From an uncultured Bacteroidota bacterium (GTDB taxonomy: Bacteria; Bacteroidota; Bacteroidia; Chitinophagales; Chitinophagaceae), in the NCBI GenBank assembly GCA_903926855.1, contig CAIYKV010000059.1, forward strand, positions 1 through 48,494: a stretch of 48,494 nt of DNA, in the 5' to 3' direction. Shown here in pieces: positions 1-48,494 of this stretch. The position numbers and the translations under genes were made by a program. Position 1 is the stretch's first letter. Every line of letters begins with the position of its first letter. Below the pieces are notes generated by a model. It searched no databases, was not told the origin of the DNA, and was given only the letters and a program-made list of their open reading frames with translations.

Positions 1-92
1 ATTAATTTATAGTAATTTAATTGGCACAAATAAATTCACGGGATTTCTATTTCAATCTGATACTGTTTTTATAAGTTAATATCTTTACCTCC

Positions 93-1448
93 ATGTTTCT
101 CCCAGCCAGTTTATTGGAATCACTTGAAGGTATTGAAGGGTATGACCGTAATTCATTTGAAAAAATACATCTTTCTGGCCAACAGGTTACTTCTATAAGA
201 CTGAATCCATTCAAATCCTTTTCTCCGGATTCATCCTGGGAAACTTCTCCTGTCAGTTGGTGCCCACAGGGTTATTATCTTTCAGAACGCCCTTCTTTTA
301 CACTTGACCCCCGGTTTCATGCAGGTGCGTATTATGTTCAGGAAGCCAGTAGTATGTTTCTCTGGCAGGTTTTAAAGGATATTTATCCAGGGAGCAGTTC
401 CTGGAAAGTACTGGATCTATGCGCCGCTCCCGGAGGGAAAACTACATTACTTGGTTCATTTTTCAAAGAGGGGCTGGTAGTGGCCAATGAGGTAATCAAA
501 TCCAGGGCGGCTGTTTTGGTCGAAAACCTCACCAAATGGGGGACTGACCAGATAATTATTACCAATAATGATCCCGCCCATTTCCAGTCCTTACCCGGCT
601 ATTTTGACTTAATGCTGGTAGATGCCCCCTGCAGTGGTAGTGGTTTATTCAGAAAAGACCCTTCTGCGGTTACTGAATGGAGTATAGAAAATGTTGCGCT
701 ATGTAGTCAACGCCAAAAACGAATTTTAGGAGATGCATTGCCTTCCCTGAAAGAGGATGGTATATTGATTTATGCCACCTGTTCATATTCTCCCGAAGAA
801 GATGAGGAAATTGCTGACTGGTTAGTGGGAGAGATGGATATGGAAAATATACCCATCCATTTTCAGCCGGAATGGGGTATTGTGGAGACGACTTCCCGGA
901 TTCATCAGGCCAGGGGCTATCGTTTTTATCCGGATAAATTGAAAGGAGAGGGTTTTTTTACTTCTGTATTTAAAAAAAGATCTTCCACACAAAAGCCCCG
1001 GTTAAAAGAATTTTTATTACCTGTTCCATCCAGACAGGAAATGATGCAGGTAGCGGAAACTATCAATTTGCCTGAAGCTTTTACACTTTTTAAACAGGCA
1101 GAAACGATCAGAGCTATCCGCAAAGAATGGCTCCCGGCTTTGCAATGCCTGGCCAAACAACTGTATATCAAAAAAGCAGGGGTTGAGATTGGCACCTTAA
1201 AAGGAAAAGATCTGATACCTGCTCATGAACTGGCGCTTAGTCTATTGCCGTTAGATTGTTTTCCATCGGTTGAGCTGAGCAGGATAGATGCATTGCAATA
1301 CCTGCGCAGAAAAGAAATTGTATTGGATACAACTTATACTGGTTGGAGCCTGGTTCGTTTTGAGGGACTACCCCTGGGCTGGGTGAAAATACTAACCAAC
1401 CGGGTTAATAACTATTATCCTGCCGAATGGAGAATTTTAAAAGAGTAA
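93..1448 (+). CDS. rsmF: RsmF-like 16S rRNA (cytosine-C5)-methyltransferase
   Basis: This 451-aa protein belongs to the NOL1/NOP2/Sun family of SAM-dependent RNA m5C methyltransferases, which act on rRNA in the cytoplasm. The SAM-binding motif VLDLCAAPGGKT lies at residues 106-117. The two family cysteines are visible: DAPCSGSG (Cys180, motif IV) and ATCSYSPEED (Cys230, motif VI, the expected nucleophile). After about residue 300 comes an RsmF-type C-terminal region ending in a PUA-like stretch (GLPLGWVKILTNRVNN) that would help bind RNA. The length fits the RsmF/YebU group rather than RsmB. The ATG at 93 lies just downstream of an A+T-rich stretch with a weak TAnnTTTG-like match (TATCTTTA). 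It heads a same-strand run with the LysM gene (27-nt gap). The family is certain; the exact target base is not visible from sequence. Confidence 0.9.
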   Translation: MFLPASLLESLEGIEGYDRNSFEKIHLSGQQVTSIRLNPFKSFSPDSSWETSPVSWCPQGYYLSERPSFTLDPRFHAGAYYVQEASSMFLWQVLKDIYPGSSSWKVLDLCAAPGGKTTLLGSFFKEGLVVANEVIKSRAAVLVENLTKWGTDQIIITNNDPAHFQSLPGYFDLMLVDAPCSGSGLFRKDPSAVTEWSIENVALCSQRQKRILGDALPSLKEDGILIYATCSYSPEEDEEIADWLVGEMDMENIPIHFQPEWGIVETTSRIHQARGYRFYPDKLKGEGFFTSVFKKRSSTQKPRLKEFLLPVPSRQEMMQVAETINLPEAFTLFKQAETIRAIRKEWLPALQCLAKQLYIKKAGVEIGTLKGKDLIPAHELALSLLPLDCFPSVELSRIDALQYLRRKEIVLDTTYTGWSLVRFEGLPLGWVKILTNRVNNYYPAEWRILKE

Positions 1449-1475
1449 ATTTGCCTGATCGCAATCTGAATAGAT

Positions 1476-2474
1476 ATGAAGTGGATATGTTGTTTTTTGG
1501 TTTGTTTTTTAGTGATGCAAGTCTCCGCCCAGGAAAAGATCCAGGTGATGGGCAATTTCTCTGATATGTATATCGGACATACGATTACTGATGGGGAAAG
1601 TTTACAATCATTGGGTAAACAGTATTCATTGCCCCCTGCAAAAATTGCATCCTATAACCAGTTGAACCCGGCTGCGCCCCTTCCTAAAAATAAACGAATT
1701 AAAATACCCTTATTGAAGGATAACCTGCTTCAACAAAAATCATCTTCCGCAACACCTATATATTATGTTATTGAGAAAGGAGATGATCTGAATCGATTGA
1801 GTCAGGCTTATAATATGGTAAGCATTAACAAACTGAAAGATTGGAATGATCTGAAATCAGAAATTGTAAAAGAGGGGCAATCCATTATTGTTGGATTTAT
1901 GAAAATTGGCAAATCATCTATAACGGATAAAAAAGAAACGAATACGAAACCTGAACCTGGTGCTGATAATATAACTCTTAAAACCCAAGCCCCATTAGTA
2001 AAAACTCCAGAGAAAAAAGACCCGGATTTATCCATTCCGAAAACAAATAAAACTTCCAATACGCCTGCTACCAAAGAGACTCAGAAACCGGAAGAAAATC
2101 CTGTTCCTGAAACAAAAAAGGAATTTGCCAATGGATATATCCCAAAAGAAGGGGATGAAGGCTATTTTGCTTTGGCCTATTCTCAACATACCAGTGGTCA
2201 GTTAAAACAATTTCATTCAGGTGACGCGGCAACTTTTAAAACGATTACCGGATGGACCGATCACAAATACTATGTTTTAATGAATGATGTTCCGGTGGGT
2301 AGTGTTGTTCGCATTACAGGAGTATCCAATAAAAGTGTTTGTGCAAAAGTGCTTGGCCCACTGCAGGAAGCCAAAGGGGCACCGGGTTTATTGGTTCGTA
2401 TCAGTAATTCGGCGGCGGCGGTATTGGGCATTAATGATACAAAATTTCCGATAACGGTTACTTATTTTGAATAA
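1476..2474 (+). CDS. Exported LysM-repeat protein with RlpA-like C-terminal domain
   Basis: This 332-aa protein has an N-terminal signal peptide (residues 1-18, ending VSAQ). Two LysM-like modules follow, at about residues 34-79 and 96-141. LysM modules bind the glycan of peptidoglycan. Residues 145-215 form a Lys/Pro/Thr-rich linker of low complexity. The last 115 residues (from about 217) resemble a double-psi beta-barrel of the RlpA type, with GYFALAYSQH near its start and SVVRITGVSNKSVCAKVLGP in the core. A periplasmic cell-wall-associated role is inferred. No obvious catalytic Asp of lytic RlpA enzymes can be pointed to, so it may be only a binding protein. It sits 27 nt after rsmF and 2 nt before the rhodanese-thioredoxin gene, so the three are probably co-transcribed. 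Confidence 0.8.
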   Translation: MKWICCFLVCFLVMQVSAQEKIQVMGNFSDMYIGHTITDGESLQSLGKQYSLPPAKIASYNQLNPAAPLPKNKRIKIPLLKDNLLQQKSSSATPIYYVIEKGDDLNRLSQAYNMVSINKLKDWNDLKSEIVKEGQSIIVGFMKIGKSSITDKKETNTKPEPGADNITLKTQAPLVKTPEKKDPDLSIPKTNKTSNTPATKETQKPEENPVPETKKEFANGYIPKEGDEGYFALAYSQHTSGQLKQFHSGDAATFKTITGWTDHKYYVLMNDVPVGSVVRITGVSNKSVCAKVLGPLQEAKGAPGLLVRISNSAAAVLGINDTKFPITVTYFE

Positions 2475-2476
2475 AA

Positions 2477-3169
2477 ATGAAAAAATCAATTCTTGTCTTT
2501 TTGAGCATTTTACTTGTGTGTACAGATTCTGTTATGGCGCAGGGAACCTTGTCGCCAACGGATTTTGAAAAGAAAATAAATACCCTTCAACCGCAACTGC
2601 TCGATGTTAGAACCTCCCGTGAATATCAGTCTTCGCATATCAAAAATGCTTTGCAGGCTGATTGGCTAAATAAAGAACAGTTTGCCGACAGAACCCAGTA
2701 CCTAGATAAATCGAAACCTGTATTTGTTTACTGTGCATCCGGCGGTAGAAGCGGAGAAGCAGCAAAATGGTTGCATGACAAAGGGTTTACGGATGTTCAG
2801 AATTTACAGGGAGGATTGTCGGCTTGGAAAATGGAAGGACGGTCTGTTGAATCAGTAACTAATGCCGCTCAGTTATCTGTGACAAAATATGCAGAACTTA
2901 CCCAAACCTCCGGAACCGTATTGGTTGATTTTGGAGCTGAATGGTGTCCGCCTTGTAAAAAAATGGAGCCGGTTATCAAGCAATTGCAAACAGATCTCGC
3001 CAATAAATTTGTTTTTGTAAAAGCGGATGGGGGAAATGATATAGAGGTAATGAAAAATGAGAAAGTAACCGCTATCCCAACTTTTATTCTCTATAAAAAC
3101 GGGAAAGAAATCTGGCGTAAGCAGGGTATTGTAGAACTTACTGAATTGAAAAAAAGAATCACTGAATAA
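2477..3169 (+). CDS. Exported rhodanese-thioredoxin fusion protein
   Basis: This 230-aa protein starts with a signal peptide (residues 1-21, ending VMAQ), so it should act in the periplasm. Residues about 27-122 are a rhodanese domain with the active-site loop CASGGRSG (Cys86) and the usual LLDVRTSREY near its start. Residues about 135-230 are a thioredoxin domain with WCPPC (Cys157, Cys160) and the cis-proline segment TAIPTF. Joining a sulfur-transfer Cys and a dithiol reductant in one chain suggests that the thioredoxin half reduces the rhodanese persulfide or another periplasmic disulfide; this is inference. The gene starts 2 nt after the LysM gene and is the last of the run; fmt lies opposite, 16 nt away. 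Confidence 0.88.
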   Translation: MKKSILVFLSILLVCTDSVMAQGTLSPTDFEKKINTLQPQLLDVRTSREYQSSHIKNALQADWLNKEQFADRTQYLDKSKPVFVYCASGGRSGEAAKWLHDKGFTDVQNLQGGLSAWKMEGRSVESVTNAAQLSVTKYAELTQTSGTVLVDFGAEWCPPCKKMEPVIKQLQTDLANKFVFVKADGGNDIEVMKNEKVTAIPTFILYKNGKEIWRKQGIVELTELKKRITE

Positions 3170-3185
3170 TGATCTGTTCCTGGAT

Positions 3186-4127
3186 TTAAATTCCTATGCG
3201 GTAGCCTCTCAGAAAATCTTCGGTTAACATTCTTTTCTTGCCTTCCAGTTGCAGATCCTGTATATGAATATAACCGTTTGCACAGGAAAATTTAAGAAAG
3301 GTTTTACCATCCGTAAAAACCTCACCTGCAGGATAATGATGTTGAATCGGTTCTTTTTTACTTTTAAATACTTTTAAAATCTTTCCATCTAGTACGGTAA
3401 GTGCACCGGGAAATGGAGATAATCCCCTTATCAGGTTATCAATCTTATCAACCGTTTCTTCCCAGTGAATCTGACAGGTTTCTGTAAATATTTTGGGGGC
3501 ATGGTGTAAAACAAGATCCGTTTTGATAATGGTTGATTGGTCAACTTCTTTCAAAGTCTTTTCTGCCAGTCCCTTTACGGTTTCTACCAATACGGCAGCA
3601 CCGATTTCTTTCATTTTGTCGTGTACCTCTCCCGTAGTTTCTTCATCTCCAATCGGAAAACTTTTTTGTAAAAGAATTCCGCCGGTATCTATTTCATGTT
3701 TCAGTTGAAAAGTGGTAACCCCTGTTTCTTTCTCCCCGTTGATCACCGCCCAATGTATGGGAGCCGCTCCGCGGTATTGGGGAAGTAAGGATCCATGCAG
3801 GTTAACCGTACCCATTGGGGGCATATTCCAAATGATTTCGGGTAGCATTCGAAATGCAACTACTATCTGCAAATCGGCTTTGAGCGAGCGGAGTTCGTCT
3901 ATGAATACAGGGTTTTTTAATTTTTCGGGTTGTAGTATCCTCAATCCTTTTTCAACTGCATATTTTTTTACGGCACTCTCGGTTATTTTCATACCTCTGC
4001 CAGCAGGTTTATCCGGGGCAGTAACCACTCCTACTATATTGCATCCTGCTTTTACCAGTGCATCTAGCGAAGCAACGGCAAAATCGGGTGTGCCCATAAA
4101 AACAATTCGAATATCAGTAAACTGCAT
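3186..4127 (-). CDS. fmt: Methionyl-tRNA formyltransferase
   Basis: The protein (313 aa, normal for the family) transfers a formyl group from 10-formyltetrahydrofolate to Met-tRNAfMet for translation initiation. The N-terminal signature FMGTPDFAVASLDAL is present. The catalytic-core motif NLHGSLLPQYRGAAPIHWAV carries the Asn/His of the active site, and MKHEID-type DTGGILLQ follows. The C-terminal part (from about residue 205) is the OB-like tRNA-binding domain. The ATG at 4127 was chosen because a match to the Bacteroidota -7 element (TACATTTG on this strand, 4139 to 4132) lies directly upstream, suggesting a leaderless or nearly leaderless mRNA. It is convergent with the rhodanese-thioredoxin gene. 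Confidence 0.96.
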   Translation of the reverse strand: MQFTDIRIVFMGTPDFAVASLDALVKAGCNIVGVVTAPDKPAGRGMKITESAVKKYAVEKGLRILQPEKLKNPVFIDELRSLKADLQIVVAFRMLPEIIWNMPPMGTVNLHGSLLPQYRGAAPIHWAVINGEKETGVTTFQLKHEIDTGGILLQKSFPIGDEETTGEVHDKMKEIGAAVLVETVKGLAEKTLKEVDQSTIIKTDLVLHHAPKIFTETCQIHWEETVDKIDNLIRGLSPFPGALTVLDGKILKVFKSKKEPIQHHYPAGEVFTDGKTFLKFSCANGYIHIQDLQLEGKKRMLTEDFLRGYRIGI

Positions 4128-4131
4128 GCTG

Positions 4132-4139
4132 CAAATGTA
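4132..4139 (-). promoter_or_regulatory. Probable -7 promoter element of fmt
   Basis: On the minus strand this reads TACATTTG, a perfect match to the Bacteroidota -7 consensus TAnnTTTG. It ends only 4 nt before the fmt ATG. No clear -33 TTG was found at the usual distance. Confidence 0.5.
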
Positions 4140-4252
4140 ATGGTTAGTTTAGTATTGTATATTTGAGGTAAAGGTAGGTACAGAGTGCGACCAGGGATTC
4201 TGGCTGAATATTCAATGAATATGCCTTCCTTTATAAAAACCTGCCAAAATAC

Positions 4253-4284
4253 TTGCCCATTCTTGATTTTGGATTGTACTTTTG
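4253..4284 (+). promoter_or_regulatory. Probable promoter of the SlyD-like gene
   Basis: TTG at 4253-4255 and TACTTTTG at 4277-4284 match the -33 and -7 elements of Bacteroidota sigma-ABfr promoters, with 21 nt between them. Transcription would start near 4291, giving a 5' leader of about 88 nt before the ATG at 4379. Nothing else is recognised in the 251-nt interval 4128-4378. Confidence 0.6.
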
Positions 4285-4378
4285 AGCCCGGAAATCAGGT
4301 TTGTTTTTCTTCTTTACTTTATCACGATTCGAAAAAGAGTAAGCCCGACCCACATTATTTCAATCACAAAATATACAC

Positions 4379-4834
4379 ATGCAACAAGTAAAAAAAGGTG
4401 ATACTGTAAAAGTGCATTATCACGGAAAGTTAACAGATGGTTCCACTTTTGATTCTTCTGAAGGGCGTGAGCCATTGGAGTTTGAAGTAGGGGGTGGTAT
4501 GGTGATACCCGGATTTGATTCAGGTGTTACCGGAATGACTATCGGCGAAAAGAAAACAATCCTGATTCCTGCAGACGAAGCCTACGGGCCAAAACAGGAG
4601 GATATGATTATGGAATTTCCTAAAAACCGATTCCCGGCTGATATGGTACCTGAGGCAGGAATGCAACTGAATATGAGTAATGGATCTGGTCAAAATTTCC
4701 CTGTGGTGATCGTAGAAGTAAGAGACGAAGTGGTGATTCTCGATGCTAATCATCCACTTGCCGGTGAAGACCTTAGTTTTGACCTGGAACTGGTAGAAAT
4801 CAGTGGCAGCAAGCCTTTGATCATTATGCCGTAA
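4379..4834 (+). CDS. slyD: FKBP-type peptidyl-prolyl isomerase, SlyD-like
   Basis: The 151-aa cytoplasmic protein is an FKBP-family prolyl isomerase and chaperone. The FKBP core runs from [18 protein letters not shown] (residues about 10-27) through [12 protein letters not shown] and YGPKQEDM. The insert-in-flap chaperone domain typical of SlyD follows, and the fold closes with [20 protein letters not shown]. The His-rich metal-binding tail of E. coli SlyD is absent; the protein ends about 10 residues after the FKBP core. It is a single-gene transcript bounded by the promoter at 4253-4284 and the terminator at 4885-4919. Confidence 0.92.
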
Positions 4835-4836
4835 GT

Positions 4837-4947
4837 AAGTTATAAGTTGTAAGTTATAGGTAGTAAGTTTTGTAATTCAATACATAAAGAGAGCCTGATA
4901 TATTATCAGGCTCTCCTTATTTACCTATTACTTAGAACTTATTACTT
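4837..4947. repeat. Imperfect long inverted repeat flanking a terminator
   Basis: The left arm 4837-4867 and the reverse complement of the right arm 4916-4947 agree at 27 of 32 positions, including one 1-nt gap. Both arms are built from a repeated AAGTTATAAGTT-like unit. The arms enclose the perfect terminator stem. The right arm supplies the stop codon (4942-4944) of the minus-strand gene. Confidence 0.7.
4885..4919. terminator. Bidirectional intrinsic terminator
   Basis: The stem 4885-4900 pairs with 4904-4919 (core GAGAGCCTGATA / TATCAGGCTCTC) with one mismatch and a 3-nt loop. It lies between the convergent slyD-like gene and the membrane protein gene, with A+T-rich flanks on both sides, so it can serve both strands. 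Confidence 0.75.
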
Positions 4948-5496
4948 CTTTCTCATCCACCATCCCAGCCAGAGACCGCAAACGCCCCATCCCAGGATTG
5001 AATCGTGGAGGTAGGCTCTGGAATCGAAGATTTTGTACCAGATAAAGGAGTTATAGGGCACATTAATGTATACAACCAAACCTATAAACAAACAGGCCAG
5101 GAATATATTTCCAAAACTAGGCTTACTAAACTTGCTGATAATCCAGCAAACCAGCCAAACCATAAACATGGTAGACAATAACCCTCTTACCATATTCATA
5201 TACATATCATTCATACTGAGCGTATAACTGCTATGGTATTCTATAAAAGCCCATGGCTTACCCATTCCCTTGAGTCCGGCTTTGTTTGCATCATCAAATG
5301 AAGTGCCTTTTGGCATGCCGGGTAAAAGATATCCGCCCTCTTTATCAATCACGCTACTTAGAAAATGCATGATCGTATCCTGTTTAGGGGTATAATCCTG
5401 TGCGGACCGATGGAGGTCGAGTACGGTCCAGGAAAGGGTCTGGCAAATAAAGATCAGTAAACCACCTACAATGGCACCGATAATTGTTTTTTTCAT
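4942..5496 (-). CDS. Uncharacterised integral membrane protein
   Basis: I do not recognise a named family. The 184-aa product begins with a hydrophobic segment (residues about 4-24, IIGAIVGGLLIFICQTLSW). A roughly 75-residue non-membrane loop follows, containing LLPGMPKGTSFDDANK. Three further hydrophobic stretches occur at about residues 103-120, 128-148 and 163-180, ending in GWWMRKK. This gives about four membrane segments, with the loop probably on the periplasmic side. The gene is monocistronic, convergent with slyD and divergent from pepT. No function is proposed. Confidence 0.7.
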   Translation of the reverse strand: MKKTIIGAIVGGLLIFICQTLSWTVLDLHRSAQDYTPKQDTIMHFLSSVIDKEGGYLLPGMPKGTSFDDANKAGLKGMGKPWAFIEYHSSYTLSMNDMYMNMVRGLLSTMFMVWLVCWIISKFSKPSFGNIFLACLFIGLVVYINVPYNSFIWYKIFDSRAYLHDSILGWGVCGLWLGWWMRKK

Positions 5497-5537
5497 AAAA
5501 GCAAGGTTGATGAGCGAACAAAATAGGCATCTGGTTT

Positions 5538-5545
5538 TACTTTTG
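5538..5545 (+). promoter_or_regulatory. Probable -7 promoter element of pepT
   Basis: TACTTTTG matches TAnnTTTG exactly. It would place the transcript start near 5552, compatible with either possible pepT start codon (5566 or 5629). Confidence 0.5.
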
Positions 5546-5628
5546 CAATAGGGGATACTAATTTATTGATGATCGGTTACTGGTTCAGTTACATCGGGCA
5601 TTACTTATCTTTCCAAAAATTATTGAGC

Positions 5629-6879
5629 ATGTTAACTGGTTACTCTTATACCGCTGCTTCCCGTTTTATGCGTTATGTGCAAATAGATACGCAAAGCGAC
5701 CCGCAAAGCACTACCAACCCAAGTACGCAAAAGCAAAAAAATCTTTCATCCCTGCTTGCAAAGGAGTTGCTGTATATGGGTATAGCGGATGCCCAGACAG
5801 ATGAATTCGGATATGTATATGCAACGATTCCCGCAAATACTGATAAAAAAGTCCCCGTTATTTGTTTCTGTAGTCATGTAGATACAGCTCCTGATTGTAG
5901 CGGAACTGATGTAAAACCGATTTTGCACAAAAAATATGATGGAAAGGATATTATTCTGCCAGATGATCACGCGCAAATGATTACAATACAAGAATATCCT
6001 TATCTGAAAGAACATATCGGTAAAGATATTATTACTGCGAGTGGGTTAACATTATTGGGGGCTGATGATAAAGCGGGCGTTTCTATTATTATGGATCTGG
6101 CGAATTACCTATTGACCCATCCTGAAATAAAACATGGAGATATTAAATTATTGTTTACACCTGATGAAGAAGTAGGACAAGGCACGGCAAAACTGGATTT
6201 GAAAAAAATGGGGGCAGATTTTGCCTATACATTGGATGGGGGTGAGTTGGGAACATTTGAAGATGAAACATTTAGTGCCGATGGGGTAACCATTACCATA
6301 CAGGGAGTCATATCTCATCCCGGTTATGCCAAAGGTAAAATGGTAAATGCTTTGAAAGTTGCCGCCGCTATCCTCGCAGCTTTACCATCGGAAGAATGGT
6401 CGCCAGAAACTACAGAAGGAAAACAAGGTTTTGTACACGCGCTTCGTGTAGAAGGTTCGGCAGAAAAGGCGACTATGGAGTTTTTGATCAGGGATTTTGA
6501 TACGAAGCAATTAGCGGTATATGAAGAAAAATTAAAAAATCTGGCTGAAAATGCATTGGCAAAATTTCCGAAAGCAGTTATGCAGTTTGAAGTACAGGAG
6601 CAATACAGGAATATGAAAGAAATCCTGGATCAATATCCGGAAGTTACCCGGAATGCTGAAGAGGCGTACAGACGGGCTGGACTAACCGTAGTAAAGGAAC
6701 CCATTCGTGGAGGAACGGATGGCAGTCGCTTAAGTTTTATGGGGCTTCCCTGCCCGAATATTTTTACAGGTATGCAGGCCATCCATAGCAGGCATGAATG
6801 GATAGGGGTGAGGGATATGGAAAGAGCAGTGGATGTTTTGGTGGAATTGGTGCAAGTATGGGTAGAAACTGCAATTTAG
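5629..6879 (+). CDS. pepT: Peptidase T (tripeptide aminopeptidase)
   Basis: This cytoplasmic M20B-family zinc peptidase removes the N-terminal residue from tripeptides. Family motifs are YTAASRFMRYVQIDTQSDP at the N-terminus, CSHVDTAPD (first metal His/Asp), LLGADDKAGVS (bridging Asp), FTPDEEVGQGT (catalytic Glu pair) and FTGMQAIHSRHEW (last metal His). From the ATG at 5629 the product is 416 aa, close to the usual 405-415. An in-frame ATG at 5566 would add 21 hydrophobic/aromatic residues (GYWFSYIGHYLSF) not expected in the family, so 5629 is preferred; the promoter position does not exclude 5566. Confidence 0.95.
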   Translation: MLTGYSYTAASRFMRYVQIDTQSDPQSTTNPSTQKQKNLSSLLAKELLYMGIADAQTDEFGYVYATIPANTDKKVPVICFCSHVDTAPDCSGTDVKPILHKKYDGKDIILPDDHAQMITIQEYPYLKEHIGKDIITASGLTLLGADDKAGVSIIMDLANYLLTHPEIKHGDIKLLFTPDEEVGQGTAKLDLKKMGADFAYTLDGGELGTFEDETFSADGVTITIQGVISHPGYAKGKMVNALKVAAAILAALPSEEWSPETTEGKQGFVHALRVEGSAEKATMEFLIRDFDTKQLAVYEEKLKNLAENALAKFPKAVMQFEVQEQYRNMKEILDQYPEVTRNAEEAYRRAGLTVVKEPIRGGTDGSRLSFMGLPCPNIFTGMQAIHSRHEWIGVRDMERAVDVLVELVQVWVETAI

Positions 6880-6883
6880 TTTA

Positions 6884-6969
6884 GGGTTTTCAGTTTAGTG
6901 TTTAGGGTTGTTGGGAGTGATGGTTTGGGGTTGTGGATGGTTTGGGGTTCTGGAGATTTTTTTGAGGGG
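6884..6969 (+). repeat. G-rich low-complexity stretch with direct repeat
   Basis: The 154-nt gap after pepT holds six runs of three or four G on the + strand (6884, 6905, 6913, 6927, 6944, 6966). It also holds a 14-bp direct repeat, GATGGTTTGGGGTT, at 6919-6932 and 6936-6949 (17-bp period). Two TTTAGGG units occur at 6880 and 6901. A G-quadruplex is possible on paper. Confidence 0.55.
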
Positions 6970-7033
6970 TGAAATTTGCATTAAATTTTAAAAATATTTA
7001 ATATTAGTGTGTACCTTACATAAAAAATAAGCC

Positions 7034-7960
7034 ATGAACATTCTTGCAGAATACTGGTGGGTGCTGGTTGTGTTGTTTATTATTTTTAGTGGATTGGTTA
7101 CAGTAAACCAGGGAACCATTGCAGTAATTACCTTATTTGGTAAGTATCGCCGCATTTTACGTCCGGGATTGAATTTTAAAGTTCCTATTCTGGAGCAGGT
7201 ATTTAAAACAGTAAGCATACAAAACCGTTCGGTGGAACTCGAGTTTCAGGCAGTTACGCTTGATCAGGCGAATGTGTATTTTAAAAGTATGCTCCTGTAT
7301 TCTGTCATTAATCAGGATGAAGAGTCTATTAAAAATGTAGCTTTTAAATTTATCAGCGATAAAGATTTAATGCAGGCTTTGATACGCACTGTAGAGGGAA
7401 GTATTCGTGGGTTTGTGGCAACTAAAAAACAGGCAGAGATCTTATTATTGAGAAGAGAAATTGTTGAATTTGTGAAACAGCAGATTGATATTTCTTTAGA
7501 AGGATGGGGATACCATTTGCAAGACCTGCAAATTAATGATATTACTTTCGATCAGGTAATTATGGAGAGCATGAGCAGGGTGGTAGCCAGTAATAACCTG
7601 AAAGCCGCTGCAGAAAATGAAGGACAGGCTTTGTTAATTACTAAGACAAAAGCCGCAGAAGCTGAAGGTAATGCCATTAAAATATCCGCTAATGCAGAAA
7701 AAGAAGCGGCACAATTGCGTGGACAAGGTGTTGCGCTTTTCAGAGAAGAAGTGGCCAAGGGAATGAGTCAGGCTGCTGAACAAATGAAAGTGGCCAATCT
7801 TGATACCAATGTGATCCTGTTTAGTATGTGGACAGAAGCCATTAAAAATTTTGCAGAAGTAGGAAAGGGGAATATTATTTTCTTGGATGGAAGTCCGGAA
7901 GGAATGGAAAATAATATGCGCCAGATTATGGCAATGGTAAAACTCAAAGAAAACCAATAA
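7034..7960 (+). CDS. SPFH/Band 7 membrane-anchored protein (slipin/stomatin-like)
   Basis: The 308-aa protein has one N-terminal membrane segment (residues about 8-24). An SPFH domain follows, starting at VNQGTIAVITLFGKYRRILRPGLNFKVPI, the usual stomatin/paraslipin signature. From about residue 190 there is an Ala/Glu/Lys-rich helical region (AAENEGQALLITKTKAAEAEGNA) expected to form coiled coil for ring-like oligomers. SPFH proteins organise membrane microdomains and often scaffold proteases. No NfeD or FtsH partner gene lies next to it. It is a single gene with its own terminator at 7991-8026. Confidence 0.88.
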   Translation: MNILAEYWWVLVVLFIIFSGLVTVNQGTIAVITLFGKYRRILRPGLNFKVPILEQVFKTVSIQNRSVELEFQAVTLDQANVYFKSMLLYSVINQDEESIKNVAFKFISDKDLMQALIRTVEGSIRGFVATKKQAEILLLRREIVEFVKQQIDISLEGWGYHLQDLQINDITFDQVIMESMSRVVASNNLKAAAENEGQALLITKTKAAEAEGNAIKISANAEKEAAQLRGQGVALFREEVAKGMSQAAEQMKVANLDTNVILFSMWTEAIKNFAEVGKGNIIFLDGSPEGMENNMRQIMAMVKLKENQ

Positions 7961-7990
7961 CGCAATACCCAAGTATTTTTTGAAAACAGA

Positions 7991-8026
7991 AGGTCATCGA
8001 AACACTATGTTCGATGACCTTTTTTT
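7991..8026 (+). terminator. Intrinsic terminator after the SPFH gene
   Basis: AGGTCATCGAA (7991-8001) pairs perfectly with TTCGATGACCT (8010-8020) across an 8-nt loop, and a run of T follows. It also lies between convergent genes. Confidence 0.9.
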
Positions 8027-8044
8027 GAATACAACAGCATATAT

Positions 8045-10570
8045 TTATATAGAAGTCTTCTTAAAGAAGAATATCTTGATCATATCTGCAGTAATTACAT
8101 ACAATGCAAGAATTCCTATGATGATAGCAGTTAATTGAAACGGGGGCACTACAAAACCCAGGTCTTTTGCAAAAGGTGAAATTGGCAATACTAAAGTGAT
8201 TATCAGGGCGGCAGCGCTTAGTATGATCAATAGCTTGCCCGGAACACTTTTCAATAAGGATTTATGGGTTCGAACAACAAATAGGATCAGCAATTCGGTA
8301 CAAATGGATTCAATAAACCAACCGGTATGAAACATATCGGCATTGGCCTTGAATAATTTGTAAAGTGCATAAAACGTCAGGTAATCGAATACAGAGCTAT
8401 GAAGTCCGAATACGATCATGAAATTTTTTAATTGACTCAGATTCCATTTCTGCGGAACACGGAGATCATCCTCATCTACATTATCTCCTGCTACTGCAAC
8501 ATAGGGGAAATCGGTAAGAAAGTTTGTCATCAATATTTGCTGTGGCAGCATCGGTAGAAAAGGCAGAATTAAAGAGGCCCCTGCCATACTAAACATATTC
8601 CCAAATGTAGCGCTGGTATTGGTATAAATATATTTTAAGGTATTCAGAAAAGTGCGTCTGCCTTCTTCAATTCCAGCGTTAAGCACTGCCAGGTCCTTTT
8701 CAAGAAGTACTACATCAGCGGCTTCTTTGGCAACATCTACGGCATTGTTAGTAGAAATCCCCACATCGGCAGCATTGATAGCAGCCACATCATTAATACC
8801 ATCGCCCATATAGGCAACTGTATTACCCGCTTTTCGAAGTGCTTTGATAATGTTTTCCTTTTGTTGTGGCTCTATTTCAGCAAAAACATTTGCTGTTTGT
8901 ACCTGTTGAACCAAAGCCTCGGGACTCATTTTCGAAATATCAATTCCTGAGATCACCACCATATTTTTTATCCCGATTTTATCGGCTATATAGGCAGCTA
9001 CTAATTTGTTATCGCCCGTAATAATTTTAAGAATGACCCCATTCATTCTTAATTTTTCAATTACGTCAATCACCCCTTCTTTTGGCGGATCATACAAAAG
9101 CACAAAGCCTGCAAAAATCATTTCCTGTTCGTCTGTTTTGGTTAGTTCTTTTTCATTGCTACTATTTTTATAACAAATACCAATGGTTCTGAACCCCTGG
9201 TTACTATACAATTGATATAGAGAGTCTATTTTTGCATGCTCGGCCTCCTGCAAAGCAATTACTGACCCATCGGGTTGTAATACTTTATCACATTTGGCTA
9301 CTATATTGTTTAAAGCCCCTTTTGTAATAATCCTGCATTCATTCGCATCTTTTACAGATACACTCAAACATTTTCTGATAAAATCATAGGGAATCTCATC
9401 CGTTTTTGTATATCCCTCGGCAGAAACATTGTCCATATTCCGTAGTGCTTCATCCATTGGATTCGTAAAACCTGTTTCAAAATAGGCATTCAAAAATGCC
9501 ATTTCTCTAACCGCTTTACTACTCTGGCCGGAGATATCAACAATATCTGATACTTTCAATACTCCTTCCGTAAGTGTACCTGTTTTATCTGAACAGAAAA
9601 TATTGATCTCACCCAGATTTTGTATAGAGGATAATTTTTTAACGATCACTTTCTGTTGTGCCATTCTTCGGGCTCCTGCCGACATGGCGATGGTCATTAT
9701 GGCGGGTAATAATTCCGGTGCCATACCTACTGCCAATGCCAGACCAAATAACAGAGAATCTATCAGGGGTCTTCCAAAATATATATTTACAGCCAGTATA
9801 ATAATGGCCAGTACAATCGTGATCTGCATAAGCAGGTATCCAAATTTTCTTATCCCTCTTTCAAAAGCTGTTTCATCAGCGGGTTTGGACAGGCTTGCCG
9901 ATATCGTACCAAATACCGTGTCTTTGCCGGTTAATACAGCAATGGCTAACCCTGAACCGCTTACAATACTGGTGCCTTCAAATAATACATTGGTTCTTTT
10001 TGAGATACCGGTTTCTGCTGGCAGTGCTCCTAATTCTTTTTCTGCCGGGTAAGTTTCTCCTGTAAGGGTTGCTTCATTCACATGGAGATCATTCTCTTCA
10101 TAGAGCAAACAATCAGCCGGAATAATATCACCGGCAGCAAAAGATAGAATATCCCCTGGCGCAATCTCTTCTGTATACACTTCTTTCTGATTGCCATCTC
10201 TGGTTACCTTCACTTTGGTTCTGATGATGGACCTTAGTTTTTCTACTGCTTTGCCTGCATGACGCTCCTGAATAAAACTCATAGTACCTGTAGCCAACAA
10301 AATAAATAGAATGATCAATACATCCGAGGTTTCTCCAAGTAGTGCAGAAAGTATAACAGCGGCCACCAATAGCAATACCAACGGGCTTTTAAACTGCGAT
10401 AAGAAAAGCAGAATATCTGTTAAAAGTGGGCTTCTTTCTTTCTTATTTTCTGCAGAAGCTGCTACTCTTTTCGATGCTTCTTCTGAGCTGAGTCCATTTT
10501 TGCCTGTTTGCAATCCAGCCATTATTTCCTCAGGCTTGTATTGCCAGAATATATGTAAATCCATAATCAA
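8045..10570 (-). CDS. mgtA: Magnesium-translocating P-type ATPase (MgtA/MgtB type)
   Basis: This P3B-type ATPase (841 aa, slightly shorter than the roughly 900 aa of enterobacterial MgtA) imports Mg2+ across the inner membrane. Visible motifs are LTGET (about 169-173, A domain), VGMAPELLPAIMT (M4, about 281-293), CSDKTGTLTEG with phosphorylated Asp328, and GDGINDVAAINAADVGIS. The MgtA-typical NFLTDFPYVAVAGDNVDEDDL precedes M7. About ten membrane segments are expected. The ATG at 10570 or the one two codons later (10564) could start it. The 214-nt gap to exbB on the other strand contains possible alternative hairpins in the mgtA leader. Confidence 0.94.
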   Translation of the reverse strand: MIMDLHIFWQYKPEEIMAGLQTGKNGLSSEEASKRVAASAENKKERSPLLTDILLFLSQFKSPLVLLLVAAVILSALLGETSDVLIILFILLATGTMSFIQERHAGKAVEKLRSIIRTKVKVTRDGNQKEVYTEEIAPGDILSFAAGDIIPADCLLYEENDLHVNEATLTGETYPAEKELGALPAETGISKRTNVLFEGTSIVSGSGLAIAVLTGKDTVFGTISASLSKPADETAFERGIRKFGYLLMQITIVLAIIILAVNIYFGRPLIDSLLFGLALAVGMAPELLPAIMTIAMSAGARRMAQQKVIVKKLSSIQNLGEINIFCSDKTGTLTEGVLKVSDIVDISGQSSKAVREMAFLNAYFETGFTNPMDEALRNMDNVSAEGYTKTDEIPYDFIRKCLSVSVKDANECRIITKGALNNIVAKCDKVLQPDGSVIALQEAEHAKIDSLYQLYSNQGFRTIGICYKNSSNEKELTKTDEQEMIFAGFVLLYDPPKEGVIDVIEKLRMNGVILKIITGDNKLVAAYIADKIGIKNMVVISGIDISKMSPEALVQQVQTANVFAEIEPQQKENIIKALRKAGNTVAYMGDGINDVAAINAADVGISTNNAVDVAKEAADVVLLEKDLAVLNAGIEEGRRTFLNTLKYIYTNTSATFGNMFSMAGASLILPFLPMLPQQILMTNFLTDFPYVAVAGDNVDEDDLRVPQKWNLSQLKNFMIVFGLHSSVFDYLTFYALYKLFKANADMFHTGWFIESICTELLILFVVRTHKSLLKSVPGKLLIILSAAALIITLVLPISPFAKDLGFVVPPFQLTAIIIGILALYVITADMIKIFFFKKTSI

Positions 10571-10607
10571 CGAGATTGTTTACAAGTTATCACTTATCAG
10601 TAAGAAT

Positions 10608-10707
10608 CCCGGTATCAAAAATTACCTGTTAGTTTTGTGAGGAAAACCGGGTAATATTACATAGACTGGAATAACCATATGTGTAAAAGCTTTCCTAAAA
10701 AACCGGG
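10608..10707 (-). promoter_or_regulatory. Possible structured leader of mgtA
   Basis: In the transcript sense there are two copies of CCCGGTT (10707-10701 and 10651-10645) and one ACCGGG (10613-10608), ending about 38 nt before the ATG. Either CCCGGT could pair with the single ACCGGG, a mutually exclusive arrangement. ATTACC and GGTAAT in the same interval can also pair. I do not recognise an M-box or other known Mg2+ riboswitch. This is inference from pairing only. Confidence 0.3.
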
Positions 10708-10784
10708 AGAAAGTATATTTATTCACAACAGAACTGTTCTTTTGTATAAGCATCTAATTTTAGCCTAACCTAAATCACTAAGAG

Positions 10785-11465
10785 ATGTTCAATCTCCTGC
10801 AAATAGATACCTTACAAAAAGCGGTGACAGCATTACCAATACCTGAAAAAATTTCCATGTGGAGTTTATTGGAGAAAGGAGGATGGATCATGTATCCATT
10901 GTACCTGCTACTGGTGGTAGCTATTTTTGTTTTTATTGAAAGACTGATTGCCATTCGGAAAGCATCCAGGATAGACGCAAATTTCATGTATATTATTCGG
11001 GATAATATCATTTCCGGGAATGTGACGGCTGCCAGAAATCTTGCAAAAAATACCAATAACCCGGTAGCCAGAATGATTGATAAGGGCTTACAAAGAATAG
11101 GCAAGCCTATTGATGCCATCGAGAAAAGTATGGAAAACGTTGGCAAGCTGGAAATGTATACGATGGAGAAAAATCTATCTATACTATCCCTGATTGCGGG
11201 TATTGCACCTATGTTTGGGTTTTTGGGAACCATTGTAGGGATGATTCAATTGTTTTACGGGATTGCCAGTTCAGGTCAGTTTACCTTAAATGATATTGCG
11301 GGTGGGATTTATGTTAAAATGATTACCTCGGGAACCGGGTTAATCATTGGACTACTGGCCTATATCGGTCATAATGCACTTACCACACAAATAGACAAAA
11401 CAGCCAATAAAATGGAAGCTGCGAGTGCTGAGTTTATTGATATTTTACAGGAGCCGACGCATTGA
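10785..11465 (+). CDS. exbB: MotA/TolQ/ExbB proton channel family protein
   Basis: The 226-aa inner-membrane protein is an ExbB/TolQ homologue, the proton channel that energises TonB-dependent outer-membrane transport. Membrane segments lie at about residues 33-52 (MYPLYLLLVVAIFVFIERLI), 131-152 (LSLIAGIAPMFGFLGTIVGMIQLF, with the conserved Gly-rich channel motif) and 170-192 (GLIIGLLAYIGH). The conserved Thr/Glu-rich cytoplasmic loop lies between the first two. exbD follows after 92 nt. No TonB gene is adjacent, so the complex must draw TonB from elsewhere. Confidence 0.9.
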   Translation: MFNLLQIDTLQKAVTALPIPEKISMWSLLEKGGWIMYPLYLLLVVAIFVFIERLIAIRKASRIDANFMYIIRDNIISGNVTAARNLAKNTNNPVARMIDKGLQRIGKPIDAIEKSMENVGKLEMYTMEKNLSILSLIAGIAPMFGFLGTIVGMIQLFYGIASSGQFTLNDIAGGIYVKMITSGTGLIIGLLAYIGHNALTTQIDKTANKMEAASAEFIDILQEPTH

Positions 11466-11466
11466 G

Positions 11467-11492
11467 TAATTAACAATTAATAATTAACAATT
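11467..11492 (+). repeat. Short direct repeat between exbB and exbD
   Basis: TAATTAACAATT occurs at 11467-11478 and again at 11481-11492, a 14-bp period in otherwise A+T-rich spacer. No terminator is seen, so exbB and exbD can share a transcript. Confidence 0.5.
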
Positions 11493-11557
11493 TGGGCAGG
11501 TAGCATTAGTTAGGTTTTTTTAGAATTTATTATTTATAGCAGTAATCGATACATAGA

Positions 11558-11956
11558 ATGAATATTAGGAAACGATTAAAAACACAGCCTGAACTACATA
11601 CAGGGGCACTGAATGATATTCTGTTCATTCTGTTATTGTTTTTCCTGATCGTTTCTACATTGGCGAATCCGAATGTGATAAAAGTTTCTAATCCGAAAGC
11701 GAAAAGCGATACGAAGTCTAAACAGACCGTAGTGGTTACTGTGGATAAGGACCAGAATATTTATCTGGCACAAAAAAAGATTAGCATTGATGAATTGGAA
11801 GTAGAATTGAAATCTTATTTGGCAAAAGAAACCGATAAACCTTCAGTGGTAATTAACGGAGACAGTACCGCACACCTGGGAACCGCTATTCGGGTAATGC
11901 AAGTAATCAAGAAACTGGGTGCTACTCCGGTTATGGCAGTGAATAATAATCAATAG
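11558..11956 (+). CDS. exbD: ExbD/TolR biopolymer transport protein
   Basis: The 132-aa protein has the ExbD layout: a short cytoplasmic N-terminus, one membrane segment (residues about 18-36, LNDILFILLLFFLIVSTL), and a periplasmic domain. The conserved Asp in the segment entry (LNDILF) is the proton-carrying residue in the family. The periplasmic part (VVVTVDKDQNIYLAQKKISIDEL and VVINGDSTAHLG) is typical. It works with the ExbB encoded 92 nt upstream. It converges with prmC, 11 nt away. Confidence 0.9.
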   Translation: MNIRKRLKTQPELHTGALNDILFILLLFFLIVSTLANPNVIKVSNPKAKSDTKSKQTVVVTVDKDQNIYLAQKKISIDELEVELKSYLAKETDKPSVVINGDSTAHLGTAIRVMQVIKKLGATPVMAVNNNQ

Positions 11957-11967
11957 GAAATATTAGA

Positions 11968-12810
11968 TTAAAAAATTGCTTTGACCATCCTGTCCCTGCC
12001 CGCTACATCTTTTTTCAAAACAACAGTATATCCCTCCGTCTCATACAAAGCACATACTTCTTTGCCCAAAGCCTCATTGATTTCTAAATAAACAGCACCT
12101 TTGCTGCTGAGGTGATTTCTGGCAAAAGCCGCAATTTTTCGATAAAAAAGCAAGGGGTCTTCGTCGGGAACAAATAAAGCCAGGCCGGGTTCAAAATCAA
12201 GCACATTCCGGTTCATGTTTTCTTTTTCAGCCAACCTGATATAGGGGGGATTGCTTACGATGATATCGAATTGCGGTAATGAATCCCAGTGATCTTCCTG
12301 CAGAAAATCCATTGGTACCAGTTGTATAATCGCATTTAGTGAATCTGCATTTTGCCTCGCAATATTTAAAGCTTCCTGACTAATATCGATGGATATAATT
12401 TTTGTATTCGGAAATTTTTTATACAGGGCTATGGGAATACAACCTGATCCTGTTCCAATATCCAGTAAATTATCTGTGGCCGGGTTTTCTTTCCAGATCC
12501 ATTCTACCAATTCTTCTGTTTCAGGTCGGGGTATTAATGTATGCTCGTTTACAGTAAACTTCATTCCACAAAACCAGGCTTCTCCCAATACATATTGAAT
12601 GGGCCGATGAATAGACAGTTGCTGTTGGATCGTTTGTAATTGTTCCAGTTGCAGAATGCTGAGTTCTTCATTTTTGACGAGCATCCGGTCAATCCTTGAC
12701 TTACCCGTAACATGGTCCATTACCCAATTCGCAATGGCGGCAGATTCTCTTTCCTCATACATTTTACTGAGATCAGCTAATATTTGCCGGTAGGCCAATT
12801 CGATAGTCAT
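11968..12810 (-). CDS. prmC: Peptide chain release factor N5-glutamine methyltransferase
   Basis: PrmC/HemK methylates the Gln of the GGQ motif in release factors RF1 and RF2, using SAM. The 280-aa length is normal. The helical N-terminal recognition domain covers about residues 1-85, and IPRPETEELV (93-102) follows. The SAM-binding LDIGTGSGC is at 116-124, and the catalytic NPPY is at 187-190. The gene is not beside prfA. It diverges from ribD, with 42 nt between the two start codons as annotated here. Confidence 0.95.
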   Translation of the reverse strand: MTIELAYRQILADLSKMYEERESAAIANWVMDHVTGKSRIDRMLVKNEELSILQLEQLQTIQQQLSIHRPIQYVLGEAWFCGMKFTVNEHTLIPRPETEELVEWIWKENPATDNLLDIGTGSGCIPIALYKKFPNTKIISIDISQEALNIARQNADSLNAIIQLVPMDFLQEDHWDSLPQFDIIVSNPPYIRLAEKENMNRNVLDFEPGLALFVPDEDPLLFYRKIAAFARNHLSSKGAVYLEINEALGKEVCALYETEGYTVVLKKDVAGRDRMVKAIF

Positions 12811-12834
12811 GCTGCAATGTTACCACCATTTGGT

Positions 12835-12842
12835 TATTTTTG
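12835..12842 (+). promoter_or_regulatory. Probable -7 promoter element of ribD
   Basis: TATTTTTG matches TAnnTTTG exactly and ends 10 nt before the ATG at 12853. It rules out, as a product of this promoter, the upstream in-frame start at 12784 inside prmC. Confidence 0.6.
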
Positions 12843-12852
12843 CCAATTCTGT

Positions 12853-13953
12853 ATGAAGCCAACCCATGAATTATATATGCAACGGTGTATTGACCTGGCT
12901 TTATTGGGTCAGGGAAGGGTAGCACCTAATCCGATGGTGGGGTCAGTATTGGTATATGATAACAGAATCATTGGTGAGGGGTATCACCAGCAGTTTGGGG
13001 GGCCACATGCAGAAGTAAACTGTATAGCATCAGTAAAGGAAACAGACAGAAAATATATTCCCGAAGCCTGTTTATATGTTTCCCTGGAACCCTGCTCCCA
13101 TGTTGGGAAAACGCCGCCTTGTACCAACCTGATCATCGAGCAGGGTATTAAAATGGTGGTAATTGGCTGTAAGGATAGTTTTGAAGAAGTAAATGGTAAA
13201 GGAATTGAAAAGCTAAAAAAAACAGGCATTAAGGTAATCACAGGGGTGCTGGAACAAGCGTGTAAAGACCTGAACAGACGCTTTTTCACTTTTCACAAAG
13301 AAAAAAGACCCTATATCATTTTAAAATGGGCGGAAACCGCAGATGGGAGGATGGCAGGAGAGGGGAAAGAGCGTTTGCTGATATCCAATAAATATACCAA
13401 CCGGCTGGTACATAAATGGAGAATGGAAGAACCCTGTATCTTAACAGGTACCAATACTGCTTTGGTGGATGACCCTTCTTTGGATAATCGTTTATGGACA
13501 GGGGCTTCACCCGTAAGAATGGTATTGGATCTTTCACTCAGGTTGCCCAGAAAACTAAAGTTGTTTAACCAGGAGCAAAGAACCATTGTATTTAATTTAT
13601 TAAAAAACCAGAAGGAAGGAAATATCCAACACTTTAAACTGAGCAGAACTGCGGGTGTTATTATTCAGATCAACTGTGCTTGTTTATTGCTGGATCTCCA
13701 GAGTTTATTGGTAGAAGGCGGTGCAAAAATGCTTCGTTCTTTTATTGAAGAAGGTATTTGGGATGAGGCAAGGGTAATCACCAATACTGTTTTGGAAGCG
13801 GGAAAAGGGTTAAAAGCACCGATACTGAATAATCATGTGTTGGTAAAGACTGAAAAAATCAATACAGATATTATTCGTTATTATCAACATCAGGCGCCTG
13901 AAAAAAAAGCAGAAACTTTTTTTCGTTTTACTGGAAAACCGGTTCAGGTATAA
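12853..13953 (+). CDS. ribD: Bifunctional diaminohydroxyphosphoribosylaminopyrimidine deaminase / 5-amino-6-(5-phosphoribosylamino)uracil reductase
   Basis: RibD catalyses the second and third steps of riboflavin synthesis from GTP. From the ATG at 12853 it has 366 aa. The deaminase domain has the zinc ligands HAEV (52-55) and PCSHVGKTPPC (80-90). The reductase domain begins around residue 145 (RPYIILKWAETADGRMA) and includes VEGGAKMLRSF near the C-terminus. The start at 12853 fits the family N-terminus (HELYMQRCIDLA) and the promoter just upstream. No other rib gene is present in the window, so the pathway is dispersed. A DMT-type transporter follows after 24 nt. Confidence 0.94.
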   Translation: MKPTHELYMQRCIDLALLGQGRVAPNPMVGSVLVYDNRIIGEGYHQQFGGPHAEVNCIASVKETDRKYIPEACLYVSLEPCSHVGKTPPCTNLIIEQGIKMVVIGCKDSFEEVNGKGIEKLKKTGIKVITGVLEQACKDLNRRFFTFHKEKRPYIILKWAETADGRMAGEGKERLLISNKYTNRLVHKWRMEEPCILTGTNTALVDDPSLDNRLWTGASPVRMVLDLSLRLPRKLKLFNQEQRTIVFNLLKNQKEGNIQHFKLSRTAGVIIQINCACLLLDLQSLLVEGGAKMLRSFIEEGIWDEARVITNTVLEAGKGLKAPILNNHVLVKTEKINTDIIRYYQHQAPEKKAETFFRFTGKPVQV

Positions 13954-13977
13954 ATCAATTATTGTAAACTAATTCGA

Positions 13978-14868
13978 ATGCTTTATCTTTTTCTCAGTAT
14001 CATTCTTACCAGCTATCTTACCCTTGCATTCAAAGTTTGCGAAAAATATCATGTTAATATTTTCCAGGCAATAGTATTTAATTATATAACCTGTGTAATC
14101 ACAGGGTCCGTGGTAAATGGATTTTTCCCCATCAATGCTTCCAATGTATCCACACCCTCGTTTCGATGGGCCATGGTAATGGGGGTACTATTTGTATCTA
14201 TTTTTACCGTTATTGGAATCACTACCCAAAAAATGGGTGTGGCGGTAGCTTCTGTGGCTAATAAATTATCATTAATCATACCGGTTGTTTTATCCGTTTA
14301 CCTGTATCATGAATCTGTTAAGGGCTGGAAGCTGGCCGGTGTTATTCTGGCCCTGGTGGCAGTTGTGTTTACCTGCTATCAAAATTCACCTGCGGAAACT
14401 TCGAAAAATCAAAAAGGTGAAAAATGGAAATACCTTCTTCCTGTTATATTATTTGTAGGAAGTGGCTTACTGGATTCATTGATCAATCATGTGCAGCAGT
14501 TATATGTTACAGATACCAACCGGGACGCTTATCTGGTTAGTGGGTTTTTATCTGCTGCAATAATTGGCTCAATGATTCTATTGGGTCAATATGTTACAGG
14601 TAAGCAACAGTTTTCCTGGAAAAATCTAATCTCCGGTATATTGATTGGCATACCCAATTATTTTTCGATCTGGTGTCTGGTTCGTTTTTTGAAACACAGT
14701 CCCTGGCAAAGCAGTGCCAGCATTCCGGTAAATAATATGGGAATTGTTTTATTTAGTTCGGTAGTTGCCTGGTTATTATTTAAAGAAAGGTTATCTAAAC
14801 TAAACTGGGTGGGTATCCTCTTGTCTTTGATCGCTATTTACCTCATTGCATTTGGAGACAATATATGA
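13978..14868 (+). CDS. EamA/DMT-superfamily transporter
   Basis: The 296-aa protein has about ten hydrophobic segments in two similar halves, the layout of drug/metabolite transporters of the EamA type. The half-ending segments GWKLAGVILALVAVVFTCY (about 112-130) and LNWVGILLSLIAIYLIAFGD (about 275-294) are characteristic. A non-membrane stretch with SPAETSKNQKGEKWK lies between the halves. The substrate cannot be read from sequence. Its place directly after ribD could hint at a flavin-related metabolite, but that is weak inference. Its stop overlaps the start of the YigZ gene by 4 nt, so the two are translationally coupled. Confidence 0.85.
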   Translation: MLYLFLSIILTSYLTLAFKVCEKYHVNIFQAIVFNYITCVITGSVVNGFFPINASNVSTPSFRWAMVMGVLFVSIFTVIGITTQKMGVAVASVANKLSLIIPVVLSVYLYHESVKGWKLAGVILALVAVVFTCYQNSPAETSKNQKGEKWKYLLPVILFVGSGLLDSLINHVQQLYVTDTNRDAYLVSGFLSAAIIGSMILLGQYVTGKQQFSWKNLISGILIGIPNYFSIWCLVRFLKHSPWQSSASIPVNNMGIVLFSSVVAWLLFKERLSKLNWVGILLSLIAIYLIAFGDNI

Positions 14869-15476
14869 ATAGCCCCGATACATATCTAACCATAGAAAAG
14901 CCATCCTTTGCCGAATATAAAGATCGGGGAAGTAAGTTTTTGGCTTTTGTATTTCCTATGGATACTGTTGAAGTTTTCAAACAACAACTGGCATTACTGA
15001 AAAAAGAGCACCCAAAAGCCGTGCATCATTGTTTTGCCTATCGCTTAGGATGGGATGGTAACCTGTTTCGGGTAAGTGATGATGGGGAGCCTTCGGGAAC
15101 AGCAGGCAAACCCATATTAGGGCAGATTGATAGTAAACAACTTACCAATCTTGGGGTGGTTGTAGTGAGATATTTTGGCGGCACTTTATTAGGTGTTCCC
15201 GGATTGATTCAGGCGTATAAATCCGCTTCAGCAATGGCTTTGCAACTGGTACCCGCTGTTCAAAAATCGATTGAAGTTGCCTATGAACTGCAGTTTGATT
15301 ATACACAGATGAATGAAGTGATGACCCTGGTAAAACAGTTAGGATGTACTGTATTTTCACAGGAAATGAAATTGTTCTGTATTTTCAGAATTGGCGTACC
15401 AAAAGCAAGGATGGATTCCTTTTTGAGTCTTTTTAAAGAAAAGCATTTTGTAGAATTGAAAAGGCTACCTGCATAG
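14865..15476 (+). CDS. yigZ: YigZ/IMPACT family protein
   Basis: The 203-aa protein belongs to the UPF0029/IMPACT family. The signature is clear: RGSKFLAFVFPMDTVE near the N-terminus, HHCFAYRL, SDDGEPSGTAGKPIL (about residues 67-81) and VVVVRYFGGTLLGVPGLIQAY (about 98-118). A smaller C-terminal domain (DUF1949-like) follows. Members are linked to translation control or act as elongation-factor-like binding proteins, but the bacterial role is not settled. The ATGA overlap with the transporter gene indicates an operon. Confidence 0.92.
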   Translation: MNSPDTYLTIEKPSFAEYKDRGSKFLAFVFPMDTVEVFKQQLALLKKEHPKAVHHCFAYRLGWDGNLFRVSDDGEPSGTAGKPILGQIDSKQLTNLGVVVVRYFGGTLLGVPGLIQAYKSASAMALQLVPAVQKSIEVAYELQFDYTQMNEVMTLVKQLGCTVFSQEMKLFCIFRIGVPKARMDSFLSLFKEKHFVELKRLPA

Positions 15477-15513
15477 ATCTCCTTTTGTATCATTATGATT
15501 AGCATGAGGCTGG

Positions 15514-16272
15514 TTAGGCCTTTCCGGTTAATCTGTAAACTGCCTTCCCAACGATTTCTTTAATGAGATAACCCCAATTGGTTAAATTTTTTCCTTCAGG
15601 TATTATATAACCTTCTACGCTGAATTTTTCTGGTATTGCTTTATAATCACATGGAAAAGCAATAAAATCAAATCCCGCTTTGGTAAAAACCTTTATAGAT
15701 CTTGGCATATGCATAGCAGAGGTTACCAGAACATAAGGAGGTTTGATTTGCAATGAATCCAATATTTTTTTGGTAAAAATGGCATTTTCATAAGTGTTTC
15801 TGGATTTGCTTTCCAACAGAATATCCGATTCTTTTACTCCATTATTGATAAACTGGGTTTTTAAGAAATAGGATTCAGCCGGCTCATTCTGTAATAGACT
15901 GCCAGTGCCGCCGGTAATTAATATTTTTTTTATAATACCCTGATGATAGAGGTTTGCAGTTTGTATAAATCGGTCTGCATTGTCTCCAAAATAGCCACGC
16001 TCATATTTATCATAGCCCGATAATCCTCCCAAAACAATCCCTGCTTCAAAACTTTTATTGGGAGAAAGCGAAACAGGATGGGGTTGCCAGGCGATTTCTG
16101 CAACACGGAATAAATAAGGATTGGTAAAAATGATAAACAGGGATGGGATCAATAAACGGAGCCTTTTTTTAGTTACCTGCGATTTACTGAAAAACATCCA
16201 CAGAAAAGCCAGAATGATCCAGCAAGTAGGAGATAGAATAAACAGCAATACTTTAGAGAGAATAAAAAACAT
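15514..16272 (-). CDS. YdcF/ElyC-like DUF218 membrane protein
   Basis: The 252-aa protein has two N-terminal hydrophobic segments (about residues 2-24 and 36-54) and then a DUF218 domain. The domain shows AGIVLGGLSGYD, DRFIQTANLYHQGIIKKILITGG, SRNTYENAIFTKKIL and VLVTSAMHMPRSIKVFTKAGFD, the standard order in the YdcF/SanA/ElyC group. Members are tied to envelope integrity and lipid-carrier metabolism. The catalytic role is unclear. It lies downstream of the 3-hydroxyacyl-CoA dehydrogenase on the same strand with a 68-nt gap. Confidence 0.87.
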   Translation of the reverse strand: MFFILSKVLLFILSPTCWIILAFLWMFFSKSQVTKKRLRLLIPSLFIIFTNPYLFRVAEIAWQPHPVSLSPNKSFEAGIVLGGLSGYDKYERGYFGDNADRFIQTANLYHQGIIKKILITGGTGSLLQNEPAESYFLKTQFINNGVKESDILLESKSRNTYENAIFTKKILDSLQIKPPYVLVTSAMHMPRSIKVFTKAGFDFIAFPCDYKAIPEKFSVEGYIIPEGKNLTNWGYLIKEIVGKAVYRLTGKA

Positions 16273-16340
16273 GAATCAATTTTATAGGAAAATACAATTT
16301 TGCTTTTAGTTCATAACAATCCCTCGGAAAAAGGAGGAGC

Positions 16341-17237
16341 TCATTTTTTAAAACGATCACTTACCTGCAGTTCTTTATTGCCAGGCAGATACTGGTAAAA
16401 ACCTTCCCCTGTTTTTATTCCCAGCTTACCGGCAGTTACCATATTTACCAAAAGCGGACAAGGAGCGTATTTAGGATTACCAAAACCGGCGTGTAATACC
16501 TGAAATATACTAAGACATACATCCAAACCGATAAAATCGGCTAATTGCAATGGCCCCATGGGATGTGCCATACCCAGTTTCATAATGGTATCAATGGATT
16601 CTACTTCCGCAATGCCTTCGTATAAACTATAAATGGCTTCATTAATCATAGGCATCAATATACGGTTGGCAATAAACCCGGGATAATCATTTACAATACA
16701 TGGAACCTTGCCAAGTTGTTTACTAAGTGCAACAATGGTTTCTGTTACAGAGGAATCCGTGCCATAGCCATTAATGATCTCCACCAGTTTCATTACAGGA
16801 ACCGGGTTCATGAAGTGCATTCCAATTACAGAGCCTGGCCTTTTGGTGGCCGCTGCAATTTTAGTTATTGAAATGGAGGAAGTATTGCTGGCCAGGATAG
16901 CAGAAATTTTTGCAGCTTCATCCAAGTGTTTAAAAATTTTTAATTTTAACTCGATATTTTCTGTTGCTGCTTCTACAATTAAATCTGCATTGGAAACTCC
17001 TATGCTAAGATCTGTTTGGGTGTCCAGATTAGAAAGGGTTTGTATTTTCTGCTCTTCAGTAAGGGTTCCTTTAGATACCTGTCTGTCGAGATTCTTACTG
17101 ATAATGGCCAAAGCTTTTTCCAGCTGCCCTGCATTCACATCTACCAATGTTACGGTAAATCCATTTTGCGCAAATACATGTGCAATTCCATTGCCCATTG
17201 TACCGGCACCAATTACGGTGATATTGTCTAAGGCCAT
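16341..17237 (-). CDS. 3-hydroxybutyryl-CoA (3-hydroxyacyl-CoA) dehydrogenase
   Basis: The 298-aa enzyme oxidises 3-hydroxyacyl-CoA to 3-ketoacyl-CoA with NAD. The Rossmann motif VIGAGTMGNGIAHVFAQNGF spans about residues 8-27. The catalytic His is in IGMHFMNPVPVMKLVEII, and the C-terminal domain has DYPGFIANRILMPMINEAI and GMAHPMGPLQLADFIGLDVC. Single-domain length and sequence resemble Hbd/PaaH rather than the multifunctional FadB. No other beta-oxidation gene is near, so the physiological substrate (butanoyl, phenylacetyl-derived or other acyl-CoA) is open. Confidence 0.93.
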   Translation of the reverse strand: MALDNITVIGAGTMGNGIAHVFAQNGFTVTLVDVNAGQLEKALAIISKNLDRQVSKGTLTEEQKIQTLSNLDTQTDLSIGVSNADLIVEAATENIELKLKIFKHLDEAAKISAILASNTSSISITKIAAATKRPGSVIGMHFMNPVPVMKLVEIINGYGTDSSVTETIVALSKQLGKVPCIVNDYPGFIANRILMPMINEAIYSLYEGIAEVESIDTIMKLGMAHPMGPLQLADFIGLDVCLSIFQVLHAGFGNPKYAPCPLLVNMVTAGKLGIKTGEGFYQYLPGNKELQVSDRFKK

Positions 17238-17346
17238 TGGTTACCATTGTTTAGATAAGTGAAAACTAAGCTGTTTTGATCAGATGGAAATTACTGATCA
17301 TAAGCATGTTGCTATACAAAATCCACCCTGACGATACCTATATCCA

Positions 17347-17991
17347 TCAATTTTTGCTCTTAAAATCTCCACGCTTCCAGGCTTGTATGAAATCTGCCCA
17401 GGCAGCGGGGTTCAGGATATTCATAGGAGGGAGTTGTCCTGCATAATAGGCTTTATTTGCCTGTTGTTTTAATTGATAATTGACAGCTTCACGACCATCA
17501 GCTGGCAAATTGGCCAGTAAAATCCTTCTTTGGGCCTCATCCGTATTTTTTCTGGCGGTTTCGTACATATCATCAACCGATTTTGCATTCAGGAAATCCC
17601 TTTCAAACTGCTCACGACTGGGCCTGGGCTTAAGAATCGTGGCCGGAAGATAAGCTGTATCACTAATCAATAATTGAATAACGCTATATTGGTTTTCAGG
17701 CAGATTCAGTGGGATATCAATTGTTCGGTTTTTAAAACCTACGCTGGAAAACGTAATCCTGTCCCCTTTTAATACCACAATCGAAAACACCCCATCATAA
17801 CTGGTGATGGTACCCCGACCCTTCCCTTCTACAATTACGCTACAGGATGGAATACCCTGAAGGCTATCTGCCGTCATTACTACCCCAAATAATTGTACAA
17901 CAGAATCACGGCGGAAATTGGCCTGTGACCAGCTTTTTTGGAGCACAAGCAGTGAAAAGACCAGTAAAACGTATCGTATCGGTTTCATCAT
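17347..17991 (-). CDS. Exported protein with carboxypeptidase-regulatory-like domain
   Basis: From the ATG at 17991 the protein has 214 aa: a signal peptide (about 1-22, ending SWSQ) and a carboxypeptidase-regulatory-like beta-sandwich at about 35-110 (VVMTADSLQGIPSCSVIVEGKGRGTITSYDGVFSI). A helical C-terminal half with a Pro-rich end follows (LPPMNILNPAAWADF). This domain type usually sits at the N-terminus of TonB receptors; here it stands alone. The in-frame ATG at 18018 is rejected because a perfect -7 element overlaps it (18016-18023), so the transcript would start downstream of it. The function is unknown; cell-surface or periplasmic location is inferred. Confidence 0.75.
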   Translation of the reverse strand: MMKPIRYVLLVFSLLVLQKSWSQANFRRDSVVQLFGVVMTADSLQGIPSCSVIVEGKGRGTITSYDGVFSIVVLKGDRITFSSVGFKNRTIDIPLNLPENQYSVIQLLISDTAYLPATILKPRPSREQFERDFLNAKSVDDMYETARKNTDEAQRRILLANLPADGREAVNYQLKQQANKAYYAGQLPPMNILNPAAWADFIQAWKRGDFKSKN

Positions 17992-18015
17992 TCGGGTAAA
18001 AATACTTTGCCTTGG

Positions 18016-18023
18016 CAAATATA
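18016..18023 (-). promoter_or_regulatory. Probable -7 promoter element
   Basis: On the minus strand this reads TATATTTG, a perfect TAnnTTTG. It lies 24 nt upstream of the ATG at 17991 and supports that start. Confidence 0.55.
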
Positions 18024-18065
18024 GTCAATCAGGCATTCATGTTCTTTGTATAAAAGAACTTCCTA

Positions 18066-18101
18066 TTTGCAACAAAGTAAGGCTGCCGGCGGTTAACTTT
18101 G
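18066..18101 (+). promoter_or_regulatory. Probable promoter of the Mrp gene
   Basis: TTTG at 18066-18069 and TAACTTTG at 18094-18101 match -33/-7 elements, although the 24-nt spacing is a little long. The ATG at 18136 would follow a leader of about 30 nt. Confidence 0.5.
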
Positions 18102-18135
18102 CAGCCGGAATTCTTTTTTAACAAAAACTTTCGTG

Positions 18136-19230
18136 ATGACAGAATCTGATATTTTAAAAGCACTAAGTAATGTACAGGAGCCGGATTTGGGTAAGGATCT
18201 GGTTACTTTAAACATGGTGAAGGATATTTCCATACAGGGGAATGAAGTGAGTTTTACCATTGTATTAACGACTCCTGCCTGCCCGATGAAGGATATGATG
18301 CGGACTGCCAGTGAAAATGCAGTGAAAATACTGGTGAATAAAGAGGCAGTGGTTAAGGTAAATTTCACCGCAAATACAACTACTACCCGAAAAGATAACC
18401 AACAGGTTTTAAGCGGTGTAAAAAATATTATTGCCGTGGTAAGTGGTAAGGGTGGTGTTGGAAAAAGTACTGTTTCCGCCAACCTGGCTTTGGCCCTGGC
18501 AGAAGGTGGGGCTTCTGTAGGTTTGATGGATGCGGATATTTACGGACCCAGTGTTCCCATCATGTTTGGCGTTCGGGGTGAGCGACCTTTGATGAAGGAG
18601 GTGAATGGTAAAGGGATGATTCTCCCTTTAGAAAAATTTGGTATACGTTTGATCAGTATAGGGCTATTGGTTGATGAAAAGAATGCTGTGGTATGGAGAG
18701 GACCTATGGCCAGCAGTGCCATCAGGCAGTTTATCACCGATGTTGATTGGGGCGAACTGGATTACCTGGTTATTGATATGCCACCGGGTACCGGAGATAT
18801 CCATCTTACCCTTATGCAAACTGTACCGGTAACAGGTGTAGTCATTGTAACTACCCCACAGAATGTTGCCCTGGCAGATGCCAAAAAAGCAATCGCTATG
18901 TTCGGTCAGGCCCAAATTAATGTGCCTATTATAGGGCTGGTGGAGAATATGGCCTATTTTACCCCAGCTGAATTACCGGATAATAAATATTTTCTTTTTG
19001 GAAAAGAAGGGGGAAAAAGACTGGCAGAAGAATATGACCTGCCTTTCCTGGGACAGATCCCACTTATTCAAACCATCAGAGAGGGTGGAGATGAAGGTAT
19101 TCCGGCCATGCTCAGCAGTGACCAACTCAGCCAGCAGGCATTCAGAAATATTACCTCTCAGGCAGTCAGAAATATTGCCATCCGAAATTCACAGATGCCG
19201 GTTACCCAACCCATCGAAATGGTGAAATAG
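18136..19230 (+). CDS. Mrp/NBP35-family ATP-binding iron-sulfur carrier protein
   Basis: The protein (364 aa from the ATG at 18136; a GTG one codon earlier is also in frame) is an Mrp/ApbC-type P-loop ATPase that carries or inserts Fe-S clusters. The N-terminal DUF59/MIP18 domain (about 1-85) contains TTPACPMKDMM. The deviant Walker A is SGKGGVGKST at about 103-112, followed by DADIYGPSVP and DMPPGTGD. Where many Mrp proteins carry a CxxC cluster-binding pair (after VENM), this one reads ENMAYFTPAELPDNKYFLFG with no cysteine. This looks like a lineage variant, not damage, since the frame is intact. It is a lone gene with its own promoter. Confidence 0.9.
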   Translation: MTESDILKALSNVQEPDLGKDLVTLNMVKDISIQGNEVSFTIVLTTPACPMKDMMRTASENAVKILVNKEAVVKVNFTANTTTTRKDNQQVLSGVKNIIAVVSGKGGVGKSTVSANLALALAEGGASVGLMDADIYGPSVPIMFGVRGERPLMKEVNGKGMILPLEKFGIRLISIGLLVDEKNAVVWRGPMASSAIRQFITDVDWGELDYLVIDMPPGTGDIHLTLMQTVPVTGVVIVTTPQNVALADAKKAIAMFGQAQINVPIIGLVENMAYFTPAELPDNKYFLFGKEGGKRLAEEYDLPFLGQIPLIQTIREGGDEGIPAMLSSDQLSQQAFRNITSQAVRNIAIRNSQMPVTQPIEMVK

Positions 19231-19270
19231 TCGGTAAAGCAGTACCTGTTTCTTTTGCTATCTTCGGTAT

Positions 19271-19906
19271 ATGTATAATTTACCGCATTTCAAGGAAAAG
19301 GATGCAGAAACGGTATTGGCTTTCATGAAACAACATCCGTTTGTCATGTTGATGGGTACAGATACTGATCAAAGGCCGGTTGCTACTCAGGTACCTGTAT
19401 TAATTTCAGAAAGCGAAGGGCGATTCATTTTGCGTGGACATATCATGCGGCAAAATGACCACCATAAAGCATTTATCCAGAATGATCAGGCTTTAGTTGT
19501 TTTTACCGGTCCGCATACCTATATAAGTGCCAGCTGGTATGAAAATAAACAACAGGCTTCTACCTGGAATTATATGTCGGTACATGCAAGAGGAACCATA
19601 CGATTTTTGGAAGATGCTGCGCTTTTGAGTTTGTTGGATGAATTGACCAGTCACTTTGAAAATGATGACACTTCACCTTCTCTATACAAAGAACTATCAA
19701 AAGAATATATCCTTCCCCTTACCAAGGCCATTGTGGCTTTTGAAATCAAAATCGATTCAATAGAACATGTATTCAAACTTAGTCAGAACAAGGATAAAAT
19801 GACGTATGAGAACATTATTGAAAAATTGCAGGGAAGCGATGATCAGTCTCGTTCAATTGCTGACGAAATGGTTAAAAGAAAAAAACAACTCTTTCCAGAT
19901 GTATAA
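19271..19906 (+). CDS. PaiB-like FMN-binding protein
   Basis: The 211-aa protein belongs to the PaiB family (FMN-binding negative transcriptional regulator in Bacillus, where it influences sporulation and degradative enzymes). Family features include YNLPHFKEKDAETVLAFMKQHPFVMLMG at the start, PVLISESEGRFILRGHIMRQNDHHKAF, the VVFTGPHTYISASWYENKQ segment and NYMSVHARGTIRFLED. The fold is a split-barrel flavin-binding one. It is uncertain whether this member regulates transcription or acts as a flavin enzyme. Its stop codon region is overlapped by the start of the GDPD gene (8 nt), so the two are probably translationally coupled. Confidence 0.87.
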   Translation: MYNLPHFKEKDAETVLAFMKQHPFVMLMGTDTDQRPVATQVPVLISESEGRFILRGHIMRQNDHHKAFIQNDQALVVFTGPHTYISASWYENKQQASTWNYMSVHARGTIRFLEDAALLSLLDELTSHFENDDTSPSLYKELSKEYILPLTKAIVAFEIKIDSIEHVFKLSQNKDKMTYENIIEKLQGSDDQSRSIADEMVKRKKQLFPDV

Positions 19907-20804
19907 AATTCCTATTTCTTTCCTATGCCTAATCATATTTCTTGGTTGCGCAAATTATAAAAAGATGAACCGTTTGGAAGCAAAGAATTTTGATAAGGAA
20001 GGACATAGGGGTTGCCGTGGATTGAGACCCGAAAATACCATACCTGCCATGCTTCATGCCCTTGAACTGGGAGTAACCACCCTGGAAACGGATATTGTGA
20101 TTACAAAGGATAAAAAACTGGTATTAAGTCATGAGCCTTTTTTTAATCATGAAATATCCACCAAACCAGATGGTACACTGGTTACAGAAGCGGAAGAGAG
20201 ATCGCTGAATATTTATCAAATGAATTATGCTGAAGTGAGAAAGTTTGATGTGGGAATGCGTCCACACCCAAGGTTTCCGGCACAACAGAAAATGGCTGCA
20301 TACAAACCACTATTAAGTGAGATGATTGATTCTGTTGAACATTTTTGCCAGGTTAATCATAGAACACCTGCAGAGTATAATATCGAAACAAAAACACAAC
20401 CGGCAACCGACGATCAATATCATCCAAAACCGGCTGAATTTGTAGAGTTACTGGTAGCTGTGATTATGGAGAAAAAGATTATAGAAAGGGTAACCATACA
20501 ATCCTTTGACCCGAGAACCCTGCAATACCTTCATGAACATTATCCTTCATTTAAGACGGCTTTATTAGTAGAAGATTTTGATAAGAAACCATTTGCCCTT
20601 CAATTAAAAGAACTGGGCTTTATTCCCACAGTGTACAGTCCCTCAGAAATATTAATTACACCCTTACTGGTAAAACAATGTAAAGATGCCGGAATTGGAC
20701 TCTTACCCTGGACGGTTAACAGTATTCAAAGAATACGTGAACTGAAAAAAATGGGTGTAACCGGAGTGATCTCTGATTTTCCTGATCTGTTTGCCAAATT
20801 ATAG
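19899..20804 (+). CDS. Glycerophosphodiester phosphodiesterase lipoprotein
   Basis: From the ATG at 19899 the protein has 301 aa with a lipoprotein signal peptide (IIFLGC, lipid-modified Cys at about residue 17). The GDPD domain begins with EGHRGCRGLRPENTIPAM (general-acid/base His and Arg). TLETDIVITKDKKLVLSHEPF follows (metal-binding Glu/Asp and the second His), and it ends with LLPWTVNSIQRIRELKKMGVTGVISDFPD. It hydrolyses glycerophosphodiesters to sn-glycerol-3-phosphate and an alcohol in the periplasm. The longer reading frame from 19806 lies inside the PaiB gene and lacks a signal peptide, so 19899 is chosen; this ATG overlaps the PaiB stop region. Confidence 0.9.
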   Translation: MYKIPISFLCLIIFLGCANYKKMNRLEAKNFDKEGHRGCRGLRPENTIPAMLHALELGVTTLETDIVITKDKKLVLSHEPFFNHEISTKPDGTLVTEAEERSLNIYQMNYAEVRKFDVGMRPHPRFPAQQKMAAYKPLLSEMIDSVEHFCQVNHRTPAEYNIETKTQPATDDQYHPKPAEFVELLVAVIMEKKIIERVTIQSFDPRTLQYLHEHYPSFKTALLVEDFDKKPFALQLKELGFIPTVYSPSEILITPLLVKQCKDAGIGLLPWTVNSIQRIRELKKMGVTGVISDFPDLFAKL

Positions 20805-20968
20805 TCATATAGTCTGGCGCTCAGCTACTTATTCCATGTATACATCTAATACTGGTTTCTCAAATTATCCCCGCGGGCAAAAAAATATTTTTTGGGTAAA
20901 ACCAAACTTCTCGGTATACCGTAGATATACCTGAAAACCTATTCAACAACCTAATTACAACAAAAATT

Positions 20969-21520
20969 ATGAAAAAGATTATCATCCTGTTTCTATCTGC
21001 ATTTGCATTAAATGCTTCTATGGCGCAAAAAATGGATAAGCCTGTTGAAGTGGGCGGTGCACCCATGTATGCAAGTAAAAACATTGTAGAAAATGCAGTC
21101 AATTCAAAAGACCATACCACTTTGGTTGCTGCTGTGAAAGCTGCGGGTCTTGTAGAAACCTTACAATCAGCTGGTCCATTTACTGTTTTTGCACCAACCA
21201 ATGATGCGTTTGCGAAATTGCCAGCCGGAACTGTAGAATCTCTGGTTAAACCAGAGAACAAAGCTACACTCACAAAAATCCTGACTTATCATGTAGTAGC
21301 CGGTAGCCTGGATTCAAAAGCATTGGCTAAACTGATTAAAGAAGGGAATGGAACGGCTTCTTTGAAAACTGTATCCGGCGGGATATTGAAAGCCAGTATG
21401 AAGGGGAATAAAATAATTCTTACAGATGAAAAAGGAGGGATCTCTACAATTACCATCAAAAATGTGTACCAAAGCAACGGAGTGATTCATGTTGTAGATA
21501 CGGTGGTATTGCCTTCATAA
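20969..21520 (+). CDS. Secreted fasciclin (FAS1) domain protein
   Basis: The 183-aa protein has a signal peptide (residues 1-19, ending SMAQ) and one complete FAS1 domain from about residue 35 to the end. The two conserved FAS1 boxes are visible: GPFTVFAPTNDAFAKLP (about 70-86) and TYHVVAGSLDSKAL (about 108-121), with HVVDTVVLP at the C-terminus. FAS1 domains mediate adhesion or polysaccharide/protein contacts; in bacteria the ligand is usually unknown. It is a single gene ended by a terminator at 21545-21584. Confidence 0.93.
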   Translation: MKKIIILFLSAFALNASMAQKMDKPVEVGGAPMYASKNIVENAVNSKDHTTLVAAVKAAGLVETLQSAGPFTVFAPTNDAFAKLPAGTVESLVKPENKATLTKILTYHVVAGSLDSKALAKLIKEGNGTASLKTVSGGILKASMKGNKIILTDEKGGISTITIKNVYQSNGVIHVVDTVVLPS

Positions 21521-21544
21521 ACCCTCGTTTTTCCAGGATAGCAG

Positions 21545-21584
21545 AAACGCTGGTGATACTTGTATTGCCGGCGTTTATTTTTTT
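21545..21584 (+). terminator. Intrinsic terminator after the fasciclin gene
   Basis: AAACGCTGG (21545-21553) pairs with CCGGCGTTT (21568-21576) with one G-T wobble and a 14-nt loop. ATTTTTTTT follows. It ends just before the cmk promoter. Confidence 0.85.
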
Positions 21585-21589
21585 GAATG

Positions 21590-21621
21590 TTTGCTGTTGC
21601 TCTTATTTTATTGCAACTTTG
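21590..21621 (+). promoter_or_regulatory. Probable promoter of cmk
   Basis: TTTG at 21590-21593, a 20-nt spacer and CAACTTTG at 21614-21621 (7 of 8 to TAnnTTTG positions that count) form a near-consensus promoter. The cmk ATG at 21629 is only 7 nt beyond, suggesting a leaderless transcript. Confidence 0.55.
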
Positions 21622-21628
21622 TAAAATT

Positions 21629-22306
21629 ATGCGACCCATAATTATTACACTAGACGGTTATTCATCCTGTGGCAAAAGTACCTTGGCAAGGCAATTGGCT
21701 ATTCAACTCAACTATGTATTTATAGATAGTGGCGCCATGTACCGGGCCATTACTTTATATTTTTTAAGACAGCATATTGACTGGAATAATACTGCAAAAG
21801 TAAAAAAAGCCTTATCTGCAATTACCCTTTATTTTCAATATAATCCGCTTACCGGGCAAAGCGATATGTTTTTAAACGATGAAAATACAGAAGCTTTGAT
21901 CAGAGATATGCTGGTAAGCGAACATGTAAGTGAAGTGGCGGCTATTAAAGAAGTCAGGGAATTTGCTGTGGCGCAACAGCAAAAAATGGGAGAGAAGAAA
22001 GGAATTGTTATGGATGGAAGGGATATTGGAACAACCGTATTTCCCAATGCCGAACTCAAAATATTCGTGACTGCCGATCCAGCCATTCGTGTAGAAAGAA
22101 GGTTTAAAGAATTGTATGAGCGAAACCCCAATATCACTATTGAAGAAGTAAAAAATAACCTGGAAATGCGCGATTATATTGATAGCAATCGCGAATTTAG
22201 TCCCTTGCGTCAGGCAGCCGACGCTGTTGTACTCGATAATTCCAATCTTAGTCGGGAGGAGCAATTGTCTATTGCACTGGGATGGGCAAAAGAAAAAATG
22301 ATCTAA
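21629..22306 (+). CDS. cmk: Cytidylate kinase
   Basis: Cmk phosphorylates CMP and dCMP with ATP in the cytoplasm. From the ATG at 21629 it is 225 aa, the usual length. The P-loop GYSSCGKST lies at about 10-18, followed by FIDSGAMYRAITLYFL. VMDGRDIGTTVFPNAELKIFVTA holds the CMP-binding Asp/Arg, and the lid region has RVERRFKEL. The frame is open upstream to 21587, but those 14 codons are hydrophobic and overlap the promoter, so the later ATG is used. The stop overlaps the stop of the convergent ChaN-type gene by 4 nt. Confidence 0.95.
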   Translation: MRPIIITLDGYSSCGKSTLARQLAIQLNYVFIDSGAMYRAITLYFLRQHIDWNNTAKVKKALSAITLYFQYNPLTGQSDMFLNDENTEALIRDMLVSEHVSEVAAIKEVREFAVAQQQKMGEKKGIVMDGRDIGTTVFPNAELKIFVTADPAIRVERRFKELYERNPNITIEEVKNNLEMRDYIDSNREFSPLRQAADAVVLDNSNLSREEQLSIALGWAKEKMI

Positions 22307-23157
22307 TAAGTAGTGGTCATATCATCAGGCACACAAATGATAAAATCTGCACGCCCTATATTTTCTGCCAATAGTTTGGATATATCTTTTTGACTCACCG
22401 TAGTAATGGTTCCGTAATGTAGTTCTGGACGTTTATTTTTCAGATGCCAGAGAATTCCTTCATAGTTATCTGAATGGTAGGATCCATTAAAATGGATAAA
22501 AAGACTGCCGGGGGTATAACTCTGAAGAATGAAATAAGCCATCGTCGCATCTTTGATAGCTTGCGCTTTTGGTAAATTCACACCACTGTGGCCACCCATC
22601 ATTTCCAGCATTTTTTTATAACCGGGAAGTTCGGGGTCATAAGCAATCGGCAAGGGGGCTATCCAGGATTTTTCTTTTGCACTTATACTATCCAGTGCTT
22701 CAAAACCGCCTTTGGAAACCATAGCGGCATATTTTCTGGGGACATTCGTAGCTGCAAAATGAATTTGGTTTTCTTTGGCAAAATTTACCAAAGGTGCATA
22801 ATCAGTTGGATAGTTCTTCCATAACCTGGCCGTTGAATCCAGTTCTTTTGCCTTAATCTTTCCACTTACATAAAGATCTAATGCATTCTGGTTATCCTGT
22901 TCAAACATTTCCGCCCCCATTACCAGGTTACGTTTTTGTTTCAGATCGGTAGTAACTTCCAGTTGTAGCCAGTGAGAAATGGGATTATTATGAAATTCGC
23001 CGAATAGAACTATATCCTTATCCTTTAAAATACGGATCATTTTTTCATAACTGACTTTTTTGCCTTTGGCATTATATAGTACATAGGCAGGCTTTTGTTG
23101 CCCAAACCCAATTACGAATTGACATAAACACGCTATCAATAATCCGGTTATTTTCAT
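22303..23157 (-). CDS. ChaN-like (Tiki superfamily, heme-uptake type) exported protein
   Basis: The 284-aa protein has a signal peptide (about 1-19, ending GFGQ) and a ChaN/DUF399 domain. The conserved LFGEFHNNPISHWLQLEV (about 51-68) and the MGAEMFEQDNQ segment are present. A late His motif lies in FIHFNGSYHSDNYEGILWHL. ChaN of Campylobacter binds heme, and the wider Tiki/EreA-like superfamily includes metalloproteases, so an iron or heme role is plausible but unproved. No iron-transport gene is adjacent. It ends head-on against cmk with a 4-nt overlap of the stop codons. Confidence 0.85.
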   Translation of the reverse strand: MKITGLLIACLCQFVIGFGQQKPAYVLYNAKGKKVSYEKMIRILKDKDIVLFGEFHNNPISHWLQLEVTTDLKQKRNLVMGAEMFEQDNQNALDLYVSGKIKAKELDSTARLWKNYPTDYAPLVNFAKENQIHFAATNVPRKYAAMVSKGGFEALDSISAKEKSWIAPLPIAYDPELPGYKKMLEMMGGHSGVNLPKAQAIKDATMAYFILQSYTPGSLFIHFNGSYHSDNYEGILWHLKNKRPELHYGTITTVSQKDISKLLAENIGRADFIICVPDDMTTTY

Positions 23158-23246
23158 TACACAGCATTTTTGTTGAAGGCAAGATAATACATTTTCTCCC
23201 TGATTATATAAACATGAGAAATGGTAAATGGGTGTTTGGGGTATGT

Positions 23247-24263
23247 TTAATTGGAGTGAGAAGCCTGGTAATGTTGTAAAAGTTCATCTCCCCCAAAATC
23301 ATGTAACAAATCACGATATACTGAATGCACATGATTGGCATTGTTTTGCGTATTATCATATTCAATAATAATTGTTGGACCCTGAACGCGATAATAGGTT
23401 CCTTTTCCAATTTCTTTTTCGGTTGCTCCTGCCCATACAAAATACAGGTTCTCCAAGCCTGATTTCTGTATTTCTTGCAATCTGTCGTCAGCAAATAAAC
23501 GGGTAAATCGATGGGTATACAAACTAACAATATTTAATAATGCCTGTTGCTGAACCGGAGTCATCTCTGCATAGGAGATCCCTGCAGGATGGTCAATCAT
23601 GGCTTTTCTTTTGTCGAAGGTTAGAATGTCTTTAGGGGCTGCCGTATCAATAATCGCTTTTTTTAGCTGTGAGGCAGTAAGAGAATGAAGCATCTGAAAC
23701 CCGATATCTGTTTCATCTTTCAATACTTCTTTTCCTTTTTGCGGGCCGCTTAATACAATGCCAGGATTCGTTCCTAAAAAGCTGGGCGTACCGGCAACCA
23801 GTTTTTTATTGGCTACTGAAAAGTTAAATGACATATGATGTCCTTCAAATCGCCATCCCCAAATTGTATTGTTGGCAGGAATCCCGAAAATAGAAAAATG
23901 ATAATTACCTGTATCCCGATAATGGTCATCCTGTTTCCTGTTTTCTAACTCTTTTAAAACCACTTCTAATTGCCTGATCTGTTGTATTTTACCAATGGCC
24001 TGGTTACTCAAACAGGTTTGTAATAAATGAAGTGCCAGTTGCTTTTGCTGATCAGTCATTTCATTGAATGTAATTCCTTTTCTTTCCAATGGAACAAAAT
24101 GATAATTATATCTTTCTTCTGATTCGAATGGGAAAAGGGTATTTATTTTTTCATTAGGCGTAAGGGTTTGGATAAATTTATTGGCAGCACTTACAATGTC
24201 CTGGCTTTTTGCGTTTATACAAATCATAAACAAGCCCAGTAATAAAATGGCAATACGTTTCAT
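23247..24263 (-). CDS. Secreted DUF3500 protein
   Basis: From the ATG at 24263 the protein has 338 aa with a signal peptide (ending AKSQ at about residue 20). The body is a DUF3500 domain, recognised from FESEERYNYHFVPLERKGI near the N-terminus. TIWGWRFEGHHMSFNFSVANKK (about 155-176) and the C-terminal FVWAGATEKEIGKGTYYRVQGPTIIIEYDN, with NHVHSVYRDLLHDFG, are also present. The repeated His/Trp/Asp residues suggest a metal site, but the function of the family is unknown to me. The frame is open 11 codons further upstream; 24263 gives a clean signal peptide. The methyltransferase gene lies 51 nt upstream on the same strand. Confidence 0.85.
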   Translation of the reverse strand: MKRIAILLLGLFMICINAKSQDIVSAANKFIQTLTPNEKINTLFPFESEERYNYHFVPLERKGITFNEMTDQQKQLALHLLQTCLSNQAIGKIQQIRQLEVVLKELENRKQDDHYRDTGNYHFSIFGIPANNTIWGWRFEGHHMSFNFSVANKKLVAGTPSFLGTNPGIVLSGPQKGKEVLKDETDIGFQMLHSLTASQLKKAIIDTAAPKDILTFDKRKAMIDHPAGISYAEMTPVQQQALLNIVSLYTHRFTRLFADDRLQEIQKSGLENLYFVWAGATEKEIGKGTYYRVQGPTIIIEYDNTQNNANHVHSVYRDLLHDFGGDELLQHYQASHSN

Positions 24264-24314
24264 TGAAATGGGTTTAGGTATTAGTAGGGTGAACAAGCGT
24301 GATTACGAATATAA

Positions 24315-25010
24315 TCATTGAAAGGCAGATATCCTATCAGGGTCAGCGACCAGCCGGATATTTTTTGTTCCCAAAATCATATCATTGTCGCCCTCCAGTT
24401 TTTTTAGGATCCGGGTGCCGACACCTTGCTTATTCAATTCCTGAACAATATCTTGAAATACCTGTTTTTGTAGGGTATCCCTTATCGTATTAAACACCAG
24501 TTTCCCATTTTTATTTAATCTGTTACAGACTGCCTGTATAAATGATGAGTGGGTGCAGGTTTCCGGTATGGTATCTATCAGGAAGAGATCAATAATGATC
24601 AGATCAAAACAATCTGAATTTGTATTTACAAATTCGGCTGCGTCGGCCTGGATGATTTTAATATTGTTATATTGATATATGCCAAATTCTTTTTCTGCAA
24701 TCGAAATGATGATTTCATCAATGTCAACCAGGGTAATAAAGGCAGTAGAATGAAAATTCTCACGAATGGTTTCAACAATTGACCCGGCACCCATTCCCAA
24801 TACCAAAACAGTTTTGATGGAATTGTCAAAGGGAAGTTTCCGTAAGGCTTTGAAAAATATTCGCTGAAGAGATCCATAAGAGTAATTGGAGATATTGGTA
24901 TCCAGTATTTTTTTACCATTCAATAGATTCACAACCAATGTTCCGCTAAAATCGGATTCATAGGTAGCAAGTTTTACTGGAACAAAATAGCTCAATAACC
25001 TTTTAAACAT
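24315..25010 (-). CDS. Spermidine-synthase-like SAM-binding protein
   Basis: The 231-aa protein has the Rossmann fold of spermidine synthases/methyltransferases. The nucleotide-binding motif VLVLGMGAGSIVETI (about 66-80) is followed by ITLVDIDEIIISIAEKEF, then IIQADAAEFV and DLIIIDLFL. The polyamine-synthase gatekeeping Asp and the full catalytic DXD-type loop are not clearly preserved, and the protein is shorter than SpeE (about 280 aa). It is therefore better called spermidine-synthase-like; the substrate is unknown. It is the first gene of a pair with the DUF3500 gene. Confidence 0.75.
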   Translation of the reverse strand: MFKRLLSYFVPVKLATYESDFSGTLVVNLLNGKKILDTNISNYSYGSLQRIFFKALRKLPFDNSIKTVLVLGMGAGSIVETIRENFHSTAFITLVDIDEIIISIAEKEFGIYQYNNIKIIQADAAEFVNTNSDCFDLIIIDLFLIDTIPETCTHSSFIQAVCNRLNKNGKLVFNTIRDTLQKQVFQDIVQELNKQGVGTRILKKLEGDNDMILGTKNIRLVADPDRISAFQ

Positions 25011-25117
25011 GCAGCTAAGGTAAGGGCAAATGGCAGGAATGATAGGTAGTAAAATGAGAAAGATTTTCCGGGAATCTATATTTACTGATTCCCGGAAACC
25101 GATAAGCTGCTTCTGTT

Positions 25118-25288
25118 TTACGCTTCCTTAATTAACTTCTTGATTTGATCTGCCATTTCCGGAGTTACAGAAACTCCATGGACTGTTGCTGCATGTTCTG
25201 CAGCTTTTTGTAATATTTCCTGTTCTGTTTCGGCTTTCAAAACGGTAGCACAAGTAAAGCCGGCATCTGCACATTTTAATGTTTTCAT
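25118..25288 (-). CDS. DUF1059 small protein
   Basis: This 56-codon gene is complete: ATG at 25288, stop at 25118. The product begins MKTLKCADAGFTCATVLKAE and ends DQIKKLIKEA. It matches the DUF1059 family, whose members carry two N-terminal cysteines (Cys6 and Cys13 here), an HAATVHG segment and a helical C-terminus. The function is unknown; family members are often near stress or redox genes. It lies 19 nt downstream of the DsrE-like gene on the same strand, so the two form an operon under the likely control of the Crp/Fnr regulator next door. Confidence 0.85.
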   Translation of the reverse strand: MKTLKCADAGFTCATVLKAETEQEILQKAAEHAATVHGVSVTPEMADQIKKLIKEA

Positions 25289-25307
25289 TTTTCAAGTATT
25301 TATAGGT

Positions 25308-25778
25308 TTAATAAGTGATTACGCGATCATTTTCTACTATCAGGCTAACCAGTATTTCAGGAAGGGCAAAACTTGCCGGTTTCCCCAAAAGGTCATCTTC
25401 TGTAATGCCTCTTGCCTTACTGGAATTACCAGAGAGGTAAAACTTTCCTCCTCCTTTTACAATAGCATCAAAATGCTCTCGGAGTTTGCCGGTACCAAGT
25501 CCAGATAAATTATCTAGTACACTATTTCTGATAAGCTGTACAGCATCGCCTGCCAAAAACAGAACAACTGTATGGCCCTCGGCAATAGCTGTTTTGGCTA
25601 CTAAAAAAGCTAGTGCAGCGCGCGTTGGGTTTTCAGGACCCACCGTTACATGAATAAGGATTTTCATTTTTGGAGCAGGTTTTAGGTTAGGAGATGCATG
25701 AATTGACTGCCAGGCACAGAAAGGCAAAACCAACAGAAAGAAGATTTTTTTTAGATAGCCCGGGTTTCTTTTTTTCAT
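25308..25778 (-). CDS. Exported DsrE-like protein
   Basis: From the ATG at 25778 the protein has 156 aa: a Lys-rich signal peptide (KKIFFLLVLPFCAWQSIHAS) and a DsrE/DsrF-like domain from about residue 38. The domain shows KILIHVTVGPENPTRAALAFLVAKTA, VVLFLAGDAVQLI and SGNSSKARGITEDDL. The sulfur-accepting Cys of classical DsrE/TusD is absent; the mature part has no cysteine, so sulfur-relay activity is unlikely. The unusual export and the missing Cys set it apart from cytoplasmic DsrE. It precedes the DUF1059 gene by 19 nt and follows the Crp/Fnr gene by 107 nt. Confidence 0.8.
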   Translation of the reverse strand: MKKRNPGYLKKIFFLLVLPFCAWQSIHASPNLKPAPKMKILIHVTVGPENPTRAALAFLVAKTAIAEGHTVVLFLAGDAVQLIRNSVLDNLSGLGTGKLREHFDAIVKGGGKFYLSGNSSKARGITEDDLLGKPASFALPEILVSLIVENDRVITY

Positions 25779-25807
25779 TGTTATGTATTTTGAACACAAT
25801 GATAAGC

Positions 25808-25841
25808 CCGTCATTTTAATGATGACGGTATCAAAAGATAC
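25808..25841 (-). promoter_or_regulatory. Inverted repeats upstream of the DsrE-like gene (possible Crp/Fnr operator)
   Basis: CCGTCAT (25808-25814) and ATGACGG (25822-25828) form a perfect 7-bp dyad with a 7-nt spacer. An overlapping TCATT-TT-AATGA lies at 25811-25822. A second dyad, GTATC-AAAA-GATAC, is at 25828-25841. They lie 30-63 nt before the DsrE-like ATG and next to a Crp/Fnr-family gene. Binding is inferred from position only. Confidence 0.4.
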
Positions 25842-25885
25842 ATAACCAAAAATAAATTTGAATCCGTGGGAGATGGGTGGAAATA

Positions 25886-26515
25886 TTATTTCAATTCAAT
25901 ATACCCCCTGAATAATTTGATCTTTTTTTCTTTTTCAAACTGTTTGAGGATTCTTGATATCACCACCCTGGTTGTTCCTAATTCATGCGCTAATTGTTGG
26001 TGTGATATATGAATGTGGTTTTCGGTATTGAGCGGGGCTCGTTTCAGATAATCCCAAACCCGATCCGGGATATGGTCAAAAACAATGCCTTCGAATGAAT
26101 TGATGAGTTCGTCATATCTTCTGCGGAACATATGGATTACATATTTATTCCAGGAAGGATATTTTGATTGCCATTGATAAATCAGGTCTGCAGGAAAAAT
26201 TAATACTTCAGTAGGTTCTGTTACTACACCATGCGAGCTGCTTTTGTTATTAAAATAAGCCGCCGCAAGAGACATGGTGCATGTTTCTTCTGCTCTTACA
26301 TAATACAGTAATATTTCTCTGTCTTCTTTCTGTTGATACACCCGTATCGCCCCTTTTAAGACTATCGGTAGAAATTTAACATACTGTCCATCTCGTACAA
26401 TAATATCACCTTTTTTAAAACTATTTACCTGGCCATACTTTACCAATTCTTCTCTGAATTCAGGTTCAGGGAAGAACTTTAAATACGTTTGAAATGTTTT
26501 CAGATCCTCAATCAT
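25886..26515 (-). CDS. Crp/Fnr-family transcriptional regulator
   Basis: The 209-aa protein has a cyclic-nucleotide-binding-like beta barrel (about residues 15-120, with GDIIVRDGQYVKFLPIVLKGAIRVY). A dimerisation helix follows, and then a winged helix-turn-helix at about 150-205 (ISHQQLAHELGTTRVVISRILKQFEKEKKI). The FNR cysteines needed for an Fe-S cluster and the Arg/Ser pair that binds cAMP are not evident, so the inducer is unknown. It sits upstream of, and in the same direction as, the DsrE-like and DUF1059 genes, which are its most likely targets. Confidence 0.9.
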   Translation of the reverse strand: MIEDLKTFQTYLKFFPEPEFREELVKYGQVNSFKKGDIIVRDGQYVKFLPIVLKGAIRVYQQKEDREILLYYVRAEETCTMSLAAAYFNNKSSSHGVVTEPTEVLIFPADLIYQWQSKYPSWNKYVIHMFRRRYDELINSFEGIVFDHIPDRVWDYLKRAPLNTENHIHISHQQLAHELGTTRVVISRILKQFEKEKKIKLFRGYIELK

Positions 26516-26696
26516 TTTCTGAAGAAGAAATAAGGTTCAAGATTAGTTTGAGTGAATTTCGAGCTTAGTAAAAATAGGAAATTCAGAATCTAAGACAAAT
26601 AAAACAAGGTTTTTTACCATTTTTTGACCACTCTGGCAGTCTCTTCAAAATGAGATGGCATCAGACTTAGGCTTACTTGTACCTGTTTTTTACGAA

Positions 26697-27233
26697 TTAG
26701 TTATCATTCGTTTCCAGGTTGTTTTTTAGCTGCTCAAGACTGGTGTCAATATCTTTAGTCAATGCTTTTTTCAGATTTAGCAGCATATGTATTACCCGCA
26801 TCATATAATTGAGTTCACCCATAAACACCCAGGTTAGATGGGTTTGGTTTTCTGCAAAAGGACTGGTTTCCATATACGTTTGGGCTTTGCCTGTAAATGG
26901 TTTTATAAAACGTACTTCGGAAGATATTTTTTCTGATTCAATAATTTGTGTTATTTCCTGTTCTCCTTTGCCTACCTGTTTATTTTCACTTTCCCAGGCA
27001 TAGATAAAACCCACTGTTCCATCAGTTCCGGTAAATGTTTTCTTTATTGCTGGGTCGGTCATAATCCATTTGTTATATAGTTCTCCATTTCGTAAAAGTT
27101 TACTATAATCAAACACTGCTTGTTGAGCCCTATTGATTAAAATAGTCCGAATAATAGTGTATTCCCTTGCAGAAAATAAAGCAATGATAAAGGGGATGGC
27201 AATGATGATTAAAACACACAATAATATGACCAT
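26697..27233 (-). CDS. Membrane-anchored SRPBCC (polyketide cyclase-like) protein
   Basis: From the ATG at 27233 the protein has 178 aa: an N-terminal membrane anchor (MVILLCVLIIIAIPFIIALF) and then a START/SRPBCC-type fold. The domain is recognised from VFDYSKLLRNGELYNKWIMTDP, YAWESENKQVGKGEQEI and ENQTHLTWVFMGELN. These helix-grip domains hold a hydrophobic ligand, which is unknown here. The frame is open upstream into the amylase gene (to 27320), but 27233 lies 31 nt after the amylase stop and gives a clean anchor. It may be co-transcribed with the amylase. Unlike most SRPBCC proteins it should face the periplasm. Confidence 0.72.
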   Translation of the reverse strand: MVILLCVLIIIAIPFIIALFSAREYTIIRTILINRAQQAVFDYSKLLRNGELYNKWIMTDPAIKKTFTGTDGTVGFIYAWESENKQVGKGEQEITQIIESEKISSEVRFIKPFTGKAQTYMETSPFAENQTHLTWVFMGELNYMMRVIHMLLNLKKALTKDIDTSLEQLKNNLETNDN

Positions 27234-27264
27234 GCGAATTAGTTGAAAGTGTACAATCCAATAC

Positions 27265-28617
27265 TTAATTATATTCAAAAACAAGATACCCCCATGGCTC
27301 CATTGTCGATGGTTTGCCACTTATCGTTTGGCTATTCCCTTTGAAAACATTGTAAGCTTTACCAAAGAGAGATTTGTCGGTAATGGTTATGGTTTGCTCC
27401 GTTGCGGATAAGTTAAGAATCACCAATACTTTTTTTCCGGCATTCTCACGTAAAAATGCGTAAACAGTGGCATCATTTCCGGTTGCTATTTTTTTGAATG
27501 AAGCATTGGGTGCGAGAGCCGGGTTTCTTTTATGAAGAGAAAGTAGTGTTTTATAAAATCCAGCCCTTTGAAAATTTTCGAATTGGATGGGATCCTTTTC
27601 AAAAAATGCCAATGCCCTTAATACAGGCTCTTCCTGTCCGCTATAGATTAGTGGCAGGCTATTCACCATAGTTTGGGTAAATACAGCAAAAGGAGCATGC
27701 ACTTTCCCTGGAAAACTCCCATAATCTGCCTTGTTCCAACTATTTTCATCATGATTGCTGGTAAAATATAGTTGCAATGTCTGGGCAGGGTAGAGCGCAT
27801 CATTTTGTTTGCGGATACTATCTAACCCAAATGCAGGTCTTTCACCTTTTGCAATTAGTTCCATCATATGAAACATGGTCCAGGGATAAACCGCATCAAA
27901 ACCACTTTTTGGTAAATAGGATTTATCTCCTTCGGCCAGCATAAATACATTCTTTACCTGTTTCAGCTTGCTAATACATTTACGCCAGAATTCACCGGGA
28001 ACATTCCAGGCAACATCACAACGAAATCCATCAATATCCGTGTTTACCAACCAGTATTTCATAGCAGCAATCATACTATCCTGCATTTCCTTATTGCCAT
28101 AATCCAATTGCCGGGTATCTGTCCAGTCAAACGGAACAGCTGGTTTCCCTGTTTTGTCTTTTACAAAAAAATCAGGATGTGTAGTAAGCCAGATATGGTC
28201 TGCACCGGTATGATTGGGGACCCAGTCAATAATCACTTTCATTCCCTTGCTATGGATGGATTTCACAAGCAGTTTCCAATCAGCCATGGTTCCAAATTCG
28301 GGATTGATGGCTTTGTAATCGGATACTGCATAATAACTACCCAGACTTCCTTTTCTATCCAGTTTGCTGATGGGACTTAAAGGCATGAACCACAAAGTTT
28401 GTACACCCATATCTTTCAGTCGGTCCAGATGTTTGGCAAATGCATTCAGTGTACCTTCTTTGGTATATTGACGAACATTTACTTCATAAATATTGCCGTG
28501 GATGATCCAATCGGGGTGATCAAGCTTATTATTGGAATCAGGTGTTTTGTGTAATTGGGCAATGCCAGAAAAGCCGGTAAGGATGGCAAATAGAAGGGCC
28601 AGGGTATTTTTTTTCAT
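27265..28617 (-). CDS. Secreted GH13 alpha-amylase family protein
   Basis: The 450-aa enzyme has a signal peptide (1-20, ending GIAQ) and a GH13 (beta/alpha)8 barrel. The four conserved regions are visible: DWVPNHT (131-137), DGFRCDVAW with nucleophile Asp201, the acid/base Glu229 in MLAEGDK, and SNHDENSW with Asp290. A short all-beta C-terminal domain follows (AFLRENAGKKVLVILNLS). It should hydrolyse alpha-1,4-glucans or maltodextrins in the periplasm or outside. The calcium-site B domain is short. No SusC/SusD pair lies nearby, so it is not a canonical Sus locus. Confidence 0.92.
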   Translation of the reverse strand: MKKNTLALLFAILTGFSGIAQLHKTPDSNNKLDHPDWIIHGNIYEVNVRQYTKEGTLNAFAKHLDRLKDMGVQTLWFMPLSPISKLDRKGSLGSYYAVSDYKAINPEFGTMADWKLLVKSIHSKGMKVIIDWVPNHTGADHIWLTTHPDFFVKDKTGKPAVPFDWTDTRQLDYGNKEMQDSMIAAMKYWLVNTDIDGFRCDVAWNVPGEFWRKCISKLKQVKNVFMLAEGDKSYLPKSGFDAVYPWTMFHMMELIAKGERPAFGLDSIRKQNDALYPAQTLQLYFTSNHDENSWNKADYGSFPGKVHAPFAVFTQTMVNSLPLIYSGQEEPVLRALAFFEKDPIQFENFQRAGFYKTLLSLHKRNPALAPNASFKKIATGNDATVYAFLRENAGKKVLVILNLSATEQTITITDKSLFGKAYNVFKGNSQTISGKPSTMEPWGYLVFEYN

Positions 28618-28696
28618 AATAGCATTTTTCGAGACAAATAAAGCTAAGCATTTATTACAGAATATAAAAAGAGACTGGTTCTGAACATATACTTAT

Positions 28697-28930
28697 TCAA
28701 CTGATATCATCCGGGCCTGATTTGGGCGGTTTTTCTTTCATGTATAATACAAAATGAATAACGGTATATACAATCCATACCAGGAGGAAAGCTGCCCGTT
28801 CCAGGATTTTCATATTGTCATTTGATCGGAAGGAGTTAATGAGAATTTCAGTTCCGGTTATGATCAGGAACAGGCCAATAATCGAAGCGTATAAATGCAG
28901 TTTTTTCTTCGGGAGAGTAAAAAAATTCAT
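28697..28930 (-). CDS. Small two-span membrane protein
   Basis: The 77-aa product has two clear hydrophobic segments (about residues 12-30, LYASIIGLFLIITGTEILI, and 45-65, AAFLLVWIVYTVIHFVLYM) and a polar C-terminus (KEKPPKSGPDDIS). I do not recognise a family. Codon use and composition look like neighbouring genes. It is upstream of the amylase on the same strand with a 79-nt gap. Between it and DUF779 lies a 195-nt interval with only one weak hairpin (28951-28958 with 28973-28980). Confidence 0.6.
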   Translation of the reverse strand: MNFFTLPKKKLHLYASIIGLFLIITGTEILINSFRSNDNMKILERAAFLLVWIVYTVIHFVLYMKEKPPKSGPDDIS

Positions 28931-29125
28931 TAACGGTTAAGTTTTAATGGAAGAGATGTCATTTTAGGGGTGCATCTCTTTTACAAATTTCAGCTTCCCA
29001 ATTTGTAGTCATCAAATCCATGCGGTATTTGATTTATTCCGATATGAAGATAGGAAAAGTTTATAGATTCTATTTAGCACAAGCATTCATAGCATTTATT
29101 TAATAGAATGGGCCTAGAGGGGATT

Positions 29126-29500
29126 CTAATCAGGTAACAACAGCGGTTCCAAATCGAGTAATTCCTCTTCGCTAAATAGTTTTGAATGAATCAGGAATCT
29201 CAGCCCAAGTGGAATTTCAAGGGAAAAACTGCTTCCTCTGCCAGGCGTAATATCGAGTATGAGTTGTGTATGCTGCCAGTAAGAAAATTGATCTGAAGCC
29301 ATATAAAATCGGCAGCCTTCTATTTCGCCGAGACAAACATCATTACTGCCTATTAGAAACTCTCCTTTGGTAAAGCACATAGGTTGACTGCCATCACAAC
29401 AACCGCCGCTTTGGTGAAACATCAGATCACCATGGGCTGATTGTAATCGATGAATGAGTTCTTTCGCTTTTTCGGTAACTAAGATTCGTTTAACTGGCAT
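29126..29500 (-). CDS. DUF779 protein, linked to aldehyde dehydrogenase
   Basis: The 124-aa protein is a DUF779 member. The conserved Cys-rich motif HQSGGCCDGSQPMCF (about 29-43) is followed by GSNDVCLGEIEGCRFYMASDQF, a C-terminal LDITPGRGSSFSLEIPLGLRF and the usual Glu/Leu tail. DUF779 genes are commonly found beside acetaldehyde/aldehyde dehydrogenases, as here, and are presumed to assist them; the biochemical role is unknown. The four or five cysteines suggest metal or redox chemistry. It starts 20 nt after a strong terminator that ends the dehydrogenase transcript, so its expression may depend on readthrough. Confidence 0.9.
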   Translation of the reverse strand: MPVKRILVTEKAKELIHRLQSAHGDLMFHQSGGCCDGSQPMCFTKGEFLIGSNDVCLGEIEGCRFYMASDQFSYWQHTQLILDITPGRGSSFSLEIPLGLRFLIHSKLFSEEELLDLEPLLLPD

Positions 29501-29519
29501 ACATCTAAAATGAAAGGGT

Positions 29520-29545
29520 AAAAAAGGCGGGGATCTCTCCCCGCC
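29520..29545 (-). terminator. Strong intrinsic terminator between aldehyde dehydrogenase and DUF779
   Basis: On the minus strand GGCGGGGA pairs perfectly with TCCCCGCC (29538-29545 with 29526-29533) across a 4-nt loop. Six T (29525-29520) follow. It is G+C-rich and unusually strong for this window. Confidence 0.9.
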
Positions 29546-29570
29546 ATATGATTGCTAAAAATGGTAATCA

Positions 29571-31103
29571 CTAAAAGAAACCCAGTTTTTTCTTATCATA
29601 AGAGATCAGCATATTTTTTGTTTGCCTGTAATGTGCCAGCATCATTTTATGTGTTTCTCTTCCGAATCCTGATTTTTTATATCCGCCAAATGGTGCATGT
29701 GCAGGGTAAGCATGGTAACAGTTTACCCATACCCTTCCGGCCTGAATAGCACGGGGAACCTGATAGAGTTCATGGGCGTCCCTTGTCCATACACCTGCTC
29801 CCAATCCATACAAAGTATCATTGGCAATAGCAATGGCTTCTTCGGTTGTTTTGAAAGTGGCAACCGCTACTACCGGCCCGAATATTTCTTCCTGAAAAAT
29901 ACGCATTTTGTTATGGCCTTTGAACATGGTAGGTTTGATATAATATCCATGTTCCAAACCGCTATTCTGGTGAAACGCTTCACCGCCACAGAGTAATTGA
30001 GCACCTTCCTGTTTGGCAATATCCAGGTAACTCAGAATTTTATTGTATTGATCTTCCGAAGCCTGTGCACCCATCATGGTATCTGCACTTAAGGGGTTAC
30101 CCAGTTTAATCGCATTCACCCTGGCCACTACTCTTGCTAAGAATTTATCAGCGATGCTCTCATGTACTAATATCCGGCTTGGACAAGTACATACTTCTCC
30201 CTGGTTAAGGGCAAACAACACAGCACCTTCAATGGCTTTGTCAAAGAAGTCATCATCAGCATCCGCTACAGACGGAAAAAAGATATTAGGAGATTTTCCA
30301 CCCAATTCCATGGTAACCGGAATAATGTTTTCTGAAGCATATTGCATAATCAGTCTGCCTGTAGTAGTTTCACCTGTAAAGGCAATTTTGTTAATTTCCT
30401 TAGAAGTTGCTAAAGGTTTCCCGGCTTCTAATCCAAAACCAGTTACTACATTTAATACACCAGCGGGTAGGATATTCCCAATCAATTCCATTAGTATTAT
30501 TAATGAAGTTGGCGTTTGTTCGGCAGGTTTTACCACAACACAACATCCTGCAGCAAGTGCCGGTGCTATTTTCCAGGAAGCCATCAATAGGGGAAAATTC
30601 CATGGAATAATTTGTCCAACTACCCCTAATGGTTCATGTAAATTAATGCAAACGGTATTTTCATCATGTTCAGAAACACTTCCTTCTTCTGCCCTGATAA
30701 CCCCGGCAAAATATCTGAAATGGTCAACGCAGAGTGGCAGGTCTGCTGCGCGGGTTTCCCGGATTGCTTTTCCATTATCAATGGTTTCAACAATAGCCAG
30801 GTATTCCAGGTTGTCTTCAATTACCTGTGCAATTTTTAATAAAAGATTGCTACGGGTAGTTACTGAACTTTTGCTCCAGGTTAAAAAAGCTTTGTTGGCA
30901 GCTTTTACCGCCTTTTCAATATCGGCAGCATTTCCCCTTGCAGCATGTGTAAAAACTTTTCCATCAATAGGAGAGATATTTTCAAAATATTCCCCAGAAT
31001 CAGGGGCTTGCCATTTACCATCAATAAAATGGTCGTAACGGGCTTTGAAAGCGGGTCGGGCCGCCACAAGTGATGGGCTGGCAACAGTAGTTTCTGTACT
31101 CAT
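29571..31103 (-). CDS. Aldehyde dehydrogenase (ExaC/AldB type)
   Basis: From the ATG at 31103 the enzyme has 510 aa, as expected for NAD(P)-dependent acetaldehyde/aliphatic aldehyde dehydrogenases of the ExaC/AldB group. Active-site residues are Asn169 in [10 protein letters not shown], Glu266 in [10 protein letters not shown] and Cys305 in [11 protein letters not shown]; the second cysteine two residues on is typical of this group. The glycine motif is FTGETTTGR. The frame is open another 38 codons upstream, but that part is low-quality and overlaps the regulatory region. It pairs with DUF779 and diverges from an AraC regulator. The physiological aldehyde is not known. Confidence 0.93.
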
Positions 31104-31165
31104 AATATGGCATTTAATCGTTAAAGAATGCCTGAAACTAATCTCCTTTTGAAGTTGACTGCCTG

Positions 31166-31201
31166 CATAATTGTATTTTTCAATAGCACAATTGTACCTT
31201 T
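31166..31201. promoter_or_regulatory. Tandem 15-bp direct repeats, candidate AraC operator
   Basis: 31166-31180 and 31187-31201 match at 12 of 15 positions, with core AATTGTA at 31169-31175 and 31190-31196. The repeats are offset by exactly 21 bp, two helical turns. They sit in the 162-bp region between the divergent aldehyde dehydrogenase and AraC genes, the arrangement usual for an AraC-family dimer site. Binding is inferred. Confidence 0.55.
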
Positions 31202-31265
31202 TTCTAAATCCTGACAAACAAAATTCACCTCATTTCGCAATGTTTTGTAATTTAAGGTTACGATT

Positions 31266-32198
31266 ATGCCAATAGGAAAACGATTAGATAGTATTGAACT
31301 CACCCATCCCAAATATCTCCAGACCCTGGTAGAGAATAGGCGGATATTTAATCTGGATAATTGTGAACTGAATATTTTCGAAAGCTACCAGCAGGCTTAC
31401 CGGGTTCCCCTTACTTTTAATGATTTTGTGATCACCAGCATGATAAGGGGTAAGAAGGTAATGCACCTATACAATAAACCTTCTTTTGATTACCTGCCTG
31501 GTGAAACCGTAATCCTGCCTGCCAATGAAACCATGGTAATTGATTTTCCTGAAGCACAGGCAGCAACCCCTACCCAGTGCATTGCATTAGCGGTTGATCA
31601 AAAATATATTTCCGGAACTTTAGAATACCTGAATCATTTTTACAATAGTGATAAATCTGAGCAGCAAGACTGGCGTTTACAATTTAACCAATATCATTTT
31701 GCGAATGATACAGAGATCACTGATTTGATTAATAAACTGATCCGGATCTGCAGTGGTACAGAAAAAGCGAAAAATATATTTGCTGATCTTAGTCTGAAAG
31801 AATTATTGATACGATTGGTGCAAAGCCAGCACCTGGAACAGGTATACACTGAAAGTTCGGAGATACAGAATCAAACAAGATTGCATTATGTGTTAAACTA
31901 TATCAGTGGCCACCTGACAGATGGAATTGTTGTAAATGAGCTTTCCAAAAAAGCTTATATGAGCCGGAACCTTTTTTTTAAATGGTTTAAAGAACAGGTA
32001 GGTATTACACCGCTGGAGTTTATCAATAACGAACGTATTAAAATGGCCAAACAGTTATTGAAAGATACACGTACCAGTATTACAACTGTTAGCTTGCAAT
32101 GCGGATTTACGGATGTGAATTATTTTGTCAGGCTATTTAAAAAAACAGAAGGTATCACCCCGGCTGTTTACAGAACCTGCGTAATGAGTAATTCCTGA
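31266..32198 (+). CDS. AraC-family transcriptional regulator
   Basis: The 310-aa protein has an AraC-type N-terminal sensing domain of the PF06719 kind (about 15-180, with DFVITSMIRGKKVMHLYNKPSFDYLPGETVILPANE). A C-terminal double helix-turn-helix covers about 200-305 (DGIVVNELSKKAYMSRNLFFKWFKEQVGITPLEFINNERI and TTVSLQCGFTDVNYFVRLFKKTEGITP). It most likely activates the divergent aldehyde dehydrogenase in response to an aldehyde or alcohol, as for similarly placed regulators; this is inference. The inducer is unknown. A weak -7 match (TAATTTAA) lies just upstream. Confidence 0.9.
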   Translation: MPIGKRLDSIELTHPKYLQTLVENRRIFNLDNCELNIFESYQQAYRVPLTFNDFVITSMIRGKKVMHLYNKPSFDYLPGETVILPANETMVIDFPEAQAATPTQCIALAVDQKYISGTLEYLNHFYNSDKSEQQDWRLQFNQYHFANDTEITDLINKLIRICSGTEKAKNIFADLSLKELLIRLVQSQHLEQVYTESSEIQNQTRLHYVLNYISGHLTDGIVVNELSKKAYMSRNLFFKWFKEQVGITPLEFINNERIKMAKQLLKDTRTSITTVSLQCGFTDVNYFVRLFKKTEGITPAVYRTCVMSNS

Positions 32199-32231
32199 AC
32201 AGGCCAGTTTTTCATTACTATCTATTTCCTG

Positions 32232-34754
32232 TTATTTACTAACTAAACTTCCCAGTTCTCTTTTTCTCCATTTTATGATTTCATACCATATTACCGATGC
32301 AAAACCAGTGCCAATGCAGAGTAACAATTCGGGTGCTGGTAATGAAGAGAACAGGAAGAAAGAAGAAAAAACAGGAATGTAAAATAAAGAACCTGTTATA
32401 GCAATGGTAAGAAGAATGATCAGTAAAACAAGGTTATTCTTATATTTCAAAGTCGTGAGCACTGAATAATAAAATGATCGGTTAATCAATGTCAGGAATA
32501 TATTTGCTGATATAAGTACTGCAAAGACCATGGTTCTGGTAATTGTTTCATTGAGCCCTTGACTTACAGCATATTGGTAAATACCCAATGTTCCTGCTGT
32601 AATGAATAATCCCTGTATGATACTGGTAGTTAATTCTTTCCAATTGAAAAAATTGCTGGTAAATGGCCGCGGTTTTTGTAGCATAGTATTTTTTTCCATT
32701 GGCTCGTTTTCATAAATTATCGAGCAGGTAGGCCCCATGATCAGTTCCAGAAAAATAATATGAACTGGTGAGAATATATTCGGATAGATCCAACCCAGTG
32801 CCAGGGGAGTAAATACAGTGAGTATAATAGGGAGATGAATCGAAATAATATACCGGATCGCTTTTTTGAGGTTAGTATAGATTCTCCTTCCCATGGCAAC
32901 GGCATCCACCATTTTCGATAGATCATCTTCCAGTAAAATCAATGAAGCTGCCTGTTTAGCTATTTCGGTTCCTTTTTTACCCATGGCTATACCTATGTGG
33001 GCAGATTTCAAAGCTGGGCCATCATTTACACCATCACCTGTCATTGCAACAATTTCATGATTTGCTTTCAGTGTATTGATGATCTTTAATTTTGCTTCAG
33101 GGAACATTCTGGTAAATACAAAACAGGAAGTAACTTTTTTGGTTAGTTCTGTATCAGATAGCTGCATTAATTCATCCCCTGTAATTGTTTTTTCATATCC
33201 CCTGAAGCCTATCTGTTTAGCAATTGCAGAAGTGGTAGCAGAATTATCTCCCGTTACAATTTTTACAGCTATGCCGGCTGTATAAAAATCATTTAATACA
33301 GATTGAATATTTTTTTTTGGCGGATCATAAAATCCAACCAGTCCTTTAAATCGGAAAGGGAATTCCTGCTGGGTTGCAGGGAAATCAGTGCCTGCAAATT
33401 CAGCATCCGCTACTGCCAAAACACGATATCCTTCATTGGCAAGTGTAGTGATGGCGGATTCGATTTGTTCTGTTTGGGTTATGGTAAGTGAACAGCTATT
33501 CATAATGGCCTCTGGGGCGCCTTTGGCTGCTATGATTCTGTTTTTGATATTGTTTTCAAACAAATGAGTCATCATTGGGGGCTTCCCAGCCAGTGGGTAT
33601 TCGTGAATCATTTTATACTGTTGTCTTTCATCTTTTCCAATAACAGTGGAATAGGCATTATGCAGGGCAGTCTCCATCGGGTCAAAAGGAATGGGTTCAC
33701 TGGCCCACATAGCTATTTGTATCAGCTCTTTTTCCTCTTCTGTTTTTATATTTTTCAGGTCAATAATAGTTTGCTCAGAAGGCACGAAGAGTTTTGCCAG
33801 GGTCATTTTGTTTTCAGTAAGTGTTCCGGTTTTATCTGTGCAAATCACAGTAGCACTACCCAAAGTTTCAACAGTCTTCATTTGTTTTACCACGATCCCC
33901 ATTTTCATTAATCTCCAGGCACCCAATGCCATAAATGTGGTAAAAGCTACCGGAATCTCTTCCGGTAAAATGCTCATGGCAAGTGTGAGTGCTTTTAAGA
34001 GGCTATCTAATACGCTATGTGAAATTGTATAATTTATCAACCAAACAATCCCGAAGACAATAGCTCCGGCAATCACCATTTTCTTGACAAAATCCCCAAT
34101 CTGGGTTTCAAGGGGTGTTTTTTCTTCCTTGATGTTTTCCAGGCTTTCTCCTATTTTACCCAATTTTGTATTACTTCCGATTGCAGTTATAGTGGCAATG
34201 GCCAAACCACTGGCTACTGTTGTACCTCTGTAAACATTTTTATCTTCTTTATCCACATCCTTAAATAATGGAAAGGATTCGCCGGTAAGTATTGATTCAT
34301 TCACCGAAAAATCATTAGAATGAATAATCACTCCATCAGCAGCTATCGACCCCCCCTCTTCAATGATCATACTATCACCCATTACAAGTTCATCCGTTTT
34401 TATCTCCCTAACCTCCCCATCCCTGATTACTTTGCAGGTAGGTTGGGTAAAATCTTTTAGTTTCTCCAAAGCATTTCTGCTTCTTGAATCCTGGTATAAG
34501 GAAATAGTTACTACCAGTACGATGGCAGATGCAAGAAAGATGCCATCACCTGTATTACCGCTGATAAAATAAATACAGGAAGCCGCCAACAAGAGAATAA
34601 CCATTGGCTCTTTGGCTAGACTTTTTAGTGCATCAATAAACCTATTTTCTTTTTTGTAACGAAGATTGTTAGTTCCGAATTCGTTCCTTGCTTCAATTAC
34701 TTTTTCAGCGCTTAGGCCTTGGGTTGCAAAATTATTAATCGGTATCATACTCAA
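32232..34754 (-). CDS. P-type cation-transporting ATPase (P2-like, possibly Ca2+)
   Basis: The 840-aa protein is a complete P-type ATPase. It shows LTGES (156-160), SILPEEIPVAF in M4 (about 261-271), and TDKTGTLTENKMTL with phosphorylated Asp307. GDGVNDGPALKSAHIGIAMG is in the hinge and about ten membrane segments are expected. The architecture is that of P2-type (Ca2+/cation) pumps. The M6 segment reads FLELIMGPTCSIIYENEP rather than the NLVTDGLPA of SERCA-type Ca2+ pumps, so the transported ion is uncertain. It is unrelated in subtype to the MgtA pump in this window. The start could also be the ATG two codons downstream. It converges with the AraC gene. Confidence 0.88.
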   Translation of the reverse strand: MSMIPINNFATQGLSAEKVIEARNEFGTNNLRYKKENRFIDALKSLAKEPMVILLLAASCIYFISGNTGDGIFLASAIVLVVTISLYQDSRSRNALEKLKDFTQPTCKVIRDGEVREIKTDELVMGDSMIIEEGGSIAADGVIIHSNDFSVNESILTGESFPLFKDVDKEDKNVYRGTTVASGLAIATITAIGSNTKLGKIGESLENIKEEKTPLETQIGDFVKKMVIAGAIVFGIVWLINYTISHSVLDSLLKALTLAMSILPEEIPVAFTTFMALGAWRLMKMGIVVKQMKTVETLGSATVICTDKTGTLTENKMTLAKLFVPSEQTIIDLKNIKTEEEKELIQIAMWASEPIPFDPMETALHNAYSTVIGKDERQQYKMIHEYPLAGKPPMMTHLFENNIKNRIIAAKGAPEAIMNSCSLTITQTEQIESAITTLANEGYRVLAVADAEFAGTDFPATQQEFPFRFKGLVGFYDPPKKNIQSVLNDFYTAGIAVKIVTGDNSATTSAIAKQIGFRGYEKTITGDELMQLSDTELTKKVTSCFVFTRMFPEAKLKIINTLKANHEIVAMTGDGVNDGPALKSAHIGIAMGKKGTEIAKQAASLILLEDDLSKMVDAVAMGRRIYTNLKKAIRYIISIHLPIILTVFTPLALGWIYPNIFSPVHIIFLELIMGPTCSIIYENEPMEKNTMLQKPRPFTSNFFNWKELTTSIIQGLFITAGTLGIYQYAVSQGLNETITRTMVFAVLISANIFLTLINRSFYYSVLTTLKYKNNLVLLIILLTIAITGSLFYIPVFSSFFLFSSLPAPELLLCIGTGFASVIWYEIIKWRKRELGSLVSK

Positions 34755-35021
34755 TCAGTTGGGTGGCGATACCCCGGTAGAATCGTCATTGGTTAATAGG
34801 ATACTGAGATTTATGCACAGGAAGCAGGCTATAGTCAGTATTTTTCTAGTATCGCGAAATTACTAAACTAAGTTGGGCTGGTTAAGGCATAAAATACTGA
34901 TTCTGGTCATCTTACTTAATAAATAGCCAGTTTAGCACAAATTATCAGGTTGCTTGCCCATTCTTCATATTGGAAAATGATGGGATAGATTACCTGGTTT
35001 AGTGGAAACTATTTTTTCAGC

Positions 35022-35405
35022 CTATAAAACTGCGATACATTCAACAGAAACCTTGATCCCAGCGGGAAAGGGCATAACCTGTGGTGTACTTCGTGCCGGG
35101 GCGTTCTCTGGAAAGAACTCTGCATACACTTTATTAAGGATACTAAAGTCATTGCCGCTTACCATGAAAACAGTTGTCTTTACAACTTTCCTCATATCAC
35201 TGCCCGCCTCTGTCAGAATAATTTTGATATTCTGAAAAGATTGGCGAAGCTGCTCTTCAAAATCATCGCTGATGACTAGTCCGGTTGACAGGTCTAGTCC
35301 TGGCGTACCGGAAAGAAATATAAAAGGATCTGCAATCATGGCCTGTGGAAATACGCTACTCATTTTCGGTGCCTTTGGGGTGTAGAAGTTCTTTACAGTG
35401 CTCAT
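35022..35405 (-). CDS. RidA family (YjgF/YER057c/UK114) protein
   Basis: The 127-aa protein has the RidA fold: FYTPKAPKMSSVFPQAMIADPFIFLSGTPG at the start, FQNIKIILTEAGSDMRKVVKTTVFM in the middle, and ENAPARSTPQVMPFPAGIKVSVECIAV at the end. The Arg in PARSTPQV is the conserved substrate-binding Arg of RidA, which deaminates reactive enamine/imine intermediates. A Leu- and Ile-rich trimer surface is expected. It is upstream of the P-type ATPase by 267 nt, an interval with no recognised feature, and downstream of the YciI gene. Confidence 0.9.
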   Translation of the reverse strand: MSTVKNFYTPKAPKMSSVFPQAMIADPFIFLSGTPGLDLSTGLVISDDFEEQLRQSFQNIKIILTEAGSDMRKVVKTTVFMVSGNDFSILNKVYAEFFPENAPARSTPQVMPFPAGIKVSVECIAVL

Positions 35406-35488
35406 AATATGGTATTGATAAAATTTATAATGAAGTGCTAATAGCAGCCACTAAATTGGTTCGCTATATTTTACAAAATCTAATCAGT

Positions 35489-35797
35489 CTATTTAGTAAC
35501 AGCCCTCATCGGATATACTTCATAATTGTTTAATCCATTTGCCGGATCTTTGGAAATAATAGCTGTCAATTCTTCTTCATTATCTACCGCAACCACGGCA
35601 ATCCCGAATCCGCCTTTTGGATCCATTACCGGTCCCAACACAATTACGGTTCCATTCTCAACAAAAGGTTTCCAAAAAGCAATATGGTTAAACATGATTT
35701 GACGTTCTTCTTCATTCATATCTACCATGAAGGAAGCTCTTGGGGGATTGAGTTTCAGGAAGAAATGCTTTTTTTCTGTACCCATAAAATGATTCAA
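35489..35797 (-). CDS. YciI family protein
   Basis: The 102-aa protein matches the YciI ferredoxin-like fold: FFLKLNPPRASFMVDMNEEERQIMFNHIAFWKPFVENGTVIVLGPV, with the conserved His (in FNHIAFW) and a downstream Asp proposed as the catalytic pair. KGGFGIAVVAVDNEEELTAIISKDP follows. The family includes putative hydrolases or isomerases of small aromatic compounds; the substrate is not known. The start could be 35797 or the ATG four codons on (35785). It is 27 nt downstream of the lipoprotein gene and 83 nt upstream of the RidA gene, all on one strand. Confidence 0.85.
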   Translation of the reverse strand: MNHFMGTEKKHFFLKLNPPRASFMVDMNEEERQIMFNHIAFWKPFVENGTVIVLGPVMDPKGGFGIAVVAVDNEEELTAIISKDPANGLNNYEVYPMRAVTK

Positions 35798-35824
35798 TAA
35801 GAAATATAGTAAAAGAATAATTCA

Positions 35825-36418
35825 TTACAAACTATTGGTTGCATCATTCTCTATTTTATCAAGCATCCATTTCCCATTTAGCTGACTTAAAAAATACGTG
35901 GTTTTATAATTGTCCCCGAAAACCATTTTAATAATGGCTTTACCATTGGAAATACTCTTTTCAACAATGAAGGCTTTTGTAAGATTATCCCATACTTCCT
36001 GATAATCCTGCGCTTTCATAACCAGATCTGCCTCAAAACCCCATGGAGGACCATCATTCTGAGGGTGCTGCAAAAAATACCGATCACTTGAACTAAAATA
36101 ATTTTTCATCTCTGTGAGATAAGCTTCTGAAAAAAAACCGCTTTTCCTTAACTCGGTCAGGTATTGTTCTGCGCCCCCGAAATCAATAGCATAAAAATTG
36201 GTTGTATTGGCACCGCCACCTTTTACAAGGTGTATTCTATTTAACCTGGTATTGTTCTGCTGATACCATTTCAAAAACCGGATAATAAAACTATCCGGCG
36301 CATTGGTGATTGCTGTTGAATCTGCAATAGCCGTGTTTTGTTTCTCTTGTTTCTCAGAACAGGAAATAATACTGCTAATGACCAGAATGGATAAGACTAA
36401 AAGGCCTTTATTTTTCAT
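35825..36418 (-). CDS. Putative lipoprotein (DUF3828-like)
   Basis: The 197-aa protein has a lipoprotein signal peptide with lipobox ISSIISC (lipid-modified Cys20). The mature part starts with a polar spacer. A domain then contains FIIRFLKWYQQNNTRLN, YLTELRKSGFFSEAYLTEMKNYF and, near the end, YKTTYFLSQLNGKWMLDKI. This pattern resembles DUF3828/nuclear-transport-factor-2-like lipoproteins, but the match is only by eye. No function is proposed. It heads the lipoprotein-YciI-RidA run on the minus strand. Confidence 0.65.
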   Translation of the reverse strand: MKNKGLLVLSILVISSIISCSEKQEKQNTAIADSTAITNAPDSFIIRFLKWYQQNNTRLNRIHLVKGGGANTTNFYAIDFGGAEQYLTELRKSGFFSEAYLTEMKNYFSSSDRYFLQHPQNDGPPWGFEADLVMKAQDYQEVWDNLTKAFIVEKSISNGKAIIKMVFGDNYKTTYFLSQLNGKWMLDKIENDATNSL

Positions 36419-36526
36419 ATTCCTTCAATTTTGAACGAGGAACAGGCATCCAAAATCCTGATAGTAATAAGTTAGTCATTGTACTGACACACTTACGCTT
36501 GCTATGTGCAAATGATAGAAATTTTT

Positions 36527-36988
36527 TTATTGATTTCCTTCATAAGCTTTTTCCAGTCCTGCAATAGAAATCTTATCCATCGCCATCATGGCTTTCATTA
36601 CCCTGGCTGATTTGGCAGGGTCTTTATCGTTCATTAGTTTACCTAGTGCAGAAGGGATAATTTGCCAGGAGAGACCATATTTATCTTTTAACCACCCACA
36701 CCTGCTTTTTTCACCCCCTTCTGACAACTTTTCCCATAGCTCGTCTACTTCTTCCTGTGATTCACAATTTACAAATAAGGAGATGGCAGGAGTAAAACTG
36801 AACATAGAGCCGCCATTAAGTGCAAAAAATTCATATCCTTCCAAAGAAAAGGTTACAGACATTACAGGGCCGTTTTCACCCATACGGGAAATTTTCCCAA
36901 TCTTTCCATTCTTAAAAATTGAAAGATAGAAATACATGGCTTCTTCGGCTTTATCATGATACCATAAAAAAGGAGTGATTTTTTGCAT
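36527..36988 (-). CDS. VOC-family (PhnB-like) protein
   Basis: From the ATG at 36988 the protein has 153 aa and belongs to the PhnB/3-demethylubiquinone-methyltransferase-like branch of the VOC superfamily. Signatures are KITPFLWYHDKAEEAMYFYLSIF at the N-terminus, VTFSLEGYEFFALNGG, SLFVNCESQEEVDELWEKLSEGG and CGWLKDKYGLSWQIIP. Despite the database name this branch is not a methyltransferase; its activity is unknown. The in-frame ATG at 37039 is upstream of a perfect -7 element, so 36988 is chosen. It is a single gene. Confidence 0.88.
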   Translation of the reverse strand: MQKITPFLWYHDKAEEAMYFYLSIFKNGKIGKISRMGENGPVMSVTFSLEGYEFFALNGGSMFSFTPAISLFVNCESQEEVDELWEKLSEGGEKSRCGWLKDKYGLSWQIIPSALGKLMNDKDPAKSARVMKAMMAMDKISIAGLEKAYEGNQ

Positions 36989-37004
36989 ATAAAAGATTGT
37001 CGTA

Positions 37005-37035
37005 CAAACATAGCTTTCATTATTCATCCATGCAA
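37005..37035 (-). promoter_or_regulatory. Probable promoter of the VOC-family gene
   Basis: On the minus strand TTG at 37035-37033, a 20-nt spacer and TATGTTTG (37012-37005) match -33 and -7 elements. The ATG at 36988 follows after 16 nt. Confidence 0.6.
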
Positions 37036-37098
37036 GCAATATGCTTATTAGCTAGTATTTGCTGTAACTATCTTGTATTGCTGCTCTAAAAATATGTG

Positions 37099-37305
37099 CT
37101 ACTGAACCGGGGTATTTTTGATAACCTTTTTTGATTTCTTGCCAGGAGGTATTTTTTTAAAAAGTCCGCCATTATGAGAAAATCCGGGTCTTCCTGATAA
37201 ATAGCCACCGTGACTGCTGGCATGATGCCTGTTTGGACCTTGTGCTTTCGCAGACAGAAGCAACTGGCATGCTAAAAAAGGGATCAGGATGTATTTTTTG
37301 GGCAT
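37099..37305 (-). CDS. Small secreted basic protein
   Basis: The 68-aa product has a signal peptide (about 1-22, ending SAKAQ). The mature peptide of about 46 residues is rich in His, Gly, Ser and Lys (HHASSHGGYLSGRPGF, then KKIPPGKKSKKV). It has no cysteine and no recognised domain. The His cluster could bind metal, but this is a guess. It is not overlapped by a better frame and lies in a gap between the VOC gene and the 80-aa + strand gene. Confidence 0.5.
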   Translation of the reverse strand: MPKKYILIPFLACQLLLSAKAQGPNRHHASSHGGYLSGRPGFSHNGGLFKKIPPGKKSKKVIKNTPVQ

Positions 37306-37427
37306 TATTGGGATTTACCGTGTTTGCTCTATAAAATTAGTAAATAGACTGAAAAAAGCAAGACAAAACTAAAATAGCAGGAATTGATCAGTAATAGGTT
37401 TCTACCAGGCAGCTCTGACAACCTGTT

Positions 37428-37458
37428 TTTGAATCCTTCCCTTAAAATTGTAATATTG
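37428..37458 (+). promoter_or_regulatory. Probable promoter of the 80-aa gene
   Basis: TTTG at 37428-37431, a 19-nt spacer and TAATATTG at 37451-37458 (one mismatch to TAnnTTTG) lie right before the ATG at 37464. Confidence 0.55.
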
Positions 37459-37463
37459 ACAAG

Positions 37464-37706
37464 ATGGAAGACCCTTTTGACCTGCCTGTTTCTTACAATA
37501 ATCAAACACTTATTTTTAAAGCATGGCTGATAACCACAGGCTATACCCATAAATTCAAGGTGTTGGTAAATGAGCAGGAGCTTTTATTTGAACCAGATGA
37601 GGAAAGAAACTATCGGGTGCTGGTAGAGGCAGATGCTGTTAAAACCCCGCCTCCCAATGATCTGTTGGCGGCAATTGTGAAAACAATAGAAGACCTGGTC
37701 AGGTAG
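37464..37706 (+). CDS. Hypothetical 80-aa protein
   Basis: I do not recognise a family. The protein is acidic and soluble, with a beta-rich look (TLIFKAWLITTGYTHKFKVLVNEQELLFEPDEE) and a C-terminal helix (DLLAAIVKTIEDLVR). It has its own near-consensus promoter 5 nt before the start and a strong terminator after it. This supports a real gene over the overlapping minus-strand frame at 37329-37550. Confidence 0.65.
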   Translation: MEDPFDLPVSYNNQTLIFKAWLITTGYTHKFKVLVNEQELLFEPDEERNYRVLVEADAVKTPPPNDLLAAIVKTIEDLVR

Positions 37707-37741
37707 CCAATAATTGGAAATAGATGAATAATCTTTATCTT

Positions 37742-37784
37742 AAAAAGGAAGCGCTATTCTCATTGAAAAAAGCGCTTCCTTTTT
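37742..37784. terminator. Bidirectional intrinsic terminator
   Basis: AAAAAGGAAGCGCT (37742-37755) pairs perfectly with AGCGCTTCCTTTTT (37771-37784), a 14-bp stem with a 15-nt loop. A and T tracts flank it on either side. It serves the 80-aa gene (+) and the PepSY-like lipoprotein gene (-). Confidence 0.9.
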
Positions 37785-37812
37785 ATTACTAAACAATTTT
37801 TTGAGTGATCGT

Positions 37813-38763
37813 TTAATGAATGGTTTTCACTTTTAGGAAATTACCCGAAGCATCAAAACCTACCGCATAACGGGTACTATTCGCATCGATAATTACTGTA
37901 TAACCAATAATGGCTCCATTACTACTGAACGAAAATGCTTTATCAAATACATAAGCGGGGTATGTAGTTGTCAGGTAACTAAGTATTGCGGATGGTAATG
38001 CACTCTGGTCTACCACTACTCCTTTGCCGGGTCTTGCAGGTAACAAAGTACGGCTGGTATATGTACCCGTATAAGTAAATTGCGTTGCATAGAGCCCGGC
38101 ATCTTTACTAATCACTACATAATTACTGTCTTTTGTTATATAAGCGGCAACCAACGTATCCGTGGCATAATTAGAGGCAAAATAGGAAATGATAGTGGCT
38201 GGTAAACTGCTTAAAGAAAGCGTATCCCGAAGAATACCATCTCTGTTTTGAAAACAACCTCCTTCATGATACCCTTTTCCAGTAAGATCTCGTCCTTCTC
38301 TTTGTTCTAGCACACTCACAAAATTACCGGAAGCATCAAATTTCAGACCTACAGGACTTCCATTGAATTGAATGATAACAATATAACCCTGAACGGTACC
38401 ACTACTGTCTTTCACACTAAAGGCTTTTTGGAAAGTATATCCTGAATAATTCGTAGTTAAATATGTGGTAATGGCTGATAGTAAAGAAGATTGACTGATG
38501 GAATCACGATGTTGTCTGGGTGTACAGGTGTTAACAACATATACTGAATCTGTACTGGTGCCTGATGAAGCCGTTGTTCCTGTAGCATTGGTAGACACAG
38601 AAACGGCAATCGCCTGTGTTGCTGCAACCGCTGAAGAGGTAGCCAATGTGTTGGAACTGTTATTTGCTGTACTCGAAAGTTCTGCTGATTTATTACAGGA
38701 ACCCAGGGCTGCACAAATGGCCAGTCCCATGTTAACGATAAATGGTTTGAATGATGGTTTCAT
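37813..38763 (-). CDS. PepSY-like triple-repeat lipoprotein
   Basis: The 316-aa protein has a lipobox (ALGSC, Cys23). A low-complexity Ser/Thr/Ala stretch follows (about 25-75) and then three related modules at about 88-158, 181-245 and 250-316. Each contains a hydrophobic helix of the kind LLSAITTYLTTNYSGYTF or LPSAILSYLTTTYPAYVF followed by strands ending in a pattern like VGLKFDASGNFVSV or YAVGFDASGNFLKV. This is the pattern of PepSY-like/DUF2874 repeats common in Bacteroidota surface or periplasmic proteins. No catalytic residues are evident. The middle module is the most diverged and lacks the FDASGNF ending. Confidence 0.72.
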   Translation of the reverse strand: MKPSFKPFIVNMGLAICAALGSCNKSAELSSTANNSSNTLATSSAVAATQAIAVSVSTNATGTTASSGTSTDSVYVVNTCTPRQHRDSISQSSLLSAITTYLTTNYSGYTFQKAFSVKDSSGTVQGYIVIIQFNGSPVGLKFDASGNFVSVLEQREGRDLTGKGYHEGGCFQNRDGILRDTLSLSSLPATIISYFASNYATDTLVAAYITKDSNYVVISKDAGLYATQFTYTGTYTSRTLLPARPGKGVVVDQSALPSAILSYLTTTYPAYVFDKAFSFSSNGAIIGYTVIIDANSTRYAVGFDASGNFLKVKTIH

Positions 38764-39208
38764 ATTTTTTTAAAATTTGTTGTTGTAGTAATTGATACCT
38801 GCGTTATTGAATCTGTGATACTTATTTTGTTAAAATTTTATAAAATGAATTCAGATTATTTTTTGGATGCAGCGTTTGCATCCACTTGAGAGATTCCTAG
38901 TCAATTGCAAGTGTTGCCAGAAAATAACTAAACATCGATTAACCGGCAAAATGTGTCGGTAGTTACTAAGGTTTTATAGAAAACAAATTATTCAGGAGTA
39001 ATGAATACTGGAAAATTCAAATTGTGATGGATTTGTTAAACGTATGTATAGAGGCTGCATTCTGCTTTTTCAGCAATTTAGAACCCGGCAGAGAGTTTCT
39101 TAATAAAACAAATTACTATAACTAAGGAAGGAGTAATAAAATCAGAGGAGCATGCTATGTGCTATCCTTGAATAAAAAGGGTTTTAATACATGGAATATT
39201 TCCGACTC
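38764..39208. other. 445-nt gene-free interval
   Basis: No ORF with family resemblance, promoter consensus or RNA gene is recognised here. The only structure I can point to is a perfect hairpin, TGGATGCA (38864-38871) with TGCATCCA (38877-38884), with a 5-nt loop. It lies about 100 nt upstream of the PepSY-like lipoprotein start. A 20-nt A+T-rich tract precedes it. Confidence 0.5.
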
Positions 39209-40099
39209 TCACTCCCAGCTAAAGGGATCCCCTGAGGGGATATGTGTTAGGGTAATTGGCGGCAATTGAGGTTTCAGCCAGCTAATTAGCCATTCCATTC
39301 CGGGTTCCTCACTTACAGAATGCCCTAGCACGATTAATGATGTTTTGGCTCCGGAAGCTTGGAGGTCTCTGATATATTCGCCGGTTTCCCATTCACTGAT
39401 TTCACCACAAATAATCAGATCCGGTTTTTGCTGGCCAACTGAATAAATATGTGTTCTTACACCCACTGCTCCCGGCATGATAACTATACGGCTGCAAACC
39501 TGGTTTTTATCTCCTATATATCTAAGATGTTTAATTTCCAGTTTCTTTTTAACCAATTCAATAATACGATGCAATGGAGAAGCTGGTAGTGCAATCAGAT
39601 TGGGTATTTTTGCATCAGCCATTTTCTCCCATCCCAAAGCAGATAAAACACCCGTTAAAACTCCATCAGGCCGATGGGCATGTATATGATCATGAAATCG
39701 CCATACAGTAATATTGAGTTTATTTAATAAGGCAATTTTGTATTGATATATTTCATCCTTTTCCAGCCACTTGGTTTCGTCTGGGTGCGTATAAAATGTT
39801 GGCTCGTGTGCAATGATGAAATTGGCACCCAGTGCTGCAGTTTTTCTGATTACATCAACCGTGGCAAACATAGTAGTAACAATCCCGGTAACTTTTTGCG
39901 TTGCATCACCTGCTTTAATCGTGTCTACTGAATTGGGAAAAGGGGCACCCGGAACAGATTTCAAGATCAGGTCAATTACCTGTTGAATGGTCATGTTTTG
40001 TTCAGGGTTTGCCTCACCCAAACTGAAGCCTACGGCTGGCATAAACAATAGTGGTGAAGAACCAAGTATCTGTACGAATTTTCTTCTGGAAGCTTCCAT
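39209..40099 (-). CDS. Tat-exported Nif3-like metal-dependent protein
   Basis: The 296-aa protein is a member of the Nif3/DUF34 family of dinuclear-metal proteins. Likely metal-binding motifs are IIAHEPTFYTHPD (about 94-106) and FHDHIHAHRPDG (about 134-145). It carries a twin-arginine signal (SRRKFVQILGSSPLLFMPAVGF, residues 4-25) followed by a possible cleavage region, so it should be exported folded. Nif3 proteins are normally cytoplasmic. The domain IICGEISEWETGEYIRDLQ with a further His in VLGHSVSEE resembles the C-terminal metal site. The substrate is unknown. It is a single gene. Confidence 0.82.
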   Translation of the reverse strand: MEASRRKFVQILGSSPLLFMPAVGFSLGEANPEQNMTIQQVIDLILKSVPGAPFPNSVDTIKAGDATQKVTGIVTTMFATVDVIRKTAALGANFIIAHEPTFYTHPDETKWLEKDEIYQYKIALLNKLNITVWRFHDHIHAHRPDGVLTGVLSALGWEKMADAKIPNLIALPASPLHRIIELVKKKLEIKHLRYIGDKNQVCSRIVIMPGAVGVRTHIYSVGQQKPDLIICGEISEWETGEYIRDLQASGAKTSLIVLGHSVSEEPGMEWLISWLKPQLPPITLTHIPSGDPFSWE

Positions 40100-40198
40100 A
40101 AAAAATAATTTATAGTACCTAATATAAACAATTATTTACCACAGATATCCAGATTATTTTAGTAAATCTAATAGTACCTTTCAGTAAAACCATTTGTT

Positions 40199-40402
40199 AT
40201 GAACTTCCTAAAAATGAAGACCAGCTGGTCCAATGCTGAGTTTATCGTTTTGAAACTCTGCGTAGCGTCTGCTTATGTTCTGGTAGGAGCATATTTTCGT
40301 AATTTTTTTAGGCAGAATTATTTACCTGTCCTGGTAATTTTTGGGATTACCAGCACCTGGGCAGTATATTTATGGCTGCGTAAGATGAGGTCGGATAACT
40401 AG
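40199..40402 (+). CDS. Small membrane protein
   Basis: The 67-aa product (62 aa if the ATG at 40214 is used) has two hydrophobic segments, about residues 16-34 (IVLKLCVASAYVLVGAYFR) and 43-60 (LPVLVIFGITSTWAVYLWL), with basic ends. It is not a recognised family, although small two-span proteins of this shape are common. It diverges from the Nif3-like gene and is 54 nt before the hydrolase gene. A -7-like TACCTTTC lies at 40175-40182. Confidence 0.6.
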   Translation: MNFLKMKTSWSNAEFIVLKLCVASAYVLVGAYFRNFFRQNYLPVLVIFGITSTWAVYLWLRKMRSDN

Positions 40403-40456
40403 CAGAAACCTACTCAAGTTGTTTTCACATTTTGGTTGTATCTACCAATTAGCTTT

Positions 40457-41362
40457 ATGAGAACTCTATTTTTCAGTATTGCGGCACTCTTATATCATTT
40501 CAGTTCTATTGCCCAGGCAGCAAATGTAAACGCAACCCAGGTTGTTTTATTGGGAACCGGAACACCCAATCCTGAGCCCGATAGATCCGGGCCCTCAGTG
40601 GCTATTATCGTCAATAACCATTCTTATGTGGTGGATTGTGGTCCAGGGGTAGTAAGAAGAGCTGCTGCTGCCGCAGAAAAAAATATACCGGCCTTGCGCT
40701 CTGCAGGACTTACCCGTTTATTCATTACGCACCTTCATTCTGATCATACAGTTGGGTATCCGGATTTTTTGTTAAGTCCTGCTGTTACGGGCAGAGACCA
40801 GGCCTTGGAAGTGTTTGGCCCAAAAGGGTTACAAAATATGACCGATCATTTACTGCTTGCCTATAAGGAGGATATGGATATCCGGATATATGGACTTGAA
40901 AAAGGGCATGCGCAGGGGTATAAAGTAACTGTACATGAAATACAACCCGGGCTGGTGTATGCAGATTCCAATATTACAGTAAAAGCATTTCGGGTAAATC
41001 ATGGTTCCTGGCCCGAGGCATTTGGATATCGTTTTGAAACAAAGGATAAAGTGATTGTAGTATCGGGCGATTGCACTTATAGCGAAAACCTGATCAAAAA
41101 TGCAAAGGATTGCGATATATTAATTCATGAAGTATATTCTATGGAAGGGCTTGCCAGGCGGGAAAAGCAATGGCAGGATTACCATAGCAATTTTCATACC
41201 TCTACGGAACAACTTGCTAATATTGCCAATACGGTTCACCCTAAAATGCTAATCCTGATTCATCAACTTCAGTTTGGCACGAGTAAAGAAAGCCTGATGA
41301 AGGAGATTACAGATAGATATAAAGGTCTGGTGATTTATGGAAAGGATCTGGATATATTTTGA
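40457..41362 (+). CDS. Exported metallo-beta-lactamase-fold hydrolase
   Basis: From the ATG at 40457 the protein has 301 aa: a signal peptide (about 1-20, ending SSIAQA) and a metallo-beta-lactamase fold. Metal ligands are in FITHLHSDHTVGYPD (HxHxDH motif), further His in FRVNHGSWPEAFGYRF, the Asp in VVSGDCTYSENL and a His in MLILIHQLQFG. The order resembles RNase Z/arylsulfatase-like members rather than a beta-lactamase. Export excludes tRNA processing, so a small periplasmic substrate is likely. A TTG at 40436 would add seven residues before the signal peptide and is rejected. Confidence 0.85.
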   Translation: MRTLFFSIAALLYHFSSIAQAANVNATQVVLLGTGTPNPEPDRSGPSVAIIVNNHSYVVDCGPGVVRRAAAAAEKNIPALRSAGLTRLFITHLHSDHTVGYPDFLLSPAVTGRDQALEVFGPKGLQNMTDHLLLAYKEDMDIRIYGLEKGHAQGYKVTVHEIQPGLVYADSNITVKAFRVNHGSWPEAFGYRFETKDKVIVVSGDCTYSENLIKNAKDCDILIHEVYSMEGLARREKQWQDYHSNFHTSTEQLANIANTVHPKMLILIHQLQFGTSKESLMKEITDRYKGLVIYGKDLDIF

Positions 41363-41376
41363 AACAAAATCCTTTG

Positions 41377-42183
41377 TCACTTCTTAGGTGCATTCTCCAT
41401 TACCAACCCTTGTCCGGGTATCCATTTATCATACTCCATATAAAAGGCGATTGCTTTAGCAGATTCTGCACCTCTTATTTTTTCTACCAGGTGCAAAGCA
41501 CCGTCAATTCCGGCTGAAATTCCGGCCGTGGTAATGATATGACCGTTATCAACAAAACGGGTATTTGCCAGAACATTCGCTTTTGGACACTCCTGCCTAA
41601 GGCTTTCGATACTTTCATGAAAAGTAGTTACGGTAAGATGATCCAACAAACCTGATTTGCCAAGGATAAATGCACCTGTACATACGGAAAAATAATACTC
41701 CGGAGGAGATTGTTTTTGGATCCAGTTGATCACCTCCGGATCATTTGCTGCAATACCAGCATTGCCTCCAAAAAATGCAAGTATATCAGCTGATGGGGCA
41801 TCTGCGATACTATAATCAGGTGTAATTTTTAATATACCCTGAGATAGAATGGTGTTTTTGTTTTTTGAAACGATAGCTATATCAAAGCCTGCATATGAAA
41901 ATACTTCTAATGGTCCGGCAAAATCCAACACTTCCACGCCATCCTGTAAATAAAATAATACTTTCATTCTCTTTGCCATAATTCCTTTGCGATGTTCTTC
42001 GATATCCATTTTCATTAATTTCATTCCACAATTCGGGCAATTACCCGGGTTGATAAAAGAGGTTGTGTCACAACTGCTGCCACAGGGTGTACAATAATAG
42101 GCCTGCTTTCCCTGTGCGATAGCTGTTTGGACAATAAAAAATAAGGAAAAGCTTACGATTAGCAGAATCCTGATTGACTTCAT
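41377..42183 (-). CDS. Exported DJ-1/PfpI protein with Cys-rich metal-binding-like N-terminus
   Basis: From the ATG at 42183 the protein has 268 aa. A signal peptide (1-24, ending AIAQ) is followed by YCTPCGSSCDTTSF and CPNCGM, giving Cys31, 34, 38, 49 and 52 in a CxxC-x3-C-x10-CxxC pattern. This resembles the heavy-metal-binding/YHS-like domains found beside metal-transport genes. Residues about 72-268 form a DJ-1/PfpI (class I glutamine amidotransferase-like) domain with the nucleophile-elbow Cys in YFSVCTGAFILGKSGLL. It follows a GlxA-type AraC regulator by 68 nt, and both carry related DJ-1 domains. The activity is not known. Confidence 0.85.
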   Translation of the reverse strand: MKSIRILLIVSFSLFFIVQTAIAQGKQAYYCTPCGSSCDTTSFINPGNCPNCGMKLMKMDIEEHRKGIMAKRMKVLFYLQDGVEVLDFAGPLEVFSYAGFDIAIVSKNKNTILSQGILKITPDYSIADAPSADILAFFGGNAGIAANDPEVINWIQKQSPPEYYFSVCTGAFILGKSGLLDHLTVTTFHESIESLRQECPKANVLANTRFVDNGHIITTAGISAGIDGALHLVEKIRGAESAKAIAFYMEYDKWIPGQGLVMENAPKK

Positions 42184-42251
42184 TCTTTTTTTTGTAAAGC
42201 TAATAGGACAGTGAATAAAGCGCAAGGACATTCATGCGCAGTATCGGGACA

Positions 42252-43211
42252 TTATCCGGCTTGCTCAACCCCATATTTCCTGATGATATGCCTAAGTTGA
42301 TTCGTGCTTTTTAAACCGCATTGGGTAGTGGCAAATTGGAGAGTTTGCCCTTCTTTCATCAATTGTTGGGCAAGCCCTGCCCTTAGCAGATCTATATAAT
42401 TGCCAATGGATAGCTGGGTAGTTTTCTTAAACAGGCGGGTTAAATTTCTCGGACTCATATTCACCCCGGCAGCCAGTTCCTCAATACTTATTTTGCAATA
42501 TAGTGTTTGGGAAAGCCTTTCCTGCACCTGGTGAATCCGGTGCTCCATATGATTTCGGTATTGGGTAAAAATGCTTAATTGCGGATCATCTATTGAGCGC
42601 CTGAAATACACGACCACTTCTTTCGCTATCTGGGCAGCAAAATGTCCGCCCCATATTTTCTCAATCATATGCAAAGCCAGGTCTATACCGGATGATACTC
42701 CCGCACTTGTATAAATGCCATCGTCTTCAACAAACAGGCGATTGGTAAGAAGTTTTGCTTTGGGATAACGATTGGCAAACCTTTCCATATATTTCCAGTG
42801 GGTGGTACAATTCCGGTTATCGAGTAATCCTGCTTCTGCCAGCAAAAAAGTTCCGGTACATACAGAACAAATGGTTACTTTTTTTTCAAATTGTGTTTGC
42901 AACCATTCCTGAAAGTAACTGCAAGAACGCATGAATTCATCGGTTAATAATAAACGCGCATCTAAACCGGGAATGAATACCAGGTCTCCTTCTGTCAGTG
43001 AGAGTTGATCAAATGGGGTAAGTTTTGCAAAAGATAAGTCACAACTACTTTTTGAGTCTCGTTCATTTGGATACAGGCTGCAAAAAAACAGATTTACTTT
43101 GGCCCCATAACATTCGGCCTCATAAAAAATATGCGCAGGTCCGGTTATATCAAGCAAATGCACCCCGGGCGGAAGTATGAAAACGGCCTTAATAGTATTG
43201 GGTTCGGACAT
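42252..43211 (-). CDS. GlxA-family AraC regulator with DJ-1-like sensor
   Basis: The 319-aa protein combines an N-terminal DJ-1/PfpI-like domain (about 8-195, with ICSVCTGTFLLAEAGLLDNRNC, elbow Cys in SVCTG) and a C-terminal AraC double helix-turn-helix (about 215-315, with ISIEELAAGVNMSPRNLTRLFKKTTQLSIGNYIDLLRAGLA). This is the GlxA/FtrA architecture. The neighbouring exported DJ-1 protein shares the same elbow and TTFHESIESL/TTHWKYMERF segment, so the two sensor domains arose from a common ancestor. The regulator probably controls that downstream gene; the inducer is unknown. Confidence 0.9.
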   Translation of the reverse strand: MSEPNTIKAVFILPPGVHLLDITGPAHIFYEAECYGAKVNLFFCSLYPNERDSKSSCDLSFAKLTPFDQLSLTEGDLVFIPGLDARLLLTDEFMRSCSYFQEWLQTQFEKKVTICSVCTGTFLLAEAGLLDNRNCTTHWKYMERFANRYPKAKLLTNRLFVEDDGIYTSAGVSSGIDLALHMIEKIWGGHFAAQIAKEVVVYFRRSIDDPQLSIFTQYRNHMEHRIHQVQERLSQTLYCKISIEELAAGVNMSPRNLTRLFKKTTQLSIGNYIDLLRAGLAQQLMKEGQTLQFATTQCGLKSTNQLRHIIRKYGVEQAG

Positions 43212-43328
43212 GTATTAAAAGTAAGCAGTAAATCCTGATAAAAGAAACCACCTCAAATCCGCGGGTAAGATTAGGGCAATTTTTGTAACTTCATCTTCTA
43301 CTGATTAATTGCTATTATCTTTTTTTAT

Positions 43329-45062
43329 ATGAAAAAGTCTAAACTCGTTTTTTGTATTTTGTTACTGGTAATTTTTGAAGCAAATATGGGTTGCAAAGCC
43401 AAACCGGATACTTCGGTTAATGCTTCTGTTGATCGCAAATGGTGGAAGGAAGCCGTGGTTTATCAAATTTATCCCCGCAGTTTCAAAGATAGTGATGGAG
43501 ATGGAATCGGAGACTTGAAAGGAATTATTTCCAAACTGGATTATATTAAAAGCTTAGGCATCAATGTGGTATGGTTGAACCCTATCTACAGTTCCCCGAA
43601 TGACGATAATGGATATGATGTGAGCGATTACCGGAATATCATGAAAGATTTCGGAACAATGGCTGATTTCGATCTCCTGTTAAAGGGTTTACATGAAAGA
43701 GGGATCAAACTGGTAATGGACCTGGTGGTAAATCATAGCAGCGATGAACATGCATGGTTTAAGCAGAGTAAAAGCAGCAGAAACAGTCCTTATAGAGATT
43801 ATTATCATTGGTGGAATGCCGAGAGAGTAAAACCTGCTCCCCGGTATAGCCTTTTTGATGTGAATCATGATGCCTGGAAATATGATTCTCTGACCAATGC
43901 CTACTACCTGCATTATTTTTCCAGAAAACAACCAGACCTCAACTGGGAAAATCCAAAACTTCGCCAGGAAGTATATGATATTATGAAATTCTGGGCCGCA
44001 AAAGGAATTGATGGGTTTAGGCTCGACGCTTTCCAGTTTGCTGCCAAGGATACCAGTTTCCCGGTGTTCCCGAAAGGCTATGAGAATGATTTTGTAAAAT
44101 ATTATGCCATGGGGCCGCATTTACATGATTACCTGAAAGAAATGTATCAACAGGTATTTAGTAAATATGATGTAATGAGTGTTGCCGAAGGAGCAGGAAA
44201 TTCTTTTCAGGATGCACATGATCTGGTGGATGCAGAAAGAAATGAGTTGAATATGGCTTATGCTTTTGAGGGTGTTGATATTGCCAAAGTAAATGGATAT
44301 AGTCTCTTACATTTTAAAGAAGTATTTTCTCGTTGGGATAGCGCTTTTGCGGAAAAAGGATGGCTATCCGTTTTTCTTGCCAACCATGATCAGGCCAGGT
44401 TGGTTAGCCGATTTGGCAACGATAGTGCTGCTTATAGAGAGGTATCTTCTAAAATGCTGTCTACTTTTCTGATGACCATGCGTGGCACACCTTACTATTA
44501 TAATGGAGATGAATTGGGTATGACAAATGCAGGATTTACCAATATTAGCGAGTATCGTGATATGCCCACCCTGAATGAATACCAGCACCAAAAAAATATA
44601 GGTGGGGATATGCAACAGTTTATGAAAAGGATACAATTCGAATGTCGCGATAATGGGCGCACCCCATTTCAGTGGAATAATACGGCAAATGCGGGATTTA
44701 CAACAGGTACCCCCTGGATCAATATCAATCCAAATTATACAAGTATCAACGAAGCTTCCCAGGAAAATGATCCCAATTCTGTTTTACTATATTTCAGAAA
44801 TATTGTAAAACTACGAAGCCAGCATCTCGAACTGGTATATGGGAAATACCAATTACTAGATAAAGATAACCCCAAAATATATGCGTATACACGAGAATTG
44901 AATGGGTCTAAAATACTGGTATTGCTGAATTTTACATCATCTTTAGAAAAACCGAATATTCCTGTCGATATCAGTAAGGCAAAATTATTAATCGATAATT
45001 ATGGCAGTTCACCAAATGATGGAAAACTAAGACCTTATGAAGCGGTGGTTTATCAATTATAA
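43329..45062 (+). CDS. GH13 alpha-glucosidase, probable lipoprotein
   Basis: The 577-aa enzyme belongs to the GH13 oligo-1,6-glucosidase/alpha-glucosidase group: VVYQIYPRSFKDSDGDGIGDLKGI, with DLVVNHSSDEHAWF as region I. The nucleophile Asp233 is in DGFRLDAFQF, the acid/base Glu287 in SVAEGAG, and Asp354 in LANHDQARL. The signal peptide ends in a plausible lipobox (EANMGC, Cys22), so it should sit at the periplasmic face or outside as a lipoprotein. It likely releases glucose from malto- or isomalto-oligosaccharides. It is a lone gene with a -7-like TATCTTTT at 43316-43323. A perfect hairpin overlaps its stop codon. Confidence 0.93.
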   Translation: MKKSKLVFCILLLVIFEANMGCKAKPDTSVNASVDRKWWKEAVVYQIYPRSFKDSDGDGIGDLKGIISKLDYIKSLGINVVWLNPIYSSPNDDNGYDVSDYRNIMKDFGTMADFDLLLKGLHERGIKLVMDLVVNHSSDEHAWFKQSKSSRNSPYRDYYHWWNAERVKPAPRYSLFDVNHDAWKYDSLTNAYYLHYFSRKQPDLNWENPKLRQEVYDIMKFWAAKGIDGFRLDAFQFAAKDTSFPVFPKGYENDFVKYYAMGPHLHDYLKEMYQQVFSKYDVMSVAEGAGNSFQDAHDLVDAERNELNMAYAFEGVDIAKVNGYSLLHFKEVFSRWDSAFAEKGWLSVFLANHDQARLVSRFGNDSAAYREVSSKMLSTFLMTMRGTPYYYNGDELGMTNAGFTNISEYRDMPTLNEYQHQKNIGGDMQQFMKRIQFECRDNGRTPFQWNNTANAGFTTGTPWININPNYTSINEASQENDPNSVLLYFRNIVKLRSQHLELVYGKYQLLDKDNPKIYAYTRELNGSKILVLLNFTSSLEKPNIPVDISKAKLLIDNYGSSPNDGKLRPYEAVVYQL

Positions 45063-45068
45063 ACCACC
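45044..45068. terminator. Perfect hairpin overlapping the alpha-glucosidase stop codon
   Basis: GGTGGTTTAT (45044-45053) pairs perfectly with ATAAACCACC (45059-45068) with a 5-nt loop. The TAA stop (45060-45062) lies inside the right arm. No T tract follows on either strand, so it may stabilise the 3' end or act as a non-canonical terminator between convergent genes. Confidence 0.5.
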
Positions 45069-45117
45069 TGCATGGCTCATAATAAATCGAATAAAGTAAT
45101 AATACTAACTATACTTG

Positions 45118-47751
45118 CTATTTGATTTTGATCCTCCAGCCTAGATAAAACATTCTTCCACTAACCGGCCCCCATACCATGGAGGCATCGAAATAAGGAC
45201 TGAAGGGTTGGTCGGCAGATACAATAACTCCTTTCTGAAAAAAATTGGTGATGTTTTCTGCCCCAAAATAAATGTCCATGGGATGCTTATTACCAAAGGT
45301 CTTACTTACCTGTGCATTCATTAATACATAATCGGGAGAATAGGAAGGTAACTGATACTGAACCGGGTTATTGGCTGTATTGGGTATTCTTTTCTTCCCA
45401 TTATAGGTAATTGTATAATTAAACTTCCAGGCATTGGGTGTTGTATAATCAAAACTGATAAAAGCACGGTTTCCGGAAATAAATGGCCGTTCCAGTAATT
45501 GCCCGCTGTAATTGGTTTTTACATCAAAATATCGATATGCCATTTTCACGCTCAATTCCTTAACAGGCAAAAAGCTGAGTTCTGTTTGTAAACTGTTTGA
45601 ATAGGATTTCCCCTGTAAGTTATAGAACTTAACCAGTCTTGGGTTCTCCATATCTACCACCACCTGGTTGGTGAAATCATTCCTGAAAAAATCGACACTC
45701 AATTGTGCATCATTATCAAAAAGCCTGATTTTCTGATCTATGCTTACTCCTTTATTCCAGGCAATTTCAGGGTTTAAACCATATCCTTTACCCGGATTGC
45801 CGGGTATAATTTGTAACTGACGGGCACTGACCAATACACTTGTATTTTCTGCAAAAATATTCGCCGTTCTTTGTCCCCGCCCTCCGCTGGCACGGATCAC
45901 AGTTCCTTTAATGGGTTCATACCGTATATTTAAACGGGGGGTAATAAAAAATCCAAATAGATTATCATTGTCTGCTCTGATACCCGCTACTGCACTAAAT
46001 TTTGTAGAAGCCGTATAGGTATACTCAAAGAAAGCACCTGGCACGATTTCCTTTCTGTTATAATTAATTAGATTCAGTGTTTCATTATAATGATCATATT
46101 GAAAACTAAGCCCTGTTCTGAATTTGTGGTCTGTAGTATGAATAATGGATTGATAGATCAGATTTGTATAAAATCCCTCTTGTTTTGCCTGATAGTTGGT
46201 TAACCCGAAATACGAATTCTGGCTATGAGAGATAGCAGCTAACTGAAGCCCGATACTTTTATATTTTTGTTGTGGAAATACATATCCGATTTTAGCGAAG
46301 CCTTCGTAACGTTCTGTGTTGATACCCAAACCATAATGAAGGGTAGTTCCTTTATCAGTAGCCGCATCAAAAGCGGTTTGCCCACCCGTTCTCTGGTCAT
46401 TCAGTATTTTAAAACCCAATTGTACAAGCCATCCCATTGAATTGTCAAATTTATATCGATTCACCAGACTAAGTTGATTACCTGTAGGCAGGTCCCTGAA
46501 TCCATCCTTATTAAAATCTATTTGTTTATTGGTTAAAAAATCATCGTGTAATAATAATCCGGATGACCATTTTTTATTGATTCGGGTTGAGAGGTTTAGA
46601 TTCAGATCTGTTTTGCCAAAATCATTTACATACACATTACCCAGTAATTGCTCACTGTTTTCTGGTTTCTTTAATTCAACATTGATTTGACCCGCAATAC
46701 TTTCATAACCATTCGCTACTGAGCCAACTCCTTTAGTAAGCTGAATAGATTCTATCCAGGGCCCTGCAATTGAGTTTAAACCCAATGGTGTGGCAATACC
46801 ACGGGGGCCGGGCAGGTTCTCAACTGTAAGCTGTGTATAATTACCACTTAGTCCCAGTAACTGTATTTGTTTAGATCCTGTAACGGCATCATTATAGGAT
46901 ACATCAACCGAAGGGTTGGTTTCAAAGCTTTCACTAAGGTTACAGCAGGCAGCTTTTAATAATTCTTTTCCGGTCATTACTTCTGTTCTGATAGGACTAA
47001 TCGAAGAAATATAGCTTGCCCTTTGCCGGTTGGTTACAGTTACTTCTTTCAGTTGTTGGTTAGAAGCTAATACGATTTTTAATTCATTGATATCGGTTAC
47101 CGTAAGGGTATCCGACTGGTATCCGGTATAACTAATTACTAATCTGCTGAAGTTGCCCCTATGCGGGATCTGAAAAATACCCGAACTATCTGTAACCACT
47201 CCGGTATTACTTCCCAGCCAGTGAATAGTTGCGTTTGATAAGGGATTGAATTTACCCTTTGTGTCAGATTCAACCACCAGTCCTTTAATGATATGGGCTT
47301 GAGAAATTATTGGCGTAACACCTGTTTTTACTGATGCATCTGACACACTAAGCTGATTAACCGCGTTCACACTATCCGTCAAAATAGTAGTCTGCATGGT
47401 TTCCATTTCACGATAATGGCAGCAGGAGGGTAGCTGATTATACACAAGATCCCTGGCTTTTTTATTCTCCAGGTCATGTCCTACGGATACAATCCGATTT
47501 TGTATTTTTTCCACGGAAACCAGCAATGGATTGTAAACCAGGGATAATTGTTTGGTATCCACATCCCAGCTAACTGATTTTACCCCTCTGATTTTAGCGG
47601 CATCTTCAATACGTTGCTTGCATTGTTCACAGGCTCCGAACACTTTGAAGGAGATACTACTGTCTTTTTCCGGGCTCTTCAATTTTTGTCCCCAGACAGC
47701 AGAGCACTGAAAACTAAGCGTCATCGCTACTATATATATCAACGATTTCAT
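45118..47751 (-). CDS. TonB-dependent receptor with N-terminal HMA domain
   Basis: From the ATG at 47751 the protein has 877 aa: a signal peptide (about 1-22), and then a heavy-metal-associated (HMA) domain at about 33-96 with GACEQCKQRIED (Cys41, Cys44). A Cys-Cys-His segment (LPSCCHYREME, Cys110/111) follows. A carboxypeptidase-like domain (about 160-235), a TonB plug (about 260-370) and a 22-strand barrel to the C-terminal GWRIKIK complete it. The HMA pair and the CCH motif point to Cu+ or a similar soft metal. It sits downstream of a DUF3347 gene and a mini-ORF. The TTG at 47769 would add six residues before the signal peptide and is rejected. Confidence 0.9.
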   Translation of the reverse strand: MKSLIYIVAMTLSFQCSAVWGQKLKSPEKDSSISFKVFGACEQCKQRIEDAAKIRGVKSVSWDVDTKQLSLVYNPLLVSVEKIQNRIVSVGHDLENKKARDLVYNQLPSCCHYREMETMQTTILTDSVNAVNQLSVSDASVKTGVTPIISQAHIIKGLVVESDTKGKFNPLSNATIHWLGSNTGVVTDSSGIFQIPHRGNFSRLVISYTGYQSDTLTVTDINELKIVLASNQQLKEVTVTNRQRASYISSISPIRTEVMTGKELLKAACCNLSESFETNPSVDVSYNDAVTGSKQIQLLGLSGNYTQLTVENLPGPRGIATPLGLNSIAGPWIESIQLTKGVGSVANGYESIAGQINVELKKPENSEQLLGNVYVNDFGKTDLNLNLSTRINKKWSSGLLLHDDFLTNKQIDFNKDGFRDLPTGNQLSLVNRYKFDNSMGWLVQLGFKILNDQRTGGQTAFDAATDKGTTLHYGLGINTERYEGFAKIGYVFPQQKYKSIGLQLAAISHSQNSYFGLTNYQAKQEGFYTNLIYQSIIHTTDHKFRTGLSFQYDHYNETLNLINYNRKEIVPGAFFEYTYTASTKFSAVAGIRADNDNLFGFFITPRLNIRYEPIKGTVIRASGGRGQRTANIFAENTSVLVSARQLQIIPGNPGKGYGLNPEIAWNKGVSIDQKIRLFDNDAQLSVDFFRNDFTNQVVVDMENPRLVKFYNLQGKSYSNSLQTELSFLPVKELSVKMAYRYFDVKTNYSGQLLERPFISGNRAFISFDYTTPNAWKFNYTITYNGKKRIPNTANNPVQYQLPSYSPDYVLMNAQVSKTFGNKHPMDIYFGAENITNFFQKGVIVSADQPFSPYFDASMVWGPVSGRMFYLGWRIKIK

Positions 47752-47799
47752 CAATAAATTTTTTGACAATCAAATAATCCCTGGGTTTATCGGGCTAAT

Positions 47800-47815
47800 G
47801 CCTTTTATTAAAGGC
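47800..47815 (-). promoter_or_regulatory. Hairpin at the mini-ORF stop codons
   Basis: GCCTTT and AAAGGC (47800-47805 with 47810-47815) form a 6-bp stem with a 4-nt loop. On the minus strand it holds the tandem stop TAATAA of the 28-codon ORF. It lies about 50 nt before the receptor start. Confidence 0.55.
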
Positions 47816-47894
47816 AACAGTCTTTCTTACGGATAAAAATCGATTTGATTATCCGTAAAAAAAACTTCCCGGTACCAAGAATCATTTTTTTCAT
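47808..47894 (-). CDS. 28-aa mini-ORF ending in ...KKDCCL (possible metal-responsive leader peptide)
   Basis: The ORF runs from the ATG at 47894 to a TAA at 47808-47810, directly followed by a second in-frame TAA. The peptide begins MKKMILGTGKFFLRI, is basic and hydrophobic, and ends RKKDCCL with two adjacent cysteines. It is too short for any family call. It lies between the DUF3347 gene (63 nt downstream of its stop) and the receptor gene (56 nt before its ATG) and contains a perfect 10-bp inverted repeat. I infer a regulatory upstream ORF. Chance cannot be excluded, since a 28-codon ORF is short and no comparison was possible. Confidence 0.4.
   Translation of the reverse strand: MKKMILGTGKFFLRIIKSIFIRKKDCCL
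47827..47858 (-). promoter_or_regulatory. Perfect 10-bp inverted repeat inside the mini-ORF
   Basis: TTACGGATAA (47827-47836) and TTATCCGTAA (47849-47858) are perfect inverted repeats with a 12-nt spacer that itself contains the palindrome AAATCGATTT (47837-47846). No T tract follows the stem on either strand, so it is not a standard terminator. It may be an operator or an RNA hairpin. Confidence 0.6.
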
Positions 47895-47956
47895 GAAACT
47901 GAATTAGGTTTTACTGCAGGTTACTAGGTTAGCTATTACGTAAATGACAGACAGAC

Positions 47957-48445
47957 TCATTTTACAGTATCAGTCACTTTTCCACAGGTCAGCATCATTT
48001 TGCCATAATATGGATTTTTGATAGCAGGCTCATTGCTTAGCCAATACATTTTTTTCATGGGACAGTACTCCTGATAAACTGGCTGCTCAGAAATTTTTAC
48101 GGCTTTTAATAATGTGTATAATGAGAGAGAGAGGGTTGCAAAATGATCTCTTTGGGCTTCGATATTTGTATTCTCTGAAATATATTTCGCATCCGAATTT
48201 AGTTTTTCCTGTAAAGGAATAAAAACCTTACTATCGTTTTCTGAAAGCTGTTTTATATCCATGCTCTTCATGACTTGAACAAACTCAGTGGCTTTAAGAG
48301 AACTGGTTTTTGCATCACTGGCCACCAATGCGTTTTTGATATCATAATAAGCAGGTAATAGTTGTGTTAGAGAGGAACTCTTTTGCGCTTTTACAGAAAC
48401 GATGCTGATGCAAAAAAGAGACAGGGTGGTTATAATAAGTTTCAT
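47957..48445 (-). CDS. Secreted DUF3347 protein (copper-cluster type)
   Basis: The 162-aa protein has a signal peptide (1-20, ending VSVKA) and a DUF3347 domain. An all-helical N-terminal half (LTQLLPAYYDIKNALVASD ... FATLSLSLYTLLKAVKI) is followed by the signature YCPMKKMYWLSNEPAIKNPYYGKMMLTCG (about 126-154) with Cys/Met/His-type ligands. DUF3347 proteins and domains usually occur with copper or heavy-metal efflux (Cus-type) genes and are presumed periplasmic metal binders. It lies upstream of the HMA-TonB receptor gene on the same strand, 205 nt away, with the mini-ORF in between. Its promoter region runs to the window edge and shows no perfect TAnnTTTG. Confidence 0.88.
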   Translation of the reverse strand: MKLIITTLSLFCISIVSVKAQKSSSLTQLLPAYYDIKNALVASDAKTSSLKATEFVQVMKSMDIKQLSENDSKVFIPLQEKLNSDAKYISENTNIEAQRDHFATLSLSLYTLLKAVKISEQPVYQEYCPMKKMYWLSNEPAIKNPYYGKMMLTCGKVTDTVK

Positions 48446-48494
48446 GATAATTGATTTGTATGTAGTAAAAATAGTAGCCGCATGAGAGTGCTCA

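Follow-up and report, generated by a model that had tools for sequence, protein, structure and literature searches.

A conserved micro-gene encoding a Cys-Cys-ending peptide occurs mostly in metal-handling loci of one bacterial family

Results

A 28-codon gene between DUF3347 and receptor genes

We analysed a 48,494-nt stretch of DNA, here called the window, near one end of which the initial annotation had placed a 28-codon ORF between the genes for a DUF3347 protein and an HMA-domain TonB-dependent receptor. This arrangement was confirmed (Table 1). The product ends in FIRKKDCCL, followed by the tandem stops TAA TAA, and the distance of 56 nt from the end of the ORF to the receptor ATG (47751) was also as first described. 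The upstream gene matched PF11827 (E 2.8e-18), and HMA, CarbopepD_reg_2, Plug and TonB barrel domains were found by Pfam in the receptor. Contig C166, which overlaps the window end, carries the next gene upstream of DUF3347, encoding a HYCM..PP..YRI protein. The order on the same strand is therefore HYCM protein, DUF3347, micro-gene and HMA/TonB receptor, making the micro-gene the third of four in gene order.

Table 1. Features of the micro-gene locus in the window
Feature	Position	Strand	Evidence or remark
Micro-gene, 28 codons, MKKMILGTGKFFLRIIKSIFIRKKDCCL	47808..47894	minus	ORF; family and codon evidence
Two Cys codons (26, 27), then one further codon and the stop	47814..47819	minus	CC in 96 of 96 counted members
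10-bp inverted repeat inside the ORF, 12-nt loop	47827..47858	minus	Outer part broken in L043
6-bp hairpin spanning the stop codons	47800..47815	minus	Two base pairs disrupted in L043
DUF3347 gene (PF11827), upstream, 62 nt before the micro-gene	47957..48445	minus	Pfam
HMA-domain TonB-dependent receptor gene, downstream	45118..47751	minus	PF00403, PF13715, PF07715, PF00593
Window end, identical to the start of contig C166 over 141 bp	48354..48494	minus	Overlap

The micro-ORF had no Pfam match at E<=0.001, with DUF2946 and HMA among the profiles lacking a match, and its family had no match in NCBIfam or PADLOC. A known RNA element was rejected, as an Rfam scan gave nothing above the gathering score. 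A decayed N-terminus of a HYCM/HYCCGKL protein was also rejected, because the HYCM gene is present and complete ahead of DUF3347 and the micro-ORF proved to be a member of a separate family. A repeat or mobile element was discarded as well: the genome contained no second full copy of the gap (the best match elsewhere covered 33 nt at E 0.002), and the gap matched no plasmid. A tblastn search of plasmids with a family member returned nine Enterobacter matches at E 8, which is chance level.

The micro-gene is under protein-level selection

Comparison of the window with the nearest relative found (locus L043) revealed an intact micro-gene frame with dN/dS of about 0.17 (dS 0.369, dN 0.062); the corresponding dS and dN were 0.534 and 0.057 for the DUF3347 gene and 0.392 and 0.036 for the receptor gene. 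Nine of the 84 ORF bases were changed, with no indel, whereas the flanks differed at 16 of 62 aligned bases on one side and at 15 of 55 on the other, with two gap columns each, so that both diverged about 2.5 times faster than the micro-gene. The intact frame, the low dN/dS and the faster-diverging flanks indicated that the mini-ORF is a real gene, and together with the family described below the coding signal is beyond chance.

Window hairpins are not conserved

The initial annotation had proposed that ribosomes on the mini-ORF would open or close two hairpins and that metal bound by the nascent DCC could alter termination and with it receptor expression, and both hairpins were indeed found in the window. 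One is the perfect 10-bp inverted repeat within the codons, TTACGGATAA (47827-47836) and TTATCCGTAA (47849-47858), which the software lengthened to 18 nt at 89%; the other, GCCTTT-AATA-AAAGGC, encloses the tandem stops. The window fold is stronger than chance (z -4.8 for the 217-nt gap and z -6.6 for the ORF to the ATG), and this, together with tandem Cys codons adjoining tandem stops, would suit an RNA switch or Cys-codon attenuator in which the hairpins gate the receptor and ribosome position at the Cys codons is the signal. The relative L043, however, had a z of only -2.1 and a partly different structure: when covariation was examined, 12 of 53 window pairs were broken, one was compensatory and four were changed on one side, and four of the nine pairs nearest the receptor start were broken. 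Across the family no fold signal was seen (mean z -0.31 and -0.25, n=96), and strong folds after the stop occurred at single loci (L129, L132 and L112). A CutF-like conserved stem-loop over the ribosome-binding site of the next gene was likewise not found, given the breaks in L043 and the absent family fold. Furthermore, a Cys-codon attenuator is expected to constrain the Cys codons and the RNA while leaving the rest of the peptide free. We found instead that the peptide body as well as the Cys pair is under protein-level selection (dN/dS 0.13 for the final 20 codons in 35 disjoint family pairs), which makes such a device very improbable. The RNA switch as first proposed is probably not the explanation.

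A family of predicted KK.CC micro-proteins

The window peptide has the C-terminal [RH]KK.CCx-stop and, nine residues ahead of the stop, the conserved F. It is one of a family of predicted 20-28-residue proteins that end in F.[RH]KK.CCx-stop. A family profile gave 95 matches at E<=1e-3, a few of them the profile's own members, in 79 of 394 genomes of the window's bacterial family, where 0.4 matches were expected by chance; at E<=0.05 the matches reached 115 of the 394 genomes. In a 395-genome sample of the phylum, no match at E<=1e-3 outside this bacterial family kept the CC pair.

We collected 110 loci (L081-L190), which did not cover seven of the 95 matches. Five loci were set aside, namely L094, L099 and L127 (no motif), L163 (oxidase fusion) and L145 (out of frame after KK), and removal of seven duplicates with identical flanks left 98. 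In 96 of these the product had 20-28 residues with CC one residue before the stop; the 98 also include L133, whose start was wrongly assigned by the script, and L184, which is two residues longer. Of the 96 counted members, three begin with neither ATG nor GTG. Among 57 diverse aligned members C26 and C27 were invariant, and F20, K23 and K24 were each present in at least 90%. The Cys codons were mixed (TGC/TGT 55/41 and 48/48), the Cys, Lys and Arg columns each used several codons, and the stops varied (TAA 64, TAG 17, TGA 15). Comparison of synonymous and non-synonymous change, which the initial annotation had suggested, thus revealed selection on the protein with synonymous change free.

A search of 5.8 billion predicted proteins returned two unnamed matches, one without the CC pair, and among the matches listed in the open-access PMC literature, the scope of the search, no paper described a KK.CC peptide. 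Two papers contained the string KKDCC, and they concern a spider toxin and membrane-penetrating peptides. Gene finders are not known to report ORFs as short as most family copies, and the family seems to have been overlooked so far, probably for this reason.

Genomic context of the family

Recurrent heavy-metal genes were found in 80 of the 98 loci and in none of 20 control stretches, and the 80 of 98 arises partly by construction because the query set was picked from the family's own neighbours. Pfam assignment of one representative per neighbour cluster identified E1-E2 ATPases with HMBD, multicopper oxidases with HMBD, HMA-MauE, Haem_bd, small HMA proteins and ArsR; in the window the metal genes are those for the HMA-TonB receptor and DUF3347. 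The other 18 loci had no scored metal gene and three of them lie beside carbonic anhydrase, suggesting that copper is not the sole context.

A same-strand ORF lay within 200 nt downstream in 68 of the 98 loci, so a cis role is possible at those loci. This arrangement, the 56-nt distance to the receptor in the window and a C-terminus that is conserved and always equally far from the stop, as in arrest peptides, would fit a nascent-chain sensor like CruR or CutF, in which metal on the growing peptide alters ribosome behaviour and the expression of the next gene. Several observations make this reading quite unlikely. The ribosome tunnel is long enough to cover the Cys pair of so short a peptide, and with CC one codon before the stop of a 20-28-residue product the Cys residues would not yet have emerged from the ribosome at the time of synthesis. 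In CruR, by contrast, CXXC is spaced 45 residues from RAPP, as given in passages of PMC9426467, and the micro-peptide has no PP motif. Same-strand downstream gaps ranged from -13 to 849 nt (L133 left out), and L136 and L147 had no same-strand neighbour on either side. As the neighbour caller accepts any ORF of at least 55 residues, several of its 13 calls of a downstream gene on the opposite strand are likely to be artefacts; seven have at least 148 residues. When the region upstream of receptors was searched, the ORF was present in only two of 57 receptor loci (L043 and L010, in the latter about 1 kb from the receptor), a set that includes three loci with little or no upstream sequence and some present in two collections. 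Its absence near orthologous receptors, the unconserved hairpins and the two copies without a same-strand neighbour weakened the idea of a receptor leader and left the leader switch mostly unsupported. What stood of the initial proposal was a mini-ORF under protein-level selection, with an invariant Cys pair and mostly in metal loci.

Another reading is a small membrane subunit or modulator of an adjacent transporter or oxidase, with the Cys pair in a redox, disulfide or anchoring role that does not involve metal. The short hydrophobic and basic predicted helix is consistent with this, as are HMA-MauE genes that share 1 or 4 nt with the micro-gene (in 16 of the 21 loci with HMA-MauE), Haem_bd genes abutting the micro-gene (18 of 19 within 10 nt or overlapping) and one in-frame fusion with a multicopper oxidase (L163). 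The several unrelated neighbours and the two copies without a same-strand neighbour, however, argue against a constant partner. The micro-gene was missing at 12 of 30 fetched HMA-MauE genes and at all 10 fetched with less than 66% identity to the query, indicating that HMA-MauE can do without it, and no fusion of the two was evident by length among the best 120 of 7947 homologues (longest listed 261 aa). We regard a membrane subunit as unlikely.

A modified-peptide precursor of the bufferin or chryseobasin kind, or a small toxic peptide, would suit the hydrophobic and basic composition, and copper-chelating RiPPs, the bufferins, are known (PMC12452194). A match to MNIO (PF05114) was nevertheless absent from 16 of 20 micro-gene genomes, the window's own included, and in the remaining four lay on another contig or more than 400 kb away; the identified recurrent neighbour clusters were metal genes, with no maturases. 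The MNIO RiPP precursor was rejected for want of a nearby MNIO gene in these 20 genomes, and a modified or toxic peptide has hardly any probability.

Discussion

Judging from sequence, we somewhat favour the view that this conserved coding micro-gene produces a free peptide whose Cys-Cys end binds Cu(I), or a soft metal like it, on behalf of adjacent metal-handling proteins, rather than acting as a leader switch. We take its terminal dithiol as the probable site for Cu(I) or another soft metal. The peptide was modelled as a single helix (AlphaFold2, single sequence, pLDDT 84.6). Its helical hydrophobic moment was not above that of shuffles (median shuffle fraction 0.485, n=95), giving no support to an amphipathic helix, and that claim was dropped. 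The hydrophobic, Lys/Arg-rich predicted helix may lie along the cytoplasmic membrane, on its inner side, where it would present the dithiol tail; the peptide might then take up metal and hand it over to, or shield, its partners, for which HMA proteins, P1B ATPases and the multicopper oxidase assembly route are candidates. More tentatively, and with some doubt, the family could be the smallest known class of copper relay. Its ribosomal peptides, only 20-28 residues long and overlooked by gene finders, would use the C-terminal Cys-Cys to carry Cu(I) at the membrane to whichever exporter, oxidase or HMA protein is encoded alongside.

A gene of fewer than 30 residues ending in Cys-Cys thus recurs in about a fifth to a third of the sampled genomes of one bacterial family, a group in which, to our knowledge, copper handling has been little studied. 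Should Cu(I) binding hold, the peptide would be a copper ligand of minimal size that can be synthesized and that exists in dozens of natural versions.

Among known systems, the C-terminus of MerA uses a Cys pair as soft-metal ligand, and is an analogy. The same analogy, and no more, holds for the mercury transporters MerE and MerT (PMC5715351); all three proteins are much larger, and the sequence relation was judged by family searches alone. CopZ, an HMA copper chaperone, and the bufferins (PMC12452194) are metal-binding products of copper loci, as the micro-peptide would be. CopZ has a folded HMA domain, whereas the micro-peptide has no HMA match, and bufferins are MNIO-modified peptides, whereas most micro-gene genomes lack MNIO.

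CutF-like proteins are also small Cys proteins encoded in metal loci with a copper context, and the search rules for them given in passages of PMC9973294 combine a signal peptide with CxxxC and PP motifs. Unlike them, the window peptide and the aligned members have CC and neither CxxxC nor PP. The better CutF-like candidate at the window locus is the HYCM..PP..YRI protein upstream of DUF3347.

CruR of Bordetella (DUF2946, bp2923), in which copper-dependent Rho termination follows the ORF, is likewise short and Cys-containing and is encoded close to a TonB-dependent transporter at a locus related to copper. The initial annotation had given its motif as CxxxCC; the defining motifs are in fact CXXC (90-93) and RAPP (139-142, three residues from the end), and CruR opens its operon and acts in cis, according to passages of PMC9426467. 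The micro-peptide has neither CXXC nor RAPP, and its gene stands third in the cluster rather than first, as far as gene order tells. The analogy is thereby corrected: a short ORF with Cys codons ahead of a TonB receptor gene is not, on that ground alone, a CruR-type leader.

A Cys-Cys micro-gene in the gap ahead of the receptor gene

The 205-nt gap between the DUF3347 gene and the HMA-CarbopepD-Plug-TonB receptor gene was found to contain a short ORF ending KKDCCL-TAA-TAA. The ORF and its tandem stops were confirmed on the minus strand, and the 10-bp inverted repeat and stop-codon hairpin were both present as first described. The predicted single-strand fold was stronger than that of shuffled sequences (z −4.8 over 217 nt; z −6.6 from the ORF to the receptor ATG), and an Rfam search of the micro-gene region returned nothing exceeding the gathering score.

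Coordinates of the micro-gene and its neighbouring genes
Feature	Position	Strand	Remarks
HYC[MC]..PP..[FY]RI Cys protein gene	167–553 of contig C166 (locus L250)	minus	past the window end (48494); heads the gene cluster
DUF3347 gene	48445–47957	minus	upstream neighbour
Micro-gene	47894–47808	minus	28 codons, ATG start
HMA-CarbopepD-Plug-TonB receptor gene	ATG 47751	minus	alternative start TTG at 47769 possible

The micro-gene encodes a conserved peptide family

The nearest relative found, locus L043 (CAIWKU010000042.1; the same stretch as G293:C42), has an identical gene order, with 92% identity in the receptor and 90% in DUF3347. Its counterpart ORF is in frame with zero indels and reads MKKIILVTGKFCLRIIKSIFIRKKDCCR. 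The two micro-genes differ at nine of 84 coding bases (five synonymous, four non-synonymous; dS 0.369, dN 0.062), and the flanks carry 16 mismatches in 62 aligned bases upstream and 15 in 55 downstream, with two gap columns in each. The resulting dN/dS of ~0.17 is close to that of the flanking genes (~0.11 and ~0.09). Because the sites are so few, this pair alone provides modest evidence for coding; the evidence became strong when family data were added.

A peptide search of 147 same-genus genomes revealed related short ORFs in 40 genomes at E≤1; outside the genomes of the window and L043, the strongest matches had E values of 7e-6 to 1e-5. A 14-row profile (A1) searched against 394 genomes of the bacterial family matched 115 genomes at E≤0.05, and at E≤1e-3 gave 95 matches in 79 genomes, a few of them rows of the profile itself, with a chance expectation of ~0.4 (counted from the match list). 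The loci of 88 of the 95 matches and of the genus hits were retrieved; with five unsuitable and seven duplicate loci taken out, this left 98. The peptides are 20–28 residues long and end exactly one residue past the CC pair in 96 of the 98. When 57 diverse members were aligned, C26 and C27 were invariant and F20, K23 and K24 were at least 90% conserved. The codons varied: TGC/TGT usage was 55/41 at the first Cys and 48/48 at the second, Lys positions used AAA or AAG, and the main Arg position had five codons among its most frequent ones. Stop codons were TAA (64), TAG (17) and TGA (15), and dN/dS was 0.13 over 35 disjoint pairs. Since residues are conserved while codons and stops vary, and given this ratio, these comparisons show that selection acts on the peptide rather than on the RNA. 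Copies at L145, L240 and L234 are out of frame or altered, suggesting gene loss in some lineages.

A 57-row profile matched 11 genomes at E≤1e-3 in a 395-genome phylum sample (at least 14 members of the host's bacterial family among the genomes listed); nine were from that family, and the matches in the other two (L197, L198) lack the CC pair. Pfam, NCBIfam and PADLOC had no match to the micro-gene. A 42-residue frame searched against 5.8 billion predicted proteins matched two unnamed entries, one (48 aa) ending KKDCCK and the other without CC, and no paper on the family was among the matches listed in the open-access PMC literature.

The micro-gene mostly lies near metal genes

At least one recurrent metal gene was present in 80 of the 98 loci, partly by construction as the query set was drawn from the neighbours themselves, versus none of 20 control stretches (4.5 kb each, taken from 20 of these genomes at fixed offsets); 18 loci had no scored metal gene. 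Pfam names were taken from one or two representatives of each neighbour cluster. Upstream stood HMA-MauE (21 loci, 16 overlapping the micro-gene by 1 or 4 nt), Haem_bd (19 loci, 18 overlapping or within 10 nt), small HMA proteins (seven) and DUF3347 (six). Downstream, a multicopper oxidase or a P1B ATPase with HMBD was found in 24 loci (20 at 6–17 nt on the same strand), and in L163 (G159:C2) the family copy is fused in frame to the multicopper oxidase start. Matches to the window receptor, HMA-only matches included, occurred in 11 of 98 loci. Since carbonic anhydrase adjoins the micro-gene in three loci, the metal link is not to copper alone. Among 30 fetched HMA-MauE loci, 16, all at least 67% identical to the query, had an intact micro-gene directly behind; two (L234, L240) had an altered trace and 12 had none, including 10 of 10 below 66% identity.

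Structure prediction of a 31-residue frame (single sequence) gave one helix (pLDDT 84.6). The peptide is hydrophobic and basic, and the amphipathicity of the helix showed no excess over shuffles. The simplest role would be soft-metal binding by the terminal Cys pair, as it lies beside Cu(I) exporters, oxidases and HMA proteins; such a peptide might sit at the membrane, bind the metal and hand it over.

The proposed leader or hairpin switch is mostly unsupported

The initial annotation had proposed a metal-responsive leader-peptide switch for the receptor. A leader controlling the downstream gene would agree with the same-strand ORF lying within 200 nt downstream in 68 of 98 loci, but same-strand ORFs within 20 nt are commoner upstream (50/98) than downstream (25/98). 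Moreover, the downstream gap exceeds 200 nt in 17 loci, the closest downstream ORF is on the opposite strand in 13 (seven of these ORFs having at least 148 residues), and neither L136 nor L147 has a neighbour on its own strand, upstream or downstream. Upstream of HMA-TonB receptors, the motif was found at just two of 57 loci (L006–L034 and L043–L070; some occur in both collections, and in three the upstream sequence is short or absent).

The hairpin is particular to the window. From the ORF to the receptor ATG, L043 reached z −2.1 (window z −6.6), and of 53 window base pairs 36 were unchanged, four kept by a one-sided change, one by a double change and 12 broken. The family mean z was −0.31 over the ORF and −0.25 over 100 nt past the stop. 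Strong local folds past the stop in L129 (z −5.7), L132 (z −5.4) and L112 (z −4.0) could be terminators or locus-specific control. Within 47746–47894, the block GGGATTATTTGATT ahead of the receptor is identical in L043. In both predicted folds it pairs with the opening codons of the micro-ORF, with two wobble-to-Watson–Crick changes between the only two sequences compared.

The gene cluster and known sensors

The window end (48354–48494) is identical over 141 bp to positions 1–141 of C166, a contig of the same assembly, and this exact overlap means that the two probably adjoin. The Cys protein on C166 stands 74 nt before DUF3347, with a signal-like start and the segments HVHYCMNRL...CSTCGMEK...GCCKDE...APPGNSPPLYILNQVYRI. 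Just ahead of its GTG lies a TAnnTTTG box, the Bacteroidota −7 consensus (the window has ~0.5 such boxes per kb on each strand); the DUF3347–receptor gap contained none in the window or L043. Based on this upstream gene and the placement of the box, the micro-gene is probably the third of a four-gene unit with a far-upstream transcription start. Relatives of the HYCM protein, identified by eye, precede the HMA-TonB receptor at 22 of 29 loci and, as HYC[MC].K proteins, follow 24 of the 98 micro-gene copies (47–398 nt away, L133 excepted). The protein and one tested relative had no Pfam match, DUF2946 included. Elsewhere in the window (41377–42231, minus strand), a CxxC..CPNCGM segment, seen by eye, is joined to a DJ-1/PfpI domain (PF01965), and a similar-looking gene lies upstream at receptor locus L018.

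Small metal-locus proteins as such are already known, and the micro-protein is a new, unusually small variant. In CruR the CXXC that binds the metal precedes the RAPP motif by 45 residues (PMC9426467). It should therefore lie outside the ribosome at the stall, whereas the CC pair of the micro-peptide is one codon from the stop. The HYCM protein resembles CutF/CruR-type sensors in its signal-like start, Cys motifs and PP near the C-terminus, and would be the candidate CutF-like sensor if the cluster has one.
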